This document shows, piece after piece, positions 1 through 64,000 of a stretch of 64,000 nt of DNA. Each line of letters begins with the position of its first letter. Positions within the stretch are counted from its first letter, which is position 1. The position numbers and the translations under genes were made by a program. The notes beneath the pieces are model-generated. The model saw nothing but the letters and a program-made list of their open reading frames with translations. It did no database searches and had not been told where the DNA came from. The stretch is from the IMG/VR virus record IMGVR_UViG_3300025652_000055, positions 1 to 64,000 of that record, one strand, 5' to 3'. The DNA is from a virus.

Positions 1-16
1 ATACACTACAGTGTAT
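1..16. repeat. perfect 7-bp inverted repeat
   Basis: The window opens with ATACACT, a 2-base spacer and AGTGTAT, a perfect dyad. It lies immediately upstream of the promoter-like element at 18-55, so it could be an operator or the end of a hairpin begun outside the window. Function is inferred from position only. Confidence 0.4.
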
Positions 17-17
17 G

Positions 18-55
18 TACATAGATAATACGAGGAGATACAGATAATAAATATG
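18..55 (+). promoter_or_regulatory. promoter-like element, diverged third copy, before the late block
   Basis: This stretch aligns with the two nearly identical minus-strand elements at 63548-63582 and 61898-61932. It shares TAC at the start, ATAATACGA in the middle, and GATAATA followed by AAATATG at the end, with small gaps. It faces right, toward the late genes, with the structured leader and the first late gene downstream. The similarity is seen directly; calling it a promoter is inference. Confidence 0.45.
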
Positions 56-330
56 TGAAAGCTTGGGGGAAAATAAATAGTGGTAGCGACGAGTGAGAGG
101 GTAATGCTATACACCGAAGGGGGTATGTCTACGCGAAACGATATAGACTATGGGGGCTGGGTTATAAGGATTGACTTTCCAAAATGATGGCGGGTCGTGA
201 GGGGTAGGGGCAACACATACCCTCTAATTACGTAACGTTTTTTTTTAATGACACTAGCCTTATAAGAAGTATAAGTAAGGGGCAATTGTCACACTTTAAT
301 TATTCTCTTTATTATGTAACTATATATTGT
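56..330 (+). other. structured, G-rich leader of the late block (possible ncRNA)
   Basis: No convincing gene lies in bases 1-330. The stretch is richer in G+C than its surroundings and the plus strand carries several GGGG/GGGGG runs. Visible helices include GTCTA/TAGAC (about 127-148), a GAGGG-TA/TACCCTC hairpin (about 199-225), and a competing long-range pairing of AGAGGGTA (about 97-104) with TACCCTCT (about 219-226). A run of Ts follows near 239-246. It could be a late-transcript leader (antitermination or stability element), an independent ncRNA, or part of a packaging/terminal region. The class is not recognised. Confidence 0.45.
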
Positions 331-573
331 ATGGGACAAAAGCTATCAGCTCAAGCAAGGAGAGACAAAGCGGCACGTGACTTAGCGTTTGCTAAAACAC
401 CGGCTAGGAGAGCTAAAAAAGCACATGCTCAACGTATGGCTAGGAAAAATCCCAGAGCGTCACAGGGTAAGGACTATGATCATAAGGATCAAAGATACGA
501 AACTCCTTCTGCTAACAGAGGAAATGACGGACAAGGAACTAAAAAAGAAAGTGGTAAAAGGTATGCCACTTAA
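331..573 (+). CDS. small basic phage protein, first late gene
   Basis: An 80-residue Lys/Arg-rich protein of unknown function. A longer reading frame exists from a TTG at 286, but the ATG at 331 (MGQKLSAQARRDKAARD) is preferred because the extra N-terminus is low-complexity and lies in the leader. Charged helix-forming residues fill the first half and the C-terminus is polar, compatible with a nucleic-acid-associated or virion-packaged protein. I recall similar short proteins in marine phages but cannot name a family. Confidence 0.6.
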   Translation: MGQKLSAQARRDKAARDLAFAKTPARRAKKAHAQRMARKNPRASQGKDYDHKDQRYETPSANRGNDGQGTKKESGKRYAT

Positions 574-611
574 CGCCCTATACCTTATAACATAAACTAA
601 ATACTTTAAAC

Positions 612-884
612 ATGGTTAAATTCGTAAAATTTACATTTGACACAGACAAGACTTATTACCTACCAGTAGGTGAAGGAGCTCTTGTTGGACAAGCTGCTGA
701 TGACAGTACAGCTTTGACAGTTGGATTTGGAGGTTCATTAGCAACAATTACATGTGCTGCTGATACTGACAGATCTATGCAAGTAAGTCTAGTGAAAGCT
801 ATCTATGATGTACTAAGTGATTCTCAGATTTCTGAGGTTACATGGGCACCAGCGAAAGCTATCTCTGCAGTTACTGTAGCGTAA
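612..884 (+). CDS. small virion-like protein, unknown
   Basis: A 90-residue, beta-prone protein rich in Ala, Thr, Val and Gly, with no signal peptide or membrane segment. It stands alone between the basic protein and a strong hairpin at 893-929, so it may be expressed at high level as its own unit. Size and composition suggest a minor structural or decoration protein, but this is inference. Confidence 0.6.
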   Translation: MVKFVKFTFDTDKTYYLPVGEGALVGQAADDSTALTVGFGGSLATITCAADTDRSMQVSLVKAIYDVLSDSQISEVTWAPAKAISAVTVA

Positions 885-892
885 CGCAAAAC

Positions 893-929
893 TTAGGATT
901 AAGGCGTCTTATCGGCGCCTTGGTTCTAA
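893..929 (+). terminator. long hairpin, probable terminator or processing site
   Basis: A 14-bp stem (893-906 with 916-929, including G-U pairs) closes a 9-base loop. The short T-rich stretch TTTATT follows. It sits 9 bases after a stop codon and 28 bases before the next start. It may be a partial rho-independent terminator or a 3'-end stabiliser. Confidence 0.6.
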
Positions 930-956
930 TTTATTAAACATTTAAAACCAAAACCA

Positions 957-1289
957 ATGACACTTTATTACCAGACTAACTCGTGGAGTAGTCAACCACA
1001 ACAACAACAACAAGAGATAACAAAAGAAACCATTAAACTTTGGCAACACCTCGCTGAGAAAAAGAACTGGCGAATCACCCAACTACCAAATGGATATTAT
1101 CAATCAGAACATAAAGATATAAACTGCGATTGTAATCCTGAAAAGGACACATGCTGTGAAAAATGGATCGACGTAACAAGACGCGAGACTTTAGAAGGAG
1201 CAGAACAAGCAATAGACGGTTCAGTAGAACACTTTAAAAGAAAGATAGCCTACTTAAAAGGACCAACAGTAGTAAAAACATTTAAATAA
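957..1289 (+). CDS. Cys-containing hypothetical protein
   Basis: A 110-residue protein starting with a poly-Gln stretch (about residues 13-19). A cysteine cluster follows (C-D-C, then C-C about ten residues later, roughly residues 57-70) that could bind a metal. The C-terminal half is helical and charged. It lies directly upstream of groEL. No family recognised. Confidence 0.55.
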   Translation: MTLYYQTNSWSSQPQQQQQEITKETIKLWQHLAEKKNWRITQLPNGYYQSEHKDINCDCNPEKDTCCEKWIDVTRRETLEGAEQAIDGSVEHFKRKIAYLKGPTVVKTFK

Positions 1290-1313
1290 ACCACACTAAT
1301 ATAATTTAATATA

Positions 1314-2885
1314 ATGAATTTTAATAATACTAATAGTATAGTAAAGGATCTGACCTTTAAAAAGAAGGCAAAGTCCAAAATAATGAAGGGTGTAGACAAG
1401 TTAGCGAAGGCCGTAGGCTCAACTCTTGGTGCATCTGGAAAATGTGTGATCTATGAAGATACCATGGGTCGGCCGGTGATAACAAAAGATGGTGTAACCG
1501 TTGCGGAAAGCGTAGTCTTAATGGACCCGGTCGAAAATATTGGCGCTACTTTAATAAAAGAAGCCGCCAGTAAAACAGTAGAAGAAGCAGGAGATGGTAC
1601 TACAACAGCTACCATCCTTGCTCATTCTATACTTAGTGGCTACAATGAGTATGAAGGATGGGAATCACTAAGAAATATTAAGAAAGGAATAGATTATTCA
1701 ACTGAAAAGGTATTAGAATACCTAGAAGAAATAAAAAAACCCGCAGACGACGATTTAATTAAGCATGTAGCTAAGATTTCCTGTAATAACGACAGTGAAT
1801 TAGGTAATTTAATTGCTGAGGCTTATGAAAAAGTGGGTAAAAACGGAGTAGTTTTGATGGAAGGCTCAGAAGATGAGAATACACACATCGAAATTGTTGA
1901 TGGAGTAGAGCTTCACGGCTGTAAAATAAAATCTCCGCACTTATTAACAGATAAAGACAACCATAAGTCAGTATTAGAAGATCCATACGTGTTAATCGTG
2001 GATTCTCCTGTAGAAAACATACGTAAAATACAGACAATATTGGAATATATAATAAAAGGTGGTAAATCACTGCTTATTATAGCAGAATTAGAACAACAAC
2101 CATTTGCTACATTGTTAATGAACAAGGTAAAAGGTAATATAAAGGTGAATATAGTAGATTTACCAGGTTTTGGTCCATCAAAAAGAGATACACTAGAGGA
2201 TATAGCGCTAATGACAGGTGCAAAAGTAATAAGTGAAGAACTTGGTGATGATATGGACATGATAGATCCAAAAGTATTAGGTAGAGCTAAAAAAGCTGTT
2301 ACAGATAAAAGATCTACAATACTAACCGTGGATAAAGATCCTAAGATTTTAAAAGACAGAATTAAATCTGTTGAAAAAAAGATAAAAGAAACTAAAGATA
2401 AGTATTGGAAAGGTCTTCACCAAAAAAGATTAGCCATGTTATCAGGTTTAGTTGGTATAATCAAAGTAGGTGCTTATTCTCAGGTTGAACGAAAAGAGAA
2501 GATGGATAGAGTTGAAGATGCTTTGTATGCTACTAAAGCCGCTATAGAAGAAGGTGTTGTGCCTGGTGGCGGTATTGCTTTGTTAAATGCTGCTAATATA
2601 GTTGAAAACCACGAAGGCGCTGGAGAGTTGATATTGTTAAACGCGATACAAGCTCCTTTTGAAAAAGTGTTAGAAAATGCTAATATGATGGAAAGAGTTT
2701 CCTGGGCTAATGAGTGGGAGGAAGGAGAAGGTATAGATGTTACATGTGGTTGTACAAAGAACATGGTTGAAGCTGGTATTGTGGATCCAGTATTAGTAAC
2801 TAAGTCAGCTTTAAAATACGCGGTAAGTGTTGCTAAAACAATAATGTCTGCCGATTGTGTAATTTCAAACGTCAGAGAACAATGA
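1314..2885 (+). CDS. groL: phage chaperonin GroEL (Hsp60)
   Basis: A 523-residue group I chaperonin, slightly shorter than the bacterial 548. Conserved ATP-site elements are visible: ITKDGVTVA (about 56-64), GDGTTTAT (93-100), RVEDAL (399-404, containing the catalytic Asp equivalent to E. coli D398) and GVVPGGG (414-420). The apical domain lies between about 190 and 375. The usual Gly-Gly-Met C-terminal tail is missing. It overlaps groES by four bases (ATGA), a coupled operon. Its likely role is folding phage virion proteins such as capsid or fibres in the host cytoplasm. Family assignment is secure; the client is inferred. Confidence 0.96.
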   Translation: MNFNNTNSIVKDLTFKKKAKSKIMKGVDKLAKAVGSTLGASGKCVIYEDTMGRPVITKDGVTVAESVVLMDPVENIGATLIKEAASKTVEEAGDGTTTATILAHSILSGYNEYEGWESLRNIKKGIDYSTEKVLEYLEEIKKPADDDLIKHVAKISCNNDSELGNLIAEAYEKVGKNGVVLMEGSEDENTHIEIVDGVELHGCKIKSPHLLTDKDNHKSVLEDPYVLIVDSPVENIRKIQTILEYIIKGGKSLLIIAELEQQPFATLLMNKVKGNIKVNIVDLPGFGPSKRDTLEDIALMTGAKVISEELGDDMDMIDPKVLGRAKKAVTDKRSTILTVDKDPKILKDRIKSVEKKIKETKDKYWKGLHQKRLAMLSGLVGIIKVGAYSQVERKEKMDRVEDALYATKAAIEEGVVPGGGIALLNAANIVENHEGAGELILLNAIQAPFEKVLENANMMERVSWANEWEEGEGIDVTCGCTKNMVEAGIVDPVLVTKSALKYAVSVAKTIMSADCVISNVREQ

Positions 2886-3139
2886 AAGCAATAAACTACT
2901 ATATAGTAATAGAGAAGATAAAAGAAGAACCAAGAGAGGTTGGTGGTCTTATTATCGCAGATAGAACAGATACTGAAGTTAGATATAAGAAAGCTAAAGT
3001 AATAACGGTTGGTGACAAAGTCGAAGGTGTAAAAGATAATGATATTATATTTTACGACAAACATGCTGGTCATGGAATTTCTTATAAAGACAAAGTATAT
3101 ACAGTTATTAACTTAGGTGATGTAGTATTAGTGGAATGA
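2882..3139 (+). CDS. groS: phage co-chaperonin GroES
   Basis: An 85-residue Hsp10. The start at 2882 (MKAINYYIVIEKI) overlaps the groEL stop. An upstream in-frame ATG at 2855 lies inside groEL and is not needed. The mobile loop is recognisable near residues 15-28 (REVGGLIIAD), with the hydrophobic Leu-Ile-Ile that would contact GroEL. The sequence ends in a beta-strand (DVVLVE), typical of the family. With its own GroEL it should form a dedicated folding chamber, because phage and host caps may not be interchangeable. Confidence 0.9.
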   Translation: MKAINYYIVIEKIKEEPREVGGLIIADRTDTEVRYKKAKVITVGDKVEGVKDNDIIFYDKHAGHGISYKDKVYTVINLGDVVLVE

Positions 3140-3576
3140 GACTAAGCGCATCAGATATACGTGATATGAATTTATTTAAGTATTACAGGCTTGTTAGAAA
3201 ATGGGCCTGTAAAACTTATGATCTTAAAGATGCAGATTTAGAACTTTTAATATATTTAGATTGCAAATCTCATTTTACACGTAATGATTTTATAGAGGGT
3301 GTATATACATACTCCTGGGACAAAGCAAGATGGGAACGCCTTCGTAATGAAGGTTGGATCGATGTTTGGCGTCACCGAAACCGCACTTCAATTAAATACA
3401 GCGTTTACAAAACTTCTTTCAAATGTAAGCAGCTAATCTCAAGAATTTACAGAATATTGCTCGCCGAGGAGGATTTACCTACCAGCGAGCGAAGCAAGTT
3501 TTATAACAACAAGTCATATACAGACAAGGTCTATAATAAGGCTATTGATGATATGATTAAAGACAAAGATAGATAA
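3136..3576 (+). CDS. winged-helix-like phage protein
   Basis: A 146-residue basic protein overlapping the groES stop by four bases. Residues about 30-100 have the look of a winged helix (helices, then WERLRNEGWIDVWRHRNRT and a following strand), followed by a basic helix (about 95-120). Comparable proteins occur beside structural genes in marine phages. It may bind DNA as a regulator or packaging factor. Specific function unknown. Confidence 0.6.
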   Translation: MRLSASDIRDMNLFKYYRLVRKWACKTYDLKDADLELLIYLDCKSHFTRNDFIEGVYTYSWDKARWERLRNEGWIDVWRHRNRTSIKYSVYKTSFKCKQLISRIYRILLAEEDLPTSERSKFYNNKSYTDKVYNKAIDDMIKDKDR

Positions 3577-3594
3577 CTAATTAAAAAAAAAGTA

Positions 3595-4218
3595 ATGGCT
3601 TACAAAAAATCACCATTTAAAATGTCAGGTAAATCACCTTTCATGAAGGCGCTAGTAGGTAATCAAGGTAACTTACCAATACACTTACAAGAAAAAATTA
3701 AAGCTTCTCCAGCCAAACAAACTAAAAGTCAACTCGAAGAGTACAGATCAAAGAATGATTACTTAAACCCAAAAGTTAAAAAAAGAAAAAACGTAAGTGA
3801 CGAGCAGGTTATAAAAGAATTAGAGTCTCAAGAGTCTACAATGGGTAGAGCTAAGTTTAAGACAAAAGCAGACGTTAAAGCTGTAAAGTCAATGCAAGCT
3901 CTTGGTGGTGGTTCTAAGTATGATGATTTAATAGAACAAAAAGCTATAGAGAGATTTAAAAACTCTCCAGTAAAGCAGAAAGACATAAAAATAAAAGACC
4001 TACCTGATGAAGCTGTTAAAACAGGTAAAAAGATAATTAAAGGAGTTAAAAAGCTAGGTAAGAAAATAGGTAACATAAAGCTATCTACAAAAGAAGGTCA
4101 AAAGCGTAGACAAGAAAGAAGGGATTTAAGAGCTAAGCAAAAAGCTGAAAAAGATAGTCCAGCTAAGAAATACGGTAAATCACCTGCAAAGAAAAAAGGT
4201 TGCAGTAAAAAATATTAA
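3595..4218 (+). CDS. basic protein with repeated S-P-x-K motifs
   Basis: A 207-residue, strongly Lys-rich protein. The motif Ser-Pro-x-Lys or a close variant occurs at KSPFKM and KSPFMK (N-terminus), ASPAK, NSPVK, DSPAK and KSPAK (C-terminus), and the protein ends in a basic Cys-containing tail. SPxK-type motifs can bind the DNA minor groove in other proteins, so this may coat or condense DNA, or the motif may be an assembly or processing signal. It is the first of a tandem set of small genes sharing the motif. Confidence 0.6.
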   Translation: MAYKKSPFKMSGKSPFMKALVGNQGNLPIHLQEKIKASPAKQTKSQLEEYRSKNDYLNPKVKKRKNVSDEQVIKELESQESTMGRAKFKTKADVKAVKSMQALGGGSKYDDLIEQKAIERFKNSPVKQKDIKIKDLPDEAVKTGKKIIKGVKKLGKKIGNIKLSTKEGQKRRQERRDLRAKQKAEKDSPAKKYGKSPAKKKGCSKKY

Positions 4219-4219
4219 G

Positions 4220-4414
4220 ATGGAAAACAAAACAAAAGCAATGCCTATAACGGCAAGAGTAAAAGCAGGTAGCTTCAAAGGTGAAACAAGTAAAAGCCCT
4301 GTTAAACCAGAGGATGGTGCTATAACTACAGCTGCTGGAAACAGAGCTATAACGACTAAGCCTGGAGATTACTTATTTGACAATGCGCCTAAGTCGCCTT
4401 GTGAAACTTGTTAA
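4220..4414 (+). CDS. small SPxK-motif protein
   Basis: A 64-residue protein beginning one base after the previous stop. It carries KSPVK near residue 26 and KSPCETC at the C-terminus, which may bind a metal or form a disulfide. Otherwise it is polar and Thr/Ala-rich. Function unknown; same motif family as its neighbours. Confidence 0.5.
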   Translation: MENKTKAMPITARVKAGSFKGETSKSPVKPEDGAITTAAGNRAITTKPGDYLFDNAPKSPCETC

Positions 4415-4419
4415 TATAA

Positions 4420-4791
4420 ATGGCATACTTACAAAGTAGAAGTCCTTTCAAGCAAAAGAAAGATTACCCTGTTATGGAGAAGAAACTTGATCCTGGTGTT
4501 ATAGCTGAAGCTAATAATGACGGGACAATATTCGTTAGCAAGGACGTTTCTCCAGCTGTACAAAAACATGCTGTTAAAGAAGAAATAGAGCATCAAAAAG
4601 ACATGGAATCGGGTAAGCTTGACTATACTGACGATAACGTTAAGTGGGACGGTAAAAACTATCCTAGAAAAAACGGTAAAGTACTTTACAGTGGGAAATG
4701 GCTTGACGAAGGTGATAATAGATTTCCTTGGGAAAAAGGAGCAAAACAAAGAGCTTATGGCTCTGTAGCAAAATCAAAATATGGCATTTAA
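4420..4791 (+). CDS. SPxK-motif protein with degenerate zincin-like helix
   Basis: A 123-residue protein starting with an RSPFKQK motif. A central helix reads HAVKEEIEHQKDMESG (about 49-64), followed by LDYTDDNVKWDGKNYPR. I recall phage relatives in which this helix carries a true HExxH zinc-protease motif. Here the first histidine of that motif is not in place, so activity is doubtful. It may be a structural derivative of a small phage metallopeptidase. Confidence 0.5.
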   Translation: MAYLQSRSPFKQKKDYPVMEKKLDPGVIAEANNDGTIFVSKDVSPAVQKHAVKEEIEHQKDMESGKLDYTDDNVKWDGKNYPRKNGKVLYSGKWLDEGDNRFPWEKGAKQRAYGSVAKSKYGI

Positions 4792-5140
4792 ACTAAAACT
4801 AAAAAACGTAAGCGCTAGCGGTAAAAAAGCTAGTCCTTTTAAAATAAGCGAAGCATTAATCGCTGGTGCTGGTGTAGCGGCTGACAGGTTCGTAAACGTA
4901 GAAGACTCCTATAAAGTTGGAACTGGCGAAGGCGCTAAAACTGGAAGAGGTGGTACAGATCTTCTTACAAAAAACAAAGGTGGTGGTGGAGTTGAAACTT
5001 GTGAAGATAAGTTCGACCCTATAGATAATAATACAGAGTATGAAGCTTGCTTGGCAGAAAAAGAAGAAAATACAGAAGATACTACACCAGCTGTTGATGT
5101 CAAAACCGAAGGCACAGAGGATATAGTAGAAGCTGGATAA
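4781..5140 (+). CDS. SPxK-motif protein, acidic C-terminus
   Basis: A 119-residue protein overlapping the previous gene by 11 bases in another frame. The N-terminus is basic with an ASPFK motif (about residue 18). A Gly-rich middle and an acidic Thr/Glu-rich tail follow, with two cysteines about 16 residues apart. The split between a basic head and acidic tail suggests a peripheral virion or scaffold-associated protein. Function unknown. Confidence 0.5.
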   Translation: MAFKLKLKNVSASGKKASPFKISEALIAGAGVAADRFVNVEDSYKVGTGEGAKTGRGGTDLLTKNKGGGGVETCEDKFDPIDNNTEYEACLAEKEENTEDTTPAVDVKTEGTEDIVEAG

Positions 5141-5154
5141 TAAAAAAAATAGAT

Positions 5155-6351
5155 ATGGGATTTAAAATGAGAAGATCTGGCATGAGCCTAGGATCAACAA
5201 CAAGAATACAACCGCAGTTAACAAACTTGCAGTCTAGTCAAAGTTCTCCAATACATCAACAGGTCGACGCGGAGTTTGTCGCAAGTCAAGTTGATCAAGG
5301 AAGAAATGATGATGGTAGTGTTAATTTAAATGCTTCTAGACCTGGTGAAGGTGGCCGAAAGTCAGATGGGGCCTTTGGTAGAGCTTGTGGTTCTAGAAAT
5401 GACGGGTCTGTTGGTACTGATCCTGAAACTGGTAAAAGATTCAAATGCTCTCGTGATCCCAACTACGTAAGACCGACAGAAACGCCGGGGTACGAAGATG
5501 AAGAAAACTACTCTCTATCAATGGACACACCTGAAACTTCTGGTAATATGTTAACTCCTAGAGAAATGAGGAGAAACTATAGAGCTACTGATATATTTAG
5601 AAGAAGACAGGAAGATTTAATAAGAAGAGCTAATAAAGATTACAGACAAGCTATTAGAAGAGGACAAAAACCACCACCAGGCGTAATGAAAATACTATCA
5701 GGTGAATACTTAGGTAATATGGATGGGGTTAATCAAGGTCAAGCAAGCACAGGTACAACAAACCTTTTTACTGGTCAAAAAACATTTAAGTTTAATCCAA
5801 AAACAGGTGGTGGTAAAAAAGACTTAAACGATGCTTTAGCCACTGAGACTGCTCGTTTGATAGCAGCAAAAGAAGAAGCTGGAGAAAAATTTGAGTTAAG
5901 CGATATAAAAAAGCAAGCTACGCAGACTGTTAGTGACAATTATATAGCTGAAGGAAAAGTAAATGTTTATAACCAAGGTCAATATCTAAGCGAAAGAAGT
6001 AGAAGATTATCGGACAATAGAGGCCTTACGCCAGAAGATTTTGGTGATTATGGTTTAAAAGGTAGAAGTCAACGAAGAGTAGATAATGATTCTCTTAAAG
6101 TTAAAGGATATAAAGAGGATTTAATGAAAGGTGTTATTGAGAATCAAAACGCTAAAGATGGTGAACCTAAATACCAGTACGATCCTAACAACAAAGAAGG
6201 TATGTCTGAAAAAGATTACTTAAGGCTAAAAAGAAAAATAACTAAAAAAAGAGGTGACAATAGCGCTTTTAAACAAAAAGACTCACCGATAAATATGACC
6301 GTGAATATAACTAAGCCATCTTACAAAATGGGTGGATTTGGATCTAAATAA
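5155..6351 (+). CDS. hydrophilic virion-associated protein, unknown
   Basis: A 398-residue, highly hydrophilic protein with Arg-rich helices around 135-175 and 255-350. SSPI and DSPI variants of the neighbourhood motif occur near each end. It has no membrane segment or enzyme motif. It sits in the SPxK gene group and is probably packaged or peripheral in the virion. The start is supported by close spacing (14 bases) to the previous stop. Confidence 0.5.
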   Translation: MGFKMRRSGMSLGSTTRIQPQLTNLQSSQSSPIHQQVDAEFVASQVDQGRNDDGSVNLNASRPGEGGRKSDGAFGRACGSRNDGSVGTDPETGKRFKCSRDPNYVRPTETPGYEDEENYSLSMDTPETSGNMLTPREMRRNYRATDIFRRRQEDLIRRANKDYRQAIRRGQKPPPGVMKILSGEYLGNMDGVNQGQASTGTTNLFTGQKTFKFNPKTGGGKKDLNDALATETARLIAAKEEAGEKFELSDIKKQATQTVSDNYIAEGKVNVYNQGQYLSERSRRLSDNRGLTPEDFGDYGLKGRSQRRVDNDSLKVKGYKEDLMKGVIENQNAKDGEPKYQYDPNNKEGMSEKDYLRLKRKITKKRGDNSAFKQKDSPINMTVNITKPSYKMGGFGSK

Positions 6352-6353
6352 CT

Positions 6354-6836
6354 ATGGCATTTAAATTACCAAATAAAAATATAAAATCAGCGATATCTAC
6401 AACTGGCTATAAGTCTAATAGTCCGGATGTAGATAACGACGTTAATGTAATACCTAGTAGTAAAATTACTATGAAAGGTGTTGACTTTCCTGTTAAAGGT
6501 GTAGGTAGCAATGGTGTTACAAAAAACATGAAACCAGGAGAAGATTATGATTTTGGTGATGCTGACTATGTTGTTGAAACTCCTATAAAGCAGTCTAACA
6601 AAAGAACTAAAGGTAAAGGTAGACATTTTAGAAAATCAGAAGAAGGTGCTGGTATGACATCAGCCGGTGTTGCTTCATATAGAAAACAAAACCCAGGTAG
6701 CAAGCTAAAGACAGCTGTAACTGGTAAAGTAAAAGCTGGTAGCAAGGCTGCTGGACGTAGAAAATCTTTTTGTGCTAGATCGAAAGGCTGGACAGGTGAA
6801 AGAGGTAAAGCTGCTAGACGCAGGTGGAAATGTTAA
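6354..6836 (+). CDS. basic protein with SFCAR/RRRWKC C-terminus
   Basis: A 160-residue protein starting two bases after its neighbour. The last ~65 residues are very basic and contain SAGVASYRKQNPGSKLKTA, RRKSFCARSKGW and a terminal RRRWKC. I recall this C-terminal signature in many marine phage small proteins. The two conserved cysteines with Arg/Lys suggest nucleic-acid or metal binding. TPIK and NSPD variants of the local motif are present. Confidence 0.55.
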   Translation: MAFKLPNKNIKSAISTTGYKSNSPDVDNDVNVIPSSKITMKGVDFPVKGVGSNGVTKNMKPGEDYDFGDADYVVETPIKQSNKRTKGKGRHFRKSEEGAGMTSAGVASYRKQNPGSKLKTAVTGKVKAGSKAAGRRKSFCARSKGWTGERGKAARRRWKC

Positions 6837-6846
6837 AACATATATT

Positions 6847-7164
6847 ATGACTTGGATAAAAAAACACTTAAAAGTATCTGTACCGTCTCCGCTAAAGCAG
6901 GAGAAGAAAAACGAAATCAACTTCAGGGCTAGCCAGAACACTCAAAAAAGTGAAACTGACGCGGGTGTATCTAAATCAACCCTTAGTGGTGGAATAGACT
7001 ATAAGAGAGGTAATTTAAATTTAAATGCTTCTGGTGATACAAATAAAAACTATAACATTGGACTAAACATGTCTAATAAGAAAGGAAATGTTTCTGGAGG
7101 TGTTAACTATAATAAGGGACAATTCAGTAATAACATAGGTGGTAATCTTAAAATAAAGTTTTAA
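6847..7164 (+). CDS. SPxK-motif protein with Gly/Asn repeats
   Basis: A 105-residue protein. The start at 6847 (MTWIKKHLKVSVPSPLK) is chosen because the longer frame from 6772 runs through the previous gene. After the PSPLK motif, alternating Gly/Asn/Ser strands (SGGIDYKRGNLNLNASGDTN and similar) look like short antiparallel beta repeats, as in outer-surface or barrel-like proteins. Function unknown. Confidence 0.5.
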   Translation: MTWIKKHLKVSVPSPLKQEKKNEINFRASQNTQKSETDAGVSKSTLSGGIDYKRGNLNLNASGDTNKNYNIGLNMSNKKGNVSGGVNYNKGQFSNNIGGNLKIKF

Positions 7165-7165
7165 T

Positions 7166-7615
7166 ATGCCTAAAAAGAAATTTAGTGAAACAAAAGTCGG
7201 AAAGTTTTTATCAAAAGCTGCTCCAGGTATATTAGGAACCGTGGGTGATATATTACCTGATAACGGTTTATTTGGTGTTGTAAAAAATCTTATATCAAAA
7301 GATGAAGCAATGCCAGTTGAAGACAAAGAAAAAGCTTTAAAGCTATTAGAACAAGATATGGTTGAGATGCAAGAAATAAGTAAACGTTGGGCCAGCGATA
7401 TGAAAAGCGATTCATGGCTCTCAAAAAATACACGTCCACTTACTTTAATATTTTTAACTGTCTCAATGGTTCTATTGATATTCTCAGATAGCATAGGTGA
7501 ATCATTTGAAGTTGATTCTGGTTGGGTTGATTTATTAAAGTCTTTATTAATAACTGTATATGTAGCTTATTTTGGTTCGCGAGGAGCTGAGAAGTTTAAG
7601 AAAATATCTAAATAA
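7166..7615 (+). CDS. holin, three-TM (Holin_3TMs-like) family
   Basis: A 149-residue membrane protein. The segment RWASDMKSDSWLSKNTRPLTL (about 74-94) precedes two transmembrane helices at about 91-107 and 121-138. This arrangement is typical of the three-TM holin family (Holin_3TMs), whose first hydrophobic helix is near the N-terminus (about 20-42). It should permeabilise the inner membrane late in infection so that the endolysin at 47717-48181 can reach the cell wall. The endolysin lies 40 kb away in the same operon, which is unusual for a lysis pair. Confidence 0.8.
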   Translation: MPKKKFSETKVGKFLSKAAPGILGTVGDILPDNGLFGVVKNLISKDEAMPVEDKEKALKLLEQDMVEMQEISKRWASDMKSDSWLSKNTRPLTLIFLTVSMVLLIFSDSIGESFEVDSGWVDLLKSLLITVYVAYFGSRGAEKFKKISK

Positions 7616-8298
7616 TGGCTAGAATAAACCAATATCCCTTAGATGGAAGTATAGATAAAACAGACTTACTTATAGGTTCTGATAACGGTGGTACTACTAA
7701 GAACTATCAAGTATCAGATATTGGTAAAGCTATAAGTAAATTTAACATGGCTGGTCAACCTCAGATATGTTATAGATATAATAAAGGTAATAACTTAACT
7801 GGTAATTTAAGCATAGTAGGCGAAACCAACGCTACTAAAACTTTTACATCAATAACTAGTGTAATAGTAAGTAAGTTTGCTTTTGGAGAAACAAACACTG
7901 CTGAAAATATATTACTAAACATGGTTGGTCAAGAAGTTACTATAACAGATATAGATAATCCAAACAATTTTGGAGCTTATACTTTAGACTCAGCAACAGT
8001 TTTGTCTAGTGATAATAATTTTTACACATTAGCTCTATTTAACACTGGAGGTGCAGGTAATATTGTTTATGATCAGTTTTATGTAATGACTAGTAAGAAA
8101 GGTGATTTATCTTTTGTATATACTCAAACTAACCCTTCTAATACTTGGTCAATAACACATAACTTAGGCAAAAAACCTAGCGTGACAATAGTTACAACTA
8201 CTGATACTACTGTAATAGGTGACGTAACATATAACAACAACAATCAATTAACCATAAACTTATCCAGTGCTAATTCTGGTAAAGCGTACTTAAACTAA
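7615..8298 (+). CDS. tail fibre / receptor-binding protein with GKAYLN tail
   Basis: A 227-residue fibre protein overlapping the holin stop by one base. The N-terminal ~40 residues look like an attachment region shared by fibre genes. The C-terminus has the pattern WSITHNLGKKPSVTIV and SGKAYLN, seen at the ends of many phage tail-fibre proteins. It is likely a trimeric tip or adaptor carrying host recognition. Four fibre genes lie in tandem here. Confidence 0.65.
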   Translation: MARINQYPLDGSIDKTDLLIGSDNGGTTKNYQVSDIGKAISKFNMAGQPQICYRYNKGNNLTGNLSIVGETNATKTFTSITSVIVSKFAFGETNTAENILLNMVGQEVTITDIDNPNNFGAYTLDSATVLSSDNNFYTLALFNTGGAGNIVYDQFYVMTSKKGDLSFVYTQTNPSNTWSITHNLGKKPSVTIVTTTDTTVIGDVTYNNNNQLTINLSSANSGKAYLN

Positions 8299-8305
8299 CA
8301 ATAAC

Positions 8306-8321
8306 TAACAAAACTTAAAAA
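8306..8321 (+). promoter_or_regulatory. A-rich translation leader, copy 1
   Basis: The 16 bases TAACAAAACTTAAAAA lie directly before the fibre start at 8322 and recur exactly at 22094-22109 before the major capsid gene. There is no Shine-Dalgarno sequence. A-rich leaders are characteristic of Bacteroidota translation initiation, so this may be a strong initiation or stability element. Confidence 0.45.
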
Positions 8322-10754
8322 ATGGCATTAAAATATTTAGTTGATTTAAATATCAACGATAACGTTCTTCAAAACGCAAGAGTATTATCAAGCGGTTCTG
8401 CACCAACCGGTTTAATTGGTGCTATTTACGTGGACACTAATGATAGCAATAAGCTAAAATACCATAATGGTAGTACGTTTATAGCGTTAGGATCTGCAAC
8501 TGGAGATTTAACAGGTATAGACGCCGGGGCTGGTTTAACAGGTACAAGTTTAAGTGGTCCAGTACCAGTATTAAACGTAGGATCTGGAACAGGTATAACT
8601 GTTAACACTAACGACGTTGCTGTTACCGCTGCTCAAACAGGCATAACAAGCATATACAATACTAGCTTATTTGTCGGTGGAGCTTCTGGTGTAAACTCTA
8701 TTGCTTTTGAAGCAGGTAAAATAGCATTTGTATCAGCTAGTACTAATGTAGCGGCTATGTCTAGTGATTATTTTAGACCTACTACTGATAACGCTATAAA
8801 ACTTGGTGAAAGTACTAGAAGATGGTCAGAAATGAGAGCTGTTAATATTTACGGAGCTTTAACGGGTGATGTAACTGGTAATGCAGATACAGCCACAACT
8901 CTTGAAACAGCTAGAACAATCGGTGGTGTTAGTTTCAATGGTTCAGCAAATATAAACTTACCTGGTGTTAATGCAGCGGGTAATCAAAGTACAAGTGGTA
9001 ACGCAGCGTCAGCTACTATTCTTCAAACAGCTAGAGCTATTAACGGTGTGAATTTTAACGGTAGCACAGCTATAACAATTACAGCTGCTGGTTCTACTTT
9101 ATCAGATACTGTGCCTATTTCAAAAGGTGGTACCGGTGCGACTAGTGTTGGAGCTGCTTTAGCTAATCTTAGCGCTACTGATATCGGTAAATCGGTGTTT
9201 GCTCTTGCAAATCCAAGTGCTGTAACATTCCCAAGATTTAACGCTAACAATACTACAACAGCTTTAAGTGCTAGTGCTTTTAGAGCTGCTATTGGAGCGG
9301 GTACTGGTGCTGGTGATATAACTGCTGTAAACACAAACGCAGGTTCAGGTTTATCAGGAGGCGCATCAAGTGGTGCTGCTAATTTAGTTATTAAAAACGT
9401 AGACAACTTCACTGACAACACGATAATGGTGTGGAATGATGGAGATGGTAGTTTTGAAGATTCTCTTATCACAGACAATGGATCTACTGTTGTAATAAAT
9501 GGTAACCTAGATGTTCAAGGAACTACTACTACTATAGATTCAACTACAGTAGCTATTGGTGATAACATGATGAAGTATGCTAAAGACAATACCGCAAACG
9601 CTTCTGATATTGGTTGGTATGGTAAAATAGTAGCAAGTGGTAGTAAATACCCTGGTATGTTTTATGATGCTAGCTCTGGTGTTTCAACGCCTGTATTCAA
9701 AGTTGGTATATCAACAACAGAACCAGGTGGTACAGCTGCAATAGCAACAAAAGGTACTGTAGACGCTAACTTAACTGGTAATGTGACTGGTAATGTAACT
9801 GGTAATGTAACAGGTTCTTCAGGATCTTGTACGGGTAACGCTGCTACAGCTACTGCTTTACAAAATGCGAGAACAATTGGTGGCGTATCTTTTAATGGAA
9901 CAGCTAATATAAGTTTACCAGGTGTAAACCAAGGTGGTAACCAAGACACGTCTGGAAACGCAGCTTCTGCAACAGTATTAGAAACTGCAAGAACAATTGG
10001 TGGTGTTAGTTTTAACGGTAGTGCCAATATCAATCTACCTGGTGTAAATGCAGCTGGTAACCAAAACACTACTGGTAATGCTGCTTCAGCTACAGTGTTA
10101 GCAACTGGTAGAACTTTTAGAACAAACTTAGCTAGCACTACAGCTGTTAGTTTTAATGGTAGCGCAAACGTCACGCCAGGTGTAACAGGTACTTTACCAG
10201 TAGCTAACGGTGGTACTGGTCTTACTAGCTTATCTACTTTCGTTAGAACTACAGGTAATCAAACTATAGCAGGAACTAAAACTTTTAGCTCTACTATAGC
10301 TGGTAGCATTAATGGTAACGCGGCAACAGCAACGGCTTTAGCGACTGGTAGAACAATAGGTATGACTGGTGATGTTGTTTGGACTTCAGGTTCATTCAAT
10401 GGATCTGGAAACGTATCAGGAACTTCTACAATACAAACTAAAGCTGTTGAAAACTCTATGTTAGCTAATAACATACAAGGTAGACAAACTCTGCTTAACT
10501 CTGGTGTTAGTGGTATTGGTAGAGCTTATAATACTGGCGGTAATGGTCTTACTATATTTACTATAACTTTATCTACTTTTTATGGAACTGGAGATCCAGA
10601 CGGTAGACTTATAATTGCTGAATTATATGAAGCTTCAACTTATGCTACTGTTTATGCAGATGTTGCTAGATCAGAAACAGTAGTTACTGTTACAATGAAA
10701 GGTAGTGTAGCTGATTCAGCTTACGGAATATGGCTTAAACCAGTGGCAGCTTAA
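8322..10754 (+). CDS. long tail fibre with tandem ~40-residue repeats
   Basis: An 810-residue fibre shaft. A module with ARTIGGVSFNGSANINLPGVN-like sequence, preceded by TGNAASAT, recurs at least five times in two groups (about residues 190-260 and 505-615). A TGNVTGNVTGNV triplet lies near 486-497. Such repeats are common in phage fibres, where they build a beta-rich trimeric stalk. The repeats are also visible at DNA level, so copy number may vary by recombination. A terminator hairpin follows. Confidence 0.75.
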   Translation: MALKYLVDLNINDNVLQNARVLSSGSAPTGLIGAIYVDTNDSNKLKYHNGSTFIALGSATGDLTGIDAGAGLTGTSLSGPVPVLNVGSGTGITVNTNDVAVTAAQTGITSIYNTSLFVGGASGVNSIAFEAGKIAFVSASTNVAAMSSDYFRPTTDNAIKLGESTRRWSEMRAVNIYGALTGDVTGNADTATTLETARTIGGVSFNGSANINLPGVNAAGNQSTSGNAASATILQTARAINGVNFNGSTAITITAAGSTLSDTVPISKGGTGATSVGAALANLSATDIGKSVFALANPSAVTFPRFNANNTTTALSASAFRAAIGAGTGAGDITAVNTNAGSGLSGGASSGAANLVIKNVDNFTDNTIMVWNDGDGSFEDSLITDNGSTVVINGNLDVQGTTTTIDSTTVAIGDNMMKYAKDNTANASDIGWYGKIVASGSKYPGMFYDASSGVSTPVFKVGISTTEPGGTAAIATKGTVDANLTGNVTGNVTGNVTGSSGSCTGNAATATALQNARTIGGVSFNGTANISLPGVNQGGNQDTSGNAASATVLETARTIGGVSFNGSANINLPGVNAAGNQNTTGNAASATVLATGRTFRTNLASTTAVSFNGSANVTPGVTGTLPVANGGTGLTSLSTFVRTTGNQTIAGTKTFSSTIAGSINGNAATATALATGRTIGMTGDVVWTSGSFNGSGNVSGTSTIQTKAVENSMLANNIQGRQTLLNSGVSGIGRAYNTGGNGLTIFTITLSTFYGTGDPDGRLIIAELYEASTYATVYADVARSETVVTVTMKGSVADSAYGIWLKPVAA

Positions 10755-10768
10755 TAACAATAATATTT

Positions 10769-10793
10769 AACCGGCTCTTCGGGGTCGGTTTTT
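10769..10793 (+). terminator. rho-independent terminator with UUCG loop
   Basis: AACCGGCTC pairs with GGGTCGGTT (9 bp with G-U pairs) around a TTCG tetraloop, followed directly by a T run. It lies 14 bases after the long fibre gene and 17 before the next start, so it probably attenuates readthrough within the late block. Confidence 0.75.
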
Positions 10794-10810
10794 AATTTAA
10801 TATATAATAG

Positions 10811-12568
10811 ATGGCAAAAATATTAACCGATCAGTTGCATTTAGACTCTGTAAAATCCACCTACGGAGATTCAGAAGATCTTCAAGTGTACCACAATAGT
10901 GCTGATTCTTACATAGAAAGTTACACAGGTAACCTAACTTTTAGACAAAGACAAGACGATGGGGATATATCATTTGAATCTGATGATGGAAGTGGAGGCA
11001 CAACTCAATATTTTAGAGTTGATGGTGGTTCAACTATGAACGTTTTTTCTAAACCTACTTGGTATGGTGATGGTGTAAAAGCTTTATTTGGAAATTCATC
11101 AGATCTACAAATACACCACGATGGTACTCATAGTTTTATAAGTGACCAAGGTAGTGGTAATTTAACTGTGTTAGCTAGCGCATTTGTAGTAAATAATGCT
11201 TCAGATACTGAAAACATGATTATTGCCAGTGCAGACGGTTCAGTAAATCTTTATTATAATGGTTCACAAAAGTTCAGAACTGTAAGTGCTGGAGTTGAAG
11301 TAACAGGTAATGCAACTCTTACAGGCAATGTAATAGCTCCTAATGTTTTTACTCAGAATCTTTATATAACATCTTCAGGTACAAGTTCCACTAATAGAAT
11401 AGACAATGATGGAACCCAGCTTTATTTAACATACGGTGGCGCAAGCAGTCGTGCTTTAGAAATTTTAAATAGCAATGGTAACGCAACTTTTGCAGGTGAT
11501 TTAACAATACCAACTTACATAAACCACACCGGTGATAGTAACACTTATTTTGGTTTCAGCGCTGCTGATACATTTGGTGTTTTCTGTGGTGGTAACATGA
11601 AATTTAAGCAAACCGCCAGCGCAACCAACCTTTACACTAGTGAAATAATTACTTCAGGAAGCCCGCAATATTTTACCTTTGGAGGATCAGGTGGTCATCA
11701 ATTGGTTTTTAGAGGAAACGGTCCTAGTGGATATAGAAATAGTATAATAGCTACAGATGGTGGTGGTGTGCAGTTATATTATAACAACAGTGAAAAACTA
11801 GTCACACAATCTGGTGGCGTTAGCTTAGGTAATAATAGTCTTTATTTAGGTCAATACTCTGCTATAAATCTAAATGGAGTAGGACCTGGAGCAGGTAAAG
11901 TTATAACTGGTACTGGTACTAGCACTCAGTTAACTTGGAACGATAGTGTTTCAAATATAACCGTTGGCACAGGTTTAGACATTTCTTCAAGCACTAGCAA
12001 TGGCGCTATAACTAAAAATTTAACATTAGATTTTAATGAACTACCAGTAATAGACGGCGATGACCCTCAAGCTGATTGGTTTATAGTAGAGTCTAGTGAG
12101 GATGAAAATAGTAAAATAAACCGCAGTGATTTACAATCTGTGGATGCGCATTGGAAAACTACTCAGACTATATTGACTTCTAATTTTGACGATAGAAGTA
12201 GTTCAACTAGTATCTATTACATGCCATTGAATTATATATCTGAAGTAACGTCTGCTAATTACTATAACACGTTTGCTTGTCCAAGAGGTGGTACTGTTAA
12301 GAGAATAATGATGATGCACACTGCTGGTTCAACAATGAGTACGTCTTTTACTACAGAATTATCAATTCTTAAAAACGGTTTATCGACTTCATTTTCTGGA
12401 GAATTAACACCTAGTAATGGAAGTAATGACGGCAGTAATATAACATGGTCACCCAACACCACTTTTACCGCTGGTGATAGATTAAACTTTAGATATCAGA
12501 AAAGCGCAACTAGTAAATATTGGTACGGGGTTAGTGTAAGTATAGTAGTAGAATTTGATAACATATAA
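10811..12568 (+). CDS. tail fibre / spike protein
   Basis: A 585-residue beta-rich protein. Repeated short units of the type SSDLQIHHDGTHSFI and GSVNLYYNGSQKFRT recall marine phage fibre proteins. The last ~110 residues form a different globular domain, probably the receptor-binding or capping tip. It is translationally adjacent to the collagen-like fibre (stop and start abut). Confidence 0.65.
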   Translation: MAKILTDQLHLDSVKSTYGDSEDLQVYHNSADSYIESYTGNLTFRQRQDDGDISFESDDGSGGTTQYFRVDGGSTMNVFSKPTWYGDGVKALFGNSSDLQIHHDGTHSFISDQGSGNLTVLASAFVVNNASDTENMIIASADGSVNLYYNGSQKFRTVSAGVEVTGNATLTGNVIAPNVFTQNLYITSSGTSSTNRIDNDGTQLYLTYGGASSRALEILNSNGNATFAGDLTIPTYINHTGDSNTYFGFSAADTFGVFCGGNMKFKQTASATNLYTSEIITSGSPQYFTFGGSGGHQLVFRGNGPSGYRNSIIATDGGGVQLYYNNSEKLVTQSGGVSLGNNSLYLGQYSAINLNGVGPGAGKVITGTGTSTQLTWNDSVSNITVGTGLDISSSTSNGAITKNLTLDFNELPVIDGDDPQADWFIVESSEDENSKINRSDLQSVDAHWKTTQTILTSNFDDRSSSTSIYYMPLNYISEVTSANYYNTFACPRGGTVKRIMMMHTAGSTMSTSFTTELSILKNGLSTSFSGELTPSNGSNDGSNITWSPNTTFTAGDRLNFRYQKSATSKYWYGVSVSIVVEFDNI

Positions 12569-14587
12569 ATGGCAAATATAAACGATAAAATACGAGGTAA
12601 AAGACTGTTTAAACAAGGTCTTGCTAGCCAAGAAGCTGTAAAAGGTGGTGATGGAGAAGTAACTGTTTCTAAACAAAAGTCAGATGAACTTGCTGGTTTA
12701 ACAGATATTAGTGAAGTTTACAACGATGAAGGTTTATTTCAATCAAATAAGTTTTTAATAAAACACGTTGAAGACGTAAGATCGGATGTAGAGGAAATAC
12801 ATACATTTATAAAAGACGCTTTTGGTAGAGATTCTTCTCAAGCTGCTTCTCAAGGAGCTAAGGGTGATACTGGGTCTAGAGGGCCTAAGGGTGACGCGGG
12901 TGTTCAAGGTGCTACTGGACCGCAAGGGTCGACTGGCGCAAAAGGTAGCACAGGTTCAACCGGACCACAAGGTCCTAGAGGTTTAGCTGGTTCAAACGGG
13001 ACAAATGGTACAAATGGAGCAAAAGGCGACACAGGATCACAAGGTCCACAAGGTGTTGCTGGAGCTAAAGGAAATACAGGTTCAACAGGGCCAACAGGTC
13101 CAACCGGACCAAAAGGTAATACTGGATCTCAAGGCCCACAGGGAATACAAGGCTCACAGGGTAGTGCAGGATGGGGTATATCAATGCAAGGTCAAGTTTC
13201 CGCATCATCTGGTTTACCATCAAGTGGTAATTCAAATGGTGACGCTTATATAGTGCAATCAGATGATTCTATATGGGTGTGGACATCAGCAGATGGATGG
13301 GTTTCAGGTGGATCTATTAAAGGTACGCAAGGTGTAAAAGGTAACACTGGATCTCAAGGACCACAAGGGGCTAAGGGTAACACTGGTAGTCAAGGTCCTC
13401 AAGGAATACAAGGAATACAAGGACCAGCTGGTCCAAAAGGAAACACTGGATCAACAGGTGGTATAGGACCACAAGGTCCAAAAGGTAATACCGGTGCAAC
13501 AGGTTTACAAGGTGCGGCTGGTAATGATGGTGCTGATGGTAGTAATGGATCAACAGGACCACAAGGCCCAAAAGGTAATACTGGAGCTGTAGGAGCTGCT
13601 GGAGGAACTGGCCCAGCTGGAGCTAAAGGAAATACAGGCTCTCAAGGAGCCACGGGTCCACAAGGACCTAGAGGATATACTGGTGCGGCTGGCTCTAACG
13701 GTACCGATGGTGCTAAAGGAGATAAAGGTGATACAGGACCTACTGGACCAACAGGACCAAAAGGTTCAACTGGAGCTGCTGGAGCAGTTGGTTCTCAAGG
13801 ACCAAGAGGATATACAGGATTAACAGGACCTGCAGGGACAAATGGAACAAACGGAAGTCAAGGACCTAAAGGTAATACAGGCTCCGCAGGCGCAACAGGA
13901 CCAAAAGGAGACAAAGGAGATCCCGGAGCTACTGGTGGTACAGGAGCGCAAGGGCCAAGAGGATATACTGGTGCCGCAGGAGGTACTGGTCCACAAGGAC
14001 CTGCCGGAGCAAAAGGCTCAACAGGTGCGGCTGGCGCAAAAGGTGATACTGGAGCAGCGGGTACAAACGGTACAAACGGAAGTCAAGGACCTAAAGGAGA
14101 CAAAGGTAGTACTGGATCAACTGGGCCTCAAGGAGCACCAGGATTAGCAGGAGCTACTGGACCTCAAGGTGCTAAGGGTAATACTGGATCTACCGGTTCG
14201 CAAGGACCAACAGGACCAGCTGGTTCAACATCATATTCTGCAGGTAATTTAACAAGTCAAGGTTATGGTAGCGGTAATCTTACATGGCGACAAGGCTCTA
14301 CTAATTTTGCTGGCCACACAGGTTGGGCTAGTAATATAATAAGTAACCACGGTGATGGATCTAACTATTATAATCAAATGATAACACTGCCTTTCTGGGG
14401 AGCTCCTAGCTATTCTAGATTAGAAGGTGGTACTCAAAAAGGGCCATGGGTTTTCTTAACAGAAGAAAATCAGGGTAACTATATAAATGGATTTTCTGGC
14501 GAACAAGAAGTTATTGTTCCAGACGGCAAAGGCACTAAAACTGTAACTTTTGGTTACCAAAATGGTTTATTAAAATCAATAAAATAA
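12569..14587 (+). CDS. collagen-like tail fibre
   Basis: A 672-residue protein. Residues ~1-90 are a non-collagenous head with a coiled-coil-like stretch. Gly-X-Y collagen repeats run from about 95 to 550 (GPKG, GPQG and GSTG units), interrupted at about 207-252 by a small WGISMQGQV...GDAYIV domain, and then a ~120-residue globular C-terminus follows. Phage collagen-like proteins form trimeric fibres; stability here would rely on Thr/Gln/Lys rather than hydroxyproline. The repeat DNA has near-identical segments (for example near 13837 and 14064). Confidence 0.85.
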   Translation: MANINDKIRGKRLFKQGLASQEAVKGGDGEVTVSKQKSDELAGLTDISEVYNDEGLFQSNKFLIKHVEDVRSDVEEIHTFIKDAFGRDSSQAASQGAKGDTGSRGPKGDAGVQGATGPQGSTGAKGSTGSTGPQGPRGLAGSNGTNGTNGAKGDTGSQGPQGVAGAKGNTGSTGPTGPTGPKGNTGSQGPQGIQGSQGSAGWGISMQGQVSASSGLPSSGNSNGDAYIVQSDDSIWVWTSADGWVSGGSIKGTQGVKGNTGSQGPQGAKGNTGSQGPQGIQGIQGPAGPKGNTGSTGGIGPQGPKGNTGATGLQGAAGNDGADGSNGSTGPQGPKGNTGAVGAAGGTGPAGAKGNTGSQGATGPQGPRGYTGAAGSNGTDGAKGDKGDTGPTGPTGPKGSTGAAGAVGSQGPRGYTGLTGPAGTNGTNGSQGPKGNTGSAGATGPKGDKGDPGATGGTGAQGPRGYTGAAGGTGPQGPAGAKGSTGAAGAKGDTGAAGTNGTNGSQGPKGDKGSTGSTGPQGAPGLAGATGPQGAKGNTGSTGSQGPTGPAGSTSYSAGNLTSQGYGSGNLTWRQGSTNFAGHTGWASNIISNHGDGSNYYNQMITLPFWGAPSYSRLEGGTQKGPWVFLTEENQGNYINGFSGEQEVIVPDGKGTKTVTFGYQNGLLKSIK

Positions 14588-14593
14588 ATAAAA

Positions 14594-14935
14594 ATGGCAA
14601 TTACTTACAAATTTGAAATTCACAAAATAAACGCACTTGTTGAATCGCAAGGAAAAACAAACTTAATAACTAGAGTACATTACACCTATTCTGGCTCTAA
14701 AGATGTTAGTGGTACTAAATATTCTGCAGACATAGGTGGTACGCAAAGCTTTGAGTATACAGATGGAGATGATTTTGTAGCTTACGAAAACACAGAAGCA
14801 TTTGAGCGTATCGTAGTTGGGTGGTTAGAAACAGCTTTAGACCTAAGTGAATTACAGAGTCGTATCACAAGTATTATAGACGAAAAAATAACACCAGTTG
14901 ATAATGATCTTTATTTTACATGGCAAGACTCATAA
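14594..14935 (+). CDS. phage protein, unknown (near fibres)
   Basis: A 113-residue protein with a beta-rich N-terminus (KFEIHKINALVESQGKTNLI) and a helical C-terminus (SELQSRITSIIDEKI). I recall related small proteins beside structural genes in marine phages, without experimentally known function. It may be a fibre chaperone or minor virion protein. Confidence 0.5.
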   Translation: MAITYKFEIHKINALVESQGKTNLITRVHYTYSGSKDVSGTKYSADIGGTQSFEYTDGDDFVAYENTEAFERIVVGWLETALDLSELQSRITSIIDEKITPVDNDLYFTWQDS

Positions 14936-14998
14936 CATTTATAAATTAAAAGAAATAAGTGATTAGTATATATAGGATTAATAATTAAATATAATAAA

Positions 14999-15253
14999 AT
15001 GGCAAAAAAAATTAAAAAACAAGAATTACAGGATTTACAAGCTTTAGTTGGCGAGATAAATCAAATAAAATTGCAAATAGGTGATATTGAAGTACAAAAA
15101 CATATGTTACTTCACAAAGCCGCTTCAATTGAAAGCAATGAGCTAAAAGAATTTCAAGAGAAGCTAGAAGATGCTTATGGTAAAGTTAACGTGAGTATCT
15201 CTGATGGCTCTATAACAGAAATAGAACAAGATGAGCCTAGTAAGAAAGATTAG
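14999..15253 (+). CDS. small coiled-coil protein
   Basis: An 84-residue protein, mostly heptad-like helix (LQDLQALVGEINQIKLQIG onward) and then a short strand region (YGKVNVSISDG). A 63-base AT-rich spacer precedes it. Possibly an assembly or tail chaperone. Function unknown. Confidence 0.5.
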   Translation: MAKKIKKQELQDLQALVGEINQIKLQIGDIEVQKHMLLHKAASIESNELKEFQEKLEDAYGKVNVSISDGSITEIEQDEPSKKD

Positions 15254-15449
15254 TATAGGTAAAGACTATAAAAACGATTCAATGCATTACTCCGTGGGCC
15301 AAGAGGTTTACGGAGGACATGTTATTGATTGTATTCTTGAAGAAAAAGACAAGTACTGTATATTTATTAAAAAAGGTGTAGATGTTTTACCGTGGAAAGA
15401 CTTTAATAAAAACATGGCTATTTCTGTTGAATACAACTTGGATTATTAA
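15231..15449 (+). CDS. hypothetical protein
   Basis: A 72-residue protein whose ATG lies inside the previous gene (23-base overlap). It is beta-prone (YSVGQEVYGGHVIDCILEE) with no recognised domain. Tight overlap on both sides (the next start shares one base) supports it as a real member of the operon. Confidence 0.45.
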   Translation: MSLVRKISIGKDYKNDSMHYSVGQEVYGGHVIDCILEEKDKYCIFIKKGVDVLPWKDFNKNMAISVEYNLDY

Positions 15450-16045
15450 TGAAGAGTGTAACAAACTTTATAGTAAAACCTAAAAACAAAAGATACAACA
15501 ACACTAAAAAAATAGGTGATAAAGAGTTAATATTAAACACGGAAATATTTACTCACCAAAACGTAAGCAGAAATGCTATTGTTTTGCAGACGCCAACAGT
15601 GGGTTGCACAGACATAAAGCAAGGTGACGAAGTAATAGTACATCACAACGTTTTTAGAAGATGGAAAGATATAAGAAATAAAGAGAAAAACTCTAAGGCT
15701 TTTTACAAAGAAGATATGTATTTTGTAATGCCTGATCAAATATTTGCTTATAAAAGAAACAGCGTCTGGAACGCAGTTAAAGGTTTTAGCTTTATAAAAC
15801 CACTAGAAAACCAAGATAACTTCTCTATGGACAAGGAAATGCCTTTAATAGGCATCGTAAGACACGTAGATCCAGAATTAAAAAGCCAAAATATAAAATT
15901 AAACTCTTTAGTAGGTTTTAAACCTAACTCAGAATATGAGTTTGTTATTGAAGGCGAAAGACTTTATAGAGTTCCAACATTTGCAATTACAATTAAATAT
16001 GAATATCAAGGAAACGAAAAAGAATATAATCCAAGCTGGTCATAA
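15449..16045 (+). CDS. possible GroES-fold-like phage protein
   Basis: A 198-residue beta-rich protein. QGDEVIVHHNVFRRW, a later DMYFVMPDQIFAY segment and a C-terminal VGFKPNSEYEFVIEGERLYR stretch resemble the strand order of co-chaperonin-like barrels, but no mobile loop can be assigned with confidence. If correct it would be a second GroES-like protein beside the canonical pair. Otherwise unknown. It is coupled to the following gene by a 47-base overlap. Confidence 0.4.
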   Translation: MKSVTNFIVKPKNKRYNNTKKIGDKELILNTEIFTHQNVSRNAIVLQTPTVGCTDIKQGDEVIVHHNVFRRWKDIRNKEKNSKAFYKEDMYFVMPDQIFAYKRNSVWNAVKGFSFIKPLENQDNFSMDKEMPLIGIVRHVDPELKSQNIKLNSLVGFKPNSEYEFVIEGERLYRVPTFAITIKYEYQGNEKEYNPSWS

Positions 16046-16274
16046 AGCTGTTGAAGAGCTTATAAAAGTAGCTGGTGAAAAAATAGTTGATTCAGGAGAC
16101 GATATATCTGCAGATAGATTAAAGAACGCTGCAGCTACTAAAAAGTTAGCTATATTTGATGCTTTCGAGATATTAAATAGAATACAAGACGAAGAGGATA
16201 TGCTTAACAATGTTGTAAAAGCAGAGGTTGAAGAAACATCATTTGGTGGTTTTGCAGAAAGAAGATCTAAGTAA
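15999..16274 (+). CDS. candidate small terminase subunit
   Basis: A 91-residue helical protein ending one base into terL. The start at 15999 (MNIKETKKNIIQAG) is preferred over 15936, which lies deep in the previous gene. Helices include HKAVEELIKVAGEKI and ATKKLAIFDAFEILNRI. Position directly before TerL and the small helical build fit a DNA-recognition subunit, but no HTH is obvious, so this is inferred from context. Confidence 0.45.
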   Translation: MNIKETKKNIIQAGHKAVEELIKVAGEKIVDSGDDISADRLKNAAATKKLAIFDAFEILNRIQDEEDMLNNVVKAEVEETSFGGFAERRSK

Positions 16275-18487
16275 TGTACAAGCAGAGTCTATACAAGGTT
16301 GTAGAACCTATTAAAATAAATACCATAAAAAGACTTAATAAGTCTAAAAAATGGAAGTACGGATATAACAAAGAACACGACATTGTTGTTATATCTAAAA
16401 CGGGTCAGATAGGTGAAATATATGAAATACAAAATTTTCAAATAGCATTACCAAAACACACAGATGTTTATAAATTTGATAGTGACAAATGGGAGGTAAA
16501 TGAATATCCCTCTGAGTTAAAAAGAATAAAAACTATATTTGATTGGAAAAATTATCCAGATGATTTTAAGAAAAAATATATAGATTACATAGAAAGTGAG
16601 TTTAAAAAAAGAGAAGAAGGTTTTTGGTATTACAATAAAGGCGTTCCTACTTATATTACTGGTACTCACTACATGTACTTGCAATGGTCCAAGATTGATG
16701 TTGGGCAACCAGACTTTAGAGAAGCAAATAGATTATTCTATATATTCTGGGAAGCTTGTAAAGCAGATACAAGATGCTACGGAATGTGTTATCTTAAAAA
16801 TAGACGTTCAGGATTCTCTTTTATGGCTTCAGGAGAAACAGTTAACCAAGCCACAATATCATCTGACGCTAGGTTCGGTATTTTATCTAAATCAGGACCA
16901 GATGCTAAAAAAATGTTTACCGATAAAGTCGTGCCAATATCAGTTAACTACCCTTTCTTCTTTAAACCAATACAAGACGGTATGGATCGTCCAAAAACAG
17001 AATTAGCATATAGAGTACCAGCTAGCAAGTTAACAAGAAGAAGTATTGTAAGTTCTGAAAAACCAGAAGAATTAGAGGGATTAGATACAACTATTGATTG
17101 GAAAAACACAGGTGACAATAGTTATGATGGTGAAAAGCTTAAGTTACTAGTACACGATGAGTCTGGTAAGTGGGAGAGACCTAACAACATATTAAACAAC
17201 TGGAGAGTTACAAAGACAACACTTAGACTAGGTTCTAGAATAATAGGTAAGTGTATGATGGGAAGTACGTCAAACGCTTTAGATAAAGGTGGAGACAATT
17301 TTAAGAAACTATATAAAAATTCAGATGTTACAAAAAGAAACCGCAATGGACAGACAAGCTCGGGACTATATAGTTTGTTCATACCTATGGAATGGAACTA
17401 CGAAGGATTCATTGATTCTTATGGGTTACCTGTCTTCGACACGCCTGACACAGAAAAAATTGGGCCTTTTGGCGAGACTATAGACACAGGTATATTAGAG
17501 CATTGGCAAAATGAAGTAGATGGATTAAAGAACGATGGTGATGCTTTAAATGAATTTTATAGGCAATTCCCAAGAACTGAAGAACACGCTTTCAGAGACG
17601 AAACAAAAAACAGTATATTTAATTTAGCAAAAATATACGAGCAAATAGATTTTAACGAGGATTTAAATAATACATCTCAAATTACAGTAGGTAGTTTTCA
17701 GTGGGTTAATGGTATAAAAGATTCTAAGGTAATGTTTTATCCAAATCCAGATGGAAGATTTAAAGTTAGCTGGGTTCCACCTATAAACAAACAGAATTAC
17801 AGTGTAATTAAAAACGGCATTAAATATCCAGGCAATGAGCACATGGGTGCTTTTGGTTGTGACAGTTATGACATATCAGGTACCGTTGATGGTAAAGGAT
17901 CTAATGGCGCGCTGCATGGGTTGACAAAGTTTAGTATGGAAGATTGTCCACCTAATCAATTTTTTTTAGAATATGTAGCTAGACCACAAACCGCTGAGAT
18001 ATTTTTTGAAGACGTTTTAATGGCGCTTATATTTTATGGGATGCCTTTACTTGCTGAAAATAATAAACCTCGTCTATTGTATTATTTAAGAAGACGTGGT
18101 TATAGAGGTTATTCTATGAATAGACCTGACAGAGTTTGGAACAAGCTTTCAACAGCTGAAAAAGAAGTAGGTGGTATACCTAACTCAAGTGAAGATATTA
18201 AGCAAGCACACGCTGCTGCTATTGAAATGTATATACAAGATCATGTTGGATTAAAGTCTGACAATACGTATGGAACATGCTATTTTAACGAAACATTACA
18301 AGACTGGGCAAAGTTTGACATTAATAATCGTACAAAGTTTGATGCGGCTATTAGTTCAGGATTAGCTATCATGGCTTGTAATAGACATTTATACAGAGCA
18401 AACCCCATTATGAAAAAAGAAAAATTAAACTTAAGCATAGCTAAATACGGACAATCAGGTATGCGTTCAAAACTAATAGAAAATTAA
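16274..18487 (+). CDS. terL: terminase large subunit (TerL)
   Basis: A 737-residue packaging motor. The ATPase region has a divergent Walker A-like loop, LKNRRSGFS (174-182), and a Walker B, KLLVHDE (290-296). The RNase H-like nuclease domain shows GAFGCDSYDIS (525-535) with the expected acidic residue. It drives DNA into procapsids through the portal encoded next. Its length and organisation resemble TerL of crAss-like and marine Bacteroidota podoviruses. Confidence 0.85.
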   Translation: MYKQSLYKVVEPIKINTIKRLNKSKKWKYGYNKEHDIVVISKTGQIGEIYEIQNFQIALPKHTDVYKFDSDKWEVNEYPSELKRIKTIFDWKNYPDDFKKKYIDYIESEFKKREEGFWYYNKGVPTYITGTHYMYLQWSKIDVGQPDFREANRLFYIFWEACKADTRCYGMCYLKNRRSGFSFMASGETVNQATISSDARFGILSKSGPDAKKMFTDKVVPISVNYPFFFKPIQDGMDRPKTELAYRVPASKLTRRSIVSSEKPEELEGLDTTIDWKNTGDNSYDGEKLKLLVHDESGKWERPNNILNNWRVTKTTLRLGSRIIGKCMMGSTSNALDKGGDNFKKLYKNSDVTKRNRNGQTSSGLYSLFIPMEWNYEGFIDSYGLPVFDTPDTEKIGPFGETIDTGILEHWQNEVDGLKNDGDALNEFYRQFPRTEEHAFRDETKNSIFNLAKIYEQIDFNEDLNNTSQITVGSFQWVNGIKDSKVMFYPNPDGRFKVSWVPPINKQNYSVIKNGIKYPGNEHMGAFGCDSYDISGTVDGKGSNGALHGLTKFSMEDCPPNQFFLEYVARPQTAEIFFEDVLMALIFYGMPLLAENNKPRLLYYLRRRGYRGYSMNRPDRVWNKLSTAEKEVGGIPNSSEDIKQAHAAAIEMYIQDHVGLKSDNTYGTCYFNETLQDWAKFDINNRTKFDAAISSGLAIMACNRHLYRANPIMKKEKLNLSIAKYGQSGMRSKLIEN

Positions 18488-18488
18488 T

Positions 18489-20912
18489 ATGGCTGAGTCA
18501 GTTGTAAAAGGTTATTTTCCGAGTCAAGTTGTACCTGACGCAGAGAAGTTAAGCGCCGAATATGGTTTACAAGTAGGTAAAGCCATAGAGTATGAATGGT
18601 TTGATGGATCTACATCTAATCAAAGATATAATCAGCACCAAGCTGAGTTTCATAAATTGAGACTATATGCTAGAGGTGAACAACCTATACAAAAGTATAA
18701 AGATGAATTATCTGTTAATGGAGATTTATCTTATTTAAATTTAGACTGGAAACCAGTTCCTATTGTACCAAAATTTGTAGATATAGTTGTTAACGGTATA
18801 TCAGAAAGATCGTTTGATATAAAGTGTTATTCTCAAGATCCTTATGGTATAGAGAAAAGAACTAAGTACATGGAGTCTATATTAAGAGACATGAAAACTA
18901 AAGATTTAAACTTATTTGCTGAAGAAGCATTTGGTATATCTTTGTTTGAGTCGCCTCCAGAGTTACTACCAAACTCACAAGAAGAGCTAGACTTACATAT
19001 GAAGCTTAGTTATAAGCAAGGTATAGAACTAGCTGAAGAGCAAGCTATAAACGTTTTGCTTAAAGGTAATAGATATGATCTTACTAAAAAAAGAGTAAAT
19101 TACGACTTAGCAACCATAGGAATAGGTTGTGTTAAAAATACATTTACAAAATCAGAAGGAGTAAAGGTTGAATACGTTGATCCAGCTAATATAGTTTATT
19201 CATATACAGAAGATCCAGATTTTCAAGATATATATTACGTAGGTGAAATAAAAACTATACCTATAAACGAACTTAAAAAAGAGTTTCCTGATTTAACAGA
19301 TGAAGATTTAAAGGCTATACAAAGTCAAAGCATCCATCAAAATAGTTATTCAACTAATAGATATAATTCTTCTCATTACGATGATAAGAATCAAATACAA
19401 GTTTTGTACTTTAACTACAAGACTTATATGAATGAAGTTTATAAAGTTAAAGAAACAGCTACAGGAGCTGAAAAAATAATATTAAGAGATGATACTTTTG
19501 ATCCACCTATCAATGAAATGACAGGTAATTTTGGTAAAATATCAAGATCATTAGAAGTTTTATATGAAGGTTGTTTAATTTTAGGTACAGATTATCTTTT
19601 GAGATGGGAAATGGCTAAAAATATGATGAGGCCTAAAAGTGATTATAGTAAAGTTAAAATGAACTACGCTATAAACGCTCCTAGAATGTACAAAGGTAGA
19701 ATTGATTCATTAGTAAAACGTATAACAGGGTTTGCTGACATGATTCAACTAACACACCTTAAGCTTCAACAGGTTATGTCTAGAATGGTTCCAGACGGTG
19801 TTTACTTAGACGCTGACGGACTAGCTGAAGTTGATCTTGGTAATGGTACAAATTATAATCCTCAAGAAGCGTTAAATATGTTCTTTCAGACGGGATCTAT
19901 AATAGGTAGGTCTTTTACTTCTGAAGGAGATATGAATCCAGGTAAGGTACCTATTCAAGAAATACAAAGCGGTAGTGGTGGTCAGAAAATACAAAGCTTG
20001 ATAACAAACTACAACTACTATATGCAGATGATAAGAGACGTCACCGGTTTAAATGAAGCTAGAGACGGTAGTACTCCAGATAGTAGAGCTTTAGTAGGTG
20101 TTCAAAAACTAGCTGCTGCAAATTCAAACACAGCAACAAGGCATATATTACAGTCTGGTTTAGCTTTAACTCAAGAGTTAGCGGAAGGCTTGTCTCTTAG
20201 AATATCTGACATATTAGAGTTTTCTCCAACAAAAGAGGCTTTTATACAAAAAATAGGAAATCAAAACGTAGGTATATTAGAAGATATATCTAATCTATAT
20301 TTACATGATTTTGGTATATTTATAGAGTTAACACCTGATGATGAAGAAAAAGCTGTTTTAGAAAACAACATACAAGCAGCTGTTGCAGGTGGTTTAATAG
20401 ATTTAGAAGACGCTATAGATCTTAGAGAGATAAAAAACATAAAGCTAGCAAACCAACTATTAAAGCAAAGAAGAAAAAAGAAACAAGACAGAGATCAACA
20501 GATACAACAAGAGAATATGCAGGCTCAAGCTCAAGCAAATGCTCAGGCTCAGCAGGTTGCAGCTCAAGCTGAAGTACAAAAATCTCAAGCTCTTTTTCAA
20601 ATTCAATCTCAAATGGAGCAGCTTAAGGGCCAAATGAAGTCTCAACAAATGCAACAAGAAGCTATGTTGAAGAAAGATTTAATGACCTTAGAGTTTGAAT
20701 TTAATATGAAGCTAAAAGGAATTGAAGCTGATGGCGCTAAAAACAAAGAAGCTTACAAGGAAGATCGTAAAGACGAAAGAACAAAAATACAAGCAACTCA
20801 ACAAAGCGAGTTGATAGATCAAAGAAAAAATGACTCATCACCTAAAGATTTTGAATCTGCAGGTAATGACAACATGAGTGGTTTTGACATGGGCCAGTTT
20901 GGACCTATGTAA
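18489..20912 (+). CDS. portal protein
   Basis: An 807-residue portal starting two bases after terL. The region GTDYLLRWEMAKNMMRP and the following helices have the look of the portal stem/crown, and the last ~130 residues are a Gln-rich coiled coil (about 655-760). It is much longer than the T7 portal and close in size to crAss-like portals. It forms the dodecameric head vertex. Assignment rests on position (terL-portal-scaffold-capsid) and size. Confidence 0.75.
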   Translation: MAESVVKGYFPSQVVPDAEKLSAEYGLQVGKAIEYEWFDGSTSNQRYNQHQAEFHKLRLYARGEQPIQKYKDELSVNGDLSYLNLDWKPVPIVPKFVDIVVNGISERSFDIKCYSQDPYGIEKRTKYMESILRDMKTKDLNLFAEEAFGISLFESPPELLPNSQEELDLHMKLSYKQGIELAEEQAINVLLKGNRYDLTKKRVNYDLATIGIGCVKNTFTKSEGVKVEYVDPANIVYSYTEDPDFQDIYYVGEIKTIPINELKKEFPDLTDEDLKAIQSQSIHQNSYSTNRYNSSHYDDKNQIQVLYFNYKTYMNEVYKVKETATGAEKIILRDDTFDPPINEMTGNFGKISRSLEVLYEGCLILGTDYLLRWEMAKNMMRPKSDYSKVKMNYAINAPRMYKGRIDSLVKRITGFADMIQLTHLKLQQVMSRMVPDGVYLDADGLAEVDLGNGTNYNPQEALNMFFQTGSIIGRSFTSEGDMNPGKVPIQEIQSGSGGQKIQSLITNYNYYMQMIRDVTGLNEARDGSTPDSRALVGVQKLAAANSNTATRHILQSGLALTQELAEGLSLRISDILEFSPTKEAFIQKIGNQNVGILEDISNLYLHDFGIFIELTPDDEEKAVLENNIQAAVAGGLIDLEDAIDLREIKNIKLANQLLKQRRKKKQDRDQQIQQENMQAQAQANAQAQQVAAQAEVQKSQALFQIQSQMEQLKGQMKSQQMQQEAMLKKDLMTLEFEFNMKLKGIEADGAKNKEAYKEDRKDERTKIQATQQSELIDQRKNDSSPKDFESAGNDNMSGFDMGQFGPM

Positions 20913-20942
20913 TTAATTTTTATAATTTTATAATATTTTATT

Positions 20943-22091
20943 ATGGCTAAAGAAGAAAAAGTAGTCGATCAAGCTGTGGAAGAAATAAATCCACAAGTTG
21001 AAGAGACTGTAGAAGGTGATCTAGTACCTGAAGTTACTGTTAAAGAAGATGGTACACACAAAATAGATTTTGACAAACTAGTAGCTAAACCAATTAAAGG
21101 TGAGGTTGCAAAGCAAGACGTCAAAGAAAAAAAGGTTGAAGAAGCTGTGGCTAAAGAACCAGTAAACGAAGAACCTATTGTTTTAGAAGAAGTAACGCAA
21201 GAAGTTGTTCAAGAGAAAGTTGAGGAACTTGAAGAGCAGATAGAACAAGCTGTTGTTGAAGAGGCTGTGGGTATAGATTTACCTGACAACATTAAAAAAG
21301 TAGTAGACTTTGTAAACGAAACAGGTGGTAGCCTAGAAGATTACGTAAAGTTAAACCAAGATGTAGACGCTTTAAATGAAGAGCAGTTGTTGGTTGAGTA
21401 CTACCAAATCACAAGACCTCACTTAGATCCATCTGAGATAAACTTTTTAATAGAAGATAAATTCGCTATTGAAGAAGATATGGAAGATGAAAGAGATATT
21501 AAAAGAAAAAAACTAGCTAGAAAAGAAGAATTAGCAAACGCTAAGAATCATCTAAACGGTTTAAAAACAAAATACTATGAAGAGATCAAAGCTGGCTCTA
21601 GGTTAGCACCTGAGCAACAGAAGGCTGTAGATTTTTTCAATAGATATAACAAAGACAAAGAGGTTGCTGAAAAGCAAACTCAAACTTTCAACAATAAAAC
21701 TAACCAAGTTTTTAATGACGATTTCAAAGGTTTTGAATACAAAGTCGGAGACAAGAGGTATAGGTTTAATGTTAAAAACCCGAATGAAGTAAAAGACAAC
21801 CAAAGCAACATCAATAATTTTGTTAAGAAGTTTCTTAATAAAAACAACGAGATGCAAGATGCTACTGGTTATCATAAATCTTTATTCACTGCAATGAATC
21901 CTGACGCAATTGCAAACCATTTTTACGAACAAGGAAAAGCTGATGCCATGAAGCAAAGTATTGCTGCTACGAAAAACATTAGTATGGATCCTAGGAAAGG
22001 TCAAGGTGCTGCGCCTCAACAAGGTACAACATATAGATCTATCGATGCAGATGGTCAGTCGGTTAAGTGGGGATTTAAAAAACGAAAATAA
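20943..22091 (+). CDS. probable capsid scaffolding protein
   Basis: A 382-residue, highly acidic, helix-rich protein between portal and capsid genes. The first ~110 residues are Glu/Val repeats (disordered or coiled). A helical middle (about 180-260) precedes a basic C-terminus ending in WGFKKRK, which could bind the capsid shell as in other scaffolds. The call is based on location and composition. Confidence 0.65.
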   Translation: MAKEEKVVDQAVEEINPQVEETVEGDLVPEVTVKEDGTHKIDFDKLVAKPIKGEVAKQDVKEKKVEEAVAKEPVNEEPIVLEEVTQEVVQEKVEELEEQIEQAVVEEAVGIDLPDNIKKVVDFVNETGGSLEDYVKLNQDVDALNEEQLLVEYYQITRPHLDPSEINFLIEDKFAIEEDMEDERDIKRKKLARKEELANAKNHLNGLKTKYYEEIKAGSRLAPEQQKAVDFFNRYNKDKEVAEKQTQTFNNKTNQVFNDDFKGFEYKVGDKRYRFNVKNPNEVKDNQSNINNFVKKFLNKNNEMQDATGYHKSLFTAMNPDAIANHFYEQGKADAMKQSIAATKNISMDPRKGQGAAPQQGTTYRSIDADGQSVKWGFKKRK

Positions 22092-22093
22092 AT

Positions 22094-22109
22094 TAACAAA
22101 ACTTAAAAA
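22094..22109 (+). promoter_or_regulatory. A-rich translation leader, copy 2
   Basis: The 16-base sequence found at 8306-8321 is repeated exactly here, 9 bases before the start of the major capsid gene. The remainder of the leader is A/T only. It probably supports SD-independent, high-level initiation. Confidence 0.45.
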
Positions 22110-22118
22110 TTAAAAATT

Positions 22119-23573
22119 ATGGCTTTAGCTGGAACTGGCGCTGAGTTATCACACGTGGTACCTCGCCCAAACAAACTTGCATATGACAACAACTATTTGT
22201 CAATTGCAGACAATGATTTTAACTTTGCAAAACAATTCTTACCAGAAGTATATGAGAAAGAAGTAGAAAGATACGGTAACCGTACTATCTCTGGTTTCTT
22301 AAGAATGGTAGGAGCTGAAATGCCTATGGCTTCTGACGAAGTTGTGTGGTCTGAACAAGGTAGAATCCATGTAGCATCTAACAACGCTACAATCGCAAAC
22401 GTAAACGGAACAAGTGACGCGATTACATTAGTAACTGATCCTGCTGGAAACGGTGACGGATTAACTGCTGCTCAACAAGCTGCTTTATATTCTAAAGGAG
22501 ATACATTAGTAGTTTCTCAAGGAAATAAAACAGTAAAAGCAAGAGTACAAGGTATAGCGGGAGTTGTACTTACGGTATCTGCTTACGACTATGCTGCTAT
22601 CCAAGCGGCTGGTGCTGGAAATGCTGGATTTGCTGCTGCTGCGGTAAAACTATTCATCTTTGGTTCTGAGTATGCAAAAGGAACAGACAATGCTGACCAA
22701 GCATCTGTAGATTCTCCTTTCACTAAATTTACTAACAAACCAATCATATTAAAAGGTAAGTATTCTATCTCAGGATCTGATACTGCTCAAATCGGTTGGG
22801 TTGAAGTAGCTACTGAAGCTGGTGCTTCTGGTTACTTATGGTACTTAAAATCTGAATCTGAAACAAGAATTAGATTTGAGGACAAATTAGAAATGGCAAT
22901 GATTGAAGCTGAGAAAACTGTAGCTGGATCTGGTCTTGCTGGATCTTTTGGTGGATCTGAAGGTTTATTTGCTGCTGTTGAATCTAGAGGATTGGTTTAC
23001 AACAACCAAGACTTTGGAAACGCTGTACCTGCAAGTGGTATTCAAGAATTTGATAACATCTTACAAGAATTAGACAAGCAAGGAGCTATCGAAGAGAACA
23101 TGATGTTCTTAGATAGAGCTACTAACTTATCTATCGATAAAATGTTAGCTAATCAAAATTCTTACGGAGCTGGAGGTACATCTTACGGTGTATTCGATAA
23201 TTCTGAGGATATGGCTTTAAATTTAGGTTTCTCTGGTTTCAGACGTGGATCTTACGATTTCTACAAATCTGACTGGAAATACTTAAACGATGCTACTACT
23301 CGTGGATTAATTGCTGACGTAGAAGGTATCATGGTACCTGCAGGAACAAGTACAGTATACGACCAATCATTAGGTAAAAATATCTCAAGACCTTTCTTAC
23401 ACATCCGTTACAGAGCTTCTGAAGCAGATGACAGAAAAATGAAGTCTTGGATCACTGGATCTGTTGGTGGAAACTTTACTTCCGACTTAGATAGCATGAC
23501 TGTAAACTTCTTATCAGAAAGATGTTTATGTGTACAAGCTGCTAACAACTTTGTTTTACTTAAAAAAGTATAA
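22119..23573 (+). CDS. major capsid protein
   Basis: A 484-residue protein in the capsid position after the scaffold. Codon use visibly differs from its neighbours, with more C-ending codons and frequent GGA and ACT, as expected of the most highly expressed phage gene. The composition fits an HK97-fold shell protein: an N-terminal arm, a long helix near RFEDKLEMAMIEAEKTV and a C-terminal strand FVLLKKV. The gene is flanked by a repeated A-rich leader and a hairpin. Confidence 0.8.
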   Translation: MALAGTGAELSHVVPRPNKLAYDNNYLSIADNDFNFAKQFLPEVYEKEVERYGNRTISGFLRMVGAEMPMASDEVVWSEQGRIHVASNNATIANVNGTSDAITLVTDPAGNGDGLTAAQQAALYSKGDTLVVSQGNKTVKARVQGIAGVVLTVSAYDYAAIQAAGAGNAGFAAAAVKLFIFGSEYAKGTDNADQASVDSPFTKFTNKPIILKGKYSISGSDTAQIGWVEVATEAGASGYLWYLKSESETRIRFEDKLEMAMIEAEKTVAGSGLAGSFGGSEGLFAAVESRGLVYNNQDFGNAVPASGIQEFDNILQELDKQGAIEENMMFLDRATNLSIDKMLANQNSYGAGGTSYGVFDNSEDMALNLGFSGFRRGSYDFYKSDWKYLNDATTRGLIADVEGIMVPAGTSTVYDQSLGKNISRPFLHIRYRASEADDRKMKSWITGSVGGNFTSDLDSMTVNFLSERCLCVQAANNFVLLKKV

Positions 23574-23583
23574 CATAACAAAA

Positions 23584-23624
23584 GTAATTCTTACCCTCGT
23601 TGTAATTACGGGGGTAACTATTAC
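23584..23624 (+). terminator. hairpin after capsid gene
   Basis: TTACCCTCG (23591-23599) pairs with CGGGGGTAA (23609-23617), with an outer GTAAT/ATTAC helix. The downstream T content is modest, so it may act as a partial terminator or protect the capsid mRNA 3' end. Confidence 0.55.
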
Positions 23625-23653
23625 TCTTATAAATTATTTAATTATATTATATC

Positions 23654-24433
23654 ATGGAAAAAACAAAAACAAAAAAACTACTAGGAATACCTGACGGTGT
23701 TCAGTGGGAAATAAAAGACAGGCTTTATACAATGGAAGCCAAAAACAAACCTCTAGTATATACAATACCATCAAAGCACTCGTCTAAAAGACCATTGTTA
23801 TATTTTGATGAAAAACTTGGATATCAAAGAGAACTTAAGTATGCTACTAATATGGCTAGTCCTTTAGTAGACGAACAAGAAGGTGAAGCTACATTAGGTA
23901 GAATCATAATGAGAAACGGTAAGTTGTTTGTACCAAAAGAAGAGCAATGCTTACAAAAACTATTATCAATTTATCACCCATTAAAAGGTAGTATTTATTC
24001 AGAATACGATAAAGTTGAAGAGGCTCAAGATGATCTAGCTTACATGGAGTACGAAATAGAAGCTTTATTAGCTGCTAAAGCATTAGATGTTGACGCGGCA
24101 GAAGCTATATTAAGAGCTCAAATAGGTAGTGATGTTAACGAATTAACAAGCAAAGAAGTAAAAAGAGACGTTTTACTAATGGCTAGAAGAAACCCAGGAA
24201 TGTTTCTACAGTTAGCTAATGATGAAAATGTTGAATTAAGAAACTTTGGGGCTAAGGCAGTTGAACAAAACCTTATAAAATTATCAGCAGATCAAAGGAT
24301 ATTTTCATATCCTAATGGTAAAAAGCTATGTACTGTTCCTTATGACGAACATCCATATAATGCTTTAGCTGCTTGGTTTAAGACTGATCAAGGAATGGAA
24401 GTCTATAAGCAGTTTGCTAAAAAAGTAAAATAA
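23654..24433 (+). CDS. unknown protein after capsid, possible head completion
   Basis: A 259-residue soluble protein. The N-terminal half is beta-rich (VQWEIKDRLYTMEAKNKPLVY). The middle is helical and acidic (DDLAYMEYEIEALLAAKAL) and the C-terminal half is mixed. Its location between MCP and connector proteins suggests a head-associated role. No family recognised. Confidence 0.55.
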   Translation: MEKTKTKKLLGIPDGVQWEIKDRLYTMEAKNKPLVYTIPSKHSSKRPLLYFDEKLGYQRELKYATNMASPLVDEQEGEATLGRIIMRNGKLFVPKEEQCLQKLLSIYHPLKGSIYSEYDKVEEAQDDLAYMEYEIEALLAAKALDVDAAEAILRAQIGSDVNELTSKEVKRDVLLMARRNPGMFLQLANDENVELRNFGAKAVEQNLIKLSADQRIFSYPNGKKLCTVPYDEHPYNALAAWFKTDQGMEVYKQFAKKVK

Positions 24434-24437
24434 AAAT

Positions 24438-24470
24438 GTAAAGTAACCGCCTTCGGGCGGTTGCATTTAC
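24438..24470 (+). terminator. UUCG hairpin between genes
   Basis: AACCGCC and GGCGGTT form a 7-bp stem with a TTCG loop (24445-24462). An outer GTAAA/TTTAC pairing extends it. There is no clear T run, so it may be an RNA-stability or processing element rather than a strong terminator. Confidence 0.55.
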
Positions 24471-24483
24471 TTAAAAATAAAAT

Positions 24484-24645
24484 ATGGCTTTTAACATGAA
24501 ACAAAAAGGCTTCGGCGATACTGTTGAGGCTATTACAAAAGCTACAGGAATAAAAAAAGTAGTTGAAAAAATAAGCGAAGCTACAGGTAGAGACTGTGGT
24601 TGCGATAAAAGAAAAGAATATTTAAATAAAAAATTCCCTTATTAA
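24484..24645 (+). CDS. short CGC-motif phage protein
   Basis: A 53-residue protein read by eye: GFGDTVEAITKATGIKKVV near the start, then DCGCDKRKEYLNKKFPY at the end. I recall similar short proteins with the CGCxxR...LN pattern in many tailed phages. The two cysteines may bind a metal. It fits exactly between the hairpin and the next start (two bases away). Confidence 0.7.
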   Translation: MAFNMKQKGFGDTVEAITKATGIKKVVEKISEATGRDCGCDKRKEYLNKKFPY

Positions 24646-24647
24646 TT

Positions 24648-25349
24648 ATGGCTGTAAGTGTAGATACCGTTTATCAGACTGTTTTGAGTACTTTAAACAA
24701 AGAGCAACGTGGCTATGTCACACCTCAAGAGTTTAATTTATTTGCAGAGCAAGCTCAACTAGATATATTTGAACAATATTTCTACGACATAAATCAATTT
24801 GGTAGACTGCACGGTAATAGTACAGAATATTCAGACATGCTAGATATACTTGAAGAAAAAATAAGTATATTTGAAGCACCACCAGTGAATGTTACTATGG
24901 CTAACACGGGTATAGGTACTTTGCCAGCTAACTATAGGTTAGGTAATGTTATGCATACTACTAACGGTGTAGCTAGAATAGTTGAAAAGCTAAACAAAAA
25001 AGACATACAGATACTTCAAATGTCTCCATTAACAACTCCAAACTTAATTAGACCAGCTTACACTAGAACAAGTGAGACTACGATACAACTCTATCCAGCT
25101 ACAATAGTAGCAAATGTTACATGTGATGTCATATCAAAACCTACTGCTCCTAATTGGAATTATGTTATGGTTTATGGTGAAGCCTTGTATAATGCTACTG
25201 GTAGTACTGATTTTCAACTGCATCAATCTGAAGAAATAGCTTTAGTCGAAAAAATATTAGAGCTAGCTGGTTTATCTACCAAGGAAGTTCAGATGTATCA
25301 AATTGCAAATCAAGAAGAAATGCAAACAATCCAACAAGAAAAACAATAA
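24648..25349 (+). CDS. head-tail connector / ring-like protein
   Basis: A 233-residue protein. The N-terminus has the helical pattern LNKEQRGYVTPQEFNLF and QAQLDIFEQYFYDINQF, which I associate with conserved structural proteins of Bacteroidota podoviruses. A beta-rich middle and a helical C-terminus ending in Gln/Glu repeats follow. Order after the capsid gene suggests an adaptor ring on the portal. Inferred from context. Confidence 0.55.
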   Translation: MAVSVDTVYQTVLSTLNKEQRGYVTPQEFNLFAEQAQLDIFEQYFYDINQFGRLHGNSTEYSDMLDILEEKISIFEAPPVNVTMANTGIGTLPANYRLGNVMHTTNGVARIVEKLNKKDIQILQMSPLTTPNLIRPAYTRTSETTIQLYPATIVANVTCDVISKPTAPNWNYVMVYGEALYNATGSTDFQLHQSEEIALVEKILELAGLSTKEVQMYQIANQEEMQTIQQEKQ

Positions 25350-25352
25350 GAT

Positions 25353-26519
25353 ATGCCATTATTCAACGGAACACAACAAGGTTACTATGAGCAAAGCCAA
25401 AGCTTTGTAGGCGCTGGAGCTGGAAACCTCACGGTTGGACCAGTAACTACAGCTGCGTTTGCTACTAGACCAACTCAACAGGTTGATATAGTGGTTTTTA
25501 TAAACGGCATAGAAATAAACAAAAATAGTTACTCGTATAATGGCACAAACCCAGGTGACACTACTCCTGACGATTCTTACGATATATTATTCAATAACAC
25601 AAATCCAAACACAAACGTGCAAGCTGCTGATGGATCTCCTTTAGCAGGCTTAACTGTATTGTTTAGAGAGGTTTTAGCTACCGAGCAGTTTGGTAACTAT
25701 CAATATGTTTCTTTAGAGAATATAATAAACAACTTTATAATATCTTACGTGGGTGAAGATAAAATAATATCTAAAGTAAGAAGAACAGATATCGCTTTTC
25801 ACGCTCAAAGAGGTTTAGCTGAGCTTAGCTACGATACTTTAAAATCTTTTAAGTCTCAAGAGATTGAAATACCACCTTCTCTATCTATGAAATTACCTCA
25901 TGATTTTGTTAACTATGTTAAATTATCTTGGCTAGACAATGATGGTATTGAAAGGATATTAATGCCTACTAGAAAAACTAGTAACCCAGAGGCGCTAATA
26001 CAAGATAGTAATTACGATTACAGTTTTGACACAGATGGAACTTTGTTAGCTGCTGACGATTCTGAAACGTGGAATAAATTCAAAGATGCTACAAACAGGA
26101 ATAATACAAATCCAGATACTTTAGATGAATTTGAAAGATATAGAAGTACTCAGGGTGGTAGATATGGATTAGAGCCGGAGTTTGCTAATAGCAACGGAGT
26201 TTATTTTATAGACAATCTAAGAGGTAAAATATTTTTTGATTCTAGCCTGACAGGTAAAATAATAACATTAAAGTATATAAGCGATTCACTTGGCACAGAC
26301 AATGAAATGCTTGTTCATAAGTTTGCAGAAGAAGCGTTGTACAAGCACATAGCTTACGCTATACTAGCTACAAGAGCTAACACTCAAGAGTATTTAGTCA
26401 TGAGGTTTAAAAAAGAAAAGTTTGCTGCAACTCGCCAAGCTAAATTAAGATTATCAAATTTAAAATCAGAGGAACTTGCTCAAGTAATGAGAGGTAAGTC
26501 TAAGATTATAAAACACTAA
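25353..26519 (+). CDS. tail-tube/connector-like structural protein
   Basis: A 388-residue protein. Residues 1-~110 form a beta domain with FINGIEINKNSYSYNG, resembling strand-loop modules of podoviral tail proteins. The rest is mixed, with a helical C-terminal region (FAEEALYKHIAYAILATRA). It lies four bases after the ring-like gene and before the hub protein, so it is probably part of the stubby tail. Confidence 0.55.
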   Translation: MPLFNGTQQGYYEQSQSFVGAGAGNLTVGPVTTAAFATRPTQQVDIVVFINGIEINKNSYSYNGTNPGDTTPDDSYDILFNNTNPNTNVQAADGSPLAGLTVLFREVLATEQFGNYQYVSLENIINNFIISYVGEDKIISKVRRTDIAFHAQRGLAELSYDTLKSFKSQEIEIPPSLSMKLPHDFVNYVKLSWLDNDGIERILMPTRKTSNPEALIQDSNYDYSFDTDGTLLAADDSETWNKFKDATNRNNTNPDTLDEFERYRSTQGGRYGLEPEFANSNGVYFIDNLRGKIFFDSSLTGKIITLKYISDSLGTDNEMLVHKFAEEALYKHIAYAILATRANTQEYLVMRFKKEKFAATRQAKLRLSNLKSEELAQVMRGKSKIIKH

Positions 26520-26522
26520 AAT

Positions 26523-29500
26523 ATGCCAGAATTTATTCATAACTTTACTCAGGGGAAGATGAATCATGATCTTGATGAAAGAATGGTTCCAAACGGTCAA
26601 TATAGAGATGCATTAAACGTAACTGTAGCTACTTCTGAATCTAGCAATGTTGGTGCTTTGCAAAATTTAAAAGGTAATACAGAGTTGAAAGGTTCTCCAG
26701 CATCTTCTGGTAATTGGTCTTCTGATTACATAAACTCTCTTAACAACCCAGTCTGTATAGGTTCTATAAGACATGAGCCGACAGAGTGTATATATTGGTT
26801 TGTAGCTACCGACAAGGGTACTACTAGATCAAGCGTTAGTGTTATAGCTGAGTTTAATCAAAAAACTGGTGACGTAACACCTGTATTAGTTGACACTAAA
26901 GGTATATTAAACTTTACTAAAAATAACTTAATAACAGGTGTAAATATAATAGACGACTTATTATTCTTTACAGATAATGTTAATGAACCCAAGAAGGTAA
27001 ATATAAAAAAGTTTAAAAAAGGTTCTTCAAACGGTGGTACACCTAGTTTCAGTGTACACAGTAAAATTCCAACTTACAACACTTCTAACAGAAACTATAC
27101 TTATAATTCTTCTGGCGCTGACTTTGCAGAAGAAGATATTACTGTTATTAAAAAATCTCCATTAGATGAACCGGGTTTATCTATGTCAGCTTCGCTGGTA
27201 AACGGTCCTGGAACAGGCACCGATCCTATAACCACAACTTACTCTTTAAACAACTACTACAACTTTACGTACATAACAGAAGCCGCTACTAATAACTCAC
27301 CAGCGGAGTACAAGCCACTACCAACGTTTCAAGAATATCAAGAAGCTTTAGGTACCGGTGGAGCGTTTCCAACTAATATGGAGTTTGTAAACATAGTTGT
27401 ATCAGCAGTACCAACAGGTTACGAGCCTGGTGACGTTATAGTTCTTAGTGGAAGCTATATAAATGACTACAACAACGAAGATGAATACACTATAAGATTA
27501 GAGATAGATTTCGTAAACGGAGCTAATTTAAGGTGTAAGATTCAATCTATACCTAATAAGATATTAAGATTTGGAGCAGATCAAGACGAGCTAATAACAT
27601 GGGAGGTTCTATTAGAAGAGAAAGATCCTATGTTTGAATTTGATTTTCCAAGATTTGCTTACAGATGGAAGTATGAAAATGGTGAGTACTCTACTTTTTC
27701 ACCTTTTTCTGGACCAGCGTTTATAGGTGGTCAATTTGAATACTTATCTTCTGATGGTTATAACTTAGGTATGAGAAACAACCTAAGGTCTTTAAGTATA
27801 AATAATCTTTACTGGGGAAGTACAGAGGTTGTTGAACTAGATATATTGTACAAAGCATCTAACAGTAACACTGTGTATGTAGTAGATACCTTAAAGGATA
27901 GAACTAAAACTAGCTTTACTATTAAAAATGAATTAATTGGAGCCGCTGTAGAAGCTAACCAACTACTCAGACCTTGGGATAACGTTCCAAGAAAAGCTAA
28001 AGCTCAAGAGGTTTCAGCTAATAGACTTATATACGCTAACTATATACAAAATTATAATGTTCCAAAAGTTGGTCTTATTTTAAGTTTAGCTACAAACAAT
28101 CACACTGGTTTAAATGAAGAATCTGATACGTTTAGAGAACCAATACAAAGCGTAAAGTCTATAAGAAAATATCAACTAGGTATTGTGTTTCAAGACGCTT
28201 ACGGAAGACAAACACCGGTTTTTTCGGATGCAAACGCTACTATAAGCATAGATAAAGATGCAGCTGTTGGTGTTAGCAAATTTATAGCCACCGTACCGCC
28301 TGTACAAAATATGCCTAGCTGGGTAACGCATTATAAGTATTTTATTAAAGATACATCTAACGAATACTACAACTTAGCTTTAGATAGATTTTATTTTGCT
28401 GAAGATGGCAACGTTTGGTTGAGTTTCCCTTCATCAGAAAGAAGTAAAGTTCAAATAGATAGTTATCTTATACTAAAAAAACAACACGACGTAGATAATC
28501 CTTCTATTGGTCCTTGTAGATATAAAGTTTTAGATGTTCAGTCTCAAGCTCCTGAGTTTGTTGCTAATTCTAAAAAGATTATAGCTTCAGCTCGCTGTGA
28601 AGTTGACGCTGGTTTTCAAGAAGATTTCTCTTTAATAACTTTTACAGGACCTAACGCTGATGATAATTCTCAGTTTGCAACAGCTTTTAATGGCGATAGC
28701 TTTATTACAATATCCGACGGTGGTAATACAACAGACATATTAGGGGTTAAATTTGGTGGACCTGTTTCAAGTAATGGTACAATGTACGAGGTGCAGTTAG
28801 ACGAGCCATTTGGAGCAGACGCTTCTTTCTTCGGGGTATCAGGTTTAGTAGAGGGTGCAACTATTACTATAAATGTTTATAAAAACGAAGAAGAAAGACT
28901 ACCAGAGTTTGAAGGTAGATTTTTTGTTAAAATAAATAGAGATACAGATTTTGATGTTAACATAATAAAAACTTTTTCAGGTTTAAATAAAAGGTACGGT
29001 ATAGTTGGCGCGGCTTATGTCGATAGAGTTACCGCTAGTTCTTCTTTGAGAGGTAGTTCATCAAGATGGGGGACATTTTTTAGAGATGCGGGAGAGGCAG
29101 CTGGAAATCCGTTTGGTGACTGTACATGTCCTGATTCCTGGAGACACAAAGGTGTCGAGCTAGGTGGTAACGGTAATAGGTTAAACGGTTTTAATGGAGT
29201 TCCTTCAAATTCAAGAGTATTTATAGATGGTCAAACAGGTATGGAGCAGGCTTTTCACGCTGGTGCCGCTTATAATAGAGAGTGGTTAGGTATTCTTAGA
29301 GCTGGTTTTTCAAATCCTATTTACGAACACTTAGGTAGTCAAAAAGCGTTTTTTGCAGAAAAAGCTGTAAAAGGGGCTTTAGTAAGAATAGTACACATAG
29401 ACGGTAGAGTTTCTAAACCTTATGAAATTAAAAACCACTGGAGATTCAGAGGTGCTAGGGGAATAAGAAGATGTTTTTGTGTGGATGGTTGTGGTGACTG

Positions 29501-32021
29501 TCAAAAAAGTACGCTTGGAAGTAATAGAGTTTTTTCTTTAGCGTTAGAGCTAACTAGCAAGGTTCAAGAAGACTGGGTTGGTAACGGATCAGAATCAGCC
29601 TTAACCAACATAAGAGGTTTTCAAATAGTTGAAGAAGTTATAAGTGATGATAACAAAATAATATCTTCTAACAATCCAGCTGTTTTTGAAACAGAGCCAA
29701 AAGAAGCTGTAGATATTGATATATATTACGAAGCATCAAATGCGTTACCTATATCAACTATAAATCAACAATCAAAAATATTAAATTACTATAACTGTTA
29801 TAGCTTTGGAAATGGTGTTGAGTCTGATAGAATAAGAGATGATTTCAACGCACCTAGAATAGGTAAAGGAGTTAAAGTGTCTGCTTTACTAGATGAACCA
29901 TATATGGAAGAAAGAAGGTCAAGTGGTCTTATATTTTCTCAAATATACAACTCTCAAGCAGGTATAAATAGATTAAATCAGTTTATACAAGCACAGCCTA
30001 TAACTAAAGATTTAAACCCAGAGTATGGATCTATACAAAAGCTACATTCTAGAAACACAAACTTAATTACGCTTTGTGAAGACAAATGTTTAAAAATACT
30101 AGCAAATAAAGATGCTTTATTTAACGCCGATGGAAGTGCTAATATAACTTCTAACAAGGCTGTTTTAGGACAAGCTGTTCCTTATGCTGGTGAGTTTGGT
30201 ATTAGTACAAACCCAGAGTCATTTGCTTCCTATGGATTTAGAGCTTATTTTTCAGATAAAAATAGAGGAGCTGTAATTAGATTATCACAAGACGGTATAA
30301 CTAATATTGCTTTAAAAGGTATGTCTGACTTTTTTGCAGACAACTTACCTAGTTCTACTAAAATAATTGGAAGTTATAACGATGACAAAGAAAATTACAA
30401 TTTAACACTAGATTATTTAACTGACGAGTGGCAAGATAAGCTTTCTAAGACACCTAAAGATAAAACACACTGTGAAGTACCTAATGATGAATCTGATGAT
30501 ATAGAAACAACTACAGTATCATTTAAAGAGACTGTTGACGGTTGGACTAGTAGAAAATCTTATTATACTAAGACTGGTAGTGTTTTTTACCCACTAGAAA
30601 GTGGTGAATCTTTAAATGACAAGTATTATACTTTTAATAAAGGATTAATATGGGAGCATGCCTCTAATGATTTATATAATAATTTTTATGGAACTCAATA
30701 TGATAGCTCTGTCAATGTAGTGATAAATGACGCTACAGAGTCTATCAAAGGGTTTAAAACATTAAACTACTCTGGTACTGATTCTAGAAAATACTCTTAT
30801 AACACGTCCAGTGGTTTAACGGGGTTGAGTATAGATCAGGTTGTAGCTCAACAAATATCACCTTCTATAATAAACGCTGAAAACTATACGCCTGGTTGGT
30901 ATACTAACTATATCAATACTGATATGGAGGAAGGTATGATAAAAGAGTTTGCTAAGAAAGAAAATAAATACTTCAATAAAATAAAAGGTATAAAAACTTA
31001 CTACAATGATAATTGTGATAATAATATTGATTCTTCTGCTTTTCAAACTCAAGGATTAGGTTTAGCTACTGTAACTTCATCTGCTCCAACTGCATTTAAA
31101 TTAACAGTTAAGGTTGACGCTTCTTGTTCTACAGGAACAGGTAATGATCCACTGCCAGACACTACTAAAAAGTTCTGGTACTACTGGACATGCACCAAAA
31201 CAGGGTCTAACGTAAACGTAGATATAAGACAAACGGCAACAGACCAACTTGTTAAATGTGGTATAGAAGAGTTTTATAATAATTTCCCTAACAATTACAC
31301 TGGTATTGATAAGAATTATTTTAATTTTAAATTCTTTAATTCTTCAGGTGTTAACGTGAACACTATACTTTATAACGAAAACAACGAGTCTATATCTACT
31401 AGTGGTAAGTTTTTATATGTTGAACCAGCTTCAACGCCTGACAACAACGCTTTAAACGCTAATGTTTCTGGCACTGCTGTTCCAAATACTTACTTTATAT
31501 TAACTGTAACAAACGGTGTTATAACCGCTAAAACTCAATACAATACTTTAGCTAGTTGTGGAACACCTCTTGTGGCTGTAGACTTTTCTTTGTTCGTTGG
31601 TTATAGAGTTGGTGGTAACTCTACTAATTTGTTAACCGGTACAGCAGCACAACACGGTACTCCTTCTGGAAGAGCAGCTCTAGCTAAAACACAATTAAAA
31701 GATTGGTTAACTGGTCCATTAATAGGTCAAGTGAGTTCAAATAGATTAATTAGACTATCTGATATATACAAGTATTCCGGTGCAACTGGTTTAGTTGTTG
31801 GAGCTCAGCTTCACAATGATGTTGGTCCAATTGCTACAGATGGTATATTTGGGCACAACACTAACTCAGCGCCAATACCTAATGGTTATTGGTCTTACAC
31901 TTCACCATCAAGCAACTCATTAAAAACAGATGCCGGCTGGTCAAGTCTTGATAGTGCTTGGAAGTTTATAACATTTGAAAATGGAATAGTTACTCACATA
32001 ACAACAATGAATACATTATAA
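26523..32021 (+). CDS. giant tail hub / muzzle-like (stabilisation) protein
   Basis: An 1832-residue structural protein. The N-terminus contains FTQGKMNHDLDERMVPNGQY and RDALNV, which I associate with the long tail stabilisation/muzzle proteins of crAss-like and marine podoviruses. Two Cys clusters, GDCTCPDSW (about 865) and RCFCVDGCGDC (about 983), sit in a Gly-rich section and could bind metals. The protein is beta-rich throughout. It probably forms the distal end of the short tail. Confidence is moderate for the exact role and high for being virion structural. Confidence 0.65.
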   Translation: MPEFIHNFTQGKMNHDLDERMVPNGQYRDALNVTVATSESSNVGALQNLKGNTELKGSPASSGNWSSDYINSLNNPVCIGSIRHEPTECIYWFVATDKGTTRSSVSVIAEFNQKTGDVTPVLVDTKGILNFTKNNLITGVNIIDDLLFFTDNVNEPKKVNIKKFKKGSSNGGTPSFSVHSKIPTYNTSNRNYTYNSSGADFAEEDITVIKKSPLDEPGLSMSASLVNGPGTGTDPITTTYSLNNYYNFTYITEAATNNSPAEYKPLPTFQEYQEALGTGGAFPTNMEFVNIVVSAVPTGYEPGDVIVLSGSYINDYNNEDEYTIRLEIDFVNGANLRCKIQSIPNKILRFGADQDELITWEVLLEEKDPMFEFDFPRFAYRWKYENGEYSTFSPFSGPAFIGGQFEYLSSDGYNLGMRNNLRSLSINNLYWGSTEVVELDILYKASNSNTVYVVDTLKDRTKTSFTIKNELIGAAVEANQLLRPWDNVPRKAKAQEVSANRLIYANYIQNYNVPKVGLILSLATNNHTGLNEESDTFREPIQSVKSIRKYQLGIVFQDAYGRQTPVFSDANATISIDKDAAVGVSKFIATVPPVQNMPSWVTHYKYFIKDTSNEYYNLALDRFYFAEDGNVWLSFPSSERSKVQIDSYLILKKQHDVDNPSIGPCRYKVLDVQSQAPEFVANSKKIIASARCEVDAGFQEDFSLITFTGPNADDNSQFATAFNGDSFITISDGGNTTDILGVKFGGPVSSNGTMYEVQLDEPFGADASFFGVSGLVEGATITINVYKNEEERLPEFEGRFFVKINRDTDFDVNIIKTFSGLNKRYGIVGAAYVDRVTASSSLRGSSSRWGTFFRDAGEAAGNPFGDCTCPDSWRHKGVELGGNGNRLNGFNGVPSNSRVFIDGQTGMEQAFHAGAAYNREWLGILRAGFSNPIYEHLGSQKAFFAEKAVKGALVRIVHIDGRVSKPYEIKNHWRFRGARGIRRCFCVDGCGDCQKSTLGSNRVFSLALELTSKVQEDWVGNGSESALTNIRGFQIVEEVISDDNKIISSNNPAVFETEPKEAVDIDIYYEASNALPISTINQQSKILNYYNCYSFGNGVESDRIRDDFNAPRIGKGVKVSALLDEPYMEERRSSGLIFSQIYNSQAGINRLNQFIQAQPITKDLNPEYGSIQKLHSRNTNLITLCEDKCLKILANKDALFNADGSANITSNKAVLGQAVPYAGEFGISTNPESFASYGFRAYFSDKNRGAVIRLSQDGITNIALKGMSDFFADNLPSSTKIIGSYNDDKENYNLTLDYLTDEWQDKLSKTPKDKTHCEVPNDESDDIETTTVSFKETVDGWTSRKSYYTKTGSVFYPLESGESLNDKYYTFNKGLIWEHASNDLYNNFYGTQYDSSVNVVINDATESIKGFKTLNYSGTDSRKYSYNTSSGLTGLSIDQVVAQQISPSIINAENYTPGWYTNYINTDMEEGMIKEFAKKENKYFNKIKGIKTYYNDNCDNNIDSSAFQTQGLGLATVTSSAPTAFKLTVKVDASCSTGTGNDPLPDTTKKFWYYWTCTKTGSNVNVDIRQTATDQLVKCGIEEFYNNFPNNYTGIDKNYFNFKFFNSSGVNVNTILYNENNESISTSGKFLYVEPASTPDNNALNANVSGTAVPNTYFILTVTNGVITAKTQYNTLASCGTPLVAVDFSLFVGYRVGGNSTNLLTGTAAQHGTPSGRAALAKTQLKDWLTGPLIGQVSSNRLIRLSDIYKYSGATGLVVGAQLHNDVGPIATDGIFGHNTNSAPIPNGYWSYTSPSSNSLKTDAGWSSLDSAWKFITFENGIVTHITTMNTL

Positions 32022-34072
32022 TGGCAGATCAAACAATTATAAATAACTATACGGTATCACAAGTTACGTACTCTGTTACGGCAGGAACAAATGTAGCTTT
32101 GCAGCACGCTACGGCAATATTGATAATATCACCTTTAAGTGGTTATGTTGTTGTGGCTGAGGATTTTTCTTGGGTAAACACTACTTTAGCTAACATAGAC
32201 ACTGTTGTTTTTACGCAAGATGGGGCTGATGTTAGATGTATTGTTACTTTTGATAACCCATTCGCTATGCCTGCAGCAACAACTATATTAGCTTTATGTA
32301 TAAGTGGTTCTGCTAAAATATCAACAGTTCAAGTCGTAGGTACTTACAATGCTACAGGTTCATCTACAAATATGACTATAGATCAAGAAAGTCCAGTTCC
32401 TGAAACAACAACCTTTGATATATCAGGAAATGCTCTTTCAGCTGTTATGTTTTTAGAAAAAACTTATACAGCAGCGAGTGGTTACTTTTTTGTTGAAGAT
32501 TTTAATATAGAATATACAGGTTTCAATATGGTTGTTGACAACTACAATTGTGTTGAAACAAAGACTTATGATGCAAATAATAAGTTAACAGCTATAAACT
32601 TAAAATTTTATTATACTTTCACAAACGAAGCAAGTATATACGGTAACAATATAAATGTTACAATTCCTGCTACAGAAGCTACCTATGTTGTTAGTAATAA
32701 AATTAGAAATTATTCTTTTATTGGTGGTAACAATCAAGTTCAAGAACCTGGAGCTGTAAGAAAAGTTAGAATATACGGAAACCCTACAACAACGTTCACT
32801 TTAGCTAGTGCGAACGGATCAATACTAGATATTGGTCAGCTGTCTACTGACGGTCTTGATACAATTGTGTTTTACGCAACAACACCGACTATTACAATGC
32901 CAGCTTCTGGTTATTTTGATATAAACATATACATACCGGCCTCTAGTTCAAACGTGACTTACACGTTTACATTAGCTGGTGGTAATTTAATTAGTCCTTT
33001 CCCACAACCTAATCCTTTTTATATATATCAAAAAGCTAAAGTTAATTTAACTTTCACAGCAAGTGGTACAAATATGGTGGTTAGTACAGTATTACCTAGT
33101 CAGACTAGTTTCGTAAAGACGTTTGACGCTAATAGTCAACCTACCAGTGGTGCTTCAACCGCTTCTCAAGTTGATTATAATTTTAAAGTAACTGGTAATG
33201 CAGGTCAAATTATAACTCTAGATAATCAAGATACCGTGGGTTACGCTACGTGGTCTAATTTAGAAAGTGTGGACAACGCCCTGTCCAGTGCTATAGCTAA
33301 TACTTTAGTTTTACCTGTTGAAAGTGCTACAGGTATAGTTGCTGGTATGAGATTCTCTACACCTTACTTTTCATCAAGCGATGTATATACTGTTGCTAGT
33401 GTTAATAGTAATAACGTTACATTAACAGGTGGACCTAACTTAACATTACCAGATAACACAAACGTTAGTTTTAATAATAGAAAAGGTTCTGAATTAATAC
33501 TACCTGTTAGCGTGGTTTTGAACATTGCTGGTACTGAAGCTACAATTACTGGACCTGGTACTATACAAGCGTATGGAGACTCGGATGTTACTTTTAACTT
33601 AGATTTAACCTCTGTTATTACTTTAGGATCTGCTAATGGATGTGTTGAATATGACATAGTTGTTGGTAACGCCGGTGGAACTGTAAAGTATTACGATTGT
33701 GTTACTAATACAAAAAGAGTTATATACACAAACAAAGGTGATACTAATTTTTCTATATGTGCACTATCTTCTCCAGCCCCTGTGGTATCAGGTACTATGA
33801 CCTCTACTGCCAATGGTGATACTTGTGATACAACTGGTGTTGATCAAACGTGCGCTACTTGGACTATACAGTACAACCCAGCTACCACACCAAGAGCAAA
33901 ACAAGTTGCTGTAACGTATGTAAACTGTGAAACATTAGCTGAAGAAACAATAAACATAGGTGTTTTATCACCAGCTATAACACAGTGTGCTACAAGACAA
34001 ACACCAGTAAGCGTTGATCCAGGTGATGGAGGAGCTACAATAACATTAACTAATCTAAATTGCACACCTTAA
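32021..34072 (+). CDS. beta-rich appendage protein
   Basis: A 683-residue Thr/Asn/Ser-rich protein starting on the last base of the hub gene. Repeated strand segments suggest several immunoglobulin-like or fibre domains. Cysteines are concentrated in the last ~170 residues, possibly forming disulfides outside the cell. Probably a tail appendage bound to the hub. No enzyme motifs. Confidence 0.5.
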   Translation: MADQTIINNYTVSQVTYSVTAGTNVALQHATAILIISPLSGYVVVAEDFSWVNTTLANIDTVVFTQDGADVRCIVTFDNPFAMPAATTILALCISGSAKISTVQVVGTYNATGSSTNMTIDQESPVPETTTFDISGNALSAVMFLEKTYTAASGYFFVEDFNIEYTGFNMVVDNYNCVETKTYDANNKLTAINLKFYYTFTNEASIYGNNINVTIPATEATYVVSNKIRNYSFIGGNNQVQEPGAVRKVRIYGNPTTTFTLASANGSILDIGQLSTDGLDTIVFYATTPTITMPASGYFDINIYIPASSSNVTYTFTLAGGNLISPFPQPNPFYIYQKAKVNLTFTASGTNMVVSTVLPSQTSFVKTFDANSQPTSGASTASQVDYNFKVTGNAGQIITLDNQDTVGYATWSNLESVDNALSSAIANTLVLPVESATGIVAGMRFSTPYFSSSDVYTVASVNSNNVTLTGGPNLTLPDNTNVSFNNRKGSELILPVSVVLNIAGTEATITGPGTIQAYGDSDVTFNLDLTSVITLGSANGCVEYDIVVGNAGGTVKYYDCVTNTKRVIYTNKGDTNFSICALSSPAPVVSGTMTSTANGDTCDTTGVDQTCATWTIQYNPATTPRAKQVAVTYVNCETLAEETINIGVLSPAITQCATRQTPVSVDPGDGGATITLTNLNCTP

Positions 34073-34082
34073 AAAATAAATC

Positions 34083-34424
34083 ATGGCGACACAACCGATA
34101 ACATTATTATTCCCTACAGCGGTAAACGTATCACTACAGGTTGGTGACACGGTTTATTATTTAGCTGCTAACGAGGAAGTAGTAGAAATAGGTCCAATAA
34201 CCAGTATAACTACAAACGCTAACGGATCAGTTACAATAGTGGCTAATATAGACACTTTAACAACACCGCCCACAAACAGCAGTTATATATTTTTTACTAA
34301 AGATTCTCAAGGTAATACTTCTAATTTAAAAGGCTATTACGCAGAGGCACAATTTAGAAACGATAAAACAACAGAGGTTGAATTGTTTTCAGTAGGATCA
34401 GAAATATTTGAAAGTAGTAAATAA
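34083..34424 (+). CDS. small beta-rich structural protein
   Basis: A 113-residue protein of alternating hydrophobic strands (VNVSLQVGDTVYYLAANEE) with a short C-terminal polar region. It lies between the appendage and ejection proteins. Likely a minor tail component. Function unknown. Confidence 0.45.
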   Translation: MATQPITLLFPTAVNVSLQVGDTVYYLAANEEVVEIGPITSITTNANGSVTIVANIDTLTTPPTNSSYIFFTKDSQGNTSNLKGYYAEAQFRNDKTTEVELFSVGSEIFESSK

Positions 34425-34456
34425 CCTGTAATTATAATAACATAAACAAAATTAAC

Positions 34457-35095
34457 ATGGCACAAGGAACGTATAAAAAATCACCAATAAAGCTTTTAAC
34501 CGGAGGTATGATGGCTCAAGCAGCTGGAGGACTAATGGGTATTGCTGGTGGTATAATCGGTGGTGGTAAGCGTAGACGTGAACAAAGAGCTGCGCAAGCA
34601 GAAATGAATAGAAACAAAGCTAGATTTGAAAACTTAGACACTTCAAATTTAGCCGCGAACCTAGACAATGCTTACGAAGATCTAAGCGTTAATACTCAAG
34701 CTGCTGATTTTGCTAGAGATCAATCACAGCAAAACAACGCCAACATAATGAATAACATGGGTGGTGCAGCTGGTGGATCCGGAATTGCAGCTATGGCTCA
34801 AGCTTTAGCTGGTGCTGGAAATCAACAAGCGCAACAAGCAGCTGTAAGTATAGGACAACAAGAGCAAGGTAATCAAATGAAAGCTGCTGGTGGAAGAATG
34901 AGTATTCAAAACGCTGAAATGGCAGGCGCTCAGGCTTCTAGAAACGCTGAACAAAACAAAGTGGAAACACTATTAGGTATGTCACAACAGAGACTTGGCG
35001 CTGCTAACGCTGCTAGAGATGCAGCTACTCAATCTATAATGGGAGGAGTTGGCTCGATAGTTGGAGCCGGAGGAGACATGATAGATAATAGATAA
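34457..35095 (+). CDS. internal virion (ejection) protein, T7 gp14-like layout
   Basis: A 212-residue Ala/Gln/Gly-rich protein. The N-terminus has the KSPIK motif shared with the small early-late proteins. Then comes a Gly/Ala hydrophobic segment (about 16-35), a basic KRRREQRAAQ stretch and long amphipathic helices. This layout matches small podoviral ejection proteins that insert into the host envelope. The SPxK motif may mark packaged proteins. Confidence 0.6.
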   Translation: MAQGTYKKSPIKLLTGGMMAQAAGGLMGIAGGIIGGGKRRREQRAAQAEMNRNKARFENLDTSNLAANLDNAYEDLSVNTQAADFARDQSQQNNANIMNNMGGAAGGSGIAAMAQALAGAGNQQAQQAAVSIGQQEQGNQMKAAGGRMSIQNAEMAGAQASRNAEQNKVETLLGMSQQRLGAANAARDAATQSIMGGVGSIVGAGGDMIDNR

Positions 35096-35105
35096 AAAAA
35101 ACAAA

Positions 35106-36278
35106 ATGGCAAATGAATCATTAATAAAAGGCGCTGCTTTTGCGCATGGTGGTCTTAAGACCGGTGGGTTTGTAAATCCACAAGCCGCTTATGTGCAGGG
35201 TATGAATACACCTATGTCTGAGATCGGTAGAAGAGCTTTACAAGAGGCCGCGTACAAAAGAAAACAAGACGAGGTTGAGCTAAAAAACTATGTTAACAAG
35301 CTAGAGGACATAGAGCTGGGTAAAGTTGAAGATTCAATGAGACCTGAAGTTACTCAGTTTTTAGTTGATAATAAAAATGACTATGCCGAAGCAGCTAGAT
35401 TAGCAGCTGATTTAGATGCTGATGATCCAAGATACATGGAGGCTGTTAGTGAGATGAATAAAATAAATTCTAAATTTAAAGCCTTAAGTAAAAATTTAGA
35501 TCTTTTTAAAGAAAAAAGAACTCAGTTTTATGATGATGTAAAAAACAACACTATAAGTAAGGGAGCTAACATAGATGCTTTAACATCTCTTTTTAAAAAT
35601 AACGAATACGCTATAGAGATAGATGAGTATGGTAATTTATCTATTGACAATGAAGGAGATCTTGTACCTTTAACTGATTTTGATGAAGACACTGATTATA
35701 ATTACTTTTTAACAAACAACGAAGGGTTTAACACTTTAATGACGCTTAATGAAAAAGCAAATACTGGCGCTACAAAAATATCAGGAGGTTTAGAACAGAA
35801 TTACAGATACCAATTAAACGGTTTGTTTAACACTATGGGTAGAGAGGATTTAATGTCTATGGTATACGACACTGTTATTAGTAATGTTCCCTTAAAAGAT
35901 CGTGAAGATTTTGACGCGGGTTTACTTAATATTGAGAGAGAAGGAGAGCTTAGAGAGTGGTTATCTAATACTTATTTAGATACTTTTAAAACAGTAGCTG
36001 CGCAAGCTGCTAAACAAAAAGAAATAAAAAATAGACCTAAAGAAAGTATAGCTCAAAGAAGAGCTCGTCAAGCGGCAGAGCAAGCTATGAAAAGATACAA
36101 AGAAATAACTTCTTCACCTGTGGCTGGTGCTTCAGTTCAAGGAAGAGGTGGTAAGTCTATAGTTTTTATAGCTAACGATAAGGGTGTGGTAGAACCGCGC
36201 CCTGTTAGAAATGGATCTTTAGACCCAACGGTTGTTATATACGAAGATGCAGACGCACAAGATTGGTTAACAAAATAA
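35106..36278 (+). CDS. internal virion protein, unknown
   Basis: A 390-residue, largely helical soluble protein (LKNYVNKLEDIELGKVEDSM; basic helix near 305-335). Its position between the gp14-like protein and the giant ejection protein suggests it is packaged in the capsid and delivered with the DNA. No catalytic motif recognised. Confidence 0.55.
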   Translation: MANESLIKGAAFAHGGLKTGGFVNPQAAYVQGMNTPMSEIGRRALQEAAYKRKQDEVELKNYVNKLEDIELGKVEDSMRPEVTQFLVDNKNDYAEAARLAADLDADDPRYMEAVSEMNKINSKFKALSKNLDLFKEKRTQFYDDVKNNTISKGANIDALTSLFKNNEYAIEIDEYGNLSIDNEGDLVPLTDFDEDTDYNYFLTNNEGFNTLMTLNEKANTGATKISGGLEQNYRYQLNGLFNTMGREDLMSMVYDTVISNVPLKDREDFDAGLLNIEREGELREWLSNTYLDTFKTVAAQAAKQKEIKNRPKESIAQRRARQAAEQAMKRYKEITSSPVAGASVQGRGGKSIVFIANDKGVVEPRPVRNGSLDPTVVIYEDADAQDWLTK

Positions 36279-36294
36279 ATTAAATTAAAGTAAT

Positions 36295-39200
36295 ATGCCA
36301 GATTATATAGTAGGTGACAGAAAATACACGGAAGAAGAAGCAAACACTGCTGCTTCTGGTTTAGGTATGGACATGAGCACTTGGAAACAAACTTTTAACG
36401 CCAAGGTTGTGGCGGGAAACCAATTAGATCCTGCAGAAAATGCGGAGGCGAATGCAGGGTCGGAAAACAATCAAGCCTCAAACCAAGGAGAATCGGGTTC
36501 GTTTGGAAATCCTTCTTCATCGGTATCACTATTGAATAGAGATGAAATAAAAGAAGAAACACCAGAGTGGATATCACAAATATACGAGGAAAATCCTTAT
36601 GATCCATCTGCTCAAGATCAACAAGTTTTAATGGGTGGTGGATTTGAACATAATATAAATTTGCTAAAAAAAGAGCAGAAGAAATATACAATGTTTGATG
36701 TTAAATCTAGTGACATAGACGAAGAAATAAAAAGACTTGAGTTTGAACAAAACAACACAGGTGAAAGAAATAGAACAAGAAGATCTAGAAATCATAGAGA
36801 AGTAAAGAATAAACTGTCTGAATATGATGATCAAATAACTAGAATATACAGTGACGAAAGTTTAAACATAGATGAGCAAAAAACTTTAGAGCTTGCTGTA
36901 ATAGAGGATAAAAATACTTATTTAAACTTCGGTATATCTAAGGCTGAAAAAAAAGATTACGAAGAAAACTTAAAGATTTTAGAGAATATATCTAAAACAA
37001 CAGATAATGAGGCTAATAGTTCTGGCTTTCAGATACACTCTGATAATGAAGAAGAACAAATAGAGTTAACACAACAAGTAGAAGACGAGATATTAAATAC
37101 CGTAGGTAGTGACAGAAGAGCTAAGCAGAGATTAATTGGATCTGTTAGCGACGAAGCTATTACAGCTACTATGGGTTTTGAGCAGAAAGAGCAGATAATA
37201 AACAATGCTAAAATGCAGGTTATTAGTAAAGCTTCTGATAAAGCTCAAAAAGATATGGCTCGTTTGCAAAACGATCTTTATAAAGATTTTGATTCTGAAG
37301 ATGATTTAACTCAAGCTGCTGTTGATGACTTTAATTTAAAAGCTAAAGAGATACAAGATACGTTTTATAATCTAGCTGGTCAATATGATTTTGATTTAGC
37401 TACTAAAGCTTTCATGACTACAAACTTTGAAACAACAGCTGAGTTTCAAGAGTGGAGAGATAAGAAAATAGAAGACGGTGAGTTTGTGTCAAGTGCTGCT
37501 GATTTTGGCGCAACAATAACTCAAGGTTTGAGAGATTTTGGTACAGAGTACTTTTATGGAACAGCATCTATGGTAAACAGGCTAGCGCTTTATGGTTTAA
37601 CAAAAGCTGGTGTAGACACTCAAGGTATGTACGATAGGTTAAACTATATGGACGACTTAGTTGATAGTAGTTTTCTTAAAAACAATACATTTGGGACGTC
37701 TGATGTAGGAGGTTCTTTGTGGAAAGATGGTGTTAACGTTAGATCTAGTTTTAAAACTTTAGGTAACATGCTTCCTTTTACTTTAGCTTTAGCGGCTTCA
37801 GTTAAAAAAGGAGACTTACGTAAACTTAAAGACGTGTACAAGCTTTTTGGTAAAAACAAATCTGGATTAAAATACGGTAACATTGGCTTAAACGTTCCTA
37901 AAATAAAAATAGGTGGTAAAACCTTATTAGAAGGTGGTAGAAAAACTATTGGTGGTATAAACATGAATACCATTAGAATGGGCCAAACAGCTTACATGGG
38001 TACCATAAGAGATAATTATAATGAAGCTATAGACATGGGCTTGGATGAAGGTCAAGCTTTAGCATATAGTAACATGGCATCTTTCGCAACATCCGTTGTT
38101 CAAGGTATAATGCCAGACGCTAACTTCTTTAATACAGCTGCGGGTAAAGGATTATTGAATACTTTCAAAGGTGATTTAAGTAAAGCAGCTAGTAAAAAAG
38201 CTATAAAAGAAGTAAGCAAACAATTTGCAAATAATCTTATAGGAGAGATTGGCGAAGAGGAAATGGAACTACTTCTTACAGATATGGCTAAATTAACCGT
38301 TGGATTATCTAATCAAACAGGGTTTTTAGACGCACAGACTCAGTTCGAAACTTTAATGGGTACACTTATACTTTCAGGCTCAACGTCTGTAGCAACATCT
38401 ACTGTTGGTGGTGGTTACAGCAATGTTAAAAAACAAGTATACTTAGAAGCAAGAGCAAACATTACCGGCGTTATGGAAACGTTGAAAGCTAACAAAGAGT
38501 ACAACCAAAATCTATACGACAGAGCTAAAGCTGCTGGTAAACAAGATTTAATGGATAGAGCTAAGCTAGATCTTGATCAAGCTAATGCTGCTTTACAACA
38601 TGGTAATGATATTAAAAACGCTATAAACTTAGGTGGAGAGTTTGTTACTGATAAAGAAATAGATTTATACATACAAAAGCAAAAACTACTTGATGCTAAA
38701 AAGAATCTAGGAGCTAAAGCTACAGCAACTGTAGAGATGATGATTGATGGTGTTGCTACTACTTTTACTGGAGATTTACAAGGTATAAACGAAAAGATAT
38801 CAGAAATAGATGGTGAAATTGCTGGTGGAAGGGTAACCCAAAACAAGGAAGAGATATCAAAGAAAACAACTGAAGCTTCTGAGAAAACAGCTAAAAAGCT
38901 GGGTATTGATATGAATACTTTTGAAGATGACGATGTTTCTGTTGAAGGTAGCAAAACCGCAGACCAAAAAGTTAAAGATAGAATAGACGAAATAAACGCT
39001 GGGTTACCTGAGAGAAACAAAGGTAAAAGCAAAGAAGAACAAGATCAAAAAGTAAACGTAAAAAGAGTAGGCGACAATGGTTTTGTAGTACAATATAAAG
39101 ATGGTACTCAGGAAATAATAATAAACAAAACTAAGTCAGAAAAAAATAGTGAAACAACAGTTGCTCAGCACGAGGTATTACATAGTGTTTTAAATGAAAC

Positions 39201-42200
39201 ACTAATGAAAAACCCTAAAGCAGCTCAAGCTATGGCTGGTGTTTTAAAAGAGCAAGTGGACAGTATGATAGCTAAAGGTTATGATCCTAGTTCATATTTG
39301 TCGGCTAAACTACAAGCTTACAAGAATAACTCAGCTGATGTTCAAGCAGAGGAATTACTTACTTTCTTTTCAGATGGTATGGCTCAAGGTTTCATAGGTT
39401 TTGAAGAAAACACGTTTACTAAAATAAAAGATGTTTTAAGACAAACGTTTCAAAATTTAGGTATAAAAGGTATAGAGTTTAATACAGGTAGAGATGTTTA
39501 TAACTTTCTAAAAGACTACAACAAGTCAATGGCTAGTGGTAAAGGTATTAAAGGTTCTATATTAGATGTAGCTAAAAAAGGTGCTAAAGGTAGTTTAGTT
39601 AACGGTATAGGATCTCAAACAGCTTTAGAAAGAAAGGTTAACAAATCTTTTGATACAAAAGCTAAAGGCTATGGATCTGAAATAGTAAATTTTTATACAC
39701 CATATATAAAGAAAGCGGTATTTGGTAATAACAAAAGTCTTTACGGTAATAAAGCTTTAGTTGGTCAAGTTAGAGAAGTTCAAGCTAAGATACTTGACAT
39801 AGTTAAAAATCACAACAACTCTGATCCTATATCTCTTACAGATAAAATAGGTAGATTATTTGGACCTACTGGTACTAGTGAAAACACTAAAAGTTCTAAA
39901 GATTTATATAGTAGTACTGAAATGATCATGGGACTTGACGAGTCTATGACAGAAGATGATAGAATAGAACACATGAGTAACATGTCTGAGTCTAATAAAA
40001 CTAGACTAGGACAATTAGTTGGTTACGAGTATACTAATGAAGTAAAGAAGAGATTAAGAAAGTTTAGTAAGATACCAGGGTTTAAAGCTGTTGAAGAAAG
40101 CATTTTAGCTGATATAACTTATGGTACTACAAAACAAGGTAAAAGCGGTAAAGAAGTAAAAGTACAAGGTATTGTTGGTATAGTTGAAAGATACAGTGGA
40201 GCTATAGAGCTTAACAGATGGATCAATGGTCAGCTAGATAATAAAATACAAGGTATAGTAGAAAGCTACAACTTAGGTAAAGAAGTTCAAGAGTTTAGTA
40301 CAAAAAGTGCTAAAGGTCCAAGTATAAACAAAGGTAAATATACTAATATATTAAAGACAAACGCTGTACCTAGTTTTGCTAAAAGACAATTAAAGGAAAG
40401 TGTTATTAAAGTTGTTAGAGTTTTAAAAACATCTGTATTCAAAGCAACTTCTAAAAACGTAACAATAGCTCCTTGGATAAGAGAGTTTAAAAAAGAAGTA
40501 GGTAAACAGAACGATATAGTTTTTAAAAAAATAATGGGTGGTTTAGCTAATGATAAATTCTCTAAATACTTATTAAAAAACAAAAAGGTTATATTAGAAA
40601 ATATGACAACCACTTGGTTAGGTGGAGCAATACCAGCGGCTGTACAAAAGAAGGTTGATGGTAGATGGACACCAGACTGGAAAGGTAAAAAAGTAGACTT
40701 TGAGTCTAGCGCAGAGACAGGTAGAACTTCTGGGTTAGAAATGGTAAAAAGAGATACTGATATATCTGATGAAAAGTTTTTATCTTACTTTGGCGAAGTT
40801 GTAGTTAAAGATGGTAAACCTACATTAAAATCTTTAACTAGAGGTAGAAAGGAGTCTTTAGCTAAAGCTATGGCTGAAGAAACTGGTTTAGAACTTGTAG
40901 CAAATGATTCCGAGGTATTTAATGAACTAACCAGTAATCAAGATAGACTAGGTGTAGTATCAGCTTCTATAGACATACTTGATATAGGTAGAGATATAGA
41001 AAGAGGAAACGCTAAGTCAAACAAGTCACCAGAAGTAGTACAAGAGGCTTTGTTTAACATGATGAATGAAGCTATATTAAATGGTGGTAATTCAGATTCT
41101 TATTTGCTTTACAAGTCAGAGCAACCTAAAGATATACAGGCTTACGCTGAAGAGATTGGCTTAGGTACTTATTTTGATGAAGGTAAAACTGGTTATAAAA
41201 AACCTTTACTAGAGTGGTCTGATATGCCAGTGCTGTTTGGGCCAGCAAAAGAAATATACAAAAGAACCATAACAAACAAAACCAAAGATGAGTCAATGAA
41301 ACAATTGGCTGATTTTTCAAACGCTTTGATAGACGTATTACCTCCAGATTTAGTTGATGCTGTTGGTAATGATATGTTTGCTATAGTTTACGCATACCTA
41401 GATGGTGCAGAGAAAAAATCTGACGGTAAGCCAGGTAAGTATAATTATTTAGCTAAAAAAAGAAAAGCAAAAGCAGATCAAGAATCTGATATAGAGTTAA
41501 CTTTTAACCCTGCAGACATAAGAATATTTAACTCTGCTAGTGGTGTTATGAAGCAAATAACAACTATACTTAAAAAAGATATAACAGCAGCTGAAAAGCA
41601 GGCTATGGTTGAAGAGAAATTTGGAGACATAATAGCTAAAGCTGAAATAGCGAACATAGAAGCTTTAAAGTATATAATGGACAAAGCTACTGAGCTTATA
41701 GCTGAAGATCCTTCGCTAGCTCCTGGTTTTATGAGGTGGATGGAAACTTCAACAAACAACGTAAAAGCTCAAAGAGGTTTAACAAGGTTACCATTAATAC
41801 AATATGTTGATGGATCAATGGAAGCAGATGAAACTCATGTGTTTTATGATCAAGCTAAGGAATTTGCTATAGAAAGATCTACAGCTATGTATGATAAGCT
41901 TCCAGCTAAAACTAAAAAGGAAGTAACACTACAGCAATTTATAGATGAAAGATTAGAAAAACATCCACCAGAAAAACATTTAAAGTTCAAGGGTGAGCAT
42001 GTTGATCCAGCTGCAAACGTTATGCTTGACTTAGCTAAAGTTGCATTAAAAACAGCTGCTAAGATACATCAAATGGGTTTACTTAACAAGCCTAAGCAAT
42101 TACGTGCTATAAATACTTTTGCTGGGTTAGAGATGGATAAAATACTACGTACTTATAGTCAAACACTTGGTTCAGAGTTATTTTCAGCTATTCAAGATAA

Positions 42201-45200
42201 CTCACTAGGTACAACGTCTAAGCTTGGTGACTTTAGAGGACTAACAGTTGATCCTAATTCCTACAACACGTTCTTAACGTCGGAAGGCATACAAGCTGTA
42301 GAGTATATAAAAAGAGAAAACTTATCTATAGATTTTATAAATAAAATAATAAGTAGAGTAAATGTAGATAATTATATAAATAATCAAAATAGGACTGACG
42401 CATTAAACAATGCCCTTGACCCTAATAAGAAGGTAAAAGGTATTTCTGTTTTTGATTTTGATGATACGTTGGCTCAGACCAAGTCTAATGTGCTATACAC
42501 AATGCCTGACGGCACTAAGGGTAAAATAGATGCTACACAGTTCGCGGCTCAATCGGCTGACTTAGAAGCTCAGGGAGCTGTTTTTGATTTTAGCGAGTTT
42601 AGCCAAGTAATAGACGGTAAAAAAGGTCCTTTAGCTGATTTAGCTCTAAAACGTCAAGGCAAGTTTGGTAGTGGGGATATTTTTGTTTTAACCGCAAGAC
42701 CTCAAGCCTCCGATATTGCTATTCAAAAGTTTTTAAAAGAAATAGGTTTAGATCTTAAAATAGCTAATATAACAGGTTTAGCAGACGGCACGGCTCAAGC
42801 TAAGGCAGATTGGATAGTGGGTAAAGCGGCTGATGGTTACAATGACTTTTATTTTGCTGACGATGCTATTAAAAATGTCAAAGCAGTTAAAGAAGCACTT
42901 AGTGTTTTAGATGTTAAAGGTGATGTGCAACAAGCTATAGTAAAATCAAACAAAGGTAGAAGCCAAGAGTTTAACGAGATGCTAGAGGCTAGAACTGGTA
43001 TTGATGCCGTAAAAACTTTCTCTAAAGCAAAAGGAGAAATGTTAGGTAGAGGTAAAGGTAGGTTTAGATATTTTCTACCTCCATCAGCAGAAGACTTTAT
43101 GGGTCTAATGTACAACTTTTTAGGTAAAGGTAAAAAGGGTGATGCAGATAAAAAGTGGATAGAAGATAACTTAATGAAGCCTTACTCAAGAGGTATTGCT
43201 AATATAGAAAGAGCTAAGCAAGCGGTACAAACTTCTTACAACGCTTTAAGATCAGAATTTAAAGATGTAAGAAAAAAACTAGGTAAGCAAATACCAGATT
43301 TAGGTTTTACTTACGATCAAGCTATTAGAGTATACTTGTACACTAAAGCAGGACATAAAATACCTGGATTATCTAAAAGTGATCTAAAAGATTTATTAAC
43401 TATAGTAAGCGGAGATCAAAGAGTTAAACTATTTGCAGACAGTGTTGGTTTAATATCTAATCAAAAAGAAGGTTACACTGCCCCAGGAGAATATTGGTTG
43501 ACAGGTAGTATAGCTAGTGACTTAAATGATATAACACAAAAAGTAGGTAGAAAAGAGTTTATAAAAGAGTTTATAGATAATTCAAAAGAAATATTTAGTG
43601 AAGAAAACTTAAACAAGATTGAGGCTGCTTATGGTCAAAACTTTAGAGAATCACTAGAAGACATACTCTATAGAATGGAGAATGGTACTAATAGGACTTT
43701 TGGTAAAAACAAGCTTGCAAACAAATGGAGTAATTGGTTAAACAACTCTGTTGGTGCTATAATGTTTTTTAACATGAGATCTGCTTTGCTACAAACTCTG
43801 TCAACTGTAAACTTCGTTAACTGGACAGATAATAACCCTGCTAAGGCCGCGTTGGCGTTTGCAAACCAACCTCAATACTGGAGAGATTTTGCAACTATAT
43901 TTAATTCAGATAAATTAAAACAAAGACGTAAAGGTTTAAAGACAGATGTAAATGAGGCTGAACTAGCTAATGCAATGGCTGGTAGCAAGAACAAGGCACA
44001 AGCTGCTTTTCAATACTTATTAAAAATAGGTTTTACACCTACTCAAATAGCGGATAGTTTTGCTATAGCTTCAGGTGGCGCTACAATGTACAGAAATAGA
44101 ATAAAAACATATTTAAAACAAGGCATGGATCAAAAACAGGCTGAAGATAAAGCTTGGGAAGATTTCTCTATGTTAGCAGAAGAAACTCAACAGTCATCTG
44201 ATCCGTCTTTAATATCCGCACAGCAAGCTGGTCCTTTAGGTAGGTTTGTTTTAGCTTTCCAAAATACACCTATGCAGTACAATAGGCTTATTAAGAAAGC
44301 TGGTAGAGATTTAATAAATGGTAGAGGAGACTGGAAAACTAATGTTTCTAAGATAGCTTACTATGGAGCAATACAAAACTTTATATTCTCTGCTATGCAG
44401 AAAGCTTTATTTAGTATGTTGTTTGAAGATGAAGAAGAACGATGTGAAGGTTTAGAAGGTAAGAAACTTGAGGCGTGTCAAAATAAAGAGTGGAAAGTAG
44501 ATGTTGGTAATAGTATGGCAGACAGTATTCTTAGAGGTAGTGGACTTTATGGTGCTGTAGGAGCAACGCTTAAAAACGCTATAAGACAATTTAGAAAACA
44601 AGAAAATAAAGGATTTACAGCAGATCACACGTACACTATATTAGAATTGGCTAACTTATCCCCACCGTTGGGTTCTAAGCTAAGAAAAGTATATAGCGCT
44701 ATACAAACCTATAGATTTGAGAAAGATGTTATAAAAGAAAGAGGATTAAATTTAGATAGCCCTACTTGGTCTGTAATAGGTAATCTAGTAAGTGGCGGTA
44801 CAAATGTTCCTTTAGACAGGCTTGTTAAGAAGTTTAACAACATAAATGCAGCACTAGACGAGAGGAACGCTATATGGAAAAGAGCTTTCTTTGCATTTGG
44901 ATGGAATACATGGGATTTAAAAGCTGAGCCTAACGAAACACATGAGCAAATAAAATCAGACGCTAAAGCTAAAAGAAAAGAAGCTGGCAAGATAAAAGCT
45001 AAAGAAACTAGAGAGCAAAACAAAATAAAAGAAGCTCAACGTTTAGCAAACATGGACCCTATAGAAAGAGCTGAATACGAGGCTGAGAAAAAAAGAAAAA
45101 GATCTGAGTCTGCTAAAAAAGGTGCTGAAACAAGAAGAATAAATAAAAGAATAAAAGACTCTATAGCTAGGTCTTCGATTTTAGAAAGACAAGATAGATT

Positions 45201-45240
45201 ATTAGAAGAGTACAGAAAGAAAAACAAAAAAAACAAATAA
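36295..45240 (+). CDS. giant polyvalent-type ejection protein with zincin and HAD domains
   Basis: A 2981-residue protein, the largest in the window. The N-terminal ~350 residues are acidic and helical. A zinc-protease-type HEVLH motif is at 959-963. A HAD phosphatase-like domain shows DFDDT (2054-2058), VLTARP (2131-2136) and FADDA (about 2187-2191). The C-terminal ~550 residues contain a hydrophobic helical region (SVGAIMFFNMRSALLQTL; FQNTPMQYNRLIKKAGRDL) followed by a very basic Lys/Arg tail. Such multidomain proteins are thought to travel with the genome and act early in the host. Activities are inferred from motifs. Confidence 0.75.
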   Translation: MPDYIVGDRKYTEEEANTAASGLGMDMSTWKQTFNAKVVAGNQLDPAENAEANAGSENNQASNQGESGSFGNPSSSVSLLNRDEIKEETPEWISQIYEENPYDPSAQDQQVLMGGGFEHNINLLKKEQKKYTMFDVKSSDIDEEIKRLEFEQNNTGERNRTRRSRNHREVKNKLSEYDDQITRIYSDESLNIDEQKTLELAVIEDKNTYLNFGISKAEKKDYEENLKILENISKTTDNEANSSGFQIHSDNEEEQIELTQQVEDEILNTVGSDRRAKQRLIGSVSDEAITATMGFEQKEQIINNAKMQVISKASDKAQKDMARLQNDLYKDFDSEDDLTQAAVDDFNLKAKEIQDTFYNLAGQYDFDLATKAFMTTNFETTAEFQEWRDKKIEDGEFVSSAADFGATITQGLRDFGTEYFYGTASMVNRLALYGLTKAGVDTQGMYDRLNYMDDLVDSSFLKNNTFGTSDVGGSLWKDGVNVRSSFKTLGNMLPFTLALAASVKKGDLRKLKDVYKLFGKNKSGLKYGNIGLNVPKIKIGGKTLLEGGRKTIGGINMNTIRMGQTAYMGTIRDNYNEAIDMGLDEGQALAYSNMASFATSVVQGIMPDANFFNTAAGKGLLNTFKGDLSKAASKKAIKEVSKQFANNLIGEIGEEEMELLLTDMAKLTVGLSNQTGFLDAQTQFETLMGTLILSGSTSVATSTVGGGYSNVKKQVYLEARANITGVMETLKANKEYNQNLYDRAKAAGKQDLMDRAKLDLDQANAALQHGNDIKNAINLGGEFVTDKEIDLYIQKQKLLDAKKNLGAKATATVEMMIDGVATTFTGDLQGINEKISEIDGEIAGGRVTQNKEEISKKTTEASEKTAKKLGIDMNTFEDDDVSVEGSKTADQKVKDRIDEINAGLPERNKGKSKEEQDQKVNVKRVGDNGFVVQYKDGTQEIIINKTKSEKNSETTVAQHEVLHSVLNETLMKNPKAAQAMAGVLKEQVDSMIAKGYDPSSYLSAKLQAYKNNSADVQAEELLTFFSDGMAQGFIGFEENTFTKIKDVLRQTFQNLGIKGIEFNTGRDVYNFLKDYNKSMASGKGIKGSILDVAKKGAKGSLVNGIGSQTALERKVNKSFDTKAKGYGSEIVNFYTPYIKKAVFGNNKSLYGNKALVGQVREVQAKILDIVKNHNNSDPISLTDKIGRLFGPTGTSENTKSSKDLYSSTEMIMGLDESMTEDDRIEHMSNMSESNKTRLGQLVGYEYTNEVKKRLRKFSKIPGFKAVEESILADITYGTTKQGKSGKEVKVQGIVGIVERYSGAIELNRWINGQLDNKIQGIVESYNLGKEVQEFSTKSAKGPSINKGKYTNILKTNAVPSFAKRQLKESVIKVVRVLKTSVFKATSKNVTIAPWIREFKKEVGKQNDIVFKKIMGGLANDKFSKYLLKNKKVILENMTTTWLGGAIPAAVQKKVDGRWTPDWKGKKVDFESSAETGRTSGLEMVKRDTDISDEKFLSYFGEVVVKDGKPTLKSLTRGRKESLAKAMAEETGLELVANDSEVFNELTSNQDRLGVVSASIDILDIGRDIERGNAKSNKSPEVVQEALFNMMNEAILNGGNSDSYLLYKSEQPKDIQAYAEEIGLGTYFDEGKTGYKKPLLEWSDMPVLFGPAKEIYKRTITNKTKDESMKQLADFSNALIDVLPPDLVDAVGNDMFAIVYAYLDGAEKKSDGKPGKYNYLAKKRKAKADQESDIELTFNPADIRIFNSASGVMKQITTILKKDITAAEKQAMVEEKFGDIIAKAEIANIEALKYIMDKATELIAEDPSLAPGFMRWMETSTNNVKAQRGLTRLPLIQYVDGSMEADETHVFYDQAKEFAIERSTAMYDKLPAKTKKEVTLQQFIDERLEKHPPEKHLKFKGEHVDPAANVMLDLAKVALKTAAKIHQMGLLNKPKQLRAINTFAGLEMDKILRTYSQTLGSELFSAIQDNSLGTTSKLGDFRGLTVDPNSYNTFLTSEGIQAVEYIKRENLSIDFINKIISRVNVDNYINNQNRTDALNNALDPNKKVKGISVFDFDDTLAQTKSNVLYTMPDGTKGKIDATQFAAQSADLEAQGAVFDFSEFSQVIDGKKGPLADLALKRQGKFGSGDIFVLTARPQASDIAIQKFLKEIGLDLKIANITGLADGTAQAKADWIVGKAADGYNDFYFADDAIKNVKAVKEALSVLDVKGDVQQAIVKSNKGRSQEFNEMLEARTGIDAVKTFSKAKGEMLGRGKGRFRYFLPPSAEDFMGLMYNFLGKGKKGDADKKWIEDNLMKPYSRGIANIERAKQAVQTSYNALRSEFKDVRKKLGKQIPDLGFTYDQAIRVYLYTKAGHKIPGLSKSDLKDLLTIVSGDQRVKLFADSVGLISNQKEGYTAPGEYWLTGSIASDLNDITQKVGRKEFIKEFIDNSKEIFSEENLNKIEAAYGQNFRESLEDILYRMENGTNRTFGKNKLANKWSNWLNNSVGAIMFFNMRSALLQTLSTVNFVNWTDNNPAKAALAFANQPQYWRDFATIFNSDKLKQRRKGLKTDVNEAELANAMAGSKNKAQAAFQYLLKIGFTPTQIADSFAIASGGATMYRNRIKTYLKQGMDQKQAEDKAWEDFSMLAEETQQSSDPSLISAQQAGPLGRFVLAFQNTPMQYNRLIKKAGRDLINGRGDWKTNVSKIAYYGAIQNFIFSAMQKALFSMLFEDEEERCEGLEGKKLEACQNKEWKVDVGNSMADSILRGSGLYGAVGATLKNAIRQFRKQENKGFTADHTYTILELANLSPPLGSKLRKVYSAIQTYRFEKDVIKERGLNLDSPTWSVIGNLVSGGTNVPLDRLVKKFNNINAALDERNAIWKRAFFAFGWNTWDLKAEPNETHEQIKSDAKAKRKEAGKIKAKETREQNKIKEAQRLANMDPIERAEYEAEKKRKRSESAKKGAETRRINKRIKDSIARSSILERQDRLLEEYRKKNKKNK

Positions 45241-45247
45241 GGTAAAA

Positions 45248-46450
45248 ATGAAAAACATCCTAATTACTATTTTAACACTACTGACGTTAACAGTTAACGG
45301 ACAAGAAAAAGAAAAAGGTAAATTTTTTAAAAACTTTTTTAACGATTTTTTAAAGTACGGAACAATATATGGAGCTGGAGATGTTTCTAACTCTATAGAA
45401 GCATCTGAACCAACTTATTTTGTGCGAACAAATCCTGACGGTGGCTTGTATGACATACCTGTTGTTGTCGACAATACACCTGATTATCCTTTTGATTATA
45501 GATTAGGTTTTGGAATTAGAAAACTAGCAAGGTTTGATTATGAAAGAAAACCTAGAAACTATTATGACGGAACAGAGCAACAATTAGCTTTTACAGCACC
45601 TACATCAGCTCTGCAAGGTTTAGAATATCAAGTGCATTTTGAAAAAGAACGCTGGAGAGGTGAGTTGTTTAAGAATCATAGAGTTTTTGTAAAGCACACT
45701 GGTAAGTATCATATAATAAAAGCAGAATCAAGAGAGGTTGGTAAAATAAATTTAAAATACAAATCAGCTGAACTAAGAGCTAGATTACCTATAGGTAAAA
45801 AACTTAGTATATCTGCTGGAGCAATATACCGTACTCATGATAGACCTTACGGATATAACCCTATTGAAATATGGTTGAATGAAACTCAAATGGTAGATGG
45901 TCAAGAGCTTCCAGTAAACTATTGGTACGAATTAGGTTTTTTATATGGCTATGATGATATATACTATAATGAGCAGGACGAGCTAGGTAACTCAACTTCT
46001 GATTGGTATTGGATAGATCCAGATGGAAACAGAGTTGCAGATACAGATCTTGAGTTTAGAGAAACAGTGTTTACAGAGTTAATGAATCGGTACAATGGTG
46101 AGCAGTGGGATTTGTTAGATGCTTTTGGTGAGGTTGCACCTGTTGTCGGTTTTGATTTTTATCATTATAAAAGAAGCTTTTGGCTTCACGCTTATGCCAA
46201 CTACATACTACCTTATCATCGTTATATACAAGGAGATGAAGCTGTTAGTTATTTAAATAGAAACAACTGGGGTAAAGGTGGATTAATGCAAGATTCAGAA
46301 CTTGAACAGTGGGAGGATTACTCTGCTGGATTAAATTTAGGTTGGAAAATTAGTAAAAACCTTGGCGTGTTTGCTGAGGGTGAATATAGTAAAATGTGGG
46401 ATAGTGAATTATTCATAACCACTTTTGGTTTAAACTTTACATTTAGATAA
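45248..46450 (+). CDS. exported protein, candidate outer-membrane beta barrel
   Basis: A 400-residue protein with a clear signal peptide (MKNILITILTLLTLTVNGQ, cleavage after Gln). The remainder alternates aromatic and polar residues in strand-like segments and ends in FGLNFTFR, the aromatic C-terminal strand seen in outer-membrane barrels. A phage-encoded outer-membrane protein could block adsorption by competitors or assist outer-membrane disruption at lysis. Function unproven; no homologous family recognised with certainty. Confidence 0.6.
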   Translation: MKNILITILTLLTLTVNGQEKEKGKFFKNFFNDFLKYGTIYGAGDVSNSIEASEPTYFVRTNPDGGLYDIPVVVDNTPDYPFDYRLGFGIRKLARFDYERKPRNYYDGTEQQLAFTAPTSALQGLEYQVHFEKERWRGELFKNHRVFVKHTGKYHIIKAESREVGKINLKYKSAELRARLPIGKKLSISAGAIYRTHDRPYGYNPIEIWLNETQMVDGQELPVNYWYELGFLYGYDDIYYNEQDELGNSTSDWYWIDPDGNRVADTDLEFRETVFTELMNRYNGEQWDLLDAFGEVAPVVGFDFYHYKRSFWLHAYANYILPYHRYIQGDEAVSYLNRNNWGKGGLMQDSELEQWEDYSAGLNLGWKISKNLGVFAEGEYSKMWDSELFITTFGLNFTFR

Positions 46451-46452
46451 AT

Positions 46453-46740
46453 ATGAGCGCACCACAGATAGGAGAAAGCACAAAGGTAACACTTGACTTA
46501 AAAACAATAGGTATAATAGTTGGGTTTACTATTTCGCTGGCAACAACTTATTTTACATTAAAATCTGATATAGCAGTCGCTATGACAGAACCTAAGCCAG
46601 AGATATCAAAAATAGAATTTGATATGAAAGATGAATTAATACGTCAAACAATAATGGACACACAAGATGACGTAGAACAAATTTTAGAAAAATTAGATAA
46701 ACTTGATGAAAGAGTTTATGAAATTCAAAAACAAAAATAA
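46453..46740 (+). CDS. single-TM coiled-coil protein
   Basis: A 95-residue protein with one transmembrane helix (about 18-36) and a long C-terminal coiled coil (DDVEQILEKLDKLDERVYEIQ). Orientation is probably N-in with the coil in the periplasm, reminiscent of an inner-membrane spanin or an accessory holin. It shares a TAATG stop/start with the next gene. Confidence 0.55.
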   Translation: MSAPQIGESTKVTLDLKTIGIIVGFTISLATTYFTLKSDIAVAMTEPKPEISKIEFDMKDELIRQTIMDTQDDVEQILEKLDKLDERVYEIQKQK

Positions 46741-47147
46741 TGAAAAACTTTATTTTAATTTTATTTACTACATTCTGTTTTAGTCAATCAGACGTGCCTG
46801 AAAAATATTGGTTGAACGATGATACTTTTGATGAAGTTGTTATTGGTTCTGCTTTTGACGACAATGAAGGCGATACTATATTAGTTGAGTTTTGGGCTGA
46901 GTTTAATGCTGAAAATTGTTTTGCTGAATGGGATCAAATTAAAAATGCTAAATACTATAGAATAAACATAGCTGATTCACCAAAGACTAAAAAACAATAT
47001 AGAGTTAGAATGGCGCCTACTCTTATAATATTTAAAAACGGATCAAAGCAAAATGTTTTCAAAGCTGGCTTAGATCTTCTTTTGCCAACAGATTTGAAAG
47101 AAGTACAAGAAACTATAAACGAAATTAACAACGCAAACAAATTTTAA
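46740..47147 (+). CDS. exported thioredoxin-like protein without CxxC
   Basis: A 135-residue protein with a signal peptide (MKNFILILFTTFCFSQ). The thioredoxin core is visible: VEFWAEF (49-55), then NAENC in place of the CGPC active site, and the cis-proline loop MAPTLIIFKNG (91-101). Both active-site cysteine positions are replaced, with one Cys just after. It is therefore unlikely to be a normal oxidoreductase and may be a periplasmic binding or assembly factor. Confidence 0.6.
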   Translation: MKNFILILFTTFCFSQSDVPEKYWLNDDTFDEVVIGSAFDDNEGDTILVEFWAEFNAENCFAEWDQIKNAKYYRINIADSPKTKKQYRVRMAPTLIIFKNGSKQNVFKAGLDLLLPTDLKEVQETINEINNANKF

Positions 47148-47148
47148 C

Positions 47149-47382
47149 ATGTGGAAATTAACTAAAGAGTACTGGAAAGACGTGTGGGCTTTATTATGGA
47201 GCAAAACAAGTATAGATGAAAAAGCTATAGCCACCGTGAAAGAAATTAAAAAAAGATATAAACTTACAGCTGAAGAGTTAGCAGACGTTGCTAAAGCTAT
47301 AAAAGAAGTTGGTAATCAGATTGGTGATATAGATGATGCTGTAAAAGGTAAAGCAAGAAAAGGAAGAAAAACAAAAAAATAG
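47149..47382 (+). CDS. small helical protein
   Basis: A 77-residue basic, helical protein (YWKDVWALLWSKTSIDEKAI) with amphipathic N-terminal aromatics that could associate with membrane, and a Lys/Arg tail. It sits in the exported/lysis group. Function unknown. Confidence 0.5.
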   Translation: MWKLTKEYWKDVWALLWSKTSIDEKAIATVKEIKKRYKLTAEELADVAKAIKEVGNQIGDIDDAVKGKARKGRKTKK

Positions 47383-47729
47383 TGAATAAGTTTATAGTTT
47401 TCTTGCTGTTTTTTCCAAGTTTGTGTGTGGCTCAGTTAGATTTATATGGCTGGAAAGTTGAAGAGGATAAAGTAATGCATTATTTAGCGGGTGTTGCTAT
47501 AACTAGCGTTGCGCATGATCTTATATTTGAAGAAACAAAAAGTAAAGAAAAAGCTATAATGTATTCTATGGCAACAACTTTATTAGTGGCTACTTTTAAA
47601 GAAGTTTTTATAGATAGAGGGAGGGGTGATGGTCAAGATATTGCTGCTAGTATGTACGGCGCGATTACTGTTGGTGTCACTATAGAAATTGATGATTTAT
47701 TTAAACGTAAAAGAAAATGGAAAAAATAA
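47382..47729 (+). CDS. YfiM/DUF2279-like exported protein
   Basis: A 115-residue protein starting at GTG (47382), which yields a good signal peptide (MNKFIVFLLFFPSLCVAQ). The mature part has DKVMHYLAG (29-37), a Lys-Glu-x-x-x-Asp motif and a Gly-Asp-x-x-Asp-Ile-Ala-Ala pattern, in line with YfiM/DUF2279-type small envelope proteins. Directly followed by the endolysin (13-base overlap), so a lysis accessory role is plausible. Confidence 0.6.
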   Translation: MNKFIVFLLFFPSLCVAQLDLYGWKVEEDKVMHYLAGVAITSVAHDLIFEETKSKEKAIMYSMATTLLVATFKEVFIDRGRGDGQDIAASMYGAITVGVTIEIDDLFKRKRKWKK

Positions 47730-48181
47730 GTAAACACGTAAGTTATCGCGAAGGCATGTATAGCAGAACAGCGGATAGACGAGGTATAGACAACACACCT
47801 ACTGAAGAGCATTTAGCTACAATGAAAATTACTGCTGAAAAAATATTTGAACCTCTTAGAGCTCACGTAGGAGCTACTATAAAGATAAATTCTTTTTATC
47901 GTGGACCTAAACTAAACAAAGCTATAGGCGGGGCTAAAAAGTCACAACATATGAGTGGGCAAGCAATGGATATTGACGATACATTTGGTCACATGTCTAA
48001 TGCTGATATGTATTATTGGATAAAAGATAACTTAAACTTTGATCAGTTAATATGGGAATTTGGTACAGACAAAAATCCAAACTGGCTACATGTAAGTTAT
48101 GTTAACGATGAAGATAATAGAAACAGATGCTTAAAAGCTTATAAAGATTCTAACAACAAGACTAAATATAAAGTAATATGA
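47717..48181 (+). CDS. endolysin, M15-family peptidase
   Basis: A 154-residue zinc peptidase (Peptidase_M15_3 type). SFYRGPKLN (59-67) and SQHMSGQAMDID (77-87, supplying H78 and D85) are the conserved elements. A WEFG segment (113-116) holds the likely catalytic Glu, and WLHVSY (123-128) supplies the third metal ligand, H125. It should cut peptide cross-links in peptidoglycan once the holin opens the membrane. No signal peptide, as expected for holin-dependent release. Confidence 0.88.
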   Translation: MEKISKHVSYREGMYSRTADRRGIDNTPTEEHLATMKITAEKIFEPLRAHVGATIKINSFYRGPKLNKAIGGAKKSQHMSGQAMDIDDTFGHMSNADMYYWIKDNLNFDQLIWEFGTDKNPNWLHVSYVNDEDNRNRCLKAYKDSNNKTKYKVI

Positions 48182-48426
48182 AAACACCTATGAAAAGAAA
48201 AGGTTGTGGACCTCAAGGGTTAGGTTCACCTATTAAACTAGCGCCGATACTTGGTATGGTAGCTAAATCATTAATTGCTGGTAAAATTGCAGAAAAAGCG
48301 TCACCGGCTAAATTTAAAGGCGCTAACTCTAAAAACTCTGACTGTTGGAAAGGTTATAAAAAACAAGGTACAAAACCATCTCCTAGTAAACCAGGAGTAA
48401 CTGTTAATAATTGTGTTAAGAAATAA
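48178..48426 (+). CDS. SPxK-motif protein, last late gene
   Basis: An 82-residue basic protein overlapping the endolysin stop by four bases. It contains GSPIKLA, ASPAKFK and PSPSKPG, again the S-P-x-K pattern, and three cysteines. A short hydrophobic helix (about 24-38) is possible. It ends directly before the terminator at 48424-48457. Confidence 0.5.
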   Translation: MKTPMKRKGCGPQGLGSPIKLAPILGMVAKSLIAGKIAEKASPAKFKGANSKNSDCWKGYKKQGTKPSPSKPGVTVNNCVKK

Positions 48427-48457
48427 AAAAGGGAGGCTAACTAAACCTCCCAATTTT
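48424..48457. terminator. bidirectional rho-independent terminator
   Basis: GGGAGG (48431-48436) and CCTCCC (48446-48451) enclose a 9-base loop. A-rich sequence precedes and AATTTT follows, so a U run is present on both strands. It lies between the convergent late (rightward) and early (leftward) blocks. Downstream on the minus strand there is a run of TTAG repeats. Confidence 0.85.
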
Positions 48458-48471
48458 AACTAACTAACTAA

Positions 48472-50190
48472 CTAACCATCACACGCAAGACAATCTTCAC
48501 TCATCGCTTGCTGTGCAATATCTCCACGCAAGACAGATTCTGTCCGCGTATAATATAAGGTTTTAACACCTTTTTTCCATGCTTCAAAATGAACTTTGTT
48601 AATCCACTTTGGTGTTGCTACACTAGGAAAAGCTAAGTTTAAACTAACTGACTGATCTACATATTGCTGTCTCAGTCCAGCTTGATTAACTAATTCTAGT
48701 TGATTAATCTCCTTAAACGTTTTAAATACCTCCTTTGCGGGTGTTTCGTGTGCCAACACAACATCATCAAGCTCAGTAATATTCTGCACGCTACCACCAT
48801 CGGCCAAGATCTTGTCCCATGTTTCATTATTATTTATTTTAAGTTTTCTAAACAATTTAACTAAAGAAGGATTTTTACGTATAAAAGTTCCTTTAGCGGT
48901 TTGCTCTGTAAATACATTAGCAGCCCAAGGTTCTATACCCGGCGAAACATTCCCACTAAGCTTACTGTTAGAAACAGTGGGAGCCACAGCGCGTAAATGA
49001 GTATTACGCATACCAGTTCCAGAACACCATAAAGGTTCTCCGTAAGTCTCAGCCAACGCCATTGAAGCTCTTTCACTTTCAATTTTGATCTGACTAAATA
49101 TTTTCCTAGTTTCAAACTGAGCAAGTAAACCTTCGAACGAGATACCTTTTTCTTGTAAGTACGTGTGCCAGCCCAAAACTCCCAAGCCAAGAGCTCTTCC
49201 TTTCGTAGCTGACCTAACCGCGTTTTCAAAGCCTCGTAAGCCTTTAGCTCGCTGTATAAACTCTTCCATGACCCCATCAAGGAACCATATACTGTCGTAA
49301 ATAAGGTTTGTGCCTTTCCACTCTTCATATCTAGCTAAGTTTAATGATGATAAACAGCATACAAAACTATGGTTTTCATCAGTGTGCAATGTGATCTCAG
49401 AACATATGTTTGTCATATGTACCTTGAGACCGTTGTCTTTGTATGCGACTGGATTATTTTTGTTTGTATTTCCCTTAAATAAAATATAAGGTTCTCCAGT
49501 TGCTTTACGCTTTTGTAATAATTTTGACCATCTTTTTCTTGCGTCTTTATCACCTCCTTCAACTTTTCGCATAAACTTGTCGCCGACCACAGCGCACTGG
49601 TGTAGGTTGAGGGACTGACGATTAACGTCTCCTTTAGGTTCTCTAATTTCGATCCAGTCTTCGAAATCGGCATGCTCAATATTGATGTTAACTGAAGCAG
49701 CTCCTCTTCGGACAGATCCTTGATTAGTGGCAAGTATTGTTGAATCGTAAATCTTACAAAACGGCACAACTCCATCAGATGTTCCATTTCCTGTTATTTT
49801 AGCGCCGGCGGGTCTTATTTGATTTATACCGATACCAACTCCACCGCCATGCTTAGCGAGTAGCATCATCTCTAGGTTTTTTTGTCCAATATCCTGTATC
49901 GAATCAGCAACGTCAATACCAAAACAGCTAATAGGAAGGCCGCGGTCAGTCCCTGTGTTGGAGAGTACAGGACTAGCAAGACACAACCAACCATTCCAGA
50001 TATAATTAAAAAAAGTTTCAGCCATTTCTGGTTTATATAATCTACGAGCAACCGTCTTAGCGACTCTTTGGTATGCTTCTCTAGGTGTTTCTCCGTGATA
50101 TAAATATCCCCCGGATATTGTCTTCTTGTAGACGTCCGTATTACCCCACGCAGGGTAATCTTCTCCTTTGATCCATTCATTATTCCACAT
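48472..50190 (-). CDS. nrdA: class Ia ribonucleotide reductase, large subunit NrdA
   Basis: A 572-residue catalytic subunit, shorter than the E. coli 761 because there is no N-terminal ATP-cone, so dATP feedback control may be absent. Key residues are visible: Cys89 in LPISCFG, the N261-C263-E265 active-site trio in TNICSEI, Cys279 in VCCLSSLNL, a YY pair near the C-terminus, and the redox pair in the terminal DCLACDG. It makes deoxynucleotides for phage DNA. The partner nrdB lies upstream in the same leftward operon. Confidence 0.94.
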   Translation of the reverse strand: MWNNEWIKGEDYPAWGNTDVYKKTISGGYLYHGETPREAYQRVAKTVARRLYKPEMAETFFNYIWNGWLCLASPVLSNTGTDRGLPISCFGIDVADSIQDIGQKNLEMMLLAKHGGGVGIGINQIRPAGAKITGNGTSDGVVPFCKIYDSTILATNQGSVRRGAASVNINIEHADFEDWIEIREPKGDVNRQSLNLHQCAVVGDKFMRKVEGGDKDARKRWSKLLQKRKATGEPYILFKGNTNKNNPVAYKDNGLKVHMTNICSEITLHTDENHSFVCCLSSLNLARYEEWKGTNLIYDSIWFLDGVMEEFIQRAKGLRGFENAVRSATKGRALGLGVLGWHTYLQEKGISFEGLLAQFETRKIFSQIKIESERASMALAETYGEPLWCSGTGMRNTHLRAVAPTVSNSKLSGNVSPGIEPWAANVFTEQTAKGTFIRKNPSLVKLFRKLKINNNETWDKILADGGSVQNITELDDVVLAHETPAKEVFKTFKEINQLELVNQAGLRQQYVDQSVSLNLAFPSVATPKWINKVHFEAWKKGVKTLYYTRTESVLRGDIAQQAMSEDCLACDG

Positions 50191-50194
50191 ATTT

Positions 50195-50398
50195 TTATAC
50201 TATAAAGTGTTTTATCCAAGCTACTAAACCATTAAAGTTTAAAGCTACTAAATTCCATTGTTTTCTTGATGCTGTTTGTACCATCACACATATAAAACCC
50301 AAGATGTAAAGCCTAGGTTCCAAAGTCCATTGTGCTGCTATTAAAAAACCAGCACCCATATATCCAATTCTAGTTGTTATTCTTTCATTCCAAGTCAA
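50195..50398 (-). CDS. small two-TM membrane protein
   Basis: About 67 residues with two hydrophobic helices (about 11-24 and 29-41). The TTG at 50398 (TTG-Thr-Trp-Asn-Glu) is preferred because it overlaps the preceding stop by only 14 bases. A longer frame from an ATG at 50461 would overlap that gene by 77 bases. It is an early membrane protein of unknown function. Start uncertain. Confidence 0.5.
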   Translation of the reverse strand: MTWNERITTRIGYMGAGFLIAAQWTLEPRLYILGFICVMVQTASRKQWNLVALNFNGLVAWIKHFIV

Positions 50399-50600
50399 AC
50401 GTCTTTGCCTCACTAGATTCTTTGCTAGCGTCTTCTTTAAGTTTTTCCAAGGCTTCATCATATTCTTTAAATTTTTGAATTGTTTTTAATGTCCCCACAG
50501 CTAACTCTCTTATGTGAGATTGCTCTTGAGCTATTTGATTTAGGACCTTGGCTACTTGTTGTAGCCTTTGGTCCATTTGTATTAATTTACTTTCTTTCAT
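50385..50600 (-). CDS. small coiled-coil protein
   Basis: A 71-residue, almost entirely helical protein with heptad spacing (MDQRLQQVAKVLNQIAQEQ) and an acidic C-terminus. It overlaps the lipoprotein gene by 14 bases. Unknown function. Confidence 0.5.
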   Translation of the reverse strand: MKESKLIQMDQRLQQVAKVLNQIAQEQSHIRELAVGTLKTIQKFKEYDEALEKLKEDASKESSEAKTFDLE

Positions 50601-51015
50601 TGTTCTTTTTATTTACACTAGGTTTTAAAACAGGTTTTACGCTAGGTGGATTAATTGGTTTATAAGGTTGAACGTCAACTGTCGGTTTAGGCATGTTTAT
50701 TGGCTTGTTATTTGGCTTTGAATTAGGTTTAGACCTGTTCCAGTTATAACCTTGATTAGGATTTGGAATAAGATAATAATTGTTATTCCAAGGTTGCCAA
50801 TTCTGCCTGTATTGATATCTAAATGGATCGCGATCTATTAGCTCTCTAATTCTTCTGTCAAGTACTCTAAACTTAAAGTCTCCAACCGGAACAGCTAAAG
50901 TGTCTCCCTTTTCTGTTATTGTTAATATACTTTTAATTTTGTAGCTTGAAATATCATACGTGCTACCACAAGATGTTAGCGTTAATATTAATGCAATAAT
51001 TATTAGTTTTTTCAT
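50587..51015 (-). CDS. phage-encoded lipoprotein
   Basis: A 142-residue protein with a lipoprotein signal (MKKLIIIALILTLTSC; lipobox LTSC with Cys16). A short structured region (about 20-70) is followed by a long Pro/Asn/Lys-rich tail. Lipoproteins made early by phages can block superinfection. That role is an inference from location in the early block and export. Confidence 0.6.
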   Translation of the reverse strand: MKKLIIIALILTLTSCGSTYDISSYKIKSILTITEKGDTLAVPVGDFKFRVLDRRIRELIDRDPFRYQYRQNWQPWNNNYYLIPNPNQGYNWNRSKPNSKPNNKPINMPKPTVDVQPYKPINPPSVKPVLKPSVNKKNNERK

Positions 51016-51107
51016 ATTTTTATTTTAGTTCTTCTTTTTGTTTTACAAAGTCTCTCATGCCGTTCCAGTTAAGATCGTTGTATATATCCTCTTCAGTTAT
51101 ATATATT

Positions 51108-52076
51108 TTACCAGATGTCTTCGAAGTCTTCGTTTTCCCCAGCTTTCGAATAATCAGTCGGCCTAATTGCGAAAAAATCAGTATGAGTGACCCCGCCGGT
51201 AAGATGATAGAACCAATCAAGATTAGCCGCTGCTTTAACGTCATACGAGAAATACGATCCAAGATCGATGTAACCGAGTTCTGTAAGTTTTTCATTTGTT
51301 CTTTTTCTTATAAATTGTTTTAAGTCTCCTGCTTTAATGCCTTCAATGTCACCCATCTCAAACATCTTGTCAATATATTTTTCTTCTAAATTAACCATTG
51401 CTTCAGCTGCCTCAACAACGTCATCTCTACAAGCTTCTAGCAACTTAGAGTCTTCTTGACACATATGCTTAAATAATTGACAACCCATTTTACTATGCAA
51501 TGATTCGTCTCTTACAGACCATTTCATTTGTTGCCCGATGCCCTTGAGTAAATTTCGAAGCTGAAAACTATACAACACTGCAAAAGCACTATACAAGCTA
51601 ACTCCTTCAGCGAAGGCTGAAAATACAGCCAAGCTTTTTGCAATACCAGTAGTATCACTACCGCTGTAAGCAACCAAATTATCAAATCTTTCAGACGTCG
51701 CTGGTTCGTGTAAAAACGCTTCATAGTCTTCTAGTTTTAAAGTTTCATTTAAATAACTGTAAGCTACTGCGTGTACAGTTTCCTGTGAGCCAAACATCAT
51801 GGCCATTTGTCTTATTTCGTGTTTAGGAAACCACGATACGACCTTCTGGGTCCAATAGTCTGAAACAGCGCATTCGGTTTGCGCGAATCCAAGAAGTATG
51901 TTCCCAACAAGGTTTTTTTCTTTTTCGTCAAGTCTTTCATTCCAATCTTTTATATCGCTCTGCATTGAGATTTCAGTATGTAACCAAAATGCTTGAGCTT
52001 GTTTTAACCAGCCCTCTGTGTAATATTCAGGGTATTCAAACGGTTTGTACGCTATGCGCTCATCAAACAAACCCAT
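51108..52076 (-). CDS. nrdB: class Ia ribonucleotide reductase, small subunit NrdB
   Basis: A 322-residue radical-generating subunit. Metal ligands and the radical tyrosine can be placed: E68 (FAQTE, at the position of E. coli D84), E99 and H102 in QETVH, Tyr106 seven residues after E99, a further Glu in AFAEG, and the E/H pair in RDESLH. The C-terminus ENEDFEDIW is acidic and aromatic, as needed to dock on NrdA. The start codon overlaps the preceding gene's stop (TAATG). Confidence 0.93.
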   Translation of the reverse strand: MGLFDERIAYKPFEYPEYYTEGWLKQAQAFWLHTEISMQSDIKDWNERLDEKEKNLVGNILLGFAQTECAVSDYWTQKVVSWFPKHEIRQMAMMFGSQETVHAVAYSYLNETLKLEDYEAFLHEPATSERFDNLVAYSGSDTTGIAKSLAVFSAFAEGVSLYSAFAVLYSFQLRNLLKGIGQQMKWSVRDESLHSKMGCQLFKHMCQEDSKLLEACRDDVVEAAEAMVNLEEKYIDKMFEMGDIEGIKAGDLKQFIRKRTNEKLTELGYIDLGSYFSYDVKAAANLDWFYHLTGGVTHTDFFAIRPTDYSKAGENEDFEDIW

Positions 52077-52222
52077 TAGTTTTCAAAAACTTCTAGAGCT
52101 AAATCTACGAAAGGTATGTATAGCACATAAGTGGTTTGTTCTTTTTCTTCGTACGTTCTCATGCCTATTAAAAACCCTGGGTACAAACCAAGGCTAAGGC
52201 TCCAATTTTTTGATTCTGTCAT
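52076..52222 (-). CDS. short phage protein before nrdB
   Basis: A 48-residue protein read by eye: MTESKNWSLSLGLYPGFLIG followed by a charged turn and VLYIPFVDLALEVFEN. It shares ATGA with the previous gene and TAATG with nrdB, so it is tightly coupled. I recall very similar small proteins (YPG...R.YEE...VLYLPFVDLALE) in marine phages. Function unknown. Confidence 0.65.
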   Translation of the reverse strand: MTESKNWSLSLGLYPGFLIGMRTYEEKEQTTYVLYIPFVDLALEVFEN

Positions 52223-52380
52223 ATTTTATATTCTTTACATTTTTCTACTAAATCATTGTATTTTATTTTTCCAAACTGTTCCCATCTCCAACTTAGCCAT
52301 TTATCAAGTTGACGTTCTCCGTATTTTTGCCTTGCTATTCTTTTTGCTTGGCTAGGATCAATCTTACTGTTTCGTCGCAT
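52219..52380 (-). CDS. short basic hypothetical protein
   Basis: A 53-residue protein read by eye, starting MRRNSKIDPSQAKRIARQKY and continuing WLSWRWEQFGKIKY. It overlaps the end of the nuclease gene by 46 bases and the next start by four. Helical, basic and Trp-containing. Function unknown, but the coupling on both sides supports expression. Confidence 0.55.
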   Translation of the reverse strand: MRRNSKIDPSQAKRIARQKYGERQLDKWLSWRWEQFGKIKYNDLVEKCKEYKI

Positions 52381-52790
52381 TCCTTGTGATTTTGTGGTTT
52401 ATATAATGTAAGAGGTCCTAATCGTCTTTCAGTTATAAGCTTCTTAAATAACTTCCATCTTAATGGAAATGATTCATTAGCTCTACCTTTAGTTTCAATT
52501 ATAAAACCCTTACCTACAAAGTCTGGCGTATATTTTATATTTAATATCTTTTTATTACCTCTGTTTTTATATTCTCCTTTACCATTACCGCATCTTTCAT
52601 ATGATTCAAAAGGAAAATCAAAAGCTTCTGATAACTCAAAAGTTTGGCCTTCATATAAAGCTGTTATCTTAGCTTTACGTAATGCCATATACATATAACG
52701 CTCTAAACCAGAGGCGAAGTTGATCCCATCATATGAGATCTTCTTCGACTGTACTGGTCCTTTTTTTCTTTTATAAGATTTTTTCTTCAT
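52335..52790 (-). CDS. PD-(D/E)XK endonuclease (DUF1064-like / T7 endo I-like)
   Basis: A 151-residue nuclease. The active-site pattern is complete: Glu30 in SGLERY, Asp90 in YTPDF, and E99-x-K101 in IETKGRANE, followed by a basic helix RWKLFKK. Such small phage enzymes resolve branched DNA or degrade DNA during replication and packaging. Substrate preference cannot be told from sequence alone. Confidence 0.8.
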   Translation of the reverse strand: MKKKSYKRKKGPVQSKKISYDGINFASGLERYMYMALRKAKITALYEGQTFELSEAFDFPFESYERCGNGKGEYKNRGNKKILNIKYTPDFVGKGFIIETKGRANESFPLRWKLFKKLITERRLGPLTLYKPQNHKECDETVRLILAKQKE

Positions 52791-53085
52791 TAACTTCTAT
52801 ATCATGATAGTGTAAACCATCGTTACCATTTTGGCCTACAATATTCATTCTGTTAAGCATAGCTTCTTCTATCTCGTCTTGTAAACAATGTCTAGCTGAT
52901 TCTAAGTATAGTATTGCATCCATTAGTTCTTCTTGTACATCAACAATAAACCTATTAAGATCTTTCTTTTGACCTTCGATTTCTTGCATCATTGTAGCTC
53001 CATATTTCTTTTGGCCTATTAAGCTACGTTCGTCCATCTTCCTTAGTACGTTCTGTACTATCTTGTCTTGTGTTTTAATCTGCAT
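52771..53085 (-). CDS. MazG-like nucleotide pyrophosphohydrolase (all-alpha NTPase)
   Basis: A 104-residue helical protein with RSLIGQKKYG and FIVDVQEELMDAILYLESA, the EE...D arrangement used for Mg binding in all-alpha NTP pyrophosphatases. It probably hydrolyses unwanted nucleoside triphosphates or alarmones. It overlaps the next upstream gene, a second protein with a MazG domain. Confidence 0.6.
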   Translation of the reverse strand: MQIKTQDKIVQNVLRKMDERSLIGQKKYGATMMQEIEGQKKDLNRFIVDVQEELMDAILYLESARHCLQDEIEEAMLNRMNIVGQNGNDGLHYHDIEVNEEKIL

Positions 53086-53836
53086 CTTTTACGAATGTTC
53101 CGTTAATCATTTTACCTGTTCTTCTAGCTATTACATTATAAGCGGTATCAATACAGTCTTCTATATTATATCCTTCTAAATGAGCTAAATTAGTTAGCAC
53201 AACAACTATATCACCTATAGCGTCTATTATTTCTGGTTTATCATTTTTAAGTAATGCTTTAGCAAGTTCACCAGCTTCTTCCTGTAACTTAACATATTGT
53301 GTATGTGAATTACCTTTATCATATAAACCTCTGTCTTTAGCCCAAAACCTTATAAGATCAAATCTATCAGGTGTTACGTCTGGATTGTGCTTTGGATTAA
53401 AAAAGGCTTCATAAAAAGCCTTGTTGTAAATGTAACTTCGATTTTCATTATACATCGAAGGTTTAGCGTTTTGCATTATCCAAGTAACATGTTCTTGAGA
53501 TAATTTAAACTTATAATCTGGCGTTTCCCATTCAATACCTATGTTATCCATGAGGTTACCTTTTAACTTTGTTATAGGTACTGGGAACGTACTTGTTTGT
53601 TCTGTTGGGTTTATTTTCATATTTGATTTAAATAAATTTTTATATAATGTTCTGTCTCTTTTGTAGCCATAAGACTTTTGAAGTTCTATTTCCATGTTTG
53701 ATATCAAATTAATATCTGTACTAGAAAGTAGAACTTCGTATTCATCTGAAGCATAACCTTGTTGCTCCGTAACCCTTTTATTAAGATTACGTGTAACTCC
53801 GATTTTTTTACCGGGAATGTGATATATGTAATACAT
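53075..53836 (-). CDS. GIY-YIG domain fused to MazG pyrophosphohydrolase
   Basis: A 253-residue two-domain protein. Residues 1-~70 look like a GIY-YIG nuclease domain (YYIYHI, then GVTRNLNKR at 13-21 and a conserved-type Glu near 49-51). Residues ~175-253 are a MazG domain with EE186-187, E190, E202 and D205/D209 in LQEEAGELAK and PEIIDAIGD. A linker of about 100 residues separates them. The MazG part would hydrolyse (d)NTPs; the nuclease part may be degenerate or a recruitment module. Confidence 0.75.
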   Translation of the reverse strand: MYYIYHIPGKKIGVTRNLNKRVTEQQGYASDEYEVLLSSTDINLISNMEIELQKSYGYKRDRTLYKNLFKSNMKINPTEQTSTFPVPITKLKGNLMDNIGIEWETPDYKFKLSQEHVTWIMQNAKPSMYNENRSYIYNKAFYEAFFNPKHNPDVTPDRFDLIRFWAKDRGLYDKGNSHTQYVKLQEEAGELAKALLKNDKPEIIDAIGDIVVVLTNLAHLEGYNIEDCIDTAYNVIARRTGKMINGTFVKDAD

Positions 53837-53838
53837 AT

Positions 53839-54480
53839 TTATAATTTATTTTTATATAAGTGCATATTGTGTGCGTGGTGGTAATACCAACCTGTTTCAA
53901 TAGACAGTCTGTCTGCAACCATCTCTTGCAATGATGCAAATTGATACTGATCATTACAGAAACCGTACCAGATGTCATTAGAACGCATATAGACGGACAT
54001 ACAAAGCCTATTGTTTATAATACTAAATTGCACAGCGTAAGTACAAGGTGTATCTTTAGAATAATCATACCACTCTTTTGCATCGTATATACTTATAGCG
54101 GCTTGTCTAGTGTCTTTATTTTCTCTAAGTTTATCTACAACGTAATCTATTTGATTGCTTCGTTTCCATTGATAACCATAATTAGAGTTTACATTACCAT
54201 GATCATCAGCCATACGTGCCCATATTGGTGGTACCTTACCATATAGCTCAGCTAGTTTATCAACACTAGGATCACCAGATAAATACCAAGACCATTCTGC
54301 TGCTGCATACTTCTTGTTCCAGTTGCGTTCAGTATTTGTTATAGCTTTATCTGAAGGATTGTCTATATAAAAACCACAATTAAATATAGCTTTAGTATCA
54401 CCAAAGTCTATACCCTCTTGTAGTATTTCATCTAGCACAGCTTCATAAGCTTCGTTAGCATTTTTAAATCTTTTTTTCAT
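53839..54480 (-). CDS. thyA: thymidylate synthase, ThyA family
   Basis: A 213-residue enzyme, shorter than the usual ~264. Catalytic Cys146 is in DTPCTYAVQF. The phosphate and substrate residues lie in YMRSNDIWYGFCND (R166, S167, D169, N176), with H207 and Y209 near the C-terminus. Asn at the base-recognition position points to dUMP as substrate. It converts dUMP to dTMP and so works with the ribonucleotide reductase to supply thymidine for an AT-rich genome. Confidence 0.85.
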   Translation of the reverse strand: MKKRFKNANEAYEAVLDEILQEGIDFGDTKAIFNCGFYIDNPSDKAITNTERNWNKKYAAAEWSWYLSGDPSVDKLAELYGKVPPIWARMADDHGNVNSNYGYQWKRSNQIDYVVDKLRENKDTRQAAISIYDAKEWYDYSKDTPCTYAVQFSIINNRLCMSVYMRSNDIWYGFCNDQYQFASLQEMVADRLSIETGWYYHHAHNMHLYKNKL

Positions 54481-54715
54481 ACTTTTTATAATAATATCTA
54501 TAAAACTTAAATATCTCTGACCATATTTGATCTTTTAAATAAACATATGGTGATCTACTTGTTTTATTGTTCATCTCTATATCTATATACCATTCATAAG
54601 TACTTTTTGCGTAGGGTGATATTTTTATGTTGTTTGCTATACACCACTGTTGCGCATTATAGTCCTCACGTTTAGGCATATACTTGCCCATATCTACTTT
54701 TCCTCTTTTAGCCAT
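54464..54715 (-). CDS. hypothetical protein
   Basis: An 83-residue basic protein, rich in Tyr and Lys (KFYRYYYKKYEKKI at the end), overlapping thyA by 17 bases. No recognised domain. It ends the primase-helicase/thyA junction of the operon. Confidence 0.5.
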   Translation of the reverse strand: MAKRGKVDMGKYMPKREDYNAQQWCIANNIKISPYAKSTYEWYIDIEMNNKTSRSPYVYLKDQIWSEIFKFYRYYYKKYEKKI

Positions 54716-56437
54716 TTACTCCCAAGGCATTTTCTCTTGTGAAATATTTAATGGCTCATGAGGTATAAAACAACCTGACTTTGGCTCCCATTTAAAATGG
54801 GCTTCAGCACCATTCTCACCAAGGTTTTGAAACTTAACCTTAAGAACTTTAGCTTTAACAGTTTTTGCTTCATAGTCTCTATGAACTAATATACCGTGGT
54901 AACTAGCATCATACCATTCACCACCACCTTTAATATTGTACATAGATGGTTCTTCCATTTTACCTTCTTTGTCTTTGTACATTTTAGTTGGGTGAGCAAC
55001 TATAAATACTAATACGTCATACTTTTTAGCAAAGATCTCTATCTTAGCTAAGTATTCCATTGTGTACCTATTTACATCATCAGAACCTCCGACGTCTCTA
55101 ACCTTATTAAAAGGATCAATGACTAAGCATTTAATACCTTTACGTTTAACAAGCTCAGCTCCTTTACGTAGCACAGACTCTAATGTATAACGCTCCATAT
55201 CAATGTGAAAATAGTTAGCGTTACAATGGTCAGCAATTTGATTCCATTTGTCTCCATGTATATCTTCAGCTGTTGGCATACCTTGCCAAGTCTTACGCAT
55301 TAACTTATGAGCATGTAAATAAGTCGGTTGATTTTCTGGCGAAGCAAACGCTGTTTTCCAGCCATAGTTCGCGTTATATCCGACAACCATCTGATCCACA
55401 AAGTCTGATTTACCGGAGCTCGGAATACCAGTGACAGTAATAAATTGACCAGTGTAAGTTGAAAAGATGTCATCAAAATTTTGAAGGCCAACTTGAAATC
55501 CTGGTTTAAAGCCATTACGAACAAAGTCCGTAACTTCATCTTCAATATCCCTGAATGTTGTAACATTCTCAAGCGGTACTGGTCTTGCTCCTGCAATACG
55601 CTCTGATAGTTTTTCTTTGCCATACTTTTGTAAATATTCATTAGCATCTTTACAATCATCAAATGATGCTAGGTAACAAACTTCAGCTCCAAGTCTACGG
55701 ACTAATTCTGATTGTAGTGCTTGACCTGCTTCGTCTGAGTCAACAGCTAATATTATTTTTTCTTTATCTTCAAAATAATCAATACAATTATCAAGATAAT
55801 CAAGATTATTAGAATTTAATGTAGCACCATTAGGTACAGATATACTATTAGGTATACCAGCTTCATGCAACGCTAACACATCCATTTCACCTTCAGTTAT
55901 GATACAATATTCATAACCTACTATGCTGTTTATATTATAGAATACTTTTTCAGCACCCTTATATAATTTAAAGTTCTTTCTTCCATCACGATACTTAATG
56001 TTAATAAGTTGATCGCCTATGAAATAATTAAACTTTATAGTGTTCTCGGGTTTACCGGTCTGTGGCATAAACTCAAGACCTTCACTAACTTCTAAGTCAA
56101 TCAAGGTCTGAGTTCCTATACCTCTTGTTTTGAACCATTCAATTACTTTGTCACTTAAAAACTCAGGGTGCTCAGTGGAACTAGGTGGACCAACAGGTCT
56201 AACATATTCTTTTTCACTAGCTCCTTTACGCTGATAAGTATGTAACTGAAATGATGTGTTACAATTGTGACAAGTACCGAGACCCCGTTCCCAATCATAA
56301 GACGCACATTTTGCCTTTTGATTCTTGGGTTTTCTATCGTGAGAACAAAGTGGGCATGTGCCTTGCTTTTTTCCCTCTTCAAGCTTATGTTGATTGAATT
56401 CATCAATCAAAAATCCATTGATCTCTGTTGTCTGCAT
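54716..56437 (-). CDS. T7 gp4-like primase-helicase
   Basis: A 573-residue replication protein. A Cys zinc finger lies at 28-59 (CPLC, then CHNC). A TOPRIM primase core has TEGEMD (181-186) and AVDSDEAG (231-238). The RecA-type helicase has Walker A GIPSSGKS (337-344) and Walker B KCLVIDP (436-442). Like T7 gp4, it would unwind DNA and prime the lagging strand. No DNA polymerase is visible in the window. Confidence 0.92.
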   Translation of the reverse strand: MQTTEINGFLIDEFNQHKLEEGKKQGTCPLCSHDRKPKNQKAKCASYDWERGLGTCHNCNTSFQLHTYQRKGASEKEYVRPVGPPSSTEHPEFLSDKVIEWFKTRGIGTQTLIDLEVSEGLEFMPQTGKPENTIKFNYFIGDQLINIKYRDGRKNFKLYKGAEKVFYNINSIVGYEYCIITEGEMDVLALHEAGIPNSISVPNGATLNSNNLDYLDNCIDYFEDKEKIILAVDSDEAGQALQSELVRRLGAEVCYLASFDDCKDANEYLQKYGKEKLSERIAGARPVPLENVTTFRDIEDEVTDFVRNGFKPGFQVGLQNFDDIFSTYTGQFITVTGIPSSGKSDFVDQMVVGYNANYGWKTAFASPENQPTYLHAHKLMRKTWQGMPTAEDIHGDKWNQIADHCNANYFHIDMERYTLESVLRKGAELVKRKGIKCLVIDPFNKVRDVGGSDDVNRYTMEYLAKIEIFAKKYDVLVFIVAHPTKMYKDKEGKMEEPSMYNIKGGGEWYDASYHGILVHRDYEAKTVKAKVLKVKFQNLGENGAEAHFKWEPKSGCFIPHEPLNISQEKMPWE

Positions 56438-56454
56438 TTAATTTAATTTAATTG

Positions 56455-56562
56455 TTACTCGCCATCTCTACAATCTGGACATATGTCGCAGAAATCTATC
56501 TCTTCTTGAGACATGCTAGCATGACACATTTGACACGCTAGCTCTCCATTGTTTCTGTACAT
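56455..56562 (-). CDS. tiny zinc-ribbon protein
   Basis: A 35-residue protein read by eye with four paired cysteines: CQMC near residues 10-13 and CDICPDC near 25-31. It starts within the SSB stop (TAATG) and ends 18 bases before the primase start. Likely a single zinc ribbon. It could regulate transcription or bind partner proteins in the replisome. Function unknown. Confidence 0.6.
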   Translation of the reverse strand: MYRNNGELACQMCHASMSQEEIDFCDICPDCRDGE

Positions 56563-56870
56563 TAAAATGGTAGATCATCTACAGGTTGAGCAACTGACGC
56601 GGCTTGAGCTTGTTGATCTTGTCTTGGCGCTGCCGCAACGTTGTCACCATTAGTCCAAACCACTTTTACATTACCTAAGTAAGTTTTAGCTACTTTAGCC
56701 TCACGTTCTTCTTTAGATTGCTCGACAACAACTGGTCCTTGATTACCAAATTGATCTATCTCATCATTAAGAGTTATTGTAATTGGTAAATACTTACCTT
56801 TTTTACCTACATATATCTTATCTTTAGGGATATCATTAAGGTTTATACTTGCTTTAATTATACTTGCCAT
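56562..56870 (-). CDS. ssb: single-stranded DNA-binding protein
   Basis: A 102-residue protein with a beta-rich N-terminal domain, a Gln/Ala-rich linker and the acidic tip DDLPF, the partner-binding tail typical of SSB proteins. It sits between recombination and primase genes. The OB fold cannot be proved from sequence alone, but the C-terminal tip and context are strong. Confidence 0.75.
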   Translation of the reverse strand: MASIIKASINLNDIPKDKIYVGKKGKYLPITITLNDEIDQFGNQGPVVVEQSKEEREAKVAKTYLGNVKVVWTNGDNVAAAPRQDQQAQAASVAQPVDDLPF

Positions 56871-56871
56871 A

Positions 56872-57048
56872 TTAATATGCTTTTATTTGGTTAAACATCC
56901 TTGTTAATTGTTCTTTTGTAGCACCAGTATTTCTTCTCATGTTATCTACTGCTTTTACGTGGTTTTGATTTGTGTAAAAGTTGGTCTTGTTAGTTTCTAA
57001 TCCTGTTACTGTGCAAATTTTTGTTTGGTTTTTTCTTGGTCTTGCCAT
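56872..57048 (-). CDS. short basic protein, possible DNA-binding
   Basis: A 58-residue protein read by eye, starting MARPRKNQTKICTVTGLET and containing NMRRNTGATKEQLTRMFNQI. It ends one base before the SSB start region and begins just below the exonuclease gene. The basic N-terminus and helix-turn-helix-like C-terminal half suggest nucleic-acid binding. Confidence 0.6.
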   Translation of the reverse strand: MARPRKNQTKICTVTGLETNKTNFYTNQNHVKAVDNMRRNTGATKEQLTRMFNQIKAY

Positions 57049-57050
57049 AA

Positions 57051-57782
57051 TTAAAGTGTTTTGTTTATAAAATATTGAGTTGGGTCAAAGCCTTCAGACT
57101 TATAAAATAATTCATAAGCCTGTACTGCTCTTTCGACTTTGTCCTTTCCTCTTTCGTAAAACTGTGGTGAGCAGTCAAAAATACCTATTTGATGTGTGTT
57201 TTTATCTATTACTATAAATAACATCTCGTAACCAAATAGTTTACTATAAATATAAGCTTGCGAGTCATAATTATACTTGGTTGCTGAATATTTAAACTTA
57301 CTAAGATCTGCTGTCGTCTTCAAATCAATGATCAGCTTTTCGTTGTGGTTTATTATATCTGCCTTACCTTTCCAATTATGACCTTCTAGCTCAGTAATGC
57401 CTGGTACTTCGTACTCTGTGTTGCTATCACGAATTAAATCTCTACATATATCATTGGCTAACATTTTTTCTGTCATGATCTCTATAGAATCTACCTCGTG
57501 CTGTAGCAAGCAAAGTTCTCCGCCTGACATCTCTTTATACGCTTTAGTGTTTCTAGTGCTAGACTCTACAATTTTAAACTTTTTAAGTTTATCAGGTTCG
57601 AGTATAGCTGTGTGGAAATATCCACCAACTAAAAACGCCGGTCTTGGTGCCAAAGGCTTGCCTAGCGCTAAAGGGTTTGAAAGTAAAGTACTGATGTCTG
57701 AATTACTAAGGTATTTCTTACCAAAATCACCATAGTAATTAGAATCATCACGTAACTTTTCTATTGCTTCATCTTTATTCAT
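57051..57782 (-). CDS. RecE/RecB-like PD-(D/E)XK exonuclease
   Basis: A 243-residue nuclease. Conserved elements are GGYFHTAIL (53-61, His57), GKADIIN (139-145, Asp142), LIIDLKTT (150-157, Asp153 and Lys155) and YNYDSQAYIY (170-179). This is the layout of exonuclease VIII-type enzymes that resect duplex ends for annealing. The next gene upstream is an ERF annealase, so the pair forms a two-component recombination module. Confidence 0.82.
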   Translation of the reverse strand: MNKDEAIEKLRDDSNYYGDFGKKYLSNSDISTLLSNPLALGKPLAPRPAFLVGGYFHTAILEPDKLKKFKIVESSTRNTKAYKEMSGGELCLLQHEVDSIEIMTEKMLANDICRDLIRDSNTEYEVPGITELEGHNWKGKADIINHNEKLIIDLKTTADLSKFKYSATKYNYDSQAYIYSKLFGYEMLFIVIDKNTHQIGIFDCSPQFYERGKDKVERAVQAYELFYKSEGFDPTQYFINKTL

Positions 57783-57783
57783 A

Positions 57784-58338
57784 TTATAGTGTGTTTAATG
57801 CGCCTTCTACTTCTTTAGAAAGAGCATACTTGGCTTTAATAGCCGATACTTTACCACCTGCTGCTATGTATTGAACCGCTTTATCGTAAGCTGGATCTTT
57901 TTTAGAGGTTAAAGTTGGTTTTTGTGGCGTAAATTTGTGAATTACTTTGCCGTGATCATTAGTTGCATCACTGTCAGCTGTATCATCAATTAGAAACAAG
58001 TTACCTAACGCATATTTTTTTGCATAAGAAGATGCACTACCGAACTGCTGAGGTACGTTCATACCTTTTTGGTTCAAGTCTACACCGACGATAGCAGTAG
58101 CGTGTATAGCATTGTCGCCGTCACTTACAGACGCAGTAGACTGCATCATAGGGACAGGATCAACACTGAGTATTTGCTCATTGATTGTTACCGTAACTCC
58201 TAACTCTAATAGAAAGGGTTTTGTTGCTTCGAGAATGTCTTCGGCTGATCTGAAGTTGTACTTGCCGAATGAATTAAATCTTGATTTTTTAGATTTAAAT
58301 TTTGTCTGGATCGTAGCCAGTTTTTCATTTAAGTTCAT
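57784..58338 (-). CDS. erf: ERF-family single-strand annealing protein
   Basis: A 184-residue ERF-type recombinase. The central motif GSASSYAKKYALGNLFLIDD (about 99-118), followed by ADSDATND, is diagnostic. The C-terminal ~60 residues are linker plus a helical tail. It anneals complementary single strands exposed by the adjacent exonuclease, aiding replication and end repair. Separated by two bases from the exonuclease start. Confidence 0.85.
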   Translation of the reverse strand: MNLNEKLATIQTKFKSKKSRFNSFGKYNFRSAEDILEATKPFLLELGVTVTINEQILSVDPVPMMQSTASVSDGDNAIHATAIVGVDLNQKGMNVPQQFGSASSYAKKYALGNLFLIDDTADSDATNDHGKVIHKFTPQKPTLTSKKDPAYDKAVQYIAAGGKVSAIKAKYALSKEVEGALNTL

Positions 58339-58409
58339 ATGGTTTTTATTTGGTCTATATATATAATCACATATAAACGTTATTAATTAAATTTTATTTT
58401 TCGCTTAAC

Positions 58410-59165
58410 TTACAGGTAGTCAATCACTTGCGATGGCTTTGTGTTTGCTATTAAGCTTTTAATACCATCTCTTTTTATCTGTGAAACTCTAACTATTGCC
58501 GTGTTAACTTTCATGTTTAGTTTCTTAGCTATTTGTATCGCGGAGTGTTTATCACAGTCTAAACCATAACTCATTCTAACAACCTCTCCTTGCTCATGAG
58601 TTAAGTGTTCTTTTATTAAACCCATTAAGTAAGCGTTCATTAGATGAATATTATAAGATGGAGTTTTATCTTCTATATTGTATATAGGATTATCATCGCT
58701 TCTTGTTGACTCATCAATACTAGAAAATATTGAGTTGAAAAACATTGCCACCATTTTATCATCTTCAGGGTTATTTCTTATTTCATTAAGCTTATGTTCT
58801 GGTATACGTATATCACCCCGTTTCATATCAATTGCTCTACGTATTTGACCTTTTATTCTTTTTGATAGAAAAGATTTTAATGTTTTTTCTACGTCAGGTG
58901 ATTCGTCTATCATTTGCCAGTCTATTTTATCTACTGCTAAAATCAAACCTATACTACCTTCTTGTAATAAGTCATTTATACTTAGAACACCTGAAGCCTG
59001 CTGTGATGTAGCAAACTTTCTAGCTAAGCTTTCTACTAAAGGAAGAAATTTTATTATAAGTTCTTTTCTTGTATACTCGTCATAAAACTTACCTTCAAGA
59101 TTTGCTATAGATGTCTTAACATCTTCTTTGTATCTTATGTAGTTTTGTATGTTATATTTTTTCAT
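58410..59165 (-). CDS. sigma-70 family RNA polymerase sigma factor
   Basis: A 251-residue sigma factor. Region 2 is clear (LPLVESLARKFA, then INDLLQEGSIGLILAVDKID). KRIKGQIRRAIDMKRGDIRI fits region 2.4/3. The C-terminal HTH of region 4 reads HSAIQIAKKLNMKVNTAIVR. It would direct host RNA polymerase to phage promoters, perhaps the repeated element described at 63548-63582 or the late block. A 71-base AT-rich gap follows it before erf. Confidence 0.85.
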   Translation of the reverse strand: MKKYNIQNYIRYKEDVKTSIANLEGKFYDEYTRKELIIKFLPLVESLARKFATSQQASGVLSINDLLQEGSIGLILAVDKIDWQMIDESPDVEKTLKSFLSKRIKGQIRRAIDMKRGDIRIPEHKLNEIRNNPEDDKMVAMFFNSIFSSIDESTRSDDNPIYNIEDKTPSYNIHLMNAYLMGLIKEHLTHEQGEVVRMSYGLDCDKHSAIQIAKKLNMKVNTAIVRVSQIKRDGIKSLIANTKPSQVIDYL

Positions 59166-59775
59166 TTTCCATGTTTAATATTTCTTTTTCGTCTCTTAAC
59201 TGTTTAGTTAAATTACGTTGAACTGTTCTAGTAGAGCAATCGAGTAGACCTGCTATTTTTGACCATGTTATATTCTCATATTTATAAGATATATCTAACA
59301 TAGCTTGATATATAGCTTCTGCATCTACTCTACTTGACCTACCTATTAACCTACCTACAATGCTCATCTTCTCACTAGGTGTTAACCCACAATAGTCTTT
59401 AAATATTATTTTACGCATTTTATTAACTGGAGGTTCTCCACCAGTATTGAAAACATCGTCAATCATTTCTTGTAGTTTTTTATCACTGATAAAGAAGGTA
59501 ACAAAACCATTCTGCTTGTCAGCTATAAACTCATACACATGAGATGGTAGTAAACCATTCTCTTGATTTAAATAATATAAAACTAAAAAATGCCATTTTA
59601 AAGATCTATACGTTGTGATCTTTGCTTTAGAACGAAACAAGTGGTAACATTCATATGTACCACCTGCGTAGTATCTATATAAAGAGGTTTCTTCAGTCGG
59701 TTTATCGTTAATAGGGTCTTGTCTGTACCTTACTCTACGTTCATTCAACCATTTCATGTTTCTATCTTGTGACAT
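59152..59775 (-). CDS. HTH DNA-binding protein
   Basis: A 207-residue protein with a C-terminal helix-turn-helix (ITWSKIAGLLDCSTRTVQRN, about 168-187). The N-terminal two thirds are mixed alpha/beta (YRYYAGGTYECYHLFRSKAK). It overlaps the sigma gene by 14 bases, so the two regulators are probably co-translated. Likely a phage transcription regulator or origin-binding protein. Confidence 0.6.
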   Translation of the reverse strand: MSQDRNMKWLNERRVRYRQDPINDKPTEETSLYRYYAGGTYECYHLFRSKAKITTYRSLKWHFLVLYYLNQENGLLPSHVYEFIADKQNGFVTFFISDKKLQEMIDDVFNTGGEPPVNKMRKIIFKDYCGLTPSEKMSIVGRLIGRSSRVDAEAIYQAMLDISYKYENITWSKIAGLLDCSTRTVQRNLTKQLRDEKEILNMENEKI

Positions 59776-59900
59776 TAGGGTCTTACTTTAGTATTCTTAG
59801 GGGCTTTTGTCAGCCTAGGTTTAATAAAATTTTTAATTTTAGTTCTTATACCGAAGGAATCGGTTGTTATAATGTGCTTATATAATTTTAATCTACTCAT
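59775..59900 (-). CDS. tiny basic protein
   Basis: A 41-residue basic protein read by eye (MSRLKLYKHIITTDSFGIRT... ending NTKVRP). It overlaps the upstream gene's stop and shares TAATG with the downstream HTH gene. Coupled at both ends; function unknown. Confidence 0.5.
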   Translation of the reverse strand: MSRLKLYKHIITTDSFGIRTKIKNFIKPRLTKAPKNTKVRP

Positions 59901-60228
59901 AAATTATTTCTATTTTTACGGCATCCCATCTTCCACCTCTTACGTCTGTGTCAACTAAAAAGTCTATTCTGTTTGTCCATCGTTTATTCATTCTATCTTG
60001 TACTGTCCATACTCCATCCATTTCTCCTGCACCTGACACTAGCACCTTAGCTCCGAATACAAAGCCTAGGTTTTCTAAATCTCTACTAACAGCAATCCAT
60101 CTATGATCACCTGGGCAGCATTGTTCTATATGCGCTCCTGATGCGGTTATAAATGGTGTACTATCAGTTTGGTTAGGCTCAGCATGGTATATTGTTGCTG
60201 TTACTATAATGTACATTAGTATATTCAT
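59893..60228 (-). CDS. exported 3D-domain (double-psi barrel) protein
   Basis: A 111-residue protein with a short hydrophobic N-terminus that could act as a signal peptide, followed by a 3D-type domain: TASGAHI, RWIAVSRDL, FGAKVLVSG, GVWTVQDRMNKRW and IDFLV. 3D domains are found in murein-cutting lytic transglycosylases and related wall proteins, with the conserved Asp residues at the active site. It is encoded in the early block, away from the late lysis genes. Confidence 0.7.
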   Translation of the reverse strand: MNILMYIIVTATIYHAEPNQTDSTPFITASGAHIEQCCPGDHRWIAVSRDLENLGFVFGAKVLVSGAGEMDGVWTVQDRMNKRWTNRIDFLVDTDVRGGRWDAVKIEIIYE

Positions 60229-60706
60229 GTGGTCTAAATTTAAATTCTTCGTTTTTATTAGCTACTTTATGTTTCTCTTGCTCATAATAATTCCAGTAAG
60301 CTGTTATACTACAATCTGGAACTTTGTAATTTTCTGGCATACATTGAGGAGGTTCTGTAAAAGTACTGTCCGGTATACCTAGAGGTAAATGTTTTAAAGG
60401 TTCTTTGCATTTTTTTATAGTTAAATGTATTTTATTATATCTTTTAGTATATTCTTCACCTAATGCTATCATGTGATTATAAAGCCACATATACTGTTCT
60501 GCATTTTGCCTACACCATATGGTAGACGGATGATTGTAGTGAGCTTTCTTATATGGTACTGTAACCATTGGGTAATGAAGCTCGGCGTAATGGTGATGTG
60601 CTGTGCAAAGCATTTGAGCCGACTCTAGTATCATCTTAACTTTATGCTTATCGTAAAAGTGGCTCGCTGCTTTGACTGGATCTTTATCTAAATAAAATAT
60701 ATTCAT
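60179..60706 (-). CDS. Pyr_excise-like phage protein
   Basis: A 175-residue protein beginning MNIFYLDKDPVKAASHFYDK, then HKVKMILESAQMLCTAHHH and NHPSTIWCR. I associate this pattern with a common phage family annotated as related to pyrimidine-dimer glycosylase (Pyr_excise). It could repair UV damage in phage DNA, useful in surface seawater. Catalytic residues were not verified, so function is tentative. It overlaps the following gene by 50 bases. Confidence 0.6.
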   Translation of the reverse strand: MNIFYLDKDPVKAASHFYDKHKVKMILESAQMLCTAHHHYAELHYPMVTVPYKKAHYNHPSTIWCRQNAEQYMWLYNHMIALGEEYTKRYNKIHLTIKKCKEPLKHLPLGIPDSTFTEPPQCMPENYKVPDCSITAYWNYYEQEKHKVANKNEEFKFRPHEYTNVHYSNSNNIPC

Positions 60707-60813
60707 TAGTATCTTCGTTTACTTGTTCTGTTGTAATGTGCATCTAATAATAAGTGTACTACTTCTTCGCTTATCATATTATCATTGTATAGTTGGTATA
60801 TTAACTTACTCAT
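60706..60813 (-). CDS. tiny hypothetical protein
   Basis: A 35-residue protein. The start at 60813 (MSKLIYQLYNDNMISEE) overlaps the ligase stop by eight bases (ATGAGTAA). A longer frame from 60888 lies inside the ligase and is disfavoured. Helical with a basic end. Function unknown. Confidence 0.5.
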   Translation of the reverse strand: MSKLIYQLYNDNMISEEVVHLLLDAHYNRTSKRRY

Positions 60814-61651
60814 AGTTACGTATTGCTTTGTAAAATGGATGTCTGTAACTACCTGCTGGTGTACGTTCGAAATAAGTAAATGTAGCACGTTTGCCTATAT
60901 AGTCACCAACGTTGTCTAGTATATCTGCTAGCATTTTGTAGTTGTAACCTTTACCTGGAGGACAACCAAACTCTACACCTTCGTCATCCATCATTAAGAA
61001 TTTACCTAGTGTACCTGTTCGTTTGCCTTTACCAGGAACATAGCCTACTATAGTAGCTTCTGTGTCATGAAAGTCTTTGAACTTTTGTAAGTTGTAAGAA
61101 CGTTTGCACTCGTAAGGTTTGTCAAGACGCAAGATAGAGCCTTCGTAGCCTTCATCTAAGTTAGCTTGATGCTGTATATTAGCTTGATCTTGAGTTATAC
61201 GAGTAGTATACACGTGTTTAACACAATAAGAATACATATCAGAACAAGCTAGTTGATCCATTCTGTAACTATAAGGCATGTTTAACACGGTTTCTATGTA
61301 GTCATAACAATGAAATTGTACTAATTTAGATGCCTCAGTTCTGTCAGATGGCGTTGGTTTAGTTTTTCTGACTAATGATATGATCTTGTTAAAATCGTCT
61401 CTTAGATCGTGATTATACAACTCACCGTCAAGTATAATATCAGGGTGTTGTGTAAAGAAATAATGCAATGAATTAGTAATGTGAGCTATATTAAGCCACG
61501 GTTTACCAGTACGTGAAAAAGCTTGTACTTCATTGTTGTCGCCGAGTTTAATTACACAACGAACGCCGTCAAGCTTAGGTTGCATATATACATTCTCGGA
61601 CCAGTCGACAGGTTTTTTGTCTACTTTGTATGCGAGCATTGGTTTTATCAT
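60806..61651 (-). CDS. ATP-dependent DNA ligase
   Basis: A 281-residue ligase. Motif I is QPKLDGVR (24-31) with nucleotidyl-acceptor Lys26. Later motifs include ILDGELYN, EGYEGSILR and LQKFKDFHDTEATIVGY. It is a minimal enzyme with nucleotidyltransferase and OB domains only. It would seal nicks from replication and recombination using ATP, independently of the host NAD-dependent ligase. Confidence 0.9.
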   Translation of the reverse strand: MIKPMLAYKVDKKPVDWSENVYMQPKLDGVRCVIKLGDNNEVQAFSRTGKPWLNIAHITNSLHYFFTQHPDIILDGELYNHDLRDDFNKIISLVRKTKPTPSDRTEASKLVQFHCYDYIETVLNMPYSYRMDQLACSDMYSYCVKHVYTTRITQDQANIQHQANLDEGYEGSILRLDKPYECKRSYNLQKFKDFHDTEATIVGYVPGKGKRTGTLGKFLMMDDEGVEFGCPPGKGYNYKMLADILDNVGDYIGKRATFTYFERTPAGSYRHPFYKAIRNYE

Positions 61652-61652
61652 A

Positions 61653-61895
61653 TTATTTGAATTTGTTTAGTTCTTTTTCTATTTCTATTATTTTTTTCTT
61701 TAGTTTTTCACAGGCACTATAATTTTCTTTATCTAAATTATAATCTAACTCCGTCATAGCTGTAGCTAATTGGGTTAACAGGCTTTGTTCCTGAAGTTCA
61801 CGAGTGTCATACACGCCGTCTGCTTGTTGAATTATACCGTCAAGTACTAATTCTGCTATTTTACTAGCCAACTCGTCAATTTGTTTGTCTGTCAT
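61653..61895 (-). CDS. small coiled-coil protein
   Basis: An 80-residue helical protein. The start at 61895 (MTDKQIDELASKIAELVL) is chosen because it lies directly after the promoter-like element at 61898-61932. The longer frame from 61940 would run back into the upstream gene. The C-terminal half is a strong coiled coil (ACEKLKKKIIEIEKELNKF). Function unknown. Confidence 0.6.
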   Translation of the reverse strand: MTDKQIDELASKIAELVLDGIIQQADGVYDTRELQEQSLLTQLATAMTELDYNLDKENYSACEKLKKKIIEIEKELNKFK

Positions 61896-61897
61896 AT

Positions 61898-61932
61898 TTA
61901 TATTATCGGTTCTCGTTCGTATTATTTTTGTA
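61898..61932 (-). promoter_or_regulatory. promoter-like element, copy B
   Basis: Matches copy A (63548-63582) at 30 of 35 positions: TACAAA, then TAATACGAA, then AACCGATAATATAA. It begins inside the last codons of the upstream gene and ends 2 bases before the ATG at 61895. Conservation of the same block upstream of two unrelated genes argues for a regulatory role. Confidence 0.6.
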
Positions 61933-62374
61933 TAGGCCATTCTTTGTAGCCATAATCAGGTGTATTATATCTTATATCAACATTATATGAAGGTAAAACA
62001 AATACGTTCTCAGACGAATAGTTGTCATAACAACTAATCCAAACGTCAGACTTACCTACCCATATTATATAAGTATAGTGATGGTCAATACTGTCTACAC
62101 TAGGATAAAGATATTGACTATTGTAGTGAAAATCTGCAACCAAATGCGCAGCTATTCTCGATCCATCACCGAAATTGTTGAACTTTTTATATTCTTGCAT
62201 GTAATTCACCCATCTAGATAAGTCAACACCAAGACCTTCAGGATAGCCGTCGTGATGTAAATACATGTTTACATAGCTTTTGTCAGCCAGCAAAGATGGT
62301 TTACAAGCAAAACCTAGCTCGTTGTTTTCAGCTTCTGATCTGTCAACAACCATTGTTATACTTCTTGTACTCAT
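61922..62374 (-). CDS. hypothetical protein (HHDGYPE motif)
   Basis: A 150-residue protein. The segment YVNMYLHHDGYPEGLGVDL (about 34-52) resembles a motif seen in small phage and bacterial proteins that I cannot assign a function. The rest is beta/alpha with several aromatic residues. The 3' end contains the start of promoter-like copy B. Situated beside tRNA-Met. Confidence 0.55.
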   Translation of the reverse strand: MSTRSITMVVDRSEAENNELGFACKPSLLADKSYVNMYLHHDGYPEGLGVDLSRWVNYMQEYKKFNNFGDGSRIAAHLVADFHYNSQYLYPSVDSIDHHYTYIIWVGKSDVWISCYDNYSSENVFVLPSYNVDIRYNTPDYGYKEWPIQK

Positions 62375-62393
62375 AATTATATTTTAAAATTAG

Positions 62394-62466
62394 GTGCGCA
62401 GGGAGGACTCGAACCTCCGACCTCTAGCTTATGAGGCTAGCGAGCTGCCTGCTGCTCTACCGCGCA
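62394..62466 (-). tRNA. tRNA-Met(CAU), initiator-like
   Basis: A 73-nt tRNA on the minus strand. The acceptor pairs TGCGCGG with CTGCGCA (one G-U). The D-arm is GAGC/GCTC, the anticodon loop CTCATAA carries CAU, and the T-arm is GGAGG-TTCGAGT-CCTCC. CCA is not encoded. The D-stem has A11:U24 and the first pair is a weak T1-A72, both initiator-like, but the three G-C pairs of the initiator anticodon stem are absent. It could be formylmethionine-type, elongator, or Ile-type if lysidine-modified. Confidence 0.92.
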
Positions 62467-62478
62467 ATGTGTATAGCA

Positions 62479-62739
62479 TTAGTCAAGTAATACCATATAT
62501 GCTTTTACATTATTTTTCTTAAACCAGTCTAGTGCTTTATCAAAATGATTAATCTGCTGTTTAGTAGGCTTAATTCCCATAGCCCACACGTGATTACAAC
62601 CCATAATGAAGTCGTATAAAGATAGCTCTATGTTATTAAGTTCATAAGTTTCACCACTAAAAGGGTTAGTAACTTTATCACCTTCGTTATACACAGAGCC
62701 ATCAAACCACTTAGGTATTTTTTGTTCAACACTATTCAT
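62479..62739 (-). CDS. hypothetical protein
   Basis: An 86-residue protein. The start at 62739 (MNSVEQKIPKWFDG) overlaps the upstream stop by eight bases; an ATG at 62748 is also possible. It contains IELSLYDFIMGCNHVWAMG and a C-terminal helix. Unknown function; probably an early host-takeover protein by location. Confidence 0.5.
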   Translation of the reverse strand: MNSVEQKIPKWFDGSVYNEGDKVTNPFSGETYELNNIELSLYDFIMGCNHVWAMGIKPTKQQINHFDKALDWFKKNNVKAYMVLLD

Positions 62740-63088
62740 CTTCAGCATCTATTACATTAAAACAATCTTCTACATAGTCACATATACATTCTTCTAAGTC
62801 AGACTCACCGTCGAATTCTATATTAGATAATCTTAGTTGGTTATCGTAGTCAATTTCAAAGTCATAAGTATAAGAGTCTATGTTATCAAAACTTACCTGT
62901 TGTACTGCTTGATGTACAGCTTCTCTTAACTCATCTATCTGAGAAGGATAAAGCTTAGGTTTACTAATGTCAGCTAGTTTTTTCTGAGCTTCTATTAGAT
63001 CGTCTTTTAGTACTTTTGCGTTTAACTCTACTGAGTTTAAAGTTGTTTCCAGTTTGTCAACTTTTTCTTGTAATTCTATTTTAGTCAT
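62732..63088 (-). CDS. coiled-coil early protein
   Basis: A 118-residue acidic protein: an N-terminal coiled coil (KIELQEKVDKLETTLNSVEL, about 3-45), then an acidic beta-containing half (YDFEIDYDNQLRLSNIEFDG) and an acidic tail. It overlaps the upstream gene by four bases (ATGA). Unknown function. Confidence 0.5.
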   Translation of the reverse strand: MTKIELQEKVDKLETTLNSVELNAKVLKDDLIEAQKKLADISKPKLYPSQIDELREAVHQAVQQVSFDNIDSYTYDFEIDYDNQLRLSNIEFDGESDLEECICDYVEDCFNVIDAEDE

Positions 63089-63300
63089 AGTTCTTTATTT
63101 ATTATATTATCTATTTTATTTATTAAGTAATCTTTGTCTGACATATTGCCATAATATTCTTGTAAATGCCAAGCTATATCGTGTAGCTTGTTTTCTAAAG
63201 CTGTAATATATATTTTATCATCTTGTTTAATAGGCATTTGTCTTGGATCTATATCACCAGACTCTACTAATTCGTGGTATTTTTTTATTGTATCACTCAT
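63085..63300 (-). CDS. hypothetical early protein
   Basis: A 71-residue helical, acidic protein sharing one base with the upstream stop. It contains DDKIYITALENKLHDIAWHL. No family recognised. Confidence 0.5.
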   Translation of the reverse strand: MSDTIKKYHELVESGDIDPRQMPIKQDDKIYITALENKLHDIAWHLQEYYGNMSDKDYLINKIDNIINKEL

Positions 63301-63539
63301 TAGCTTTTGTCTATAATTTTATCACCATACATAAAGCTATATGAATCTAGCTCCCAGCTGTTAACTCCGCCATATGTCAATAGGTCTCTAACCTCGTCAA
63401 TAGTCAAGGCTGACCATATGTATTTTGACATTAGTGTATATTTTAATCTTTTAGCTGTAGCGTATTCTCTAGCGCTAGCTCTTAATTTTAGCTTTACATC
63501 TGGTAAAAGCTCGTCGTAAATTGTTTTTAAATCTGCCAT
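63300..63539 (-). CDS. hypothetical early protein, first gene after promoter-like copy A
   Basis: A 79-residue protein (MADLKTIYDELLPDVKLK...). The start at 63539 is preferred: a longer frame beginning with GTG at 63644 would translate the tmRNA-like RNA and promoter-like element. Helical N-terminus, mixed C-terminus. First gene of the leftward run in the window. Confidence 0.6.
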   Translation of the reverse strand: MADLKTIYDELLPDVKLKLRASAREYATAKRLKYTLMSKYIWSALTIDEVRDLLTYGGVNSWELDSYSFMYGDKIIDKS

Positions 63540-63547
63540 TTGTTTTA

Positions 63548-63582
63548 TTATATTATCGGTTTTTATTCGTATTAAATTTGTA
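63548..63582 (-). promoter_or_regulatory. promoter-like element, copy A
   Basis: This element contains TACAAA, then TAATACGAA, then AACCGATAATATAA. It begins five bases after the last base of the tmRNA-like RNA (63587) and ends nine bases before the ATG at 63539. Copies B and C occur at 61898-61932 and 18-55. TAATACGA is identical to the first eight bases of the T7 promoter; the rest does not match. Confidence 0.6.
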
Positions 63583-63586
63583 TTAG

Positions 63587-63664
63587 TGGAGGTGGACAGA
63601 ATCGAACTGTCTTCCGTAATAGTTCCATATAGGCTTTCTATCACGTCAAAACCAGGTCACCCCC
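63587..63664 (-). ncRNA. minimal tmRNA-like RNA (tRNA-like domain, no message domain)
   Basis: A 78-nt RNA with the architecture of a tmRNA tRNA-like domain. Acceptor GGGGGTG (63664-63658) pairs with CACCTCC (63594-63588). It has an unpaired D-region ACCTGGTTTTGAC, a P2-like 7-bp helix GTGATAG/CTATTAC (63644-63638 with 63622-63616) closed by a 15-base loop, and a T-arm GACAG-TTCGATT-CTGTC. The start (GGGG.TGACC.GG.TTTGAC) resembles Bacteroidota tmRNA. The tag reading frame and pseudoknots are missing, and CCA is not encoded. Confidence 0.6.
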
Positions 63665-63668
63665 ATTA

Positions 63669-63894
63669 CGTAGTTATCTCCGTTTCCATGAGTTCATAAC
63701 GATCCCTCACCACTTCAACGATCGGACTTCCACCGTGCATGCAGTTAATTACTCTGCAACCCGTGATACTACGACTTATAAAATTAAAGGATCTTCGTCA
63801 GCTTAACCACGTATCTCCTCGCTGAGTTCCTACAGCCATACTGAGCCCTTCACATTTATAAGATTTTAGTAACTAGCGAAGGAATCGAACCTTC
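63669..63894 (-). ncRNA. two-domain structured RNA with an extra T-arm, unknown class
   Basis: On the minus strand, a tRNA-type T-arm (GAAGG-TTCGATT-CCTTC, 63894-63878) and acceptor-like GCTAGTT are followed by two closed domains. Domain 1 is bounded by CTTATAAA/TTTATAAG (63862-63855 with 63782-63775). Domain 2 is bounded by CGTAGT/ACTACG (63773-63768 with 63674-63669), each with internal helices. The domains abut with one base between. No open reading frame fits. It is G+C-rich relative to its surroundings. Not a class I recognise. Confidence 0.5.
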
Positions 63895-63901
63895 ATACTC
63901 G

Positions 63902-63997
63902 TCAGTAGTAATGAACTCTGTTTAACTTAATAACACCTGTTACATCCATACCTAGTTTACCGGCTATTGTGTGATCACTAATCGTATCTTTCGCCAT
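63902..63997 (-). CDS. end of, or tiny, HTH-like protein (may extend past the window)
   Basis: A 31-residue frame starting at ATG 63997 and ending TGA at 63902; the frame is open to base 64000, so the gene may begin outside. It reads DHTIAGKLGMDVTGVIKLNR, which looks like the recognition helix region of an HTH. It could instead be chance coding over a tRNA-like 5' half, since AACTAG here can pair with CTAGTT at 63876-63871. Confidence 0.3.
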   Translation of the reverse strand: MAKDTISDHTIAGKLGMDVTGVIKLNRVHYY

Positions 63998-64000
63998 CGG

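What the first reader, a model, noticed from the sequence alone, without database searches (positions are those of the whole stretch)
63587..63664. Phage RNA resembling a tmRNA stripped to its tRNA-like domain
Seen: a 7-bp acceptor with one G-U pair, an unpaired D-region with GGTTTTGAC, a 7-bp P2-like helix closed by 15 bases, and a perfect T-arm, all in 78 nt. Known: bacterial tmRNAs start GGGGxTGA...GGxTTxGAC and place the tag frame and pseudoknots beyond P2. Here that part is absent. Inference: a phage decoy or regulator of trans-translation (it could bind SmpB, alanyl-tRNA synthetase or EF-Tu without tagging), or a decayed gene. The retained covariation-type pairs argue against decay.
Basis: partly seen in the sequence, partly recalled or inferred. 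Interest (0 to 1): 0.85.

Follow-up and report, generated by a model that had tools for sequence, protein, structure and literature searches.

The report
Phage mini-tmRNA lacking tag domain
A marine phage carries an 81-nucleotide RNA that is a bacterial ribosome-rescue RNA (tmRNA) cut down to its tRNA-like part, and it belongs to a large, previously overlooked family in many phages that has kept its alanine-charging signal but lost the protein-tagging part, so it probably interferes with or redirects the host's rescue of stalled ribosomes.

Summary
On the minus strand, 63664..63584 is a complete tmRNA tRNA-like domain in 81 nt, without tag frame or pseudoknots (Rfam tmRNA 66.1 bits, E 9e-25). 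It is not decayed and not unique. Pattern scans of IMG/VR and BLAST of cultured phages gave 106 distinct mini-tmRNAs in 153 held loci, from marine contigs to Streptomyces phages (often inside tRNA arrays) and Pontimonas phage phiPsal1. Only one match of the GGGG-type pattern was found in 84,980 prokaryote genomes. In 55 members under 80% identical, five inner P2 pairs are 93-100% paired against at most 65% in shuffles. With the acceptor not constrained, G3:U70 and A73 (the alanine-charging signal) are invariant (64/64; 81/81 by another detector) while acceptor pairs 4-6 covary. Most members share an internal AAAGCC-loop-GGA hairpin. No SmpB gene lies in 40 carrier records. The kind is known from one phage: DS6A is 'TLD only', and a similar RNA inhibits tmRNA in E. 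coli (PMC4131195, PMC11915505). New here: the family's size and covariation, the internal hairpin, and selection for alanine charging. Best mechanism (inferred): Ala-charged RNA with host SmpB and EF-Tu occupies stalled ribosomes in place of host tmRNA, so nascent chains escape the degradation tag.

The parts
63584..63664 (-). mini-tmRNA (TLD-only tmRNA), 81 nt including the ACTA tail
   Evidence: RF00023 66.1 bits E 9e-25; conserved family
63658..63664 (-). acceptor stem 5' strand GGGGGTG; G3 at 63662
   Evidence: 7/7 pairs with 63588-63594; positions 4-6 covary in the family
63645..63657 (-). unpaired D-region ACCTGGTTTTGAC (tmRNA signature GGnTTnGAC); its last C opens P2
   Evidence: RF00023 alignment; near-invariant in A1
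63638..63645 (-). P2 helix 5' strand CGTGATAG
   Evidence: pairs P2_2 to P2_6 93-100% paired in 55 nonredundant members, shuffled maximum at most 0.65
63623..63637 (-). P2 loop AAAGCCTATATGGAA with internal CC/GG hairpin (family motif AAAGCC-loop-GGA)
   Evidence: AAAGCC in 34 of 55 nonredundant members; alignments A1, A2
63615..63622 (-). P2 helix 3' strand CTATTACG
63612..63614 (-). linker GAA (with the preceding G, the GGAC/GGAA of tmRNA)
63595..63611 (-). T-arm GACAG-TTCGATT-CTGTC
   Evidence: T stem covaries; GACAG/CTGTC becomes GAGAG/CTCTC in L103
63588..63594 (-). acceptor stem 3' strand CACCTCC; U70 equivalent at 63590
   Evidence: G3:U70 64/64 with acceptor unconstrained
63584..63587 (-). 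discriminator A73 (63587) plus CTA; CCA is not encoded
   Evidence: A73 81/81, 64/64
63551..63571 (-). promoter-like repeat TACGAATAAAAACCGATAATA directly downstream, before the next gene
   Evidence: repeated at 67035, 66082, 64371, 63571, 61921 on the minus strand

Best explanation
It is a phage-encoded mini-tmRNA: the complete tRNA-like domain of tmRNA, with P2 capped by a small hairpin and with no tag frame and no pseudoknots. Host RNase P, 3' trimming and CCA addition would mature it. Host AlaRS would charge it through G3:U70 and A73. Host SmpB and EF-Tu would deliver it to ribosomes stalled at broken mRNA ends, where it competes with host tmRNA and accepts the nascent chain without offering a resume codon, so chains do not receive the ssrA degradation tag. 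Shown here: structure, family, covariation, invariance of the alanine signal, absence of a tag frame and of phage SmpB. Inferred: charging, SmpB binding, ribosome entry and the benefit to the phage.
For: RF00023 E 9e-25 with the whole interior missing. 106 distinct relatives in 153 held loci. P2, T and acceptor pairs covary. G3:U70 and A73 invariant when not selected for (81/81; 64/64). No stop in the AAA|GCC frame in 62 of 76. No SmpB gene in 40 carrier records, control positive in 10 of 14 genomes. Lies among tRNA genes in Streptomyces phages. Literature: phage DS6A is TLD-only and such an RNA strongly inhibits tmRNA (PMC4131195, PMC11915505, citing Mao 2009); TLD plus SmpB mimics a whole tRNA and makes polyalanine in vitro without template mRNA (PMC3929946, citing Shimizu and Ueda 2006).
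Against: I found no expression, charging or binding data for any member found here. Streptomyces phages Tomas and Riptide carry both a full tmRNA with a degradation-type tag and a mini-tmRNA, so blocking all tagging cannot be the whole story. Inhibition in E. coli was reported whether or not the RNA was chargeable (PMC4131195), which leaves the strict alanine signal unexplained by competition for SmpB alone. The role of the internal AAAGCC hairpin is unknown.
Confidence: 0.55

Rival explanations
1. Productive tagless rescue: the charged RNA frees stalled ribosomes itself, adding one or a few untemplated alanines before release by another factor, so phage proteins are released undegraded or Ala-tailed.
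For: Alanine identity is strictly kept; TLD-SmpB supports polyalanine synthesis without mRNA in vitro (PMC3929946); organelle tmRNAs without a tag frame persist alongside SmpB (PMC11915505); coexistence with a full tmRNA in Tomas and Riptide.
Against: No release step is known without a resume codon; expression of a similar RNA inhibits tmRNA in E. coli (PMC4131195).
Confidence: 0.2
2. Passive decoy that only titrates SmpB (or AlaRS or EF-Tu) and never engages ribosomes.
For: Non-chargeable versions also inhibit tmRNA (PMC4131195); no phage SmpB.
Against: G3:U70 and A73 are invariant while acceptor pairs 4-6 drift freely, which is not needed for titrating SmpB.
Confidence: 0.15
3. Alanine donor or priming RNA for something other than ribosome rescue (for example an aminoacyl-RNA-using phage enzyme).
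For: Alanine signal kept; no tag frame.
Against: The tmRNA-specific D-region and GGAC linker are kept, which points to SmpB; no common partner gene was seen in the varied contexts.
Confidence: 0.05
4. Decayed tmRNA, attachment-site remnant or assembly artefact.
For: Prophages often carry tmRNA 3' ends (general knowledge); no tool result supports it.
Against: Both halves of the TLD are present in order; compensatory changes throughout; the same 66-83 nt design in independent samples and cultured phages.
Confidence: 0.02

Closest known systems
Mycobacterium phage DS6A tmRNA (TLD only)
   Same: [quoted passage not shown] a similar molecule inhibits tmRNA in E. coli (PMC4131195, PMC11915505).
   Different: Reported as a single case; its record is not held here, so sequence relation, internal AAAGCC hairpin and covariation could not be compared.
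Bacterial tmRNA (ssrA, RF00023)
   Same: Acceptor with G3:U70 and A73, GGnTTnGAC D-region, P2, GGAC linker, T-arm.
   Different: No mRNA-like domain, no pseudoknots, 66-83 nt instead of a few hundred.
Mitochondrial (RF02544, jakobid) and Mallomonadaceae plastid tmRNAs without tag frame
   Same: TLD retained, tag frame lost (PMC11915505).
   Different: Mitochondrial forms are usually permuted; plastid forms are about 65 bp; organelle, not phage.
Synthetic TLD fragments used in SmpB crystal structures (e.g. 2CZJ, PMC3929946)
   Same: TLD closed over a shortened P2; binds SmpB.
   Different: Laboratory constructs; these are natural genes with a conserved capping hairpin.
Full or permuted phage tmRNAs (Melnitz, mycobacteriophage Bxz1 group, Streptomyces phage Tomas)
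   Same: Phage-borne, same TLD.
   Different: They encode a tag (Tomas DNSNVAFALAA); this RNA does not.

Membership tests
tmRNA (ssrA) | tRNA-like domain: 7-bp acceptor, GGnTTnGAC D-region without D stem, P2, T-arm | tested here: met
   RF00023 66.1 bits, E 9e-25
tmRNA (ssrA) | alanine identity G3:U70 with A73 | tested here: met
   64/64 with acceptor unconstrained, 81/81
tmRNA (ssrA) | tag reading frame with resume codon and stop | tested here: not met
   window AAA|GCC frame has no stop to the 3' end (sequence); 62 of 76 relatives likewise
tmRNA (ssrA) | pseudoknots PK1-PK4 | tested here: not met
   the model's 304-position interior is replaced by 11 nt
tmRNA (ssrA) | SmpB binding and trans-translation activity | not testable with these tools
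   needs biochemistry
Phage TLD-only tmRNA (DS6A type) | phage gene consisting of little more than the TLD, halves in standard order | tested here: met
Phage TLD-only tmRNA (DS6A type) | sequence homology to DS6A itself | not tested
   DS6A was not found under the two accessions tried
Phage TLD-only tmRNA (DS6A type) | inhibits endogenous tmRNA | not testable with these tools
   literature only (PMC4131195)
tRNA | D stem and 7-nt anticodon loop on a 5-bp stem | tested here: not met
   8-bp P2 with 15-nt loop, no D stem; ARAGORN negative
Permuted (two-piece) tmRNA | 3' TLD half encoded upstream of the 5' half | tested here: not met
   standard order in one 81-nt unit

The most novel reading that the evidence does not exclude
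A widespread class of phage RNAs performs template-free, alanine-adding, tagless handling of stalled ribosomes through host SmpB: a phage counterpart of Ala-tailing that replaces ssrA tagging during infection.
Probability: 0.2. Interest if true: 0.9.

Novelty: new variant of a known kind. Interest (0 to 1): 0.7.

Why it matters
The 2025 tmRNA database counts 9 standard-form tmRNAs without a tag frame among 97,179 sequences, DS6A being the phage case it names (PMC11915505). Here over 100 distinct sequences share one design, including several in cultured Streptomyces phages with laboratory hosts, where most are unannotated and one (GiJojo gene 44) overlaps an annotated protein gene. That makes a long-noted curiosity testable: whether phages routinely manipulate trans-translation with an RNA, and whether alanine charging is needed. 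It would add ribosome rescue to the processes that phages target.

Tried and rejected
Decay, attachment-site remnant or chance: rejected by covariation and by the near absence from prokaryote genomes. Ordinary tRNA: no anticodon arm, ARAGORN negative. Intron-split or permuted tmRNA: relatives are contiguous, and no second tmRNA piece lies in the record. Hidden short tag (GCC as resume codon): 62 of 76 have no stop in that frame. A phage SmpB partner: none in 40 records. Direct BLAST of the window region against cultured phages found nothing, and the 82-nt L151 relative gave only partial matches, none over 80% of the query; other members found Streptomyces and Pontimonas phages. DS6A could not be fetched and Mao 2009 is not held. 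A first covariance-model build failed on alignment length; pair statistics were then computed directly and no model was built. The only prokaryote-genome hit, L207, is a MAG contig labelled archaeon; one HNH endonuclease and one phage family of unknown function were found there, so a phage origin is not shown.

Full report
What is there. On the minus strand of the window, 63664..63584, lies an 81-nt sequence that folds as acceptor (7 bp), unpaired D-region ACCTGGTTTTGAC, P2 (8 bp), a 15-nt loop with a small CC/GG hairpin, linker GAA, T-arm (5 bp, 7-nt loop) and the tail ACTA. Rfam's tmRNA model matches end to end with its interior deleted, 66.1 bits, E 9e-25. It is the only tmRNA match in the 67,271-bp viral record. 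ARAGORN does not report it. The single G-U pair in the acceptor is G3:U70, the alanine identity pair of tmRNA and tRNA-Ala (established knowledge).

The phage. The large terminase (16274-18487) is related to Flavobacterium, Cellulophaga, Tenacibaculum and Maribacter phages (at most 62.5% identical). The phage also has groEL, sigma factor, primase/helicase, DNA ligase and ribonucleotide reductase genes. The mini-tmRNA sits in a leftward region of small ORFs and is followed directly by a promoter-like repeat (TACG, a spacer, then CCGATAATA or close to it) that recurs before other leftward genes.

The family. A pattern for a short TLD gave 14 and 61 viral contigs, but 0 and 1 prokaryote contigs among 84,980 species; the pattern required a GGGG start, so GGGC/GGGT forms in prophages were not tested there. 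Parsing all held loci gave 106 distinct mini-tmRNAs in 153 loci (the window's own copies included), mostly 77-83 nt with a few of 66-74 nt. BLAST placed members in cultured phages: Streptomyces phages BRock, Alone3, LuckySocke, GiJojo, pSt2308, Shaeky, and diverged forms in Tomas and Riptide; and Pontimonas phage phiPsal1. In the Streptomyces phages the RNA lies among tRNA genes and is unannotated, or in GiJojo overlaps a hypothetical protein. In phiPsal1 it lies just before the major capsid gene.

Conservation. In alignment A1 six P2 pairs have 18 to 30 of 44 sequences with both sides changed. In 55 members under 80% identical, P2 pairs 2-6 are 93-100% paired, against shuffled means of 0.40-0.44 and maxima of 0.58-0.65; T and acceptor stems are 100% paired. 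The detector behind that set required at least 6 of 7 P2 pairs, 4 of 5 T pairs and a fully paired GGG/TCC acceptor, so those percentages are partly by selection; the unselected alignment A1, found by a pattern that does not look at P2 pairing, shows the same P2 covariation. When the acceptor was left free, 64 of 64 had G3:U70 and A73, while pairs 4-69, 5-68 and 6-67 took several pair types; many of those 64 were first fetched with patterns that fix GGGG at the 5' end, but not the 3' strand or A73. The set fetched by the internal motif alone, with no demand on either acceptor strand beyond 6 of 7 pairs in parsing, gave 81 of 81. 34 of 55 carry AAAGCC in the P2 loop, usually followed by a short hairpin ending in GG. 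No tag frame is evident. None of 40 carrier records has an SmpB gene. Only Tomas and Riptide also have a full tmRNA, with tags ending in ALAA.

Mechanism. From the literature, SmpB supplies the missing lower half of the tRNA shape, tmRNA must be alanylated to be carried by EF-Tu, and a TLD fragment with SmpB makes polyalanine in vitro without mRNA (PMC3929946). A TLD-only RNA strongly inhibits tmRNA, chargeable or not (PMC4131195). The strict alanine signal argues that the phage RNAs act while charged, that is, on the ribosome. I therefore favour a charged competitor that occupies stalled ribosomes and keeps chains from being tagged; productive tagless rescue with added alanines is the main rival. 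All steps after the sequence evidence are inference.

Comparison and novelty. The kind is known: DS6A is listed as TLD only (PMC4131195) and the 2025 database has 9 standard tmRNAs without a tag frame (PMC11915505). What appears undescribed in the papers I could search is a large covarying phage family with a conserved P2 hairpin and fixed alanine identity. Whether DS6A shares the hairpin could not be checked.

Noticed in passing
window 63867-63957, minus strand; relatives L151, L182, L235, L245, L247, L255, L278, L295: A second tRNA-like element upstream of the mini-tmRNA: T-arm GAAGGTTCGATTCCTTC with a 6-bp acceptor AACTAG/CTAGTT and no recognisable D-arm or anticodon arm; the T stem varies in relatives (GAGGG/CCCTC, TGAGG/CCTCA). 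Rfam and ARAGORN are silent; the window copy does not fold better than shuffles.
   Followed up: partly
window 63665-63790, minus strand; relatives L103, L171, L178, L206: Directly before the mini-tmRNA lies a variable element closed by a 6-8 bp stem that differs completely between relatives (CGTAGT..ACTACG; TGTGCAG..CTGCACA; ATACCACC..GGTGGTAT; CTACAAG..CTTGTAG). Some versions fold well (z -3.9, -3.5), the window's does not (z -0.28).
   Followed up: partly
L002 4568-4624, minus strand (record about 66567-66623, outside the window): A 57-nt tRNA-like hairpin set: 7-bp acceptor AGACATA/TATGTCT, a short stem, a perfect T-arm and ACTA, with no D-arm.
   Followed up: partly
window 62393-62466, minus strand: tRNA-Met (CAT) with initiator-like features; in relative L160 a tRNA-Met follows the mini-tmRNA directly.
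   Followed up: no
window 63551-63571 and 61901-61921, minus strand; record 64371, 66082, 67035: Repeated promoter-like sequence (AATACG, spacer, CCGATAATA) before leftward genes; the phage encodes a sigma-factor homologue at 58410-59165.
   Followed up: no
window 1314-2885, plus strand: Phage groEL chaperonin homologue, 523 aa, phrog_5725 E 8e-131.
   Followed up: no
Streptomyces phages Tomas (L209, L311) and Riptide (L308, L312): These phages carry both a full tmRNA (tags DNSNVAFALAA and ANSKFAFALAA) and a diverged mini-tmRNA with acceptor GGGTTTG/CAAATCC.
   Followed up: partly
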